From: Bacilli bacterium
GTDB taxonomy: Bacteria > Bacillota_I > Bacilli_A > RFN20 > CAG-826
Reading direction: 5' to 3'
DNA length: 39,486 bases
Assembly (NCBI GenBank): GCA_017454295.1
Contig: JAFTDF010000040.1
Span: 1-39,486 of the forward strand
Positions 1-39,486 of this stretch are shown here, in pieces (position 1 is the first letter of the stretch; every line of letters begins with the position of its first letter). The position numbers and the translations under genes are program-made. Under the pieces are notes generated by a model. That model searched no databases. It was not told where the DNA came from and was given only the letters and a program-made list of their open reading frames with translations.

Positions 1-3000
1 ATAGCAGTGCTTTCCCCCTCAAAATCACCTTCATCACAATGATAAGTGGGTTTAACGGTGACAGTGCCTTCTGCAACACCGGTCAAAGCGGATCCGTCGA
101 GAGAGGCATAGTCTCCACCACTCACGATTTCCCAGGTCCAAGAGGCATGCGTACCTTCTTTGCTGACGGTTGCAGTCAAAGCGAGCGTTTTGCCAACTGA
201 TACACTATCGGCCGAAGTGACTTCAATGGTCGGATTGTATGGGGCTTCTTGAACCGCGATGATTTCGCAGCCAGCATCAAATTCATAAACGACCGGAGAA
301 GACCCAAATTTCTTGATTTTTCCTTTGACGATAATCGTGTCTCCCTCAGAAACCGAAGTCACCCCGGCTCCAAAAGATGCTTTATAACACTCAAAGTCGT
401 TGGAGAAGAAATAATTATTCCTTTCATCGCTCTTATTGGTGGTGATTTTGGTCACGACGCCCGTAGCGTAATAATCTTTGGTCGATGCCGTCGTGCTATC
501 GTAAGCCACTGCTCTTGCCATAATCTCGGCTTCGGTCAGCGGATGAAGTTCCGTACCATACGTATTCTGCACGGTCACATTCACGACTTTGACGACATGT
601 CCACCACCTTGTTTTTCACCAACGCTGGTGACGGTAATCGTAGCCGAACCTAAAGCTTTGGCAACGAGTTTGCCATCGCCATTGATCTCGACGACATTCG
701 TATCACTAGACACGTAGGTAACGCCTTGTTCGGCATTCGCGTTGGTAATCGTGGCATTGATCGGGTTCGCGGGGTCGCTATCGATTTCCAACGCGATATC
801 CGTGAACGTACCATTCATGTCGTCATCGACGAGTTTGGCATATTCAACGGTAATCTCGATGGTATCAAGAATATCTGCTTTTTCGGCACTCTTGACGGTG
901 ATGGTTGCGGTTCCGATGCCAATGGCTTGGATCGTTCCATTAGTGACGGTGGCCACACTTGCGTTGGAGGTCGACCAAACGACGTTCTTGTTGGTGGCGT
1001 CTTCCGGTCCAACTTCAGCAGTCAACGCCAAGTTGGATCCTTTGGCAATCGTGGCACTTGCACCAGCATCTGCCTGACCGTTCTTTAAGGTAACCGAAGT
1101 CACATCAACATGCACCACTTCTTCGGTGATCACATAGATAGTCTTGTCGGCATCCAAATCAATGGTGTAGATTTCATCGACAGGAGTAAGGATTTCACCC
1201 TCGCTTCCGTCGAGACGAACACTCACAATCCGATAATCGCCAACGGGGCTCACGGTGAAGTGGAGACCGTTGGCTTCGCGGACTTTGTTATAGTTGACAA
1301 TCTCCGGGTCAAAAGTGAGTAGGTAGGAACCAGCCTTATTCCCTTGGATGGTAATCGCGTGATACACGATTGCAGAAGCGTCGACAACAATGCGAAGGTT
1401 CAGTCCTTCGTTTGGAACGGTGAAAGAATAGATGTCTCCTTGGCGAATAAGCTCCAAAGGCTGTTCACCATTGAGAACGCTGACAGTTCCGAGTTTATAA
1501 ATCTCGGAATCATACTCCAAATTGAAAGAGATAACGTCATCTTTGACATAGCCCACTTTTTCATCAGAGATTTCGATGGTAACACCATCAACGGATTCTT
1601 TTGCGATGGTGGTTGGCAAGTAAGCTTCGTAGCCACCGCCCGAAGACGGAGTATAGGTAACAGATATTTCGCTTATTTTTAGCTGTCCGTTACCGCTTCC
1701 ACTAGAAGTCATCAAATATGAAACGGAGCTGTCGTCAATCGCCACCGCCGTTCCAGAAGATACAGGGAAAGCCGTAACATTTTTGAGTTCGAACGTTAGC
1801 GTTATCGAATTAATCACGTTGTTCTCAGCGGCAGAAATGGTAATCCCCCCCTCGGTTTTTCCGGATTTACCATAAACTCGAAGGTCGTCGTAAAGCTTTG
1901 CGTGATTACTACCATCGGCACTGTATAAAGAAACTCCAATGGCTTTATCCAACATAAACGAATCAATATCGTCCGTTCTTGCCCATCCATTAGCTTCCGC
2001 AATTTCAGAATAAGTTTTACTTACAGTTACAGGCTGAGCTTCCACTTGCCGTTTCGCCCGGATTGCAAAGTCATATTGGACCTTTTCGCCATTGGAATAG
2101 GTCACTTCGATCCAACCATCTCCATAAGAGGTGATCGCAACCTTGTTATCCTGACCAACGGCAAGGACATTGTTATCCGCAATGATGGACTGGATGGTTT
2201 TGTCGACATTGGTTTGATTCCAAGTGAAGTCAATCGCACGGGCGGTTAACTGTTCGTCCCAAATAATCGCATCATCGAGGACTTCCGCCTCATGGAGGGA
2301 GACAGCGATAAGATTCGTTTTCAGTTCGGCGTAAGCAACACTCACGGGGATTTCCACCGAGCAGCCGGCCACGGGATTGAGGTCGGAATCGATCACGGTG
2401 ACGGTAATCTTGGCATCACCATGGGCAACCGCTTGATAATGACCGTCGTCATCGACCGTCACAACGTTCGGATTGCTGCTTTCAAAGATGAAGGCATAAT
2501 CTTGCGAATTCACATATTGGGCATTGGTAAAGCTCAAATCCAAATCCCCAGATACGCCATCAGCGAGATTCAAAGATTCAGGAGCACCTTCGATACCACT
2601 AGGAACGGCATAATCGACGGTGACCGTAATGGTTTTGGACTTGCTAGGATCAGCATGGGCTTTCGCGGTGATTTGATACTCGCCGATTGCGGTCCCATTG
2701 AAGGTATAACCACCAACACCACTTGCGACCAATTGATCGTTGACATACCAATCCGCGGTTCTGTCGTTGAGATAGGCGGGAAGTAGATAGGCTTCTAAGG
2801 TAACACTGTCGCCACCGGCAATGGCAACCGCGTCAACATAGGCGGTGTCGCGCTTAATGGCCACCGATTCGACGGCGACTTCATACCAAGAAGTCACGAC
2901 GAAGGAAGCCATATTGGGGGTGGAGTCCGTATTGATGTCATAGACATATCCAACGAAATGGAAATGCTGACCAGAGGTCCACGGATAATCGCCATAGACG

Positions 3001-6000
3001 GTGAGCCGTGGCAGTTCAGGATAACTGGCTAAGGTCACGACTCCGTTCTCATTCGCAGTCACGACATAGGACTCAAAATCATATTTCTTAACGTCGCTAT
3101 TATCGAAGGAAACCAACCAGTCGGTGGCGTAGGTATCATCAAAATAATCCACTACAATCGGGGCTAAGGTATCTTGTTCGACGACCTCACTGCCCTGCAC
3201 GTTGGAGGCATTAATCTTGAGGTTGCCCGCAGATTTGGCGGCTACGACTGTGCCCGAGACCATCACGGAATGGTTGAGTTCGGCTTTCGCCAGCTCTTCG
3301 CCCGAAGCGGCGACATAGATATAGTCGGCTTTATCGTAGAGTAAGAACCCTTGGGTATCCTTGGCCACAACGGTGCCAGCAAGATTGGCAACGGAAGTAT
3401 TGACGACGAGGTCGGCAATCTTAACCGAGACGATATGGATATGGAAGACCTTGGACTTCGCTTGACCAGAGGCGTCTTTGCCTTTGGTGGTAACGGTCAA
3501 GGTGACTTCGCCATTGAGTTCGGTTAAGGCATTCGCGGTGATGCGGCTACCGTCAACGCTTAATAAGTTAGGATTGCTGGAAACGACGTCATAGGATTGC
3601 TTGGCGTCTAGCGGGAGAATCTCGACGGTTAAGTTGTAGGATTGCCCCACTTTTAATTCGACGATGCCCGCTGCTTCGGTGATACCGGTGACGTTCAAAG
3701 AGGCCACGTTGTCATAACGCATATTGCCTTCATAGACCCAGCCTTCATTGCCGAGGGTATAGAAGTCCCAAGTATCTAAGTCGACATAGGAATCGCCAAC
3801 GATACCGGCAACGTGGGTGTCGTTGGGATTACCACGACCATTGCGGAAGGAGGTGCCATCTTGGCCCTTCTCACCGTCTAAGACAATGAATTCGCTCGTG
3901 GTATCGTCGGTATAGGTGAAAACATAACGTTTGCCCGGACCTTCGAAGTTCTCGTCTAGGGCAAACGAGGCGATGCCCTTGCCGGTGGCGCCGGTCTCGC
4001 CTTGGACTTTGACGGTCTTCGAACCGTCGATATACAAGAAGCCGTCTTGGCCGACTTCCACATTCGGGGTGGAACCGTCTTTACCCTTAAGGCAGAGACC
4101 GGCTTCATCCCAGTTAGAACCATTGTAACGGAAGAGATCACCAGTGGAGGTGTTGATATAAAGGTCACCTTCGAGGTATTCGCCCGCTCCAGGACCGGTG
4201 TTGCCGGAGAAGACGGAGAGACCACGCTGACCCGCTTGGCCATCTTGGCCTTTGAGGCTGCCCTTCAAAGTCCAGGTTTGGACATCATCAGAGGAAGTTA
4301 ACTCGTAGAGGTCTCCGGTGGAGATATCAATATAGAGATCATGGAGGATCGCTTCGGGGATATTGGAAGGAACTCCTTCGCCGCAGCGGACGGAATAACC
4401 GGGTTTGCCATCTGCGCCTTGTTGACCTGGGGCTCCGTCATTGCCCTTGGCAACGATCACGGCCTGCTCGGAATTATCGGTCAAATGGAAGATCACACGG
4501 GTATTGCCGGTGAGGCCATCGGTTTCATAGGTGACGGAGGCAATGCCCACTCCATCTTCGCCATCCTGGCCATCTTGGCCGTTTGCACCCGCAGGGCCTT
4601 GGGCTTTGACGCCGGTGGAGACGCCATCGACGCACCAATAACCATCGTCATTGATGGTGAGAACGGGTTTATCACCCTTATCGCCCTTATCGCCTTTGAT
4701 TAAACCGGCGCAGACGAATTTGCCGTCGGCTCTAGCGATATAGAGGTAACCGTCGACGAGATAGCCATCCCCGGTGTCATAGCCTTCGATGGGCTGTTCA
4801 TAGAGTTCATCGCTATAGAGGACATCCACGATGTCATTGACGGTATGGGTATCTTTGTCTTTGGCGTAGGCCTGACCCGCGAAAGAGATGGAGGTGCCAT
4901 CCGCCCCGTTTTTGACGGTGAAGGTCGAGGTGGTTTGGTTGGTATAGGTAATGGTATAGGTATCGACCAGACCGGAAGAAGAGGTATAGGCGATGCCGGC
5001 GATGCCGTTGCCGGTGGCCCCGGTCTGGCCTTGGGCGCCTTTCTCGACGATCACCTGTTTGGTGGTCGGGTTCTCTTGATCATCGTTATAGACGAAGGTG
5101 ATCTGGGTGTTCCCGTTAGGCAAAACCTGATAGGTCACATCGGCAATGCCAACCCCGGTTGCCCCGGTTTGGCCTTGGTCGCCCTTCTCGCCTTTGACCT
5201 TGGTGCCGGTGGAAATGCCATCGACGCAAAGGTAGCCTTCGGGGTTGACGGTGACTTCAGGACTATGCCCGTCTTGGCCATTCGCCCCGTTTTTCACCGT
5301 GAAGGTCGAAGTGCTTTGATCCGTATAGGTAATGGTATAGGTATCGACTAAGCCGCTGGAAGAGGTATAGGCGATGCCGGCGATGCCGTTGCCGGTGGCC
5401 CCGGTCTGGCCTTGGGCGCCTTTCTCGACGATCACCTGCTTGGTGGTCGGATTCTGCGGATCATCGTCATAGACGAAGGTGATCTGGGTATTGCCGTTGG
5501 CCAAAATCTGATAGGTCACATCGGCGATGCCAACGCCTTTGGCCCCTGCCTGTCCCTGTTCGCCTTGGTCGCCCTTCTCGCCTTTGACCTTGGTGCCGGT
5601 GGAGATGCCGTCGACGCAAAGGTAGCCCTCTTGGTTGACGGTGACTTCAGGACTATGGCCATCGTGGCCGTTTTGGACATAGAAGACGGTGGGGTCGCCG
5701 GAAGAATAAGTGATTTGATAGGTATCGCGACCATTCTGGTCGGTCTCCCCCACTTTGGTGACGGAGACGATGGAGACGCCATCCTCGCCCTTATCGCCTT
5801 TATAGACGGTGACGACTTGGTCGGGACGATCGTCATCAAAGGCAATCGTCAAAACAGTATTGCCGTCGTTATCGTAGTTGACGCCGATGGATTCGATGCC
5901 CGCCCCATCTTCGCCATCGCTGCCGGCTTCGCCTTTTAAGGAGGTGCCGACGGGTTGGCCGTTGACGGTGAGGCGATAGTCCTCGCTTAAGCCAACGACC

Positions 6001-6833
6001 GGGGATTGCCCGTCTTGGCCATGGTGGACTTCAAAAGAGGTCTTGGTGGAATCGGTATAGTAGATGGTATAAACGGTCTTGGTTTCGTCGGAGGCCTGGG
6101 TATCTTCCAAGATCATGGAGATGCCACGGCCATCGTCGCCCTTATCGCCTTTATAGACGGTGAAACTTTGGGCTTGCTTGCCGCCGGTATAGTAGAAGGT
6201 CAATACGGTGTTGCCACTGGCGTCTTTGCTGACGTAGACGGAGGCAATGCCCACGCCTTCGGCACCCTGAAGGGATTCCCCCACTTCCTCGCCATTGACG
6301 GTGAGGCGGTAATTCTCGCTTAATCCAATTTCCGGGGTGGAACCATCGGCCCCGTTACGGACTTCAAAGGAAGAGGTGGTCTGATCGCTATAGGTGATGA
6401 TATAGGTGGAGACCGCTTCGGTGGAATGGTTTTGGTCTAAGGTAATCGAGGCGATGCCTTTGCCGGATTTGCCATCTTCGCCATCCTTGCCATCCTCTCC
6501 GGCATCGCCTTTTTGGCCTTCGCCGCCTTTGATGTTTCCGGATTTGGTCCAGACCCCATTGGCCTTGGTATAGAAATCCCAAGTATTCAAATCGATATAG
6601 GAGTCGCCATCCTTCCCTAAGCTGGCACTAGGCGCACCTTTGCCGTTAAGGACGGAGTTACCGGTGTCGCCTTTATCCCCCTTATCGCCCTTATCACCTT
6701 TGGTGACATCCCCGGTGGCCCCGGTGGGACCGGGCGGGACGATGCCCGAGGCATCGGCTGTATTCATCACTTGGCAGCCGGTTAACATCGAAATGACCGC
6801 AAGGGCAGTCAGGGTTTTCAGAAATGGTTTCAT
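1..6833 (-). CDS. Giant collagen-like, Ig-like surface lipoprotein (partial, C-terminus beyond left edge)
   Basis: One open frame runs from ATG at 6833 to the left edge, about 2,277 residues without a stop, so the C-terminus is missing. The N-terminus is a lipoprotein signal (MKPFLKTLTALAVISMLTGC, lipidated Cys20) preceded by a GAAGGGAA ribosome site. Residues about 25-1040 alternate collagen-like Gly-X-Y runs (GDKGDKGDKGD, GQTGATG, GEDGKDG) with short beta modules. These include four or five copies of an aromatic module of the form G-D-x-Y-x-D...F/Y...G-x-W. Residues from about 1040 onward hold bacterial Ig-like (Big_2-type) domains and OB-like segments (for example GVVTKITTNKSDERNNYFFS near 430-500). 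No LPXTG anchor is visible. It is tandem with a paralogue at 7008-11159. The role is inferred to be a long cell-surface adhesin or scaffold; the ligand is unknown. Confidence 0.88.
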   Translation of the reverse strand, partial: MKPFLKTLTALAVISMLTGCQVMNTADASGIVPPGPTGATGDVTKGDKGDKGDKGDTGNSVLNGKGAPSASLGKDGDSYIDLNTWDFYTKANGVWTKSGNIKGGEGQKGDAGEDGKDGEDGKSGKGIASITLDQNHSTEAVSTYIITYSDQTTSSFEVRNGADGSTPEIGLSENYRLTVNGEEVGESLQGAEGVGIASVYVSKDASGNTVLTFYYTGGKQAQSFTVYKGDKGDDGRGISMILEDTQASDETKTVYTIYYTDSTKTSFEVHHGQDGQSPVVGLSEDYRLTVNGQPVGTSLKGEAGSDGEDGAGIESIGVNYDNDGNTVLTIAFDDDRPDQVVTVYKGDKGEDGVSIVSVTKVGETDQNGRDTYQITYSSGDPTVFYVQNGHDGHSPEVTVNQEGYLCVDGISTGTKVKGEKGDQGEQGQAGAKGVGIADVTYQILANGNTQITFVYDDDPQNPTTKQVIVEKGAQGQTGATGNGIAGIAYTSSSGLVDTYTITYTDQSTSTFTVKNGANGQDGHSPEVTVNPEGYLCVDGISTGTKVKGEKGDQGQTGATGVGIADVTYQVLPNGNTQITFVYNDDQENPTTKQVIVEKGAQGQTGATGNGIAGIAYTSSSGLVDTYTITYTNQTTSTFTVKNGADGTSISFAGQAYAKDKDTHTVNDIVDVLYSDELYEQPIEGYDTGDGYLVDGYLYIARADGKFVCAGLIKGDKGDKGDKPVLTINDDGYWCVDGVSTGVKAQGPAGANGQDGQDGEDGVGIASVTYETDGLTGNTRVIFHLTDNSEQAVIVAKGNDGAPGQQGADGKPGYSVRCGEGVPSNIPEAILHDLYIDISTGDLYELTSSDDVQTWTLKGSLKGQDGQAGQRGLSVFSGNTGPGAGEYLEGDLYINTSTGDLFRYNGSNWDEAGLCLKGKDGSTPNVEVGQDGFLYIDGSKTVKVQGETGATGKGIASFALDENFEGPGKRYVFTYTDDTTSEFIVLDGEKGQDGTSFRNGRGNPNDTHVAGIVGDSYVDLDTWDFYTLGNEGWVYEGNMRYDNVASLNVTGITEAAGIVELKVGQSYNLTVEILPLDAKQSYDVVSSNPNLLSVDGSRITANALTELNGEVTLTVTTKGKDASGQAKSKVFHIHIVSVKIADLVVNTSVANLAGTVVAKDTQGFLLYDKADYIYVAASGEELAKAELNHSVMVSGTVVAAKSAGNLKINASNVQGSEVVEQDTLAPIVVDYFDDTYATDWLVSFDNSDVKKYDFESYVVTANENGVVTLASYPELPRLTVYGDYPWTSGQHFHFVGYVYDINTDSTPNMASFVVTSWYEVAVESVAIKRDTAYVDAVAIAGGDSVTLEAYLLPAYLNDRTADWYVNDQLVASGVGGYTFNGTAIGEYQITAKAHADPSKSKTITVTVDYAVPSGIEGAPESLNLADGVSGDLDLSFTNAQYVNSQDYAFIFESSNPNVVTVDDDGHYQAVAHGDAKITVTVIDSDLNPVAGCSVEIPVSVAYAELKTNLIAVSLHEAEVLDDAIIWDEQLTARAIDFTWNQTNVDKTIQSIIADNNVLAVGQDNKVAITSYGDGWIEVTYSNGEKVQYDFAIRAKRQVEAQPVTVSKTYSEIAEANGWARTDDIDSFMLDKAIGVSLYSADGSNHAKLYDDLRVYGKSGKTEGGITISAAENNVINSITLTFELKNVTAFPVSSGTAVAIDDSSVSYLMTSSGSGNGQLKISEISVTYTPSSGGGYEAYLPTTIAKESVDGVTIEISDEKVGYVKDDVISFNLEYDSEIYKLGTVSVLNGEQPLELIRQGDIYSFTVPNEGLNLRIVVDASAIVYHAITIQGNKAGSYLLTFDPEIVNYNKVREANGLHFTVSPVGDYRIVSVRLDGSEGEILTPVDEIYTIDLDADKTIYVITEEVVHVDVTSVTLKNGQADAGASATIAKGSNLALTAEVGPEDATNKNVVWSTSNASVATVTNGTIQAIGIGTATITVKSAEKADILDTIEITVEYAKLVDDDMNGTFTDIALEIDSDPANPINATITNANAEQGVTYVSSDTNVVEINGDGKLVAKALGSATITVTSVGEKQGGGHVVKVVNVTVQNTYGTELHPLTEAEIMARAVAYDSTTASTKDYYATGVVTKITTNKSDERNNYFFSNDFECYKASFGAGVTSVSEGDTIIVKGKIKKFGSSPVVYEFDAGCEIIAVQEAPYNPTIEVTSADSVSVGKTLALTATVSKEGTHASWTWEIVSGGDYASLDGSALTGVAEGTVTVKPTYHCDEGDFEGESTA

Positions 6834-6908
6834 AGTTGGTTCCCTTCTATCGAAAGCCATTTCACCTTAGCCTAGACGAAAAAGCCGTCGATAAGTGTTT
6901 GACACCTC

Positions 6909-6914
6909 ATTATA
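6909..6914 (-). promoter_or_regulatory. -10 box for the giant lipoprotein gene
   Basis: TATAAT on the minus strand in the context GCGTATAAT, the same context as the promoter of the downstream-numbered paralogue (11212-11217). No convincing -35 hexamer is seen 16-18 bases upstream. It lies 76 bases before the ATG and just after the terminator of the preceding gene. Confidence 0.55.
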
Positions 6915-6963
6915 CGCGTAGCAAGCACGCTTGTGGGCGAGAAGTTGCAAGGAATTTACAAAC

Positions 6964-6994
6964 AAAAAAGCGGACTCTGTAAGAAGAGCCCGCT
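6964..6994 (-). terminator. Intrinsic terminator after the 1,383-residue lipoprotein
   Basis: On the minus strand, AGCGGGCTCT pairs with AGAGTCCGCT (10 bp, one G-T) around a 6-base loop, followed directly by a run of T. It sits 14 bases past the stop codon and separates the two tandem lipoprotein genes. Confidence 0.85.
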
Positions 6995-7007
6995 AATCTG
7001 TTAGAAC

Positions 7008-10000
7008 CTATTCGATAATGATGCTTCCAACAATAACCATGGAATTCGTATTAACGAAGGAAATGGTTTGATCTTTCAACTTGCTTAAATCATAGACCAC
7101 TTCTCTAGTGCAAACTTTTTTGGTCTTGTCTTTATTTGCGTTGTAGTCGGTGTCGACAATGTTGCCGAGGCTTGCTTGGGCAGTCTGATCACCATATTTA
7201 ACCGTCAGATACTTATCCAAGCTAGAGTGGTTATCGGACAAATAGATTATTCTCACTCGATTTGCGCTGGCGATCTCATCGGTGATGGCGATGGAAACGT
7301 TGCCAGAAGAACCCTTGAACTGGAGGCATTGTGTTCCACCGTTAGCCGCAGTGTAGTATTGGTTATTTTGGTTCATGATGATACCGTAGCTTCCCGGATC
7401 GAGAGTGGCTGCGATATCCCCAAGAGCGATTGCTTTATTCTTGTTATCGGCATAAGCCTTTCCGACGAGGTTACCAACCGTGAAGGTGATTCCACCTTGG
7501 GGGATCGTCTTCCCGCCAGATTCTGCCGGGATCACCGTGAAGGTCTCTTCTTTAGTAACCGTCAAATTATCGTAGGTATAAGAGACCTCAACGTTAACGA
7601 TACCGGCGACTTTACCGGTTAACACGCCGTTTTGATCGATCGTGGCGTTGTCCTTGTAATCATCATCTTTGATGCCCCAAGTGACCACGGCACCTTGCTT
7701 TTCGTTCGTAACGCCTAAACTGAGTTGAATGGTGTCATTCACGGTCACCTCATGGGTATCGGCGAGGATGTCTAGAACCGGAAGTGCTTCGGTTACCACG
7801 GTGATAACCGCGGCTTCTTGGACTTTTTCGAAGGTGCAACCATAACTATCGGTGGTCTGGTCCAAGACGAATTGATCAAAGATCGAGGCTTGACCCATGG
7901 TGATATCGACGATGCGATAGCCAGCGTCGGCTTTGACCGCAATCCAGAAATTACTGCCTTTATCAATCGTGGCATAGCCATCGACGACTTGAGGTCCGGA
8001 ATTAACCACCGTGAACTTATCGCCGGCCATTTGGAAGGTAACCGAGGTTGCAGCGGATTCTTCCTTCATCGTCACCACGACGTTCACGTCGCCTTGGGCA
8101 TTGTTAACCACATAGTGGTTCGACGGGCTGACTTGTTGTTGGACACCATTGATGGTGATGGAATCGACGACATAACCCGATTCGGGGACGACATCGAAGG
8201 AAACATCATCGCCAACATAGCTACCGGAGACGTTGGCAAGGGTGTAATGGCTGCCCTCTTTCGGTCCGACTTGGATGCCTTGTTTGGCTTCCGTGGTCAC
8301 GGTGATGGTCACCGCTTCTTCACCCATGACATAGGTGTAGAGGCCTTGGCCATCGGGAGTTAACGGCGTTTCGCCAACTTTGACGCTGACGAGAGAATAG
8401 CCTTCGTCGGCATCGACGTGGAATTGGAGCTGCTCACCGGCATAGTGATCACCGGCAATGCTCGGAGTAACCGTGGCGTGTTCGGCACTGACGGTAACGG
8501 CGTGGGCCACTTCTTCTTGACCCGAGATGGCAATGGAGGTATCGCCTTCGATGGTGATGGAATAGACGCCTTCCACCGCTTCTAAAGGCTGGTTATTGAC
8601 GGTAACCACCGGGTTGAGGTGTTCTTCTTCGGTTGTTAGCTTGAATTCGATGACATCGCCTTCTTTGGCGATCTCAGGAAGCTCATAAGATTGATTGTTC
8701 TTATCCAAGATAGAGAAACGGGAATCGGCTTGGAGCAAGACGGCAGCCGGGATATAGAAATCATTCACTTCACCTAAGGTGACGATGATGGAGGATTCAG
8801 AGAAACGAATGTCATTCTTGCCATTATGTTGGAACTCGAGGTGCTGTCCTTTGCCTACCCAGTTCATGGAATCTGTCATTTCTCCAACATCGGAAGATAA
8901 CGTACCGTATTTGTCGTTATATACGAATTCGACGGCAGTAATGTCGCGCTTGGCATCAATGGTTAAGGTATCGCCCGACCACAAAGACATACTGGAATTC
9001 TCATAGAAATAGGAATTCAAACCCTCAATGTTGACGGTAACGCCATCTTTGGTAACGGGTTTGATGAAATAGTGTTTGGCAACGCTAGGATCAGCTTCTC
9101 CTTGGAATTCAGCCCCGGAGAAAGTGGCCACCACTTCATCGATGTGCTTGTAGGCGTAGACGCTGACATCAAGCATATCGCTCTTGAGTTTGGTGTTACC
9201 CTTCGAAGTGAATTGGAGATAGCACTTACCATAGACCGGATCTTGGGCCGAGCCTTTGGCTTCGATGGAGATGACGCCTTGGTTATCGACTAAGGTGACC
9301 GGCGCATCATCGATGGATAAGGGATGTTGCCCCTGTTCATCGGAATAGAAGGCATAGGCATATTCCTTGCTGGCGCCTTGGTTGACGCTGACGGTGATGC
9401 CCGAGCTTAAGACGGCATCTTGCTCACCGACATAGAGATGCGCTTTTTCCATGGTCGCGGAGAATTCGGTGACGGGGACCGCGACGATCTCCACCACTTT
9501 CTTCACGGAATAGATGGTGGCGAAGGTGAAGGTGATTTCGATTTCCCCTTCCGCTAACGCGGTGACGTTACCATTTTCATCGATGGTGGCTTTGCCCTCG
9601 TCTTCATCGCGCAAGGACCAAACAAAGAGATACGGGAGCGCTTCTTCCGGCGCTTCCTCAATGAGGGCTTGTAGACGCGACGGGAGCACCGCGGTATAGG
9701 AGTCTACGGCGCCGATGGCTAAGGAATCCTCCCCTTGGATGCCAAGCAGCGAATCCGCGGATTCGGCGATCATCGAAACGACTTTGCTCGATTCGTCGAA
9801 GGCATAAACATAACCGGTGACGATATAATCCCCCGGTTCCTGGGGCAAACCTTCCCAGACGAATTCGTAGTCTGCCACGCCGGGATCAGCTTCATATCCA
9901 CGATATTCCATGGTCCCACCATCGTCTTCGACGGTGATGGCCATAAAGGCGTAAGTGACTTCGTTAAGGAAGGAAGTATTAAAAATCGGATTAGGTCTCG

Positions 10001-11159
10001 TGACCAAAGGAAGGGGTTCCAATTCGAGATCCATAAATCTGATGGCTTCGATCGCGGAAGCCTCGACGTGGCCGGGATGGCCCTCTTCGTGGCCTGCGAA
10101 TGTATAAACGCCTTCGACGCGGGTATATTGCCCCACTACGGCTTCGTTATTCTCCATGGCGACATAAACGGTGCTACCGCCGAGGGCAGAATTGCCGCTA
10201 TGGTCAGCCAATACGAAGCCTTTGCTGTCTTTGGCTTTGACGACGCCATAAAGGTCATCAATTTGGGTCTCTTCCGCCAGATTGAACAAATCGTCGATGG
10301 TCGTGGCCGCGGTTAATACAGCGAAGGCCATCGAAATCGGCTTCATGGTGGCGGATTCTTTGGCCACCGTGGTCACTTGGACCGAAATCTCTTCGCCGAT
10401 TTCATCGGGTAAGGTCAGAAGGTGGGTTTCTTCGTCATAGGCGGCTCCTTCGACTTCGACGATCACGTCGTCGCGGGCACCGGCATTGACTTCCCAGCTT
10501 AATTTAAGGGCGCTGCCGGCTTTGCGAGAAAGCTGGGCGCCGTCTTCGATCGTTTCGCCTTCGAGGAGGACTTTGAGACTGGTAAGGGAACGATAACGGA
10601 GGCTGGTCTCATAGGTCCATTCCTCGTCGTATTTGACATAAAGGTCGAGGGTATCTAAGTCTAAATAGGTATCGCCGGATTTGCCGAGTTCGGGAGAAGG
10701 CGCGCCTTTGCCGTTGAGGAAGCTTTGTCCGGGAGCGCCATCTTGGCCATCTTGACCGTCGATGCCATCTTCGCCATCTTCGCCATTCTGGCCGTCTTTC
10801 CCATCTTTGCCGTCTTTGCCGTCTTGGCCGTCTTGGCCATCGGTCCCGTTTTCGCCGGGGTCGCCTTTGGGGCCTTTGATGTTGCCGGTTTTCACCCAAG
10901 CGCCATCGCGGAAAACATAGACATCGCCATTATTCAAATCCAGATAATGGTCGCCGGATTGATAGGTGGTGCCGGTGGGGACGCCATTGCCCGAATAGAA
11001 GGAGGTGCCGTCCTTACCAGGGTCACCCTTGGGACCTTGGGTGGATTCGCCCGGATTGCTGTCTTGTTTGGATCCGCCGCCGGTATAGGATGAAACATCG
11101 CATCCAGCAAGCATGGCCAAAACCGCGATTGCGGTCATCGTCTTCACAAATGGTTTCAT
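7008..11159 (-). CDS. Large collagen-like/Ig-like surface lipoprotein, paralogue of the left-edge gene
   Basis: The protein has 1,383 residues from ATG at 11159, chosen because it gives a clean lipoprotein signal (MKPFVKTMTAIAVLAMLAGC, Cys20) with AGAGGGAAC as ribosome site; the frame extends 126 bases further upstream but without such signals. Residues about 30-190 hold two aromatic modules (GDHYLDLNNGDVY...W and GDTYLDLDTLDLY...W) around a GKDGKDGKDG collagen-like run. Then come an OB-like segment (about 300-390), Ig-like Big_2-type domains, three beta repeats ending in ITVTTEA-like strands that resemble divergent InlB B-repeats (about 900-1130), another Big_2-type domain, and a C-terminal beta domain of about 165 residues resembling a segment of the neighbouring giant protein. 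Probable surface adhesin; ligand unknown. It has its own promoter and terminator. Confidence 0.9.
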   Translation of the reverse strand: MKPFVKTMTAIAVLAMLAGCDVSSYTGGGSKQDSNPGESTQGPKGDPGKDGTSFYSGNGVPTGTTYQSGDHYLDLNNGDVYVFRDGAWVKTGNIKGPKGDPGENGTDGQDGQDGKDGKDGKDGQNGEDGEDGIDGQDGQDGAPGQSFLNGKGAPSPELGKSGDTYLDLDTLDLYVKYDEEWTYETSLRYRSLTSLKVLLEGETIEDGAQLSRKAGSALKLSWEVNAGARDDVIVEVEGAAYDEETHLLTLPDEIGEEISVQVTTVAKESATMKPISMAFAVLTAATTIDDLFNLAEETQIDDLYGVVKAKDSKGFVLADHSGNSALGGSTVYVAMENNEAVVGQYTRVEGVYTFAGHEEGHPGHVEASAIEAIRFMDLELEPLPLVTRPNPIFNTSFLNEVTYAFMAITVEDDGGTMEYRGYEADPGVADYEFVWEGLPQEPGDYIVTGYVYAFDESSKVVSMIAESADSLLGIQGEDSLAIGAVDSYTAVLPSRLQALIEEAPEEALPYLFVWSLRDEDEGKATIDENGNVTALAEGEIEITFTFATIYSVKKVVEIVAVPVTEFSATMEKAHLYVGEQDAVLSSGITVSVNQGASKEYAYAFYSDEQGQHPLSIDDAPVTLVDNQGVISIEAKGSAQDPVYGKCYLQFTSKGNTKLKSDMLDVSVYAYKHIDEVVATFSGAEFQGEADPSVAKHYFIKPVTKDGVTVNIEGLNSYFYENSSMSLWSGDTLTIDAKRDITAVEFVYNDKYGTLSSDVGEMTDSMNWVGKGQHLEFQHNGKNDIRFSESSIIVTLGEVNDFYIPAAVLLQADSRFSILDKNNQSYELPEIAKEGDVIEFKLTTEEEHLNPVVTVNNQPLEAVEGVYSITIEGDTSIAISGQEEVAHAVTVSAEHATVTPSIAGDHYAGEQLQFHVDADEGYSLVSVKVGETPLTPDGQGLYTYVMGEEAVTITVTTEAKQGIQVGPKEGSHYTLANVSGSYVGDDVSFDVVPESGYVVDSITINGVQQQVSPSNHYVVNNAQGDVNVVVTMKEESAATSVTFQMAGDKFTVVNSGPQVVDGYATIDKGSNFWIAVKADAGYRIVDITMGQASIFDQFVLDQTTDSYGCTFEKVQEAAVITVVTEALPVLDILADTHEVTVNDTIQLSLGVTNEKQGAVVTWGIKDDDYKDNATIDQNGVLTGKVAGIVNVEVSYTYDNLTVTKEETFTVIPAESGGKTIPQGGITFTVGNLVGKAYADNKNKAIALGDIAATLDPGSYGIIMNQNNQYYTAANGGTQCLQFKGSSGNVSIAITDEIASANRVRIIYLSDNHSSLDKYLTVKYGDQTAQASLGNIVDTDYNANKDKTKKVCTREVVYDLSKLKDQTISFVNTNSMVIVGSIIIE

Positions 11160-11211
11160 AGTTGTTCCCTCTTCTTTCCCGCTTTGAAGCGAAAAAGTCC
11201 TTAACATTCCT

Positions 11212-11239
11212 ATTATACGCATAGGGCGAGTGCAGGCAA
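11212..11239 (-). promoter_or_regulatory. Promoter of the 1,383-residue lipoprotein gene
   Basis: Minus-strand -35 TTGCCT (11234-11239), 16-base spacer, -10 TATAAT (11212-11217). It is 53 bases upstream of the ATG. Confidence 0.65.
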
Positions 11240-11426
11240 ACGCGCGTTTTGAGAATTTGAACTGAAACGGTGGCATAGAAAGCATAAGATTAGATGGTCC
11301 AAGATACTATCCGTGTGCTTATCCACAATTTCTTTTTATTACTTACATATTCTCTTATATATGATTTCGTTGAAACGTTTTTGCCCCGTTTCCTACTTTC
11401 CGTTTCCATTAAGGAAAGGGGGAACG

Positions 11427-11432
11427 TATAAT
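11427..11432 (+). promoter_or_regulatory. -10 box for the 336-residue lipoprotein gene
   Basis: TATAAT in the context ACGTATAAT, similar to the -10 contexts of the two larger paralogues. The possible -35 (TTCCAT, 17 bases upstream) is poor. The start codon is 45 bases downstream. Confidence 0.5.
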
Positions 11433-11448
11433 GAAGGATGCGAAAGGG

Positions 11449-11467
11449 GCACCTTGGTTCAAGGTGC
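11449..11467 (+). promoter_or_regulatory. Leader hairpin covering the ribosome-binding site
   Basis: GCACCTTG pairs perfectly with CAAGGTGC around a 3-base loop. The only Shine-Dalgarno-like sequence before the ATG at 11478 (AAGGTG, 11461-11466) lies in the 3' arm, so folding would hide it. A regulatory role is inferred. Confidence 0.5.
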
Positions 11468-11477
11468 GAGAAAAACC

Positions 11478-12488
11478 ATGAAAACTTCGTTACGTTTATT
11501 GACCTCGATCGCCGCGATGACGCTGCTTGCTTCTTGCGGTGGCTATAGCGGAGGGACTGGTGGCGGCGCCATGACCGGTGCCGTTTTAACCGGTGTCGGC
11601 CTCCCTAAGGATAACATTGGCCAAGTCGGCGGTATCTACCTCGATATCCAATCCGGTTTGCTCTATATCAAAGGGCAAGATGGCAAATGGGCACCCAACT
11701 CCAAAATCGGCGGTCCCGCCTTCTATAGTGGCGATAAAGCACCAGATAAAACCTTAGGCGCCAACGATGACGTCTACCTCGATTTCTCCAGTGGCAAGTT
11801 CTATGTCAAGGCCAATGGCGAATGGGTCGAGAAGAATGTCTTTGTTCCTAGCGGCGACCAAGACCCCCAAACCAGCCAGGATTCCTCTCAGGGCGGCGAA
11901 GGAAACTCTTCCCAAGATTCGTCCCAAGGCGGCGGACAATCCCAAGGCGGCGGCGGACAATCCAGTTCCACCACTTCCGTTACCCCCGGCACCAATGCCT
12001 TAGTCAAATCCGCGAATAATCTCGACGGGCATTCTTTCTATCTTGTCGCCGATGCCTTTGCGATGTCGACCACCCCAAAGACGAAAGTGGATGATCCCAA
12101 CACCGTTTATCCTTGGTATCTTGTTGGTAACGGAATCCAGTTCGTCGGCGAATCAATTGACAGTGTTACTGGGCTAACTTCATTCCTTTTCACCAAGAAT
12201 GCTACCGAAAATACTTACAAAATCAGCGCCGGTCAAACCAAATTAGTCGGCTATGTGGATTCCACCACGGAAAACGCCCACTACTCCATTTCCATGGGCG
12301 ATCCGACTTCTTCGGCGGCAAAGAGCGAAGATTGGACTGTAACCATCTCTCCCGAAGGCGTTGCCGAAATCTACGTGGATTTGGGCAATAACCAGAAAGT
12401 GTATTTAGAGTACTATAAATCCAGCTTCTGTGGTCATAAAGCGGCCCCGACCGATGCTGCTGCTCAAATGCATTTGTATAACGCCTAA
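11478..12488 (+). CDS. Surface lipoprotein with two aromatic modules and a Gly/Ser/Gln linker
   Basis: The protein has 336 residues. The ATG at 11478 gives a lipoprotein signal (MKTSLRLLTSIAAMTLLASC, Cys20); the open frame upstream to 11313 lacks such a signal. Two copies of the aromatic module follow (GGIYLDIQSGLLY...W and NDDVYLDFSSGKFY...W, about residues 45-130), each near an FYSG or similar turn, as in the two large lipoproteins but without the Gly-X-Y collagen runs. A low-complexity linker (about 135-180: SSQGG repeats) leads to a C-terminal domain of about 150 residues that I do not recognise (contains WYLVGNG, WTVTISPEG, VYLEYY). It is transcribed divergently from the 1,383-residue paralogue. 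Probable membrane-tethered surface protein of the same module family; function unknown. Confidence 0.88.
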   Translation: MKTSLRLLTSIAAMTLLASCGGYSGGTGGGAMTGAVLTGVGLPKDNIGQVGGIYLDIQSGLLYIKGQDGKWAPNSKIGGPAFYSGDKAPDKTLGANDDVYLDFSSGKFYVKANGEWVEKNVFVPSGDQDPQTSQDSSQGGEGNSSQDSSQGGGQSQGGGGQSSSTTSVTPGTNALVKSANNLDGHSFYLVADAFAMSTTPKTKVDDPNTVYPWYLVGNGIQFVGESIDSVTGLTSFLFTKNATENTYKISAGQTKLVGYVDSTTENAHYSISMGDPTSSAAKSEDWTVTISPEGVAEIYVDLGNNQKVYLEYYKSSFCGHKAAPTDAAAQMHLYNA

Positions 12489-12505
12489 TCTTCACGGCAA
12501 CTATC

Positions 12506-12529
12506 AGCCCCGAACCCACGGGGCTTTTT
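12506..12529 (+). terminator. Intrinsic terminator of the 336-residue lipoprotein gene
   Basis: AGCCCCG pairs with CGGGGCT around 6 bases, then a T run. It faces the opposing terminator at 12541-12561 between convergent genes. Confidence 0.85.
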
Positions 12530-12540
12530 GTTGGCGAAAA

Positions 12541-12561
12541 GAAAACCCCACAAAGTGGGGT
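12541..12561 (-). terminator. Intrinsic terminator of the minus-strand amylase gene
   Basis: On the minus strand ACCCCAC pairs with GTGGGGT around a 3-base loop, followed by TTTTC. It lies 18 bases past the amylase stop. Confidence 0.8.
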
Positions 12562-12578
12562 AAATCTCTTGGACGAGC

Positions 12579-14567
12579 TTATTTCTTGGTGGGATTGGGG
12601 TTGGTCTTATACCAAGTGCCGGTAAGTTTTGATCCACCATTATTGGAAGGAACAAACCAGTATTCCCCCGCTTTCTCGCGGTGGAGGTCTTCGGTTTGGT
12701 TGCCACCATTATCGGAGAAGATGACATTAGCGGCACCATGGGAGATGGTGATGTCATACCATAAACCGTTCTTGGTCATTTCGCTGCCGGGCCAGCCACC
12801 CAAATACTTCGGCCCATTGTTATCGATCCAGGCGTAGCAGGTGGGTTTGGCGAAGTTTTGCTCGGCGTTGAAGAAATGGATCTTGAGTTCGCCACTGACT
12901 TCTTGGGTGACGTTGCTGCCGTTTTCATCGACGACGCCATCGAAGGAATAAGAGGCCGCTCCGTCGCCATCGCCAGAACCCGAGGCACTCGAGCCATTGA
13001 TACTGACGGTGCCCTTGGCGCTTAGCACCATGATGGACTTGGCGGGAATCTTATAAGAACCGCCATTGGCTTCGATCTTGCCGTTGGTGGATAAGTCGCC
13101 AACCAAAGCGACTTCACCGGTGGTTTGGACTTCGCGGACTTGGTTGCCGGCGTTGATGACGACTAAATAATCATGATGGCCATCGACGAAATAGGCACCG
13201 ATATCGCCCGAACCGCTGCTTAAGGAACCAACCTTACCCGAATAGAGGTCGGGATGTTCGTTCTTTAAACGAGCGACTTTCGCGGTATAGGAATAGATGG
13301 AGTTGGCGTTTTTGGCGTCTTCGTCGGCGCTCTTCCCGGATTGGGTTTGGGTGGAAGCGTCCCTTCCCTCCATGTAGTTATTCGGTTTGGTTTGGCCTTT
13401 GGCAAAGGGCATCGGGGTGCGGTAAGACATATCCTGCCAGCCGTTGGAAGACCCGGTCATGCCAAGTTCGTCGCCATAATAGATATAGCTGCCGCCCGGG
13501 GAGATGACGTTGAGGCCATTGGCGAATTTCAAATCGACTTCGCTGCCGATATTCATGGCCGATTTGAAGCGCCCCGTATCGTGGTTGGATAAGAAGGAGG
13601 CTTCGATGGCCCCGGCATATTTGGAACGCACCTTATTTTGGTGGTTGACCACTTCGTTGACCCAATTGGCGGCATTGCCGTTATTAATGGCGTCCCTGGC
13701 CCAATAGCAGGCGGAGAAGTTAAAGGCGTTCATGGTGGAATCATAGAACTGCTCGATATATTGGAGGTCGGTATAGATTTCGCCCACCAAATAGACGTCT
13801 TCTTTTTCAGCGCGCATATCGGCGGACCATTCTTTCCACCAGGCAATGGATTTTTGGAAGGTGTTCTGTTCGACCTGCCAAGAACCGCCACCGCCATAGA
13901 TCCAAGCCGCGGCGTCGCAGCGGAATCCATCGACCCCTTTCTTAAGCCAGTTACGGCAGATGCGTTTGATTTCTTTGCGTAATTCGCCCTTATCGTAGTT
14001 AAGGTCGGGCATCCCACCGCCAAAGGCGGTTTCGCCACTATACCAATCGCGATGGGAGTTCCGCCAAGGATGATCGCTGGAGGTATGGTTTAAGACCATA
14101 TCCAAGGCGACTTTGATATCGCGCTTATGGCATTCTTCCAATAGTTTTTCAAAGGTAACGCCGCCTTTTTCGTAGACGGAGTTCACCGCTTCATAGTCTT
14201 TGACATCATAGCCGTGATACGACGCGGCCGGATGGATGGGGGAAAGCCATAATCCACCTACCCCGAGGTCTTGCAAATAATCGAGGTGATCGACGATTCC
14301 TTTGAAATCGCCAATGCCATCGTTACCGGCCCCATCGGCAAAGGAATAGACCAAGAGTTGATACCAGGTCCGGTGGGTGTTATCCATCGGGGTCGGGGTA
14401 TCGTCTTCCTCGGAATCCTCGCTGAAGCTGACTTCGGCCGAATAGGAGGAAACTTGTGGTGGCTCGCTGCTAGTGCCTTTCGAAACCGAACTCTGGCTCG
14501 GCGTGGTATTACAGGCGGCTAAGGCAAGAAGGGCGGAAGCCCCCAAGAAAAGAAATGAAGTTTTCAT
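12579..14567 (-). CDS. Secreted alpha-amylase family (GH13, MPDLN type) lipoprotein with C-terminal CBM26-like domain
   Basis: The protein has 662 residues, a lipoprotein signal with Cys19 (LALAAC), then a Ser/Glu-rich stalk to about residue 60. The GH13 barrel follows: region I DMVLNH (156-161), MPDLN (186-190), region II GFRCDAA with nucleophile Asp218, region III VGEIY with Glu263, region IV FLSNHD with Asp330. The MPDLN motif is known for GH13 members intermediate between oligo-1,6-glucosidases and neopullulanases (GH13_36 type). The C-terminus (about 555-650: YAWIDNN, GWPGSEM, NVIFSDNGGNQTEDL) matches the starch-binding CBM26 pattern. It should hydrolyse alpha-1,4-glucans outside the cell while tethered to the membrane. 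Its ATG overlaps the pyrophosphatase stop by one base (TAATG), with GGAG upstream, so translation is probably coupled. Confidence 0.93.
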   Translation of the reverse strand: MKTSFLFLGASALLALAACNTTPSQSSVSKGTSSEPPQVSSYSAEVSFSEDSEEDDTPTPMDNTHRTWYQLLVYSFADGAGNDGIGDFKGIVDHLDYLQDLGVGGLWLSPIHPAASYHGYDVKDYEAVNSVYEKGGVTFEKLLEECHKRDIKVALDMVLNHTSSDHPWRNSHRDWYSGETAFGGGMPDLNYDKGELRKEIKRICRNWLKKGVDGFRCDAAAWIYGGGGSWQVEQNTFQKSIAWWKEWSADMRAEKEDVYLVGEIYTDLQYIEQFYDSTMNAFNFSACYWARDAINNGNAANWVNEVVNHQNKVRSKYAGAIEASFLSNHDTGRFKSAMNIGSEVDLKFANGLNVISPGGSYIYYGDELGMTGSSNGWQDMSYRTPMPFAKGQTKPNNYMEGRDASTQTQSGKSADEDAKNANSIYSYTAKVARLKNEHPDLYSGKVGSLSSGSGDIGAYFVDGHHDYLVVINAGNQVREVQTTGEVALVGDLSTNGKIEANGGSYKIPAKSIMVLSAKGTVSINGSSASGSGDGDGAASYSFDGVVDENGSNVTQEVSGELKIHFFNAEQNFAKPTCYAWIDNNGPKYLGGWPGSEMTKNGLWYDITISHGAANVIFSDNGGNQTEDLHREKAGEYWFVPSNNGGSKLTGTWYKTNPNPTKK

Positions 14568-15106
14568 TAACGTTTACTCCAGAAGCGTTCTTTGTAGAGG
14601 TCGATGGCCTCTTGTACGGTCGCTTCGGCCGGTTCGTGCCCGCACATGGCGCGGACATCGGTGATCTTATCGGGTTCTAGTTGTTTGTAGACGGTGAAGA
14701 AATGGGCGATTTCATCGGAGACATGCTGGGGGAGGTCGGCGATCTCGTGGTAGCACGAATACACCGGATCATGGAGGCAGACGGCGATGATCTTCTCATC
14801 GTCTTTGCCCGAATCCACCATCGGGAGCACCCCAATGGGGCGGCACATCGTTAAGGAAAGGGGCACCATCGGCTCGGAGCAAAGCACCAAAACATCTAAC
14901 GGGTCGCCATCCCGGGACAAGGTCTTGGGGATGAAGCCATAGTTATGGGGATAATGGGTCGCGGTATAAAGGATTCGGTCGAGGATCAAACCGCCGGATT
15001 CCTTATCTAGTTCATATTTGTTCTTACTGCCTTTAGAAATCTCCACGCAGGCGAGGAATTCGTCTTTTTTAATCCGATCGGGATTAATCGAATGCCACAT
15101 GTTCAT
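14567..15106 (-). CDS. ppa: Inorganic pyrophosphatase, family I
   Basis: The protein has 179 residues, close to the roughly 175 of bacterial family I enzymes. It contains the signature [10 protein letters not shown] with the metal-binding aspartates, a substrate-site ELDKESG segment, and the second acidic cluster GKDDEKI. It hydrolyses cytoplasmic pyrophosphate to phosphate and so drives biosynthetic reactions. The start at 15106 is chosen because GGAGGCG lies just upstream and the preceding in-frame 53 residues are basic, low-quality sequence overlapping the neighbour. It follows the aldo-keto reductase by 71 bases and couples to the amylase through TAATG. A TATACT -10-like box (15135-15140) lies in the gap, so it may also be transcribed alone. 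Confidence 0.95.
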
Positions 15107-15134
15107 ACGAAAACGCCTCCTTAACTCAACGTTA

Positions 15135-15140
15135 AGTATA
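15135..15140 (-). promoter_or_regulatory. Possible -10 box before ppa
   Basis: TATACT on the minus strand, 29 bases upstream of the ppa start, without a recognisable -35 hexamer. It could give ppa and the amylase expression independent of the aldo-keto reductase gene. Confidence 0.35.
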
Positions 15141-15177
15141 GCACGGATATCGGGGAGATTGGGAAAGAAGGGAAGGC

Positions 15178-16323
15178 TTATTTGCCTTCGAATTCGCGGG
15201 CGACATCGACAAGCAATTCGCGGATGGGGAGATGCTGCGGACAGACCGCTTCGCAACCACCGCATCCGATGCAGCTGGAAGCGGCTCCGCTTTGTTCGAT
15301 GAGGGCTTCGTAATATCGGACTTGGTTATATTCGTTAAAGGCCTTCTTGGCGTTATATAGAGCGAAGACCCGCGGAATCTCAATGCCCATCGGACAATGG
15401 TTTTCCTCCACGCAATAGCGGCATTTGGTGCAAGTGATCAGGTGCAGTTTATCAAAAGCCTCCACCACTTCACCGATGGCTTGGCGTTCCCGGTTGCTAA
15501 TGGGTTGGAAGTCTTTCATAAAGGAAAGGTTATCCGCCATCTGCTCATAGTTCGACATACCCGATAAGACGCAGGCGATTTCGGGGAAAGAGGCCACAAA
15601 ACGGATGGCATAGGAGGCGGGAGAGCGATTCACGCCAAGTTCTTCGTTGCAGCGCGCTAATGCATCCATTCCTTCGGGCGGGAGATTGACTAAGCGGCCA
15701 CCTTTGACCGGTTCCATGACCAAGATGGGTTTGCCATGTTTCTTACAGACTTCGTAGCATTTCCTTGACTCAATGGAAACATCGTCGTAATCGAGGTAAT
15801 TGAATTGGATCTGCACCACTTCGATCTGCGGATATTCGGTGAGGATTCGGTCTAAGACCGCCGCCTTATCGTGGAAGGACATCCCCACGTGGCGGATCTT
15901 GCCTTCTTGTTTCAATTCAAAGGCGATTTCAAATGCCCGACAGGCTTTGTATTTCTCAAAGCTTTGGGCATTCATCGCGTGCATGAGGAAGAAATCGAAA
16001 TACTCTACCCCGCAGGCATCCAACATGGTTTGAAAATAGGGCCGGATATCCGCTTCGCAGTTGAAATAACTGCCAGAGAGCTTATTGGTGAGCAAATAAG
16101 AGGAGCGGGGATAACGGCTGGTAACGACTTGCTTAATGGCCGTTTCGGATTTGCCATCCAAATAACCATGGGCCGTATCGAAGTAATTAAAGCCAGCCTC
16201 AATAAAGGCATCGGCCATCTTTTGGAATTCGGGGATATCGACTTCGCCCTCTTTCATGGGCAGGCGCATGCAGCCAAAGGCAAAACGACCGTGGATTTCA
16301 GGAAAAAAGGGATTGGATTCCAT
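15178..16323 (-). CDS. Aldo/keto reductase with C-terminal 2x[4Fe-4S] ferredoxin domain
   Basis: The protein has 381 residues. The N-terminal 290 form an aldo/keto reductase barrel with the full catalytic tetrad visible: Asp49 and Tyr54 (FDTAHGY), Lys81 (TNKLSG) and His115 (LMHAM). The C-terminus carries two ferredoxin-like cysteine sets: C298, C301, C304, C310 and C351, C354, C357, C361. This is the architecture of the iron-sulfur aldo/keto reductases common in anaerobes, which probably couple NAD(P)H to ferredoxin-type electron transfer; the substrate is unknown. The ATG at 16323 has GGAGGTC eight bases upstream; the frame extends further but without support. It starts a probable AKR-ppa-amylase transcription unit from the promoter at 16346-16373. 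Confidence 0.93.
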
Positions 16324-16345
16324 AGGAATGACCTCCACTAGGCTA

Positions 16346-16373
16346 ATTGTAAGGGAAGGAATCTCTCTGGCAA
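16346..16373 (-). promoter_or_regulatory. Promoter of the aldo/keto reductase gene
   Basis: Minus-strand -35 TTGCCA (16368-16373), 16-base spacer, -10 TACAAT (16346-16351); each differs from consensus by one base. It starts right after the T-run of the terminator at 16375-16399. Confidence 0.75.
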
Positions 16374-16374
16374 G

Positions 16375-16399
16375 AAAAACGCACCCCGAAGGATGCGTT
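16375..16399 (-). terminator. Intrinsic terminator ending the SipW operon
   Basis: On the minus strand AACGCATCC pairs with GGGTGCGTT (one T-G pair) around a TTCG tetraloop, followed by T5. It lies 11 bases past the stop of the 585-residue exported protein. Confidence 0.88.
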
Positions 16400-16410
16400 C
16401 GCTTCATTTG

Positions 16411-18168
16411 TTAATTCCAACTGATGGCCAGGTCACCACTATAACCGCCGCCAGTTCCAGTTAAGGTTTTATCCGCTTGGTAAGTCAAGGAGTTGGATTG
16501 GTCCCACTTTGCATCCCAGCTAGGAGCTCCGCTAGGATTCATACGGACAAGAATCAAATCGGTGACTTCGGTCGGAACAACGACTTGCGCGTTGGCCCAG
16601 GCGCCAGTAACTTCGTACCAGCTGCCTTCGGAGCCATCTTTCCAAGCCCAAACATAGAGGACGGCGGAACCACCGCTATCGACGGAGGAGAAGTTGCAAT
16701 TGATGGTCTTGGTGGTGGGAGTAGGAGAAACATATCCATCAAGCCAGATGTCATAGGAATAATCTTCGCCCTTATTGGCCTGGTTCACTTTGAACCAAAG
16801 ATTGACATTATCGGCATCATTGACAACTTTGAGGCCGTTGTTGTCGACGACATTGTTCTCACCGCCACTAGGAGCAACAGCGATGGCTTGGTTGTTGTAC
16901 ATAAAGGCAAGCGCCTGACCTTCGGCGACGTGCTCGATGTCGGCATGGAGTTGATAGACCCAAGCATCGCCAGGACCCTTGCTCGCGGTGACGTCTTCGA
17001 GTTCGATCGGATTGCCAGCCAAAGTCGCGGAGAAGAGGCTGGTGTCGAGAGCAGAGGCTTCAATCCAAATGGACTTGCCTACATAGGTTCCTTCGGTTTC
17101 GGCATATTTGGCGAAATAGATATCAACTTTGACATCGGCCTTAACCAAGAAGTTGTTGTTGCCGGAATCATCATCTTCGAAGTAAGCATTCACGAAGTTG
17201 GTAGCTTTGACTTTGTCAAATCCGCGCCAATCGCCGGAATCGTAAACGAGTTTGAACTTATCACCGGCCTTGAATTCGTAGCCGAGAAGCTGGAGTTCAT
17301 CCTTTTCGGGATCCTTGGTCATGACGACCTGGGTGGAATCGCCGCCTCTTTCAAGATACATGTAGTGCTCGGTAATCGGGGCAACGTATCCGCCATACCA
17401 GGTGTCATAGGTATAGTAGCCATCGCGCATATAGACCTTGAAATAGAGGTCTTCGGTGGCTTCGTTCTTAATCGTAAGCGCCTGGGTGGAGTCGTTGCGG
17501 GCGATATTGTTGGTCTCACCACTTGCCTGCGGGTGGATGGCGTTGCCGTTGTAGGTAAACGCGAGGACTTGGTCTGCGGTCGCGTGCATCGCGGGAACTT
17601 TGAATTGATAGACCCAGTCATCGCCGCCTTTGTCGCCCTCGTGGTCATCAACTAAAGTGATGGGAGAACCACCAAGGGTCGCGGCATACTTGCTATAATC
17701 GCGATCTTGTTCTTGGAACCAGATGGATTTGCCATCCTCGGGTGTCACGTTGATATAGATATGGGTGACGACGTCGGCTTTGACTTTGATATTCGAGTAG
17801 CCGGAATCGTCCTCTTCAAAGAAGTCGGTCGCGAAAGCGCAGGACTTCACGGTGTCATAGCCACGCCAATCATCGCTTTCGAGGCGAATCTTGAAGATGT
17901 CATCCTTCTTTAACGAGATATTGGCTAATTCGTAGGTTTCGTTGTTGAGTTTGCTCAGAGCGATTTCATCCCAAACCATCTCTTCGTTCACGACGCGGCC
18001 TAAACTCACACAGTGGTCTTGCAGGCTGCCCGCCTGAATCTGAACGCCGAATTGGCTCGCATTGTCTTTGACAAGCAATTCACCAGCAGCAAAAACAGAA
18101 CCAGAAACGGCGACGACGCCCGCTGCTGCGGATAAAGCGATGATTATGGCTTTGTTTTTACTGTTCAT
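16411..18168 (-). CDS. SipW-operon exported protein with tandem carbohydrate-binding-like modules
   Basis: The protein has 585 residues. A short charged start and hydrophobic stretch (about 6-28, ending SVFAAG) are followed by LLVKDNASQFGVQI, which matches the start of the mature TasA-like protein of the same operon. Two tandem modules of about 185-195 residues follow (about 80-265 and 280-475); each begins D-x-F-K-I/L...DWRG and contains FFEEDDSG or FEDDDSG, then VKAD...IY and KSIW. The last 95 residues (LYVWAWKDGSEGSWYEV, LVRMNP, W...QSNSLTYQ) form a third, different beta module. No catalytic motif is seen. The modules look like SusE/CBM-type glycan-binding beta domains, but that is by pattern only. 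The start overlaps the sipW end by 11 bases. It is inferred to be a secreted matrix or fibre component. Confidence 0.85.
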   Translation of the reverse strand: MNSKNKAIIIALSAAAGVVAVSGSVFAAGELLVKDNASQFGVQIQAGSLQDHCVSLGRVVNEEMVWDEIALSKLNNETYELANISLKKDDIFKIRLESDDWRGYDTVKSCAFATDFFEEDDSGYSNIKVKADVVTHIYINVTPEDGKSIWFQEQDRDYSKYAATLGGSPITLVDDHEGDKGGDDWVYQFKVPAMHATADQVLAFTYNGNAIHPQASGETNNIARNDSTQALTIKNEATEDLYFKVYMRDGYYTYDTWYGGYVAPITEHYMYLERGGDSTQVVMTKDPEKDELQLLGYEFKAGDKFKLVYDSGDWRGFDKVKATNFVNAYFEDDDSGNNNFLVKADVKVDIYFAKYAETEGTYVGKSIWIEASALDTSLFSATLAGNPIELEDVTASKGPGDAWVYQLHADIEHVAEGQALAFMYNNQAIAVAPSGGENNVVDNNGLKVVNDADNVNLWFKVNQANKGEDYSYDIWLDGYVSPTPTTKTINCNFSSVDSGGSAVLYVWAWKDGSEGSWYEVTGAWANAQVVVPTEVTDLILVRMNPSGAPSWDAKWDQSNSLTYQADKTLTGTGGGYSGDLAISWN

Positions 18169-18757
18169 TTGCGTTCTTTTTCTTGTTGTCGTAAGTCGCG
18201 ATTTTATAAATCACGTAGATGGCGACTAGGCCTTCGATTGCAACCATTCCCCAAATGGAACGGAAGAAATAGACGACGTATCCAAGCTTAGGCGTGGAGC
18301 CTTCGTACTTGGCGATGATCCTGCTGCGGAACCATTTCCCGTCGACGGTGTTGAGTTTATCGCCACGGGTTACATAGTAAGTGGTACCGTCTTGTTCCAC
18401 GATGTCCACAATCCGGTGGATGGTAGGCCCATAGATCGGTGAATCGAAGATGACGATGTCATATACCGCAAGAGGAGTATTCTCATCCACTTTCCGGCAA
18501 TAGGTGAGGTCATAGGGTTGAAGTCGGTCATCGTGTCCTTCCAAGAAGGAAGCATATTCGGGATGTTTTTCCGACATGGAGTCCGTCAACACCACATCGA
18601 CACGAACACCTCCCCAATAGATCGTTTGCCCGGAAATCTTTTGGACGAGTTGGAATCCGACGAAAGCGGTAAACAGGATGACCAAGATCCAAGAGATGAT
18701 GTTCCAGACTTTCTTGGCCTTGTTATGTTTTGGCTTCTCGGTATTAATGGATTCCAT
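18158..18757 (-). CDS. sipW: SipW-type (ER-type) signal peptidase I
   Basis: The protein has 199 residues, with an N-terminal membrane segment (about 18-38) and a C-terminal one (about 165-190). The catalytic pattern is of the archaeal/eukaryotic and SipW kind: Ser60 (VVLTDSM), His114 in place of the bacterial lysine (TIHRIV) and Asp133 (TRGDKLNTVD). In Bacillus subtilis SipW is known to process the biofilm fibre protein TasA and its partner TapA. Here the gene lies between a TasA-like gene and another exported protein with the same mature N-terminus, so these two are its likely substrates. A 13-bp hairpin sits just before its start, and no strong ribosome site is seen there. Confidence 0.92.
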   Translation of the reverse strand: MESINTEKPKHNKAKKVWNIISWILVILFTAFVGFQLVQKISGQTIYWGGVRVDVVLTDSMSEKHPEYASFLEGHDDRLQPYDLTYCRKVDENTPLAVYDIVIFDSPIYGPTIHRIVDIVEQDGTTYYVTRGDKLNTVDGKWFRSRIIAKYEGSTPKLGYVVYFFRSIWGMVAIEGLVAIYVIYKIATYDNKKKNANEQ

Positions 18758-18769
18758 AAAGGATGGGGA

Positions 18770-18801
18770 GATGACGGGGGAGGGGTCGCTCCCCCGTCAT
18801 C
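18770..18801 (-). promoter_or_regulatory. Strong intercistronic hairpin between the TasA-like gene and sipW
   Basis: GATGACGGGGGAG pairs perfectly with CTCCCCCGTCATC (13 bp) around a 6-base loop, 12 bases before the sipW ATG. No T-run follows, so it is not a classical terminator. It probably protects the upstream message or limits sipW expression relative to its substrate. Confidence 0.7.
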
Positions 18802-18820
18802 CTGAAACGACTATTCGTTA

Positions 18821-20041
18821 TTAGGCAAGCTTGTGAAGGTAGATGTGGCCGCCATAAGGTTCCCAAACAGGATCGGATACCTTGGCATCATCTGCTCGGA
18901 AGTAGATGTCGTAATTGCCGGCCATAGCTTCGGTGATAACGACATTGGCTTCGCCAACGCCATACCAAGCATCTTTCGCGGCATTGACGATCTTGAATTC
19001 GTCGCCTGCTGCGAAGGTCATAGCGGCGAGTTTATACTGACCAGCTTCTTCCGTTTCTTCTAAACCATAATCCGCGCTTTGGTCGAGGTCATGGATGAAC
19101 TCAGCTCTTCCAGCGAACTTACCAACGAGGTAATAGTCGAAGATTTCGTCATCGGCAGAAGAGAGGGCTGCCCACGCGCTGCCATTCCAATACGGAGTAG
19201 CGGCGGCATAACCGGAGAAGTCGATATCGCCGGTCTTGGAGACTTCTTCAGCCGTGCTGCTGGCCTTCCAGGTGAAGACGACACCGTCGGAAACCGCCGG
19301 GATAGTGCAGGTATAGACGTTGTCCTTATATTGGGTCATCGCGACGCCCGGCCAATCGGAGGCGGCGCCACCATCTTTCCAATAATGGACACGCTGATCG
19401 ACGGCGCCTTCGGCAAACTTGAAGTAAACAGGGGTGCTACCGGTATCTTCGGCATCGGTGGAAGCCTTATTCCAGTCGACCTGGAGATAAAGGACGTCGT
19501 TCTTGATGGCATCGTAGACTTCGGAGGAAACACGATCCATGGAAACGGTGATATAAACGAGCTTTTCGACACCATAATCGACGGAGACAGTCTGGGAAAC
19601 GTCTTTGTGGTCCGCATCGACGGTGATGATGGCTTCGCGGTCTCCGACGGAACTGGCCTTGTCATAGACCTTGACGTGGATGTAGTTCATCAACGCTTCG
19701 CCGGAATAGAGTTCGCCATGGCCGTCGGTCTTGTCGGTGAGCTTGACGTTGAAGACACCTTCATAAGCGGTTTCAACGATGTTTTCGTTCTTGCTGGCCT
19801 TCAAGCCGATTTCATAATCACCTTTGACGTCTCCGCCTTTGAGACCACCGATATCAGCAATACCAACTTTGCCCCACTCAAGGGTGACTTTCTTGGATTC
19901 GTCGATTTCGAGGGCACTCGGAGAAATCTGAACACCAAAAGGATTGGCGTTATCTTTAACACTCAAGCCAGCGGCGACGGTTCCACCGACCAATGCCAAA
20001 GAAGCAACGACTGCAATCCCTAAGACAATGGGTTTTTTCAT
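18821..20041 (-). CDS. TasA-like exported protein with CBM26-like and SusE-like C-terminal modules
   Basis: The protein has 406 residues. A hydrophobic export signal (about 1-25, ending TVAAG) is followed by LSVKDNANPFGVQI. Residues about 40-192 form a beta-sandwich-like region (VTLEWGK, NYIHVKVYDK, LVYITVSMDR, LYLQVDW) reminiscent of TasA/camelysin-type proteins. Residues about 205-262 (VHYWKDGG, W230-P-G, VAMTQY, VVFTWKA) match the CBM26 starch-binding pattern also present in both amylases. Residues about 300-406 (YYLVGKFAG, AAGDEFKI, AWYGVG, YDIYFRAD) resemble the repeat module of the 585-residue partner. It is the first gene of the sipW operon and ends with two consecutive TAA stops. Inferred to be a fibre subunit or matrix protein displaying starch-binding domains; assignment to the TasA family rests on context and general pattern. 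Confidence 0.85.
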   Translation of the reverse strand: MKKPIVLGIAVVASLALVGGTVAAGLSVKDNANPFGVQISPSALEIDESKKVTLEWGKVGIADIGGLKGGDVKGDYEIGLKASKNENIVETAYEGVFNVKLTDKTDGHGELYSGEALMNYIHVKVYDKASSVGDREAIITVDADHKDVSQTVSVDYGVEKLVYITVSMDRVSSEVYDAIKNDVLYLQVDWNKASTDAEDTGSTPVYFKFAEGAVDQRVHYWKDGGAASDWPGVAMTQYKDNVYTCTIPAVSDGVVFTWKASSTAEEVSKTGDIDFSGYAAATPYWNGSAWAALSSADDEIFDYYLVGKFAGRAEFIHDLDQSADYGLEETEEAGQYKLAAMTFAAGDEFKIVNAAKDAWYGVGEANVVITEAMAGNYDIYFRADDAKVSDPVWEPYGGHIYLHKLA

Positions 20042-20069
20042 CTTTGGATAAAATCCTTTCTGCGGTAAA

Positions 20070-20083
20070 TGTAACCGCTTTCA
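20070..20083 (-). promoter_or_regulatory. Perfect cre operator (CcpA site) before the SipW operon
   Basis: TGAAAGCGGTTACA on the minus strand matches the consensus TGWAANCGNTNWCA at every position. It lies between the -10 box and the ribosome site, a position from which CcpA is known to repress by blocking elongation. Confidence 0.75.
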
Positions 20084-20091
20084 TTTGGGAT

Positions 20092-20097
20092 ATTATC
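20092..20097 (-). promoter_or_regulatory. -10 box of the SipW operon
   Basis: GATAAT on the minus strand, one change from consensus, 8 bases upstream of the cre site and 50 bases before the start codon. No good -35 is seen. Confidence 0.45.
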
Positions 20098-20155
20098 GCG
20101 CCTCTAAGCGTGAAAAGAAAGTAGGAAATTTTCGACGGCACCGCAACAAAGCAAA

Positions 20156-20179
20156 AGAAAAGGCCGCATTTTGCGGCCT
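20156..20179 (-). terminator. Intrinsic terminator after the Ser/Gln/Thr-stalk lipoprotein
   Basis: AGGCCGCA pairs with TGCGGCCT around a 3-base loop, followed by TTTTCTTTT on the minus strand. It separates this gene from the SipW operon, which has its own promoter. Confidence 0.88.
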
Positions 20180-20195
20180 CTCATCGTTATTTCTT

Positions 20196-21074
20196 TTATT
20201 CGGCGGCTTTGGCCCAATCGAAATAGACCGAAACGGATTTGGTGAGCAAGGTGGAGTAATTAGGATCGGTCGCCATGCCACTGGAGAAGGAGGCAAAGAC
20301 GGAATAAGACTTGCCCGAAGTCGACCCATCGACGTTATAAATGTGGTCGAATCCAGTGGACGGATTCAACTCGGCCAACGTGGTTCCGGAATCCACGGAA
20401 TCGACATCCCCGTTCATCACTTTCACGGTTAGGTAAGGCTTCAAGCCTTCATAGCCTTCGACCCAGACACGGAGACTACCTTCGTAATCTTCGGAGGAAA
20501 CCAAAACCAAAGTAACCAATTTCTCGGTCGTTCCTAATTTGATGGCCTTATCGCCGATCGAAGTGGAATTGCCCCAGGTCAATACGATTTCTTGAGTAGG
20601 CTCCACGGAGCTGCTTTGGCTCGAAGACTGAGAAGTCTGCTGGGAGGTTTGTTCCGAAGTCTGTTCAGAGGTCTGTTGACTGGTTTGCTGACTAGTCGCT
20701 TCAGAAGTCTGCTGGCTGGTTGCTTGCGAAGTCTGTTCTGAGGTCTGCTGGCTCGTCGCCTGGGAAGTTTGTTGGCTCGAAGACTGGGAGGTCTGGGAAG
20801 AGGTTTGCTGACTGGCAGATTGAGAAGTTTGCTGGCTCGATGACTGCGAGGTCTGTTGCGATGACTGCTGTTGGGAAGAACTTATTTGTCCTTCGGATTC
20901 GTCTTCTTCGGAGTCTTCTTCCGATTCGTTGCTTACCTTTTGGGAGGATTCGGCGGAACTAGTTTGAGAACTTTGCGGCTGAGAGGAAGAACGAACTTCG
21001 TATCCGGCACAAGCACACGATGCCAAAAAACCGCTGGCGAGGAGAAGAAGGATTGCTTTGCTGAGTGATTTCAT
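20196..21074 (-). CDS. Lipoprotein with Ser/Gln/Thr-repeat stalk and TasA-like C-terminal domain
   Basis: The protein has 292 residues with a lipoprotein signal (SGFLASC, Cys20). An acidic-then-repetitive stalk (about 25-165) is built from SSQQTSQ/ATSQQTSE-type units. The C-terminal domain (about 166-292) contains IVLTWGN, LVTLVLVSSEDY, YLTVKVMNG and a final VSVYFDWAKA. It parallels the beta-sandwich region of the TasA-like protein (VTLEWGK...YITVSM...LYLQVDW). It therefore may be a membrane-tethered anchor for the SipW-processed proteins, playing the part TapA plays in B. subtilis, although it is not similar to TapA by eye. A perfect cre site lies only 5 bases before the ATG. No strong Shine-Dalgarno is visible. 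A terminator follows, so it is a separate transcript from the downstream SipW operon. Confidence 0.85.
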   Translation of the reverse strand: MKSLSKAILLLLASGFLASCACAGYEVRSSSQPQSSQTSSAESSQKVSNESEEDSEEDESEGQISSSQQQSSQQTSQSSSQQTSQSASQQTSSQTSQSSSQQTSQATSQQTSEQTSQATSQQTSEATSQQTSQQTSEQTSEQTSQQTSQSSSQSSSVEPTQEIVLTWGNSTSIGDKAIKLGTTEKLVTLVLVSSEDYEGSLRVWVEGYEGLKPYLTVKVMNGDVDSVDSGTTLAELNPSTGFDHIYNVDGSTSGKSYSVFASFSSGMATDPNYSTLLTKSVSVYFDWAKAAE

Positions 21075-21079
21075 GTCGA

Positions 21080-21093
21080 TGTAACCGCTTACA
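21080..21093 (-). promoter_or_regulatory. Perfect, palindromic cre operator (CcpA site)
   Basis: TGTAAGCGGTTACA matches TGWAANCGNTNWCA at all positions and is nearly self-complementary. It shares AAGCGGTTACAT with the site before the SipW operon. It abuts the start codon at 21074 and would block the leader or ribosome site. Confidence 0.75.
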
Positions 21094-21153
21094 ACTTAAA
21101 ACAATTGTCGGCCTCCCGTTTCCATTCCGCAAGAGTTTTTAGTGCGTATGCGC

Positions 21154-21834
21154 TTAAAATCCGAATTCCCAACCGGGACGGGCCCAGGTGAAGTTTTCTT
21201 TGCCGGCGCCAAGCTCGAAATGGAGTTTAAGGATGCCTAAATCGATATAACGATACGGGCCCAAGGGCTTTTCGACGCGGACTTCGTTGCCGGTGTGGCC
21301 GAAGCGGAAATCCTGCCGTCCCATGGCTTGGGGCGCCATCATCGCCGCGGAAATGCCACCCTTATACCAGTCGGGTTCATCGGGAAGGTCATAGAATTTG
21401 GGCTCATGATATTGGGGGAGGTGGGCCATATCTTGGTAGCCAACGGCAATGATGCACTTGCAGCCTTCGTTTTCCTTAGGCTGAATCCGCATCTTATCGG
21501 GGTTATACGATCCCACCCAGCAAGTACCTAATCCCATTTGGGTTAGGGTGAGGACGAGGATCTCCCCGAAATAGCCGGCCTTCATCTCGGAAAGGGGGTC
21601 GTCTTTTTCGTGGAAAACGGCGATGTAATTGGGGCTATCGGGATAGTGGAACCGGTCGCGGTTCTTATCGAGCACGGCGGGATCGTCATTGACCAAAACG
21701 AAGCGAAGTCCACTGGCTTCTTCCAAGGTCTTGAGGAAGAGTTCGATTTTGGTGGAATCGGCCTCGGAGAGGGGTTCTTGTTTGTAATAACGGGTGGAGC
21801 GGCGCTTGGCCATCGTCAGAATCATTTCGTCCAT
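21154..21834 (-). CDS. Nitroreductase-family FMN oxidoreductase
   Basis: The protein has 226 residues. The N-terminal RRSTRYY motif and the segment GYFGEILVLTLTQMGLGTCW are typical of nitroreductase-fold flavoproteins, which bind FMN and use NAD(P)H to reduce nitro compounds, quinones or flavins. The C-terminal half (APQAMGRQDFRF) fits the putative TM-type nitroreductase subgroup. The actual substrate is unknown. AGGAG lies 9 bases before the ATG, and a TATAAA -10-like box is at 21856-21861 next to the small palindrome CCACC-TC-GGTGG (21862-21873). It is divergent from tcdA. Confidence 0.88.
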   Translation of the reverse strand: MDEMILTMAKRRSTRYYKQEPLSEADSTKIELFLKTLEEASGLRFVLVNDDPAVLDKNRDRFHYPDSPNYIAVFHEKDDPLSEMKAGYFGEILVLTLTQMGLGTCWVGSYNPDKMRIQPKENEGCKCIIAVGYQDMAHLPQYHEPKFYDLPDEPDWYKGGISAAMMAPQAMGRQDFRFGHTGNEVRVEKPLGPYRYIDLGILKLHFELGAGKENFTWARPGWEFGF

Positions 21835-21906
21835 AAGGTTGTTCTCCTGCCTTGGTTTATACCACCTCGGTGGAAAACGGGAAAGAAAGAGTTTAAAATC
21901 GGGGGC

Positions 21907-22614
21907 ATGAATCCTGCGTTTTCCCGTTTTGAGGCGCTAATTGGAGAGGATGGTCTGAAGAAGCTCTCCTCTGCCCGTGTGGCCGTCTTTGGCATCGGGG
22001 GCGTGGGAGGAGAAGCCGTCATGGCTTTGGCCCGTTCTGGTATCGGGCATCTCGATTTGATCGATCATGACGTGGTAGCCCCCAGCAATATCAACCGCCA
22101 AGCCGTGGCCTTTACCGATACGATCGGACAAGAGAAAACGGAGGTTATGAAGGAAATGGTCCACCGCATCAACCCCGAATGCGAAGTCACCGTGTTCAAT
22201 ACCTTCTTCTTACCCGGCCAGGAAGAGGACTTCCCCTTTGCGCAATATGACTATGTCATCGATGCCATCGATACCTTATCCGCGAAGATCGCTTTGATCC
22301 AGGTTTGCCATCAACATAATGTGCCTCTTGTCTCTTGCATGGGAATGGGCAATAAACTGCATCCTGAATGCATTGAGGTTGGGGATATCTACCAAACCAC
22401 GATGGATCCCTTATCCAAGATCGTCCGTCAAAAACTTAGAAAACTTGGCATTCCTTCATTGAAGGTCGTCTATTCGAAAGAACCTCCACTTCAGGCCAAT
22501 ACCGAAGAAACCCCATCGAAAGGCAAAAAGACCGTGCCGGGTTCTTCTCCCTTTGTGCCACCCGCGGCAGGGCTAACCTTAGCCAGTGTCGTGGTTCAAG
22601 ATTTGCTCGGCTAA
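21907..22614 (+). CDS. tcdA: tRNA threonylcarbamoyladenosine dehydratase (ThiF/E1-like)
   Basis: The protein has 235 residues. The nucleotide-binding loop FGIGGVGGEAV, the LDLIDHD strand and the NINRQ motif are those of the E1-like ThiF superfamily. The order and length fit TcdA (CsdL/YgdL), which uses ATP to cyclise t6A37 in tRNAs that read ANN codons. The start at 21907 (MNPAFSRFEALIG) is the normal family start; the frame continues upstream through antisense of the nitroreductase gene, which is not credible. The ribosome site is weak (GGGGG immediately before the ATG). It is transcribed divergently from the nitroreductase. Confidence 0.9.
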   Translation: MNPAFSRFEALIGEDGLKKLSSARVAVFGIGGVGGEAVMALARSGIGHLDLIDHDVVAPSNINRQAVAFTDTIGQEKTEVMKEMVHRINPECEVTVFNTFFLPGQEEDFPFAQYDYVIDAIDTLSAKIALIQVCHQHNVPLVSCMGMGNKLHPECIEVGDIYQTTMDPLSKIVRQKLRKLGIPSLKVVYSKEPPLQANTEETPSKGKKTVPGSSPFVPPAAGLTLASVVVQDLLG

Positions 22615-22678
22615 AGGTCATATTTCTGTCCTTTATCGCCATTTTTGGCACTTAATAGCCATATTCTTGACCTTTAGC
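22611..22678. repeat. Inverted repeat in the convergent tcdA / RHH gap
   Basis: CTAAAGGTCA (22611-22620, overlapping the tcdA stop) and TGACCTTTAG (22669-22678) form a 10-bp inverted repeat with 48 bases between. Inside, two imperfect copies of CATATTTCTGTCCTTTA are about 41 bases apart. It may act as a bidirectional terminator but has no clear T-run. Confidence 0.35.
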
Positions 22679-22749
22679 GGTCGCCCATAATCAGCAAAAA
22701 ACTGTCCAATTTGAGTGACACTAACGATTTGAAAACGCCCTCTATCCGG

Positions 22750-23136
22750 TTACGGACGATATCTCTTTGTCAGCTGCTTCCATTGGGATTCGGAAAGAAG
22801 ATGCTTCGAGGTCTCCTTCTTCCCTTGGGAATCAATGGCATCCGCTAAGTTCATATAAAGACCATAGTCCCCTAAAATATCGGCTTTTTCAGCCGCATCG
22901 ACTAGCTCTTGCATCGTCCTGGACAAAGCAAAGTCGATGAAAACCGTGGGATCAATAAATGGATAGGTGCGGCTACGCCGAATATCTTCTTCGACCAATT
23001 TGAGAATATAGGCGTTGAGATTCGGCACGCCTTCAAGGTGACGAAGCATGACCTCGTCTTCATTACGAACGCGGATTTTGAAAGTTCGATAATGGTCCTT
23101 AATGAATTCATTCACATAGCGTTTTTGGTCAAACAT
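22750..23136 (-). CDS. Small ribbon-helix-helix-like protein
   Basis: The protein has 128 residues. The N-terminal part (YRTFKIRVRNEDEVMLRHLE, then NLNAYILKLVEEDIRR) has the strand plus two-helix layout of Arc/CopG-type ribbon-helix-helix proteins; these bind DNA as dimers. The C-terminal half (about 60-128) is helical and unrecognised. No toxin gene is adjacent. GGGAG lies 7 bases before the ATG. A perfect 18-base palindrome sits 26 bases upstream, a plausible site for self-regulation. It could be an orphan antitoxin or a small repressor; the DNA-binding call is by pattern only. Confidence 0.7.
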   Translation of the reverse strand: MFDQKRYVNEFIKDHYRTFKIRVRNEDEVMLRHLEGVPNLNAYILKLVEEDIRRSRTYPFIDPTVFIDFALSRTMQELVDAAEKADILGDYGLYMNLADAIDSQGKKETSKHLLSESQWKQLTKRYRP

Positions 23137-23161
23137 CGGTGTGCTCCCACATCATCCTATC

Positions 23162-23179
23162 ACATTTGGGCCCAAATGT
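23162..23179. promoter_or_regulatory. Perfect 18-base palindrome, putative operator
   Basis: ACATTTGGGCCCAAATGT is fully self-complementary. On the minus strand it lies between a TTGGTA -35-like and an extended TGATAGGAT -10-like sequence before the ribbon-helix-helix gene, as expected for an autoregulatory operator. Confidence 0.55.
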
Positions 23180-23289
23180 ACCAAGCCAAAAGAAAGGGGG
23201 GGACCTTTTGATAGATATGGTCTGAGGCTAGACCATAAAAAGCCCAAACGAATATGCTCGGGCATTCCAAACTCTTATTATATTCACTC

Positions 23290-23334
23290 TTAACAACGTA
23301 AGAAAAGTAAGGTATATTAGGAAACGTAAGAAAA
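23290..23334 (+). promoter_or_regulatory. Promoter with flanking direct repeats before the AbrB-like gene
   Basis: -35 TTAACA (23290-23295), 17-base spacer, -10 TATATT (23313-23318). The 12-mer AACGTAAGAAAA occurs in the spacer (23295-23306) and again after the -10 (23323-23334), 28 bases apart. These repeats are candidate binding sites for the encoded regulator. Confidence 0.7.
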
Positions 23335-23349
23335 TAGGAGTGAATCGCA

Positions 23350-23571
23350 ATGAAAGACATAAAAGAAGATAGGTTTATCGTAAGCGTCAAAGTGGGACCT
23401 AAGTTTCAAATAACGATACCTGCCGCAGCCAGGAAACTATTCGATATCCAAGAAGGGGATACCTTAATGGTGATGGGGGACAAAGAGAAAGGAATCGCGT
23501 TAGTCAAAGACGATGTGTTCTATCAGTTGATGGGAGGCATGCTAAAAAATGACGACGGCAATAAAAATTGA
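23350..23571 (+). CDS. AbrB/SpoVT-family transcriptional regulator
   Basis: The protein has 73 residues. KVGPKFQITIPAAARKLFDI...GDTLMVMGD is the swapped-hairpin AbrB/MazE DNA-binding fold, here the single-domain type often found beside ABC-2 drug transporter genes. AGGAG lies 9 bases before the ATG. The 3' end overlaps the ATPase gene by 23 bases, so the three genes form one unit. It probably controls its own operon through the direct repeats in the promoter. Confidence 0.88.
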   Translation: MKDIKEDRFIVSVKVGPKFQITIPAAARKLFDIQEGDTLMVMGDKEKGIALVKDDVFYQLMGGMLKNDDGNKN

Positions 23572-24283
23572 AGGCCTTACGAAGCAATACAAAGACGTCA
23601 CCGCGGTCGATGGATTAAACCTAGAAATATATGAAGGGGAATTGTTTTCCTTGCTCGGGGTGAATGGGGCGGGGAAAACAACGACGATAAAAATGCTTTC
23701 CACGCTTGTGAAACCGACAAGCGGAGATGCCACTATTTTTGGCTATTCGGTACTCCAAGACGAAGAAAAGATAAAAGAGATCATCGATATTTCCATGCAA
23801 GAGACTGCGATCGCAAGGAAATTGACGGTTGAAGAGAACATTGAATTCTATGGCAGATTATCCGGGCAAGATAAAGCTGGACTCAATGAAATGAAAAAAG
23901 TCATTTACGAAGCGTTTGGATTCGAAAAAATAGCCAAAAAACAAGCCTCGAAATTATCCGGTGGTTGGCAAAGAAAACTATCGATTGCCTTGGCTTTGAT
24001 TTCCAAACCTAGAATTCTCTTTTTAGATGAGCCGACATTGGGGCTTGATGTAATAGCCAGAAGAGAATTATGGAAAACCATAAACGGACTAAAAGGCAAG
24101 ATGACCATCATTCTAACCACCCACTATATGGAGGAAGCGGAAGCGTTGGCCGATAGAATTGGCATAATGAAGGACGGAAGACTGCTGTTTGTCGGGACGA
24201 AAGAAGAGCTTTTCGGGAAAACAGGCAAAACGAATGTTGAGGATTCGTTTATTGAAATAGTTTCCGGGGGCGAATCGTTATGA
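23549..24283 (+). CDS. ABC-2 type transporter ATP-binding protein
   Basis: The protein has 244 residues with a complete ABC ATPase set: Walker A GVNGAGKTT, signature LSGGWQRK, Walker B RILFLDEP, and switch histidine in LTTH. The family resembles DrrA/CcmA-type ATPases that power export of drugs, lipids or polysaccharides with an ABC-2 permease. It starts inside the AbrB-like gene and overlaps the permease by 4 bases (ATGA). Substrate unknown. Confidence 0.95.
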   Translation: MTTAIKIEGLTKQYKDVTAVDGLNLEIYEGELFSLLGVNGAGKTTTIKMLSTLVKPTSGDATIFGYSVLQDEEKIKEIIDISMQETAIARKLTVEENIEFYGRLSGQDKAGLNEMKKVIYEAFGFEKIAKKQASKLSGGWQRKLSIALALISKPRILFLDEPTLGLDVIARRELWKTINGLKGKMTIILTTHYMEEAEALADRIGIMKDGRLLFVGTKEELFGKTGKTNVEDSFIEIVSGGESL

Positions 24284-25032
24284 AGGAATCATTATCGAGA
24301 ATCATCATTCTGACGAAAAGGGATTTCAAAGAAATCTTAAGGGATCCGCTATCGCTGATATTTACCATAGGGATGCCTTTGCTTTTGGAGATATTGTTCT
24401 ATTTCATATTCCATGGATTGACGTCCCAATTCGAGATGAGATATTTGGCTCCGGGAATAGTTGTGTTCGCCCAAAGTTTCATATCACTATTTGTTGGACT
24501 ATTAATCGCCATAGATAGATCAACATCCTTTTTGACGAGGCTATATGTGTCAAAAGCGAGGTCGTACGAATTTATCTTTTCATATGCCCTGTCCATGATT
24601 CCCATCATATTTGTCCAATCTCTATTATTCTTCTTGGTTGGAGGACTAATAGATCCTTCGATTTTTAGTATCAATATGGTGTTTGCCATGCTTATAAGTT
24701 TGGTTACGTCTCTTCTTTTTATTGCCTTAGGAATTTTGCTTGGCTCTTTATGCAACGAAAAAGCAATCGGTGGCATTTCCTCGATTGTCATCGCCGGTCA
24801 ATCCGTCCTATCGGGCATGTGGTTTCCGACGGAAGGATTAAACGAAGGAATGATAACGTTCATGAATGTGTTGCCGTTTAGAAACGCGACACAGCTTGCC
24901 CAAAATACCATGAACGGAATAAATGACATGTATAAAGATTTCTTGATTCCGTTAATCATCGTCCTGTCATATACGATCGTGTCGTTCATTGTGGCGATAG
25001 CGGTTTTCAAGAGAAAAATGAAATCAACGTAA
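24280..25032 (+). CDS. ABC-2 type transporter permease
   Basis: The protein has 250 residues and about six hydrophobic segments (for example LIFTIGMPLLLEILFYFIF, FISLFVGLLIAI, IIFVQSLLFFLVGG). It contains the ABC-2 family stretch GGISSIVIAGQSVLSGMWFP followed by LPFRNATQLAQ near the last membrane segments. It is the membrane partner of the ATPase just upstream. The whole three-gene unit is AT-richer than its neighbours and ends close to the convergent esterase gene. Confidence 0.92.
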   Translation: MKESLSRIIILTKRDFKEILRDPLSLIFTIGMPLLLEILFYFIFHGLTSQFEMRYLAPGIVVFAQSFISLFVGLLIAIDRSTSFLTRLYVSKARSYEFIFSYALSMIPIIFVQSLLFFLVGGLIDPSIFSINMVFAMLISLVTSLLFIALGILLGSLCNEKAIGGISSIVIAGQSVLSGMWFPTEGLNEGMITFMNVLPFRNATQLAQNTMNGINDMYKDFLIPLIIVLSYTIVSFIVAIAVFKRKMKST

Positions 25033-25081
25033 ATGGCGCTGAAAGCAAATGCAAACATTGTGGAATCAAGGGGCTGTTGGT

Positions 25082-26902
25082 TTAACGTTTCGCGATGAAT
25101 TCCTCAATGATCGGATACAGGGAGAGATAACGATCTTCCATCGGTCCGACATTGCGGCCGAGTTCTTGGACTTTGTCCCCTGCTCCCGTATAGGGATTCC
25201 ACGTGGGCAATCCACTACCATTAGGATCACCGGACTTTGCGAAATTCGACCAATAGGAGAGCATCGTCTTCGAGAGGTCCTTATCGCTTTGATCGTAGGC
25301 AAAGCCTTTGGAGGAACGCTCGATATTGCCATAAGCATAGAGGATTTCCCCGGAATGGTAGGTGCCGTAATACCCATTCTCTTTGGTGAATTGGTAACGA
25401 TACACCGTTTCCCCATTTGCCAAAGCGGCCTGGCTCCAGGAATGATGGGGCTGGATGAACCAATAGACGGAGATGACTTCGTTTAAGACGCCCTGGGCAT
25501 CTTTTTCGATCCCTTCCCGATATTGGGGCGATGCGAGGATCTTCTTTGCGGTATCCGCATCGAAATAGGCGGTGAGACGGGATTCGATGTTGCCCGCATT
25601 GGTGGGGCTAAATAAGAACCGCGGTATGACGAAGGCATCGGCTTCCTTGATGTTATAACCGTTCAGCAATGCCTCTTCGTGGTTCTCTTTATCCACGTAG
25701 GCTTGATACGGCATCTTCGTCAAGGCATAGCCATCTAAGGTCATTTCCGAGTTCGCGAATTTGGTCTTCACGAGTTGTTCCGGGGCGATTTTGCGGAGTT
25801 CCTCAATGGAAGTGCAACCTTGCTCCGCCATGATCTTCTTCCCGGTCTCCTCAGCTTTGGCAAGGCTACGGAAGGTGTGCGGCGGGGTGGAGACGATTAA
25901 CGAAGAGGATTCCCCGATGGCCCGTTTGAATAACCCTTTGCTAAGTGGGGAGACGCATAAGGCGGACACCGAACTAGAACCCGCCGATTCGCCGGCGATG
26001 GTGATGTTATTCTTATCCCCACCAAAGGAAGCGGCGTTCTCGTGAATCCATTTTAAGGCTTGGATTTGGTCTAATAGACCATAGTTCCCGGTGGTGCCGT
26101 TAGGCGATTCCTTAGCGAGATCAGGATGGGCGAAATAACCAAACATCCCCAACCGATATTGGACGGTGATCATGATGACGCCTTGACGGGCCATCGCCTC
26201 GCCATTGATGTCATAGGCGGCCGAGCTCCCATTGGTCAAGGAGCCGCCATGGATATAGACCAAAATCGGCAATAAGGTAGACGGGGTCTTGGGACGATAG
26301 ATATTTAAATAAAGGCTATCTTCCGACATTCTTTGAAGCGGATGCATCGCAAAGTCTGGATGCCAAGATTTCTGGGCATAGATATCGACGATGCCATCGC
26401 TAATCGGATTGGAGCCGGGTTGGAAGGAACGGGGACCATATTCGCTGGCGTCGCGGATGCCTTCCCAGGCTTCGGGGGCCTGCGGCTCTTTCCAACGCAG
26501 TTCCCCGATCGGGGCTTTGGCATAGGGTAAACCAGCGTAAATCTCGACCTGCCCGTCTTTGCTTAAGACGCCTTGGGCTTGGCCCTGCGCCAAGGTAATG
26601 ACGCTAGAAGCGACGGGGTTATCGTAGTTAGCGGCCTTCCAAGTCGTCACCGACGGACGGGCAAAGGCCACCGCCACCCCGGTAATCAAAACAAATCCTA
26701 GCCACGGGAAGAGGCGCCACCGCTTCTTGAAATTTAGGAGCATCAAGGAGCCCGCAAGCAAAACAACGAGCCCAAGCAACGCCACGGCAAACCACACGGG
26801 ATGGCCGTTGGCCAAATCGAAATAGAAGACCACGATGCCCGTCAGCAAAACAAAAGCGATTGGGAATAAGATCCAAAAGGCGATATGGGATTTCTTTTGC
26901 AT
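25082..26902 (-). CDS. Membrane-anchored type-B carboxylesterase
   Basis: The protein has 606 residues. Three hydrophobic segments (about 7-29, 36-56, 68-82) precede a carboxylesterase/para-nitrobenzyl-esterase domain (about 100-606). Motifs seen: EDSLYLN (194-200), oxyanion HGG (218-220), nucleophile Ser307 in GESAGS, probable acid Glu420 and catalytic His516 in YHSGEI. It hydrolyses carboxylic esters; the substrate is unknown and acyl side groups of plant glycans are one possibility. With three N-terminal segments the catalytic domain should lie on the opposite side of the membrane from the N-terminus, so outside if the N-terminus is inside. The ribosome site GGAGGG is the 3' arm of a hairpin that also serves as the ABC-exporter terminator. 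Confidence 0.9.
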   Translation of the reverse strand: MQKKSHIAFWILFPIAFVLLTGIVVFYFDLANGHPVWFAVALLGLVVLLAGSLMLLNFKKRWRLFPWLGFVLITGVAVAFARPSVTTWKAANYDNPVASSVITLAQGQAQGVLSKDGQVEIYAGLPYAKAPIGELRWKEPQAPEAWEGIRDASEYGPRSFQPGSNPISDGIVDIYAQKSWHPDFAMHPLQRMSEDSLYLNIYRPKTPSTLLPILVYIHGGSLTNGSSAAYDINGEAMARQGVIMITVQYRLGMFGYFAHPDLAKESPNGTTGNYGLLDQIQALKWIHENAASFGGDKNNITIAGESAGSSSVSALCVSPLSKGLFKRAIGESSSLIVSTPPHTFRSLAKAEETGKKIMAEQGCTSIEELRKIAPEQLVKTKFANSEMTLDGYALTKMPYQAYVDKENHEEALLNGYNIKEADAFVIPRFLFSPTNAGNIESRLTAYFDADTAKKILASPQYREGIEKDAQGVLNEVISVYWFIQPHHSWSQAALANGETVYRYQFTKENGYYGTYHSGEILYAYGNIERSSKGFAYDQSDKDLSKTMLSYWSNFAKSGDPNGSGLPTWNPYTGAGDKVQELGRNVGPMEDRYLSLYPIIEEFIAKR

Positions 26903-26904
26903 AA

Positions 26905-26942
26905 ATAAAACCCTCCGTCGGAGATTATCCTATAACGGAGGG
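26905..26942 (-). terminator. Terminator hairpin whose 3' arm is the esterase ribosome site
   Basis: On the minus strand CCCTCCGT (26935-26942) pairs with ACGGAGGG (26911-26918), 16-base loop, followed by TTTTATTT. It ends the exporter operon. The arm ACGGAGGG is also the only Shine-Dalgarno of the esterase (ATG at 26902). Confidence 0.65.
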
Positions 26943-26948
26943 AAGGTT

Positions 26949-28724
26949 TCATCTTTCTTGCTCGGCGTATTGGAGTTCGTAGAGTTTGTAATAATGGCCT
27001 TTCTTCTTTAATAGCTGCTGATGGTTGCCTTGCTCGAGGATCTCCCCGTTTTGCAAGACGATGATGTTATCGGCGTGCTGGATGGTGGAAAGACGGTGCG
27101 CGACCACCAGCATCGTGCCGATGCTCTTAATCTTCTCCAAAGAGTCTTGGATGACGAGTTCGGTCTCGGTATCGATATTGGCGGTGGCCTCATCGAGGAT
27201 GAGGATCTGCGGCTTATGCAAGATGGTGCGGGCAAAGGAGAGGAGTTGGCGTTGGCCGGCGGAGAAGTTCTCGCCCCGTTCCAAGACCTCCTCGTCTAAG
27301 CCATGGGGCAATTTGGCGATGAAGGGGGCGGCGTTAACATAGGCGGCGGCAGCGTTGATCTGCTCGTCGGTGAAGGATTCGTCGTGGAGGGTCAAGTTGG
27401 TGCGGATATCCCCCGAGAAGAGGAAGACATCCTGCAGCATCTGCCCGATGGCTTTCCTTAAGGAATCGATTTTGATCTTCGTGATATCGATGTCGTCGAT
27501 GAGGATTTGGCCCTTTTGGATTTCGAAGTTGCGCACGATGAGCGAGAGGATCGTCGTCTTCCCCGCCCCGGTGGCGCCCACGAAGGCCACGGTTTGCTTG
27601 GGTTCCACCACGAAGGAGACGTCCTTCAGGATCCAGTTGTCTTTTTCATAGGCAAACCAGACGTTCTTGAATTCGATCTTCCCTTCGAAATGGTCGATTT
27701 CCATCGCATCCTCATGGTCCACCACTTCGGGTGGAACGTCGAGTAGCGAATACAGCCGTTCCGCGGCGGTAAGAGCACGCTGAATCTGGTTGAGTTGGTC
27801 GGCGATATTCTGGATGGGGTTGAAGAAACGCGACAAATAGAGGTAGAAGGCCACGATCTCGGCGGCGGTGAGGGCGATCTTCAGCCCCACATAGAAGGTG
27901 ACGGCGATCGAACCGTAATAGAGCAAATTGACGAAGGGACGATATACCGCAAAAGCGACGATGACGGAATAGGTGGCGCGCCGGATATTTTGGTTCTTCA
28001 CGTCGAATTCGGCCATCTTGCGTTCTTCCTGGTTGAAAATCTGGGTGATCTTCATGCCCGAGAGGTTCTCGCTTAAGAAGGTGTTCAAATCGGAGATGTA
28101 GCGGCGTTCCTTACGGAAAATCTTGCCGACGATCTTGCCGAAGAAATAAGAGGTCACCCCGGCCACCGCGGCAAACAGCAATAGATACAGCGAAAGCCGG
28201 ATCGAGATGACCATCATGACCACCAAGACCCCCACGACGGTGAGGACATTGGAGATCAAATTGACCAAGACGGAGGTAAAGAGGTCGCTGACGGCGGCGG
28301 TATAGTTGCATACGCGCGTCACCAAAGAGCCCGTCGCCATCTCGTTGAATTGGTTCTGCGACATCGACTCGATATGGGTAAAGACCTCCATACGGAGCCC
28401 ATAGACGATCCGTTGGCCCGCCTTTTGCAGTATCATGGCTTGGAGGTAACGGATGCCTTGATTAGCTAAACCAAGGAGCGAATACCCCACGACCACGCCC
28501 ATTAAGGCGGACATGGTGGTCGAGCCGATATCCTCTTTGAGCATCCCCACATAACGGGACGTCATCATCGGCAACACGATATCGACGCCGACGTTGATGA
28601 CGATGAGCAACAACGAGAGGATAATCGCCAGCTTTTCTTTGGCGATATAGCGTTTGCTGTGGCGGAGGATCTGCCAAAGCGACATGTGCTTATCGCCGTT
28701 TAGAAGTTCTTTTTCTTCATCCAC
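26949..28724 (-). CDS. Heterodimeric ABC exporter, catalytically competent half
   Basis: The protein has 591 residues from a GTG start at 28724, chosen because GGAGG lies 8 bases upstream and the GTG overlaps the end of the partner gene by 8 bases. An N-terminal six-helix exporter domain (about 20-310) is followed by a nucleotide-binding domain. The latter has Walker A GATGAGKTT, Walker B ILILDEA with the catalytic glutamate, and switch histidine VAHRLST. The signature is FSAGQ rather than LSGGQ. This is the consensus-Walker-B partner of a type IV ABC exporter pair like BmrCD, LmrCD or TM287/288. Likely exports hydrophobic compounds or peptides; substrate unknown. Confidence 0.93.
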   Translation of the reverse strand: MDEEKELLNGDKHMSLWQILRHSKRYIAKEKLAIILSLLLIVINVGVDIVLPMMTSRYVGMLKEDIGSTTMSALMGVVVGYSLLGLANQGIRYLQAMILQKAGQRIVYGLRMEVFTHIESMSQNQFNEMATGSLVTRVCNYTAAVSDLFTSVLVNLISNVLTVVGVLVVMMVISIRLSLYLLLFAAVAGVTSYFFGKIVGKIFRKERRYISDLNTFLSENLSGMKITQIFNQEERKMAEFDVKNQNIRRATYSVIVAFAVYRPFVNLLYYGSIAVTFYVGLKIALTAAEIVAFYLYLSRFFNPIQNIADQLNQIQRALTAAERLYSLLDVPPEVVDHEDAMEIDHFEGKIEFKNVWFAYEKDNWILKDVSFVVEPKQTVAFVGATGAGKTTILSLIVRNFEIQKGQILIDDIDITKIKIDSLRKAIGQMLQDVFLFSGDIRTNLTLHDESFTDEQINAAAAYVNAAPFIAKLPHGLDEEVLERGENFSAGQRQLLSFARTILHKPQILILDEATANIDTETELVIQDSLEKIKSIGTMLVVAHRLSTIQHADNIIVLQNGEILEQGNHQQLLKKKGHYYKLYELQYAEQER

Positions 28725-30513
28725 GGGTCGGTCCTCCTTCCACTTCTTTTTCGAGTTCTTGCAAATACACCATCCGCGCATAGACGGGGCAATTCGCGGC
28801 TAAGGCCTCGGGGGTATCGAAACCCACCACTTTGCCTTCATCAAGGACGATGATCTTATCCATATGGGCGACCGAAGAGACGCGGGAGGCGATGAGCAAC
28901 GTCGTGCGTCCCTTACGCTGCGAGGCGATATGGGAAAGGATCGCCTCTTCGGTTTTGACGTCGACCGCGGAGACGCAGTCGTCGAGGATCATCACCGGGG
29001 CGTCCTTATACTGGGCGCGGGCGATGGAAATGCGTTGTTTTTGTCCCCCGGAGAGGGTCACTCCCCGTTCCCCGGAGACGGTTTCATAGCCCTTGGGGAA
29101 GGCCGCGATATTGCTATCGACATCGGCGAAACGGGCCGCTTCGATGGCTTTGTCGCGATCGACGAAGGGGGAAGAGAAGGCGATGTTGCCTTCGATCTTA
29201 TCGCTATAGAGGAAGTTATCCTGCGGGGCATAGGAGATGAAGTCGCGGACGCTACGGATATCGCAATCCATGATGTCGTGGCCATCTAGAAGCACCTGGC
29301 CCTTTTCGAGGTTATAAAGGCGCAATAAGACATTGACCAAGGTGGTTTTGCCCGAGCCGACTTTGCCGACGATCCCGATATGCTCGCCTTGGCGGATGGT
29401 GAGGCTTACGTGGTGGAGGGCTTCTTCTTGGTAGGAAGGATAGGCGAAACTGAAATCGCGGAATTCGATGGTGCCCCCTTCTTGGCCTAATTGGATCCCG
29501 TTCTCGGGATTGACGATATCTTCGGGCGTATCCAGGAAGGCGCTGATGCGGCGAAGCGACCCTTTGGCGCGGCTGCGCATCGAGACGATTTGCCCTAGGG
29601 CAATCATCGGCCAAATGATCAAATCGACATAGCCGACGAATTCCATGAGTTGCCCCACGGTTAAGGGCACGACGTGGCCGAAGAGTTCGGCGGGGCTACC
29701 AGAGGCGGCGCTATAGACCAAATACCCGCCAAAGCCAAGTAGGAAGCCCATCTGGGCGACGAGGAAGATTTCGATGATGACGTCGAAGAAGACGTTGAGC
29801 CGGGCAAAAGAAACGTTGGCTTGCTGGTTCTTCCGCGCCACTTTGGAGAAGGCGATGATCTCTTGGTTTTGCTTGACGAAGGCCTTGATGACGCGGATCC
29901 CGGTGAAGTTTTCCTGGGCGAAATCGTAGAGGCGGTCATATTCCTTTTGCCGGTTCTCCCAATATTTGGCCATGAACTTATCCACCAAAGCGCCCCAAAT
30001 GACGATTAAGCCGATGGGGATGGCGGCCAGTAAAGTGAGCCAGACATTGAGCCGAATCATCGAAACGATGACGGAGGCGGAAAGGAAGATGGCGTCGACC
30101 AGCATGACGGTGCCCCAACCGAAGAAATCGCTGATTTCCTCGATGTCGGAGGTGAACCAGTTCATGATGTTGCCGACTTTGGTTTCGTGGTAATAGGAAG
30201 CCGAAAGGCGTTCTGCCTTGGCAAACATTTCCTTGCGAAGCCCCGCGGCGATGCCGGTGGAGGCCCGGAAAATGGAAAGACGCCACACCGCCCGACCGAC
30301 GAACATCGTACCGGCGACGATGAAAATGCCTCCGATGATCTTTCCTAAGGCATCGAGGTCGACGATGAGTTCGTTGTTCTCATCGATGATCTGCCCCAAG
30401 AACCGCGGAATGAAGGTCTGGGCGATGTCGACGATGATGAGGGTGATGACCCCGATCAGGAAGAAGAGGAAGTACTTTTTGTAATATTTGTTGACGTATT
30501 TCCCAAATAACAT
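28717..30513 (-). CDS. Heterodimeric ABC exporter, degenerate-site half
   Basis: The protein has 598 residues from ATG at 30513; an in-frame ATG at 30564 is possible but neither has a strong ribosome site, and MLFGKYVNKYYKKYF is the more usual exporter start. The membrane domain is followed by a nucleotide-binding domain with Walker A GKVGSGKTT, signature LSGGQKQR, Walker B MILDDC and ASRVSS in the switch region. The catalytic Glu is Asp and the switch His is Ser, the changes known for the degenerate site of heterodimeric exporters (BmrC, LmrC). It is translationally coupled to its competent partner. Confidence 0.92.
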   Translation of the reverse strand: MLFGKYVNKYYKKYFLFFLIGVITLIIVDIAQTFIPRFLGQIIDENNELIVDLDALGKIIGGIFIVAGTMFVGRAVWRLSIFRASTGIAAGLRKEMFAKAERLSASYYHETKVGNIMNWFTSDIEEISDFFGWGTVMLVDAIFLSASVIVSMIRLNVWLTLLAAIPIGLIVIWGALVDKFMAKYWENRQKEYDRLYDFAQENFTGIRVIKAFVKQNQEIIAFSKVARKNQQANVSFARLNVFFDVIIEIFLVAQMGFLLGFGGYLVYSAASGSPAELFGHVVPLTVGQLMEFVGYVDLIIWPMIALGQIVSMRSRAKGSLRRISAFLDTPEDIVNPENGIQLGQEGGTIEFRDFSFAYPSYQEEALHHVSLTIRQGEHIGIVGKVGSGKTTLVNVLLRLYNLEKGQVLLDGHDIMDCDIRSVRDFISYAPQDNFLYSDKIEGNIAFSSPFVDRDKAIEAARFADVDSNIAAFPKGYETVSGERGVTLSGGQKQRISIARAQYKDAPVMILDDCVSAVDVKTEEAILSHIASQRKGRTTLLIASRVSSVAHMDKIIVLDEGKVVGFDTPEALAANCPVYARMVYLQELEKEVEGGPTRG

Positions 30514-30559
30514 AAAAAGCGTCCGAGGCAAATTGTGATAAGGAAAACAAATCTTTGCA

Positions 30560-30579
30560 ATCATTTTTCATAAAATGAT
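30560..30579. promoter_or_regulatory. Palindrome upstream of the ABC exporter genes
   Basis: ATCATTTT and AAAATGAT form an 8-bp inverted repeat around TCAT. It lies in the gap between the asnA terminator and the exporter start and could be an operator; no regulator gene is adjacent. Confidence 0.3.
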
Positions 30580-30602
30580 GGTGAAAAGCGGCCCCATCGA
30601 AG

Positions 30603-30624
30603 AAAAAAGGACCTCGTAAGGTCC
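30603..30624 (-). terminator. Intrinsic terminator after asnA
   Basis: GGACCT pairs with AGGTCC around a 4-base loop, followed by T6 on the minus strand, five bases past the asnA stop. Confidence 0.85.
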
Positions 30625-30628
30625 GTTT

Positions 30629-31588
30629 TTAGAGGATTTCTAGCCCCGCTTCCTTCAATTTGGCCTTCATTTCAGCTGGCCAATAGGAGGATTGGACTTC
30701 CCCGATATGCTTTTTCTGGAGGTAATACATGCAAAGACGGGACTGGCCGATGCCCCCACCGATGGTATAGGGGAGCTCTCCGGCGAGGATCTTTTGGCAA
30801 TAAGGGTTTTCGAGCTTATGCGATTCGCCTTTGAATTCCAGTTGTTTCACCAGGGATTCCGCATCGACGCGAATGCCCATGGACGATAATTCGATTGGCC
30901 CTTCGATGGCGTCGTCATAAAGGAGGATGTCGCCGTTGAGTCGCCAATCGTCATAGTCGGCGGCCCGCCCATCATGGGGGCCTTCTTTCCCGACGGGATA
31001 GCCGATTTGATATAAGAAGACAGCCCGATATTCCTTGGTGATCGCGGCTTCGCGCTGCTTGGGGGTAAGGTCAGGATAGGCTTTGACGAGTTCGGTGGTC
31101 GACACCATTTTGATGGAAGGGGGCAAACGATAGGAAAAGCCCCACTGCTTACGGGCGAAGGAAGCGACCGAAACGATGGCTTGGTAAATCTTGCGCACCG
31201 TTGAAAAGAGGGTTTTGATGTTGCGTTGTTCCTTGGAGATGATCTTCTCCCAATCCCATTGGTCGACATAAAGGGAATGGAGGGCGTCGAGGGCTTCATC
31301 CTTACGGATGGCGTTCATGTCGGTATACAAGCCCGTGCCCATCTTAAAACCATACTCGGCGAGGGCATAACGTTTCCATTTGGCCAAGGATTGGACGATT
31401 TCCACCTTCTCCCCGGCTACGGAAAAGGAGACGGTTTCCTCGACCCCGTTAAGTTCATCGTTGAGCCCGGAGGCTTTGGTGACGAATAAGGGCGCGGAAA
31501 CGCGTACCAAAGATAGTTTTTTGGCTAAGGTGGCCTCGAAACGATCTTTGATCATTTTGATGGCGACCTGGGTTTGGATCAGATTCAT
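30629..31588 (-). CDS. asnA: Aspartate-ammonia ligase (asparagine synthetase A)
   Basis: The protein has 319 residues, close to the 330 of E. coli AsnA, and is alignable by motif along its length: ETVSFSV, QSLAKWKR, TGLYTDMNAIR, VDQWDWEK, DYDDWRLNGDILLY, ELSSMGIRV and the terminal GGGIGQSRLCM. It makes asparagine from aspartate, ammonia and ATP in the cytoplasm through an aspartyl-AMP intermediate. Its ATG overlaps the hydrogenase-like gene stop by 4 bases (ATGA), so the two are co-translated. Confidence 0.96.
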   Translation of the reverse strand: MNLIQTQVAIKMIKDRFEATLAKKLSLVRVSAPLFVTKASGLNDELNGVEETVSFSVAGEKVEIVQSLAKWKRYALAEYGFKMGTGLYTDMNAIRKDEALDALHSLYVDQWDWEKIISKEQRNIKTLFSTVRKIYQAIVSVASFARKQWGFSYRLPPSIKMVSTTELVKAYPDLTPKQREAAITKEYRAVFLYQIGYPVGKEGPHDGRAADYDDWRLNGDILLYDDAIEGPIELSSMGIRVDAESLVKQLEFKGESHKLENPYCQKILAGELPYTIGGGIGQSRLCMYYLQKKHIGEVQSSYWPAEMKAKLKEAGLEIL

Positions 31589-33018
31589 TGGCCTTGGGTG
31601 TAGTCTAAGATGGCACCTTCGATGGAAGGAGCGGTGGCGGTTTTGCCGTATTTGTCGATTTCACCTTTATCACGCACCTCATGGGTGAGCGAGCAAGGAC
31701 CGCCGATGCAACCGCCGATGCAGCCCATGCCTTCGATGAAGTTGAAGTCGCGGTTAGGCGATTTGGCTTTGATTAAGGCCAGGCGGCAATTATCGAGCCC
31801 ATCGGCGAATAAAGGTTTCGCCTCAAAGGGGCACTTTTGCTCGGCAAGGGCTTCTTTGACGGCATCGCTTAGCCCACCGCTGCGGGCGAAGATGCGGCCA
31901 TAATAGGAAGCGTGGTCGAGTTCGCCTTCGGGCAAGGAAGGAACATCGATATTGCGGGCATCCAGCAAGGCTTGGAGCTCTTCGAAGGTTAAGACGACGT
32001 CGACATATGGGGCGACGTTTTCGAGCTGGATTTCTTTCTTTTTCGCGATGCAGGGCCCGATGAACATGATCTTCGCCTCGGGATGGTGCTCCCGGATCCA
32101 TTTGGCGATGGTGGCCTGGGGCGAGAGGTTGGTGGAGATATCCTTCTCGAATTGGGGGAAGTTCTTCTTGATATAGCTGACAAACGTCGGGCAGCAGCTG
32201 GAGGTTAAGAATCCTTTTTCGGCGAGTTCCTTGGCTTCTTTATAAGCAACCATATCCGCACCTAAGGCGGCTTCGACGACATGGGCAAAGCCGAGGGCTT
32301 CGATGCCCGAAACCACCTGGCCTAAGGAAACGTCCTTAAATTGGACCGAGATGGAAGGAGCCACGATGGCATAGACGGGGTATTCTTTGGAGAAATCGGA
32401 ATCCTTGAGGATAGCGATGGCCTCTTTGATATAGGACTTATCCATGATGGCGCCGAAGGGGCATTGGTAGACGCAAGCCCCGCATTGGACGCACTTTTCG
32501 TCGTCGATGGTCGCGGCATCGTCCTCGTCCATGGAGATGGCTTTGACTTTGCAAGCCTGGACGCAAGGACGGATATTGTTTTGGATGGCGTTATACTGGC
32601 AGGCTTTGGCGCACATCCCGCAGTTGACGCAGGCGTCTTTGTCGATATAGGCGGAACGGGTTCTGGGGTCGAAATGGATGGCGTTCTTGTGGCAGGCCTT
32701 TTCGCAACGGTGGGCGATGCAACCGCGGCAGCGATTGGTCACTTGATAACCGCCCAAAGGACATTCGTCGCAGGCGATCTTGATGACTTCGACGACGTTA
32801 TCGATATCGGGGTTGCCGCCTAAGGCGAGCTTCATGCGTTTCCTCACGATGGCCCGTTCGTGGTAGATGCAGCAACGCATCGTCGGCTTGGGGCCGGGGA
32901 CGATGAGCTTGGGGATAATCTGATAATCTTCTTCCAAGGTGCCGTTAAAACAAGATTTCGCGATTTCGCGGAGGACCTTGTGTTTGAGTTCTTGGACGTT
33001 GGTTTCGAAATGATACAT
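31585..33018 (-). CDS. Monomeric [FeFe]-hydrogenase-like protein (group B type)
   Basis: The protein has 477 residues. The N-terminal part holds ferredoxin-like cysteine sets (CDECP, CRGC...CEKAC, CVNCGMCAKAC, CVQCGACVYQC; about 83-186). The C-terminal domain has the three H-cluster motifs in variant form: L1 TSSCCPTF (272-279), L2 GPCIAKKKE (321-329) and L3 MGCIGGCIGG (431-440), so the H-cluster cysteines Cys276, Cys323, Cys433 and Cys437 are present. These variants fit group B hydrogenases of anaerobic Firmicutes, thought to exchange electrons with ferredoxin; the physiological role of that group is poorly defined. HydE, HydF and HydG maturases are not in the window. It sits upstream of asnA and is probably cotranscribed with it. 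Confidence 0.9.
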   Translation of the reverse strand: MYHFETNVQELKHKVLREIAKSCFNGTLEEDYQIIPKLIVPGPKPTMRCCIYHERAIVRKRMKLALGGNPDIDNVVEVIKIACDECPLGGYQVTNRCRGCIAHRCEKACHKNAIHFDPRTRSAYIDKDACVNCGMCAKACQYNAIQNNIRPCVQACKVKAISMDEDDAATIDDEKCVQCGACVYQCPFGAIMDKSYIKEAIAILKDSDFSKEYPVYAIVAPSISVQFKDVSLGQVVSGIEALGFAHVVEAALGADMVAYKEAKELAEKGFLTSSCCPTFVSYIKKNFPQFEKDISTNLSPQATIAKWIREHHPEAKIMFIGPCIAKKKEIQLENVAPYVDVVLTFEELQALLDARNIDVPSLPEGELDHASYYGRIFARSGGLSDAVKEALAEQKCPFEAKPLFADGLDNCRLALIKAKSPNRDFNFIEGMGCIGGCIGGPCSLTHEVRDKGEIDKYGKTATAPSIEGAILDYTQGQ

Positions 33019-33095
33019 AAGGAAACTGCCACCTTTCTTTCCGGTTTACTTAGTTTGCCCTATTTTGGCCTTAAAGCCAAATGAAATCGCAAGCC

Positions 33096-34091
33096 TTATC
33101 CTCGGGTTTCCAACACCTGTAAGAGCTTCTGCCTAAGCAAAAGGTAACGGGCTTCCTTTTCTTTCTTTTGGAAATGGATTTCCCGGGACTGCGGATACTT
33201 GAGGGTATAATGCAGCAGTTTCTCGCCGAATTGGCCGGAAGTGAGGTCGAATCTCACGTCGTCGACCACGTTGAAGCAATGGAAATTCCCATCCCCCAAA
33301 GGGACGCCGTAAACCTCACCGCCATAAAGATCTTGGACGAGGAAGGCGGTGATGGAGCATTGGCCCAGGGTGGGATGGCTCTTTGGCCAAGCCTCCGCCA
33401 TCCGCGGGGCGCAGGTATCCTGCCCCCAGCAAGTGAGCAGTAAGGAATAAAGATCGACGGGAGAACCTAGTTTCTCGTATTCCTGAACTTGGGGACGTAG
33501 ATGACCGCAGATACCCTGCCCATAAAAGGGCAGTTCCAAAAGGCGGCCATAATCGTTCCATTCCCCAAACATCCTTCCCTGCTTCGTCTCGGAGATCAAA
33601 TGGGAGAGGGCCCGTTGGTAAAGGGCAGGATCGAAGTTCTTATAAAAGGCGACATTATAGGCACGCACCCTTTGGTAAAGGGGTGGGAACGCGCAAAAGG
33701 TTTGATAGCAACGGGCTTTCTTTAAGGCGGCTTCGACATCGGGATCGATATGGAAAGAGCGTGGTCCTAGAGGCGGTAAGGTCTTCTCTCCTAGGGGTGT
33801 CATTAGCCCCAAACGGATCAAGCGGCGGCAGCGTTCTTTGTTCAGTTCGCTCCAAGGACTGGATTTCCGGCGGGGCGAAAACCGCTGCAAAATCCCATGT
33901 TCGTCTTTGATTTGCCGCGAATCGATCCAGCCAAAGCAAAGGGCCTCCTCCACCGCATCCAAATACGAAAGGATAGGACCGGAAGTCGGCTTGCCCCGTT
34001 TGACATAGACAAAACACTCCGTTGCCGTTTTGGCATGTTCATCGAGCCACTCCCGGAATTCGGAGCGGGTTTTCGCCGTTAGGACCATCAT
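33096..34091 (-). CDS. YdeI/OmpD-associated-like protein fused to a YunG-like domain
   Basis: The protein has 331 residues starting at ATG 34091 (or ATG 34088); no clear ribosome site is seen for either. Residues 1-190 are YdeI-like: EFREWLDEHA, then AVEEALCFGWID (47-57), the family hallmark, and SPRRKSSPWS. Residues about 212-331 match the YunG pattern: CW (221-222), P-x-L-GQCSITAFLVQDLYGG (240-258), HCFN (271-274) and FDLTSGQF (281-288). YdeI-type proteins have been linked to bacteriocin or peptide resistance; YunG is uncharacterised. The fusion is unusual. It is followed after 77 bases by the hydrogenase-like gene. Confidence 0.82.
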   Translation of the reverse strand: MMVLTAKTRSEFREWLDEHAKTATECFVYVKRGKPTSGPILSYLDAVEEALCFGWIDSRQIKDEHGILQRFSPRRKSSPWSELNKERCRRLIRLGLMTPLGEKTLPPLGPRSFHIDPDVEAALKKARCYQTFCAFPPLYQRVRAYNVAFYKNFDPALYQRALSHLISETKQGRMFGEWNDYGRLLELPFYGQGICGHLRPQVQEYEKLGSPVDLYSLLLTCWGQDTCAPRMAEAWPKSHPTLGQCSITAFLVQDLYGGEVYGVPLGDGNFHCFNVVDDVRFDLTSGQFGEKLLHYTLKYPQSREIHFQKKEKEARYLLLRQKLLQVLETRG

Positions 34092-34163
34092 GGCTACATT
34101 ATGCGCGAGTTGGCCCCCGCGGAAAAGGTGCCGTTTTCCCAAACATCTTGTATCATAAAGGGT

Positions 34164-36620
34164 ATGAAACAACCCCTGCACAAATCCGGATGGCGTTTCT
34201 TTGCGCTTACCTTGTTCGCTTTGGCTTCCTGTGGATATCAGGTCTCGACCTCCGAATCTTCGGCGACCCCACCTTCCTCTTCGGAGGCCCCTTCAACCTC
34301 CTCGTCCGTTTCGGAATCGGAGGAGTCCGAGCCAAGTTCGGAGCAAGAAAGTGAATCCTCTAACGGCACCTTAAGTTCTTCGTCTGCCTCCAGTTCTTCC
34401 TCTAGCTCCTCCAGCAGTGCTTCCTCAAGTTCAGTCAGTTCCACTTCTTCCAGCGCTTCAAGCTCTTCGCAAAGCAGTTCTTCGGGCAGTTCATCTTCCT
34501 CGAGTTCTTCTTCCAGTTCGAGCTCATCGAGCAGTTCTTCTAGTTCCAGCAGCTCTTCCGAATCCTCCTTGGTTCCTGCGCCGACGTTCACCGTGACTTG
34601 GAAAAACGATGACGGCACGGTCTTGGAAACCGATACCGACGTGCCTTATGGGGCGACGCCTTCTTTTGATGGGGTAACCCCCACCAAAGCGGCGACGGCC
34701 CAATATCAATATGACTTTGCCGGATGGAGTCCGGAAATCAAAACGGTTACCGAAAACGCCGTTTATACGGCCACCTATCAAGCCAGCGCCACCGGTTATA
34801 CCATCACCTGGTTGGATTACAACGGCACGCAACTGGAGCTTGATCAAAACGTCCCTTATGGGGAGACCCCCACTTATGACGGAGCTACGCCCACCAGGGC
34901 CGCGACGGCGCAATATGCCTACACCTTTACTGGATGGAGCCCGAATGTCAAAACCGTTACGGGAAATGCCACCTACACCGCCACCTATCAAACGGAGTCG
35001 CGCGGTTATACCATCACCTGGAACAACTATAATGGCACCCAACTTGAACAAGATCCGAACGTCCTCTATGGAACAAAACCCACTTATGACGGTTTGACAC
35101 CCACCAAGCCCGAAGATGCCTCCTATACCTATGCTTTTAAAGGCTGGAATCCGGAAGTGGTCTCGGTAACGGGTAACGCCACTTACACAGCCACCTATAC
35201 CGCGACGGCCAAACCGAAAATATTCCCCAGCCCCTTATATTTCACCAACTCGTTGGCTTGGAACGAGATTTACGCTTACGCTTGGAATACAGACACCGAT
35301 TTCAATGCCGCTTGGCCAGGTGTTAAGATGACCTTCCACCGTCTCAATCCGCAATCGCAAGAAGTGTGGAAGATCACCGGACTTGGCAAATACGCCAATG
35401 TCGTCTTTACCGCCGGTAAGGATGGACCGCAGACCGTCGATATCGCCGCCAAAAACATCGGAACCGACAATGCTTATTACGCCAAAACCACGCAAACGAG
35501 CGGGAAATACCAAGTCGGTACTTGGCTAGAACACGAAGGCTCCAGCATCAACACTTCTAACCAAGGCATGCGGATTCTGCAGTGTTTCGATTGGTCTTTG
35601 GCGACCATTATAGCCCAGTTAGACGACATCGCCGCATCCGGATTCAATGCGATTCAGACCTCGCCCCTACAAGCCGCGAAAGACTATAACCCGGATGTGA
35701 CTGACGTCAATGAAACTTGGTGGCGTTATTACCAGCCCGTTTCCTTATCGGTAGGTAACTCTTCCACCAGTGCGTTCTTCTCCACTGAGGATGGTCACGC
35801 CGAACTCAAAGAGCTCACCGCCTTAGCGGCCGAAAAAGGGATCCGCGTCATCGTCGACGTCGTCGTCAACCATCTGGGTGATAACGGCAAGGGTGGCCTC
35901 CACGCAAGCGTCGCCACCCATGAACCGTGGATTTATAACAATACCAGTCTCTCCCTCCATAACTATTCCGGTGGGGGCGGCGCCGTTGCCGAAATCGTTT
36001 ATAAGGACCTCACCGGCAAAGACCTCAATACGGGCAACGCCACTGTTCAAAACCGGGTCTATGAATTCTTAAAGAGCCTGATCGACGATGGGGTCACCGG
36101 GTTCCGCTTCGACGCGGCCAAACACATCGAAACTCCAACCGACGGCAGCTATGCCTCTTCCTTCTGGCCCAATACCCTTGGCAAAGCCAAAACCTATGCC
36201 TCCGAGAAGGGAATGCCCCTATTTAGCTATGGTGAAATCCTCGCGGGCACCGAAGGGGGTAGAAACTATGGCCAATATACCTCGGCTGGCTTATCCGCGG
36301 TCACCGATGCGGTCATCGGCGAGAAATATCGCAACCAAATTCCTTCCGAATACTATTACTTCACCGGTTTGCCGGCGAAGAACAACGTCATCTTCACCGA
36401 ATCCCACGATGACTATCTCCACGCCAAAACCACCGTTTCCACCGATCAAAGCTGGATTAACGAAACCTATCATCGAATGGCCTATGCCCAAGGGGAAGCC
36501 AATCTCCTCTACTTCCCCCGCCCCGATCTCTCCAAAGCCATCGGCGGCCTAGACGCCCACCCTGACTGGGGTTGGAAGAACAATTATATCCGCGAAGCCA
36601 ACATCCACCACGCCGGGTAG
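34164..36620 (+). CDS. AmyE-like GH13 alpha-amylase lipoprotein with polyserine stalk, B-repeats and CBM26-like domain; C-terminus truncated
   Basis: The protein has 818 residues. The ATG at 34164 gives a lipoprotein signal (LFALASC, Cys23) with AAAGGG just upstream; the frame extends to 34101 without signals. A Ser-rich stalk (about 30-137) is followed by three InlB B-type repeats of about 75 residues (141-365), each ending in (A/N)(V/T)YTATY. A CBM26-like domain (about 368-450: YAYAW, AAWPGVKM, NVVFTAG) precedes the GH13 domain (about 465-818) with VDVVVNH, GFRFDAAKH, YGEIL and ESHDD, so all three catalytic acids are present. It resembles B. subtilis AmyE (GH13_28). The protein ends around the last barrel helix and lacks the usual C-terminal beta domain of roughly 100 residues. 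It hydrolyses starch at the cell surface, if the shortened barrel is stable. Confidence 0.92.
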   Translation: MKQPLHKSGWRFFALTLFALASCGYQVSTSESSATPPSSSEAPSTSSSVSESEESEPSSEQESESSNGTLSSSSASSSSSSSSSSASSSSVSSTSSSASSSSQSSSSGSSSSSSSSSSSSSSSSSSSSSSSSESSLVPAPTFTVTWKNDDGTVLETDTDVPYGATPSFDGVTPTKAATAQYQYDFAGWSPEIKTVTENAVYTATYQASATGYTITWLDYNGTQLELDQNVPYGETPTYDGATPTRAATAQYAYTFTGWSPNVKTVTGNATYTATYQTESRGYTITWNNYNGTQLEQDPNVLYGTKPTYDGLTPTKPEDASYTYAFKGWNPEVVSVTGNATYTATYTATAKPKIFPSPLYFTNSLAWNEIYAYAWNTDTDFNAAWPGVKMTFHRLNPQSQEVWKITGLGKYANVVFTAGKDGPQTVDIAAKNIGTDNAYYAKTTQTSGKYQVGTWLEHEGSSINTSNQGMRILQCFDWSLATIIAQLDDIAASGFNAIQTSPLQAAKDYNPDVTDVNETWWRYYQPVSLSVGNSSTSAFFSTEDGHAELKELTALAAEKGIRVIVDVVVNHLGDNGKGGLHASVATHEPWIYNNTSLSLHNYSGGGGAVAEIVYKDLTGKDLNTGNATVQNRVYEFLKSLIDDGVTGFRFDAAKHIETPTDGSYASSFWPNTLGKAKTYASEKGMPLFSYGEILAGTEGGRNYGQYTSAGLSAVTDAVIGEKYRNQIPSEYYYFTGLPAKNNVIFTESHDDYLHAKTTVSTDQSWINETYHRMAYAQGEANLLYFPRPDLSKAIGGLDAHPDWGWKNNYIREANIHHAG

Positions 36621-36632
36621 AAAAACCAAAAA

Positions 36633-36693
36633 AAGGGGCTGTAACAAAACCTCAAGCCAACCACTGGCAAAAAGGCGAGGATTACAGCCCCTT
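36633..36693 (+). repeat. Stem-loop repeat, copy 1 (terminator-like)
   Basis: Outer arms AAGGGGCTGTAA (36633-36644) and TTACAGCCCCTT (36682-36693) pair over 12 bp; inside, CCTC/GAGG and GCCA/TGGC form smaller stems. It shares the string TGTRACAAAACCTCA with the element at 38657-38707, in opposite orientation. It lies 12 bases past the amylase stop and probably ends its transcript. Confidence 0.7.
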
Positions 36694-36758
36694 CCCTTTT
36701 CAAAACATCCATAATCTCATAGGAAAGAGATTAATACCGAGTATTAAAGGAGGAATTG

Positions 36759-37367
36759 ATGAAAAGCAGATATCTATTCATTCCATTATTAATAACAGCT
36801 ACGCTTTCTTCATGCGCTCAAAATAGCATCTATGTCGAAGGTGAGTTTTTTGATAAGGAGTTTTTGAAATCACAGCTTGTTGAAAATCTTCCAGATCCAT
36901 ATGGCGTGCCTTTGTTATATGTTAAAGCCCGTGGTATGAACAACCCCACCGAATATATTGATGCATCATTAGCTAGTTCCGATTATTCAGCCTTTACCGC
37001 TCATGATGTTTTCAATTATCTAAGCGCATCATTTGAACACATTTATGCAATAAAACAAACATCAAAATATAGCACTCCATCGGTAAGCAAATACGCATAT
37101 GATGTTCAAGAGGCATATGAAATAGTGGATTTTATTACGACTTCTTTTTATACAGGGCAAAGTGAAGTGAGTGGGTGCTATGCTTTTGTTTATTCGAATG
37201 AGTCTTTTTCACAAAACGAGAACGGCGATAAATATCTATCCAATCCGCATTGCATAGTTATTACCAGACATGGCGATTATTATTTTTCATACAACAAGAA
37301 AACCATCGACTATACATACTCAATCATTTTCGATGTCCATTCGTCGTTTTGGCTTTCCGAAGATTGA
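36759..37367 (+). CDS. Uncharacterised lipoprotein
   Basis: The protein has 202 residues with a lipoprotein signal (ITATLSSC). GGAGG lies 6 bases before ATG 36759; an in-frame TTG three bases earlier is less likely. The mature part is aromatic-rich and polar (IYVEGEFFDKEF, YSAFTAHDVFNYLS, CYAFVYSN, DYYFSYNKK) and I do not recognise a family. Codon use and composition are visibly AT-richer than those of the amylase gene before it. It is followed after 75 bases by another lipoprotein gene with a similar ribosome site, so the two are probably one transcript. Both lie between two copies of a stem-loop repeat. Confidence 0.75.
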   Translation: MKSRYLFIPLLITATLSSCAQNSIYVEGEFFDKEFLKSQLVENLPDPYGVPLLYVKARGMNNPTEYIDASLASSDYSAFTAHDVFNYLSASFEHIYAIKQTSKYSTPSVSKYAYDVQEAYEIVDFITTSFYTGQSEVSGCYAFVYSNESFSQNENGDKYLSNPHCIVITRHGDYYFSYNKKTIDYTYSIIFDVHSSFWLSED

Positions 37368-37442
37368 TTTATTCCTTGAGAAATCATCCTTGTTATGGGT
37401 CATAGAAAAAGAATTCATACAAAGCATGAAAGGAGGAATGGT

Positions 37443-38561
37443 ATGAGAATGAATAAATGTTCAATAATATCTTCTGTAATAGCGATTGCACTTTGTGGTT
37501 GTTCTTCACCAATTCGCAGTGGAAATGACGAACCAGTAATCACCGGAATTTCCGCGAATATCCATCTTCTTTATAACGGAGAAGAAAAACAATGTCCTCA
37601 CGAAGGACAAGGCGGTCAAACCGTTTATTACGTGACGACTTTAAAACAATACACCCTCACTGCTTTTCCTCTTTATACCGGCTCAAAGGCGGTTGCTTAT
37701 AAAGGCGATGTAGTTACGTTTGACGATTGTTATGAAGGGACAAATTCTGCTAGATATGGATCTTTCACGTATTTAAACGATGATAAAGGAAACCCCACAT
37801 ATCGTGTTCAATTTACATTGCATGGCACATTTGATGTTCATTTCACAATAGGAGGTTTTAAATCCAGCATTAAAGTCATTTGCGATAATCAATCGTCTAA
37901 ATACGAAGATTACCGAGGTGATATCTCTGATATTTATCCTTGGATGAAAGATTTAAACACCGAGAATATCGGTCAAGTGCGATTCGAATCAAGCGCGATT
38001 GGAATAGAACCTGGAAGTTTAAGAAGCGTTAGTTATACAAACGATTCAAGCGATATCAATAACCTTGCTAATCTTTTAAACGCAAAAATCATGAGAGATG
38101 ATGTTGGTGCACATCATATCGATGGCGGAGGTTATAACTTGATCACTTTCTATCAAGGAAGCAATGCGTATGATTTGAGAATTTATAATGGATTTGTCGA
38201 TGGCAATGAATCCGTTTCAGCCAATTTTGCATATCAAATCCAATGCGTACCCGGGACCACGAAAATCAGCAATCCTTACCAAGAATGTCTCAAATTATTG
38301 ACGTATGGGAAAAATAGCGACTGCGCTGTAAAAAGTGCATTCGACGATTCCGTCGTCACAAGTATAAATTATCTTCAGGACATTGAATTTGAGCCATGGG
38401 GTGAAGCCCCGATGAACGAAAATCAACCTGAATTTTATATCGATGACGGTTTGAAGGTTTCGGATAGGCTATACATCTTTGCGGAAGATAGATTCGAATA
38501 TAACCATGTGTATTATAGAATCATCAGCGATGTTAATTTCGCTTCATTGTTTAGCAATTAA
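37443..38561 (+). CDS. Uncharacterised lipoprotein
   Basis: The protein has 372 residues from ATG 37443, selected because GGAGG lies 6 bases upstream; the frame opens at 37395 without a ribosome site. The signal ends in IALCGC (lipobox L-C-G-C). The first 120 residues (ITGISANIHLLYNGEE, YTLTAFPLY, GDVVTFDDCY, FDVHFTIGGF) look like a bacterial Ig-like beta domain; the remainder (about 140-372) is unrecognised. It is AT-rich like its upstream partner. A cell-surface role is inferred only from the signal. Confidence 0.78.
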   Translation: MRMNKCSIISSVIAIALCGCSSPIRSGNDEPVITGISANIHLLYNGEEKQCPHEGQGGQTVYYVTTLKQYTLTAFPLYTGSKAVAYKGDVVTFDDCYEGTNSARYGSFTYLNDDKGNPTYRVQFTLHGTFDVHFTIGGFKSSIKVICDNQSSKYEDYRGDISDIYPWMKDLNTENIGQVRFESSAIGIEPGSLRSVSYTNDSSDINNLANLLNAKIMRDDVGAHHIDGGGYNLITFYQGSNAYDLRIYNGFVDGNESVSANFAYQIQCVPGTTKISNPYQECLKLLTYGKNSDCAVKSAFDDSVVTSINYLQDIEFEPWGEAPMNENQPEFYIDDGLKVSDRLYIFAEDRFEYNHVYYRIISDVNFASLFSN

Positions 38562-38656
38562 TATTAGGTTCAACGCGAAATAATCTAAGTTTTGTGGAAG
38601 CTTCTTTCGGCTATAAGGCGAAGGGGATTTGCGAAGGCGATGTATCATCAGATCGA

Positions 38657-38707
38657 AAAGGGCTGCGACGCGCCCTCACCGATCGTGAGGTTTTGTCACA
38701 GCCCTTT
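38657..38707 (-). repeat. Stem-loop repeat, copy 2 (terminator-like)
   Basis: AAAGGGCTGCGAC (38657-38669) and GTCACAGCCCTTT (38695-38707) pair over 13 positions with one mismatch; an inner stem CCTCAC/GTGAGG (38674-38690) makes a two-part structure. On the minus strand it ends in CCCTTTTC and follows the small membrane protein gene, so it can serve as its terminator. Confidence 0.7.
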
Positions 38708-38722
38708 CCTTTCGCTTTGTTC

Positions 38723-38944
38723 TTAGAACAATTTGAAGATGTGATGGGTGAGGATCATGAAGATGATGTCGAGGATCCAGATGATGTTCCAGCCCAAGAA
38801 AATGCGGAGCAAAGCGCACACCCAATGTCCTTCTTTGAACCGGGTCACGAAACCGAAGATCCAAGAAGTGATGGGGATGATGCAAAGGATTAAGGAGACG
38901 ATCCAGCTCATCCCAAAGTAATCCTTGCTGCTGTTTTTGGCCAT
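38723..38944 (-). CDS. Small two-segment membrane protein
   Basis: The protein has 73 residues with two hydrophobic segments (about 12-33 WIVSLILCIIPITSWIFGFV and 42-68 VCALLRIFLGWNIIWILDII) separated by TRFKEGHW. AAGGAG lies 8 bases before the ATG. The overlapping plus-strand frame at 38594-38893 is acidic antisense sequence and is rejected. I do not recognise a functional family; small proteins of this layout are often found as isolated genes in gut Bacillota. Confidence 0.75.
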   Translation of the reverse strand: MAKNSSKDYFGMSWIVSLILCIIPITSWIFGFVTRFKEGHWVCALLRIFLGWNIIWILDIIFMILTHHIFKLF

Positions 38945-38956
38945 ATGTTTAACTCC

Positions 38957-38998
38957 TTACCAATAGGTAATGTTAAGAAAATGGGGGCGGATTTACAA
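38957..38998 (-). promoter_or_regulatory. Promoter and possible operator of the small membrane protein gene
   Basis: Minus-strand -35 TTGTAA (38993-38998), 17-base spacer, -10 TAACAT (38970-38975). TTACC-TATT-GGTAA (38957-38970) forms a small inverted repeat in the leader directly after the -10. Confidence 0.45.
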
Positions 38999-39165
38999 TG
39001 GAAAACCAACGCGAGTTTCCGCGATTTGGCTTAATTCTATGGGAAGGTCTTTCGAGAACGAAAGAAAAGGGTTCGGCTTTGTATCAATCCTATTTAACGA
39101 AGTTGGCTTTCTCTAATACAAAAAATGCTTGAAGGGCATATCTCTAACACCGAGAATGCTATAGT

Positions 39166-39188
39166 TATATTTATTATTAATAAATATA
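39166..39188. repeat. Perfect AT-rich palindrome after the LysR-type gene
   Basis: TATATTTATTA and TAATAAATATA form an 11-bp inverted repeat around one base. It lies 12 bases past the stop codon. It has no GC stem, so it is a poor terminator; it may be a protein-binding site. Confidence 0.45.
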
Positions 39189-39199
39189 GTTTATACGAA

Positions 39200-39486
39200 T
39201 TATAATGATTCTCTATAAATAGAGACGATGTCTTCTAGAATATTTCTATCGATATTATTATCTATAAACACGAGGTTTGTTTCTCTTATCAAATCTAAAT
39301 TTTCAATGGGGAGCCCTACTAATTTGTTTTCTTTTATTTCTCTGGAACAAGCGCTCTTTGGCAAAATAGAAATTCCAAGATTTTTTCTCACGAGCATTTT
39401 AATAGAAGCTACATTATCCATTTCTAGAGATAAATGGAAATTGTTAATATCTTCGTCCATTTTCGCCAATTCATTAACGAAAAGAG
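39200..39486 (-). CDS. LysR-type transcriptional regulator, C-terminal part (truncated by window edge)
   Basis: The frame is open to the right edge, so only about the last 95 residues are present. DNVASIKMLVRKNLGISILPKSACSREI is the typical last part of the LysR effector-binding domain (the GLGISILP-type strand), followed by the usual short C-terminal helix. The DNA-binding domain lies outside the window. Target genes and effector are unknown. The gene is AT-rich. Confidence 0.8.
   Translation of the reverse strand, partial: LFVNELAKMDEDINNFHLSLEMDNVASIKMLVRKNLGISILPKSACSREIKENKLVGLPIENLDLIRETNLVFIDNNIDRNILEDIVSIYRESL

Follow-up and report, generated by a model that had tools for sequence, protein, structure and literature searches.

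Three lipoprotein genes in the left third of the contig

The window, by which we mean the whole stretch of DNA analysed (39,486 nucleotides), is the entire contig C28 of a draft genome of 1.63 Mb in 47 contigs. Its left third carries three genes for predicted lipoproteins that have a small module in common. Genes 1 and 2 lie on the minus strand, and gene 3, divergent to gene 2, lies on the plus strand.

3..6833, minus strand: gene 1, lipoprotein, signal MKPFLKTLTALAVISMLTGC, truncated at the contig edge, >2,277 aa; the signal leads into a stalk in which collagen runs, small beta repeats and four modules are combined, and Big_2 Ig-like domains come after it
4392..6698, minus strand: mixed stalk region of gene 1, in which about nine 'type B' beta repeats have short collagen runs between them
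6909..6916, minus strand: -10-like box CGTATAAT of gene 1
6969..6994, minus strand: terminator-like hairpin, 3' of gene 2 and ahead of the gene 1 promoter
7008..11159, minus strand: gene 2, lipoprotein MKPFVKTMTAIAVLAMLAGC; two modules flank a collagen run of 51 residues, and Big_2 and other domains come after them
11212..11219, minus strand: -10-like box CGTATAAT of gene 2
11425..11432, plus strand: -10-like box CGTATAAT of gene 3
11478..12488, plus strand: gene 3, lipoprotein MKTSLRLLTSIAAMTLLASC; two abutting modules, a Gly/Ser linker and a beta-trefoil head

The frame of gene 1 (3-6860, minus strand), when re-read, runs through 2,286 open codons up to the contig edge with no stop and no N, and from the likely start, MKPFLKT at 6833, it encodes 2,277 residues as far as the edge, in agreement with the length above 2,270 residues given in an earlier, sequence-only reading of this DNA. 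The left edge of the window is the end of the contig, and beyond it the one overlap found is of 21 bases, with contig C42, which reads on in frame to its own end; this did not settle the C-terminus of the protein. The frame of gene 2 (7008-11285, minus strand) is complete, with a likely start, MKPFVKT, at 11159, and that of gene 3 (11313-12488, plus strand) has its likely start at 11478. All three products qualify as predicted bacterial lipoproteins, by the lipobox at the end of the signal (TGC, AGC and ASC) and by the presence in the genome of lspA, encoding the lipoprotein signal peptidase (PF01252 match, E 7e-30).

Similar -10 contexts had been noted for the three genes, and indeed the window contains just three copies of CGTATAAT, against 0.77 expected, one for each gene at 46-76 bases upstream of the likely start. 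Because the box is found three times, at genes 1-3, shared control of these genes is plausible. As a signature of module genes in general the box was ruled out, since TATAAT is absent from the 110 bases upstream of all five module genes on other contigs. A co-expressed set, as had been suggested, was not borne out: each gene has a box of its own and the terminator-like hairpin separates gene 2 from gene 1 and its promoter, so that co-expression is something we could at most infer.

The lipoprotein signals of the two large proteins do resemble each other as described, 15 of the 22 residues being identical. In the leader DNA, which here includes the -10 box, the signal-peptide codons and all between them, genes 1 and 2 align with a score of 92 (shuffles <=38.5) and genes 2 and 3 with a score of 68 (shuffles <=46.5), the latter partly as coding similarity, and the alignment of genes 1 and 3 is not above shuffles. 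Searched against the genome, the gene 2 leader has that of gene 1 as its one clear match (E 1.3e-6; next E 0.002). Since the two leaders align far above shuffles and are unmatched elsewhere in the genome, it is likely that the 5' ends of genes 1 and 2 were copied locally.

The local duplication put forward in the sequence-only reading thus probably holds for genes 1 and 2 at their 5' ends but is not supported for the module family: among the collected copies, the nearest relative of all eight window modules lies in another genome, and in the same genome the module is found on at least five further contigs (C1, C6, C7, C14 and C20). Beyond the stalk, the sole match between the two large proteins is weak (33% over 69 aa, E 0.007). 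With module neighbours in other genomes and bodies that barely align, we rejected whole-gene local duplication as the chief origin. A single ancestral adhesin gene, duplicated locally into three that diverged in place, would account for the promoter, leader and signal DNA in common and for the same divergent layout beside amylase and pyrophosphatase genes in a genus-mate, but each module copy is nearer to copies of other genomes, the bodies barely align and the head of gene 3 is a trefoil otherwise associated with nucleases, and we regard such an origin as very unlikely. Copying of 5' ends together with domain shuffling fits the sequences better.

The module and its collagen register

The G-D-x-Y-x-D motif from which a common family had been proposed is the second half of a module of 49 residues, with the consensus GxSxLTGxGxPxxxLGxxGDSYIDxxTWDxYVKxxGxWxxxGNIKGxxG. 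A profile made from nine copies, all on contigs other than the window's and hence independent of it, found eight copies in the three proteins (four in gene 1, two each in genes 2 and 3; E 3e-20 to 1e-4), the best of 600 shuffled proteins reaching 5.6 bits, and the module is indeed common to all three genes.

6516..6662, minus strand: module 1 of gene 1, profile match
4239..4400, minus strand: module 2 of gene 1, profile match; divergent, with a longer loop
4074..4223, minus strand: module 3 of gene 1, profile match; divergent
3711..3857, minus strand: module 4 of gene 1, profile match; last unit ahead of the Ig-like region
10863..11009, minus strand: module 1 of gene 2, profile match
10722..10874, minus strand: collagen run of gene 2, 17 triplets between both modules and in phase with each
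10584..10730, minus strand: module 2 of gene 2, profile match
11574..11717, plus strand: module 1 of gene 3, profile match and AlphaFold2 model
11712..11858, plus strand: module 2 of gene 3, profile match and model; the copy whose model resembles collagen XV/XVIII trimerization domains

Four positions (G7, P11, Y22 and W38) are invariant in the 17 copies compared. No Pfam or NCBIfam model scored above chance against 100 module copies. Matches resembling PQQ propellers (Cake designs) were discarded, as their scores were sums over repeats in which each blade gave about 5 bits, and they vanished with a deeper profile.

The distribution of Gly-X-Y runs is as first read, gene 1 having ten, gene 2 two and gene 3 none, and by these runs the products of genes 1 and 2, not that of gene 3, can be classed from sequence as bacterial collagen-like proteins. 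They did not reach the cut-offs of the Scl1/Scl2 models (NF038329, NF038330; 25-41 bits vs 325 and ~19 vs 400), the matches being to the collagen part only, and they carry a lipobox instead of the LPXTG anchor of that group. Within the gene 1 stalk, a stretch of about 127 aa made of collagen and type B and type C repeats is tandemly duplicated (window 4905-5630, minus strand).

Among 155 distinct copies of the module, 98 directly adjoin a Gly-X-Y run that is in phase with them, 46 of these at both ends, and 57 have no collagen run touching them. Where collagen lies upstream (counted if at least three triplets fall within 60 residues of the module), the run passes without a gap into the module, whose first triplet is exactly its last, in 94 of 107 copies; the next run begins at module position 46 or 47 in 68 copies. 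By these in-phase junctions the module is embedded in the collagen register and not tacked on to it.

Fold of the module and its proposed role

Prediction of the module's structure, named as a check in the sequence-only reading, gave a four-strand fold. In the AlphaFold2 model of the gene 3 module pair (83 sequences; pLDDT 88), each module has four short strands; their mutual arrangement is uncertain (pTM 0.52). The top seven rows of a DALI-like comparison are all collagen XV/XVIII trimerization domains, aligned over 46-49 residues at 2.3-2.8 Å with Z 6.3 to 5.1, bearing in mind that a Z of about 6 for a 46-residue fold can reflect a common arrangement; the following row is a phage protein (Z 4.5), after which come trimeric phage fibres and tailspikes amid unrelated rows. 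Foldseek of the module model against 3n3f gave a probability of 0.96. The modelled module can therefore be said to share the fold of the collagen XV/XVIII trimerization domain, with moderate Z and as a likeness of fold only. Sequence homology to collagen XV/XVIII was not supported by any of three tests: the PF20010 (Collagen_trimer) profile had no match in the whole genome at E up to 10, hhalign of the module with the multiplexin domain gave a probability of 1.5%, and a gapless profile test against collagen XV gave p = 0.37. Since sequence homology was not found, we speak of the same fold, which would work alike, and not of PF20010 membership.

A comparison with predicted viral structures brought up, at the top, mostly collagen-like proteins of giant viruses (Orpheovirus, Megavirus and their relatives) together with phage tail proteins. 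The one solved structure reached by the sequence profile of the module is VP88 of SGIV (8hif chain y4, residues 329-384), matched at E 7e-4 and with a Foldseek probability of 1.00.

In human collagen XV, the multiplexin domain starts the in-register assembly of the helix (PMC7852327; also PMC5126661). This domain of collagen XV/XVIII (3n3f/3hsh, PF20010) is, like the module, about 50 residues long, built of four short strands and adjoined to collagen, and as the best structural match (Z 6.3) it is covered nearly whole, PF20010 likewise having 49 positions. The multiplexin unit has been placed in the C-terminal NC1 region (PMC7852327), whereas the module recurs within the stalk, close to the lipid anchor; the two have no detectable sequence homology, and a trimer of the module is a proposed one. 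Collagen-like tail fibres of phages (PHROG tail families such as 5073, 819, 6320 and 3904) have the same module beside collagen runs, but are virion proteins without a lipobox. In streptococcal phage Tal proteins, small antiparallel 3-beta domains of about 60 aa alternate with collagen linkers on the axis of a trimer; they have been described as half a fibronectin III domain and as resembling the BppA junction, and are likened to the module here by description (PMC9437275). The E. coli prophage collagens EPclA have a collagen stalk capped by separate trimerization modules (PfC, PCoil) and exchange modules with tail fibres (PMC3368898); they differ from the window proteins in their domains and are not lipoproteins. 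Legionella Lcl (PMC11162425) and streptococcal Scl1/Scl2 are adhesins with a surface collagen-like stalk and a trimeric head, but with a single head domain or a cell-wall anchor, and no such module has been described in them.

We propose that the module, in its association with collagen, probably serves as a trimerization (chain-registration) domain that can be plugged into surface stalks anchored by lipid. Three membrane-anchored chains would meet at the modules, which would align them such that the short Gly-X-Y runs could wind into triple helices, and the resulting rod would hold three copies of the head off the membrane, these being Ig-like regions in genes 1 and 2 and three predicted beta-trefoils on a short two-module stalk in gene 3. 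The module, its spread, its collagen phase, its likeness of fold and the swapping of heads are shown, and it is inferred that the chains trimerise, form a triple helix and present three heads at the surface, and that the trefoils bind sugar. Modules and in-phase Gly-X-Y runs alternate without linkers and the heads behind the stalk are swapped freely, both of which support trimerization. Counting against it are the 57 copies without collagen contact, a lipoprotein of about 370 aa with one module and no collagen, the lack of sequence homology to the animal domain, and VP88, an iridovirus inner-membrane anchor protein whose own paper does not describe it as collagenous or trimeric.

Alternatively, the module could be a ligand-binding adhesive unit, such as a small carbohydrate-binding module using Trp and Tyr, with collagen merely spacing the copies. 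The invariance of the aromatic Y22 and W38, the several copies along some chains, the relatives from rumen and gut and the lectin-like fold of the gene 3 head are all in keeping with adhesion. However, Y22 and W38 could equally be core residues, the module begins and ends exactly in collagen phase, as a register domain should, the folds nearest to it belong to trimerization domains and to phage fibres that are trimeric, and binding or catalysis is already supplied by the freely varying heads; we consider an adhesive unit unlikely. Trimerisation of the collagen stalk is the more likely role of the module, and the adhesin set proposed earlier is retained in part: the small protein, with its predicted lectin-like trefoil, could plausibly act much as an adhesin does, but the module itself is likelier to be a trimeriser.

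The module might also be a passive, monomeric beta-hairpin spacer from phage tail fibres that interrupts or softens the collagen rod. It does occur in phage structural proteins, many copies lie in collagen-free arrays, and neighbouring modules have no well-predicted arrangement (the pTM of 0.52). A spacer would need neither the strict register nor the invariant core positions, though, and the fold resembles trimerization units, making a mere spacer improbable as well.

Heads and wider occurrence of the module

The last 166 residues of gene 3 (11988..12485, plus strand) are predicted to form a beta-trefoil (pLDDT 95, pTM 0.90), and beta-trefoil lectins are the nearest Foldseek matches (probability 1.00, E 1.5e-3); the head thus has a beta-trefoil fold by prediction and is probably sugar-binding. 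Most relatives of this head in the order sit on secreted EndA-type nucleases, mostly at the C-terminal end, and gene 3 is the sole trefoil match examined that has modules but no EndA motif. Since the nuclease on contig C6 of the same genome has one module and no trefoil, gene 3 may possibly be its detached accessory half; the many EndA genes in the genus weigh against this idea. Endonuclease I (EndA) proteins occur in 31 of 31 genus genomes, with up to about six matches per genome, and several of them are lipoproteins with Ser-rich linkers and beta-trefoil heads.

A syntenic locus in a genus-mate (pyrophosphatase 75% and amylase 48% identical) has the same divergent pair of module lipoproteins, the small gene keeping its two modules but with another head behind them, one that seems to be frame-shifted. 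Heads are thus exchanged on a stalk that persists. By Pfam families, the proteins found behind the module comprise Endonuclease_1, metallophosphatase/5'-nucleotidase, BspA LRR, SBP_bac_8 and DUF6273; an M6-like protease and parallel-repeat adhesins were judged by eye only.

At E 1e-4 the module is found in 16 of 31 genomes of the genus, among which the window's genome is the richest, with 17 copies. In a phylum sample, 37 of 392 genomes have it, mostly from the same family and order. A pattern-based scan found it in viral contigs, and the viral module proteins mostly match collagen-like tail-fibre families, as does the module protein of Alkanindiges; BLAST of the gene 2 stalk against annotated phages gave no match.

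Bacterial and viral collagens depend on some part that puts three chains in register, and to our knowledge one has been recognised in a minority of them. The component parts described here are of known kinds; what is new is an unnamed module of bacteria, phages and giant viruses with a fold like that of an animal collagen domain. Tentatively, it may represent an unnamed trimerization domain of multiplexin fold common to lipoproteins of gut Bacilli, phage tail fibres and giant-virus collagens. It would then be a general adaptor through which collagen stalks carry enzymes, solute-binding proteins and lectins as trimers, and the animal domain would perhaps be an independent invention or an ancient derivative of this microbial and viral unit. 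If so, one unit of 49 residues without a family model would explain chain registration across bacteria, phages and giant viruses and could be used as a compact trimerization tag, and the nucleases, phosphatases and solute-binding proteins of gut bacteria would stand on rods in trimeric form.

Several further module proteins differ in build. In the gammaproteobacterium Alkanindiges illinoisensis, a lipoprotein (L047:6864-9524) has seven modules and long collagen runs. Three ABC-type solute-binding lipoproteins of the same genus as the window (L098:3134-5014, L099:4522-6600 and L100:4525-6633; SBP_bac_8 by Pfam in the first two) consist of an N-terminal collagen run, one module, an InlB-like repeat and then the binding domain. 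The lipoprotein of about 370 aa (L171-L174, L182), conserved in several genera of the order, is built from type B beta repeats, four or five of them, together with a single module and an InlB-like repeat. Giant proteins (L038, L043, L044, L046 and L048; open frames of 2,200 to >3,300 aa) hold up to 13 modules, in arrays where several copies abut directly, and in some of them BspA-like repeats follow.
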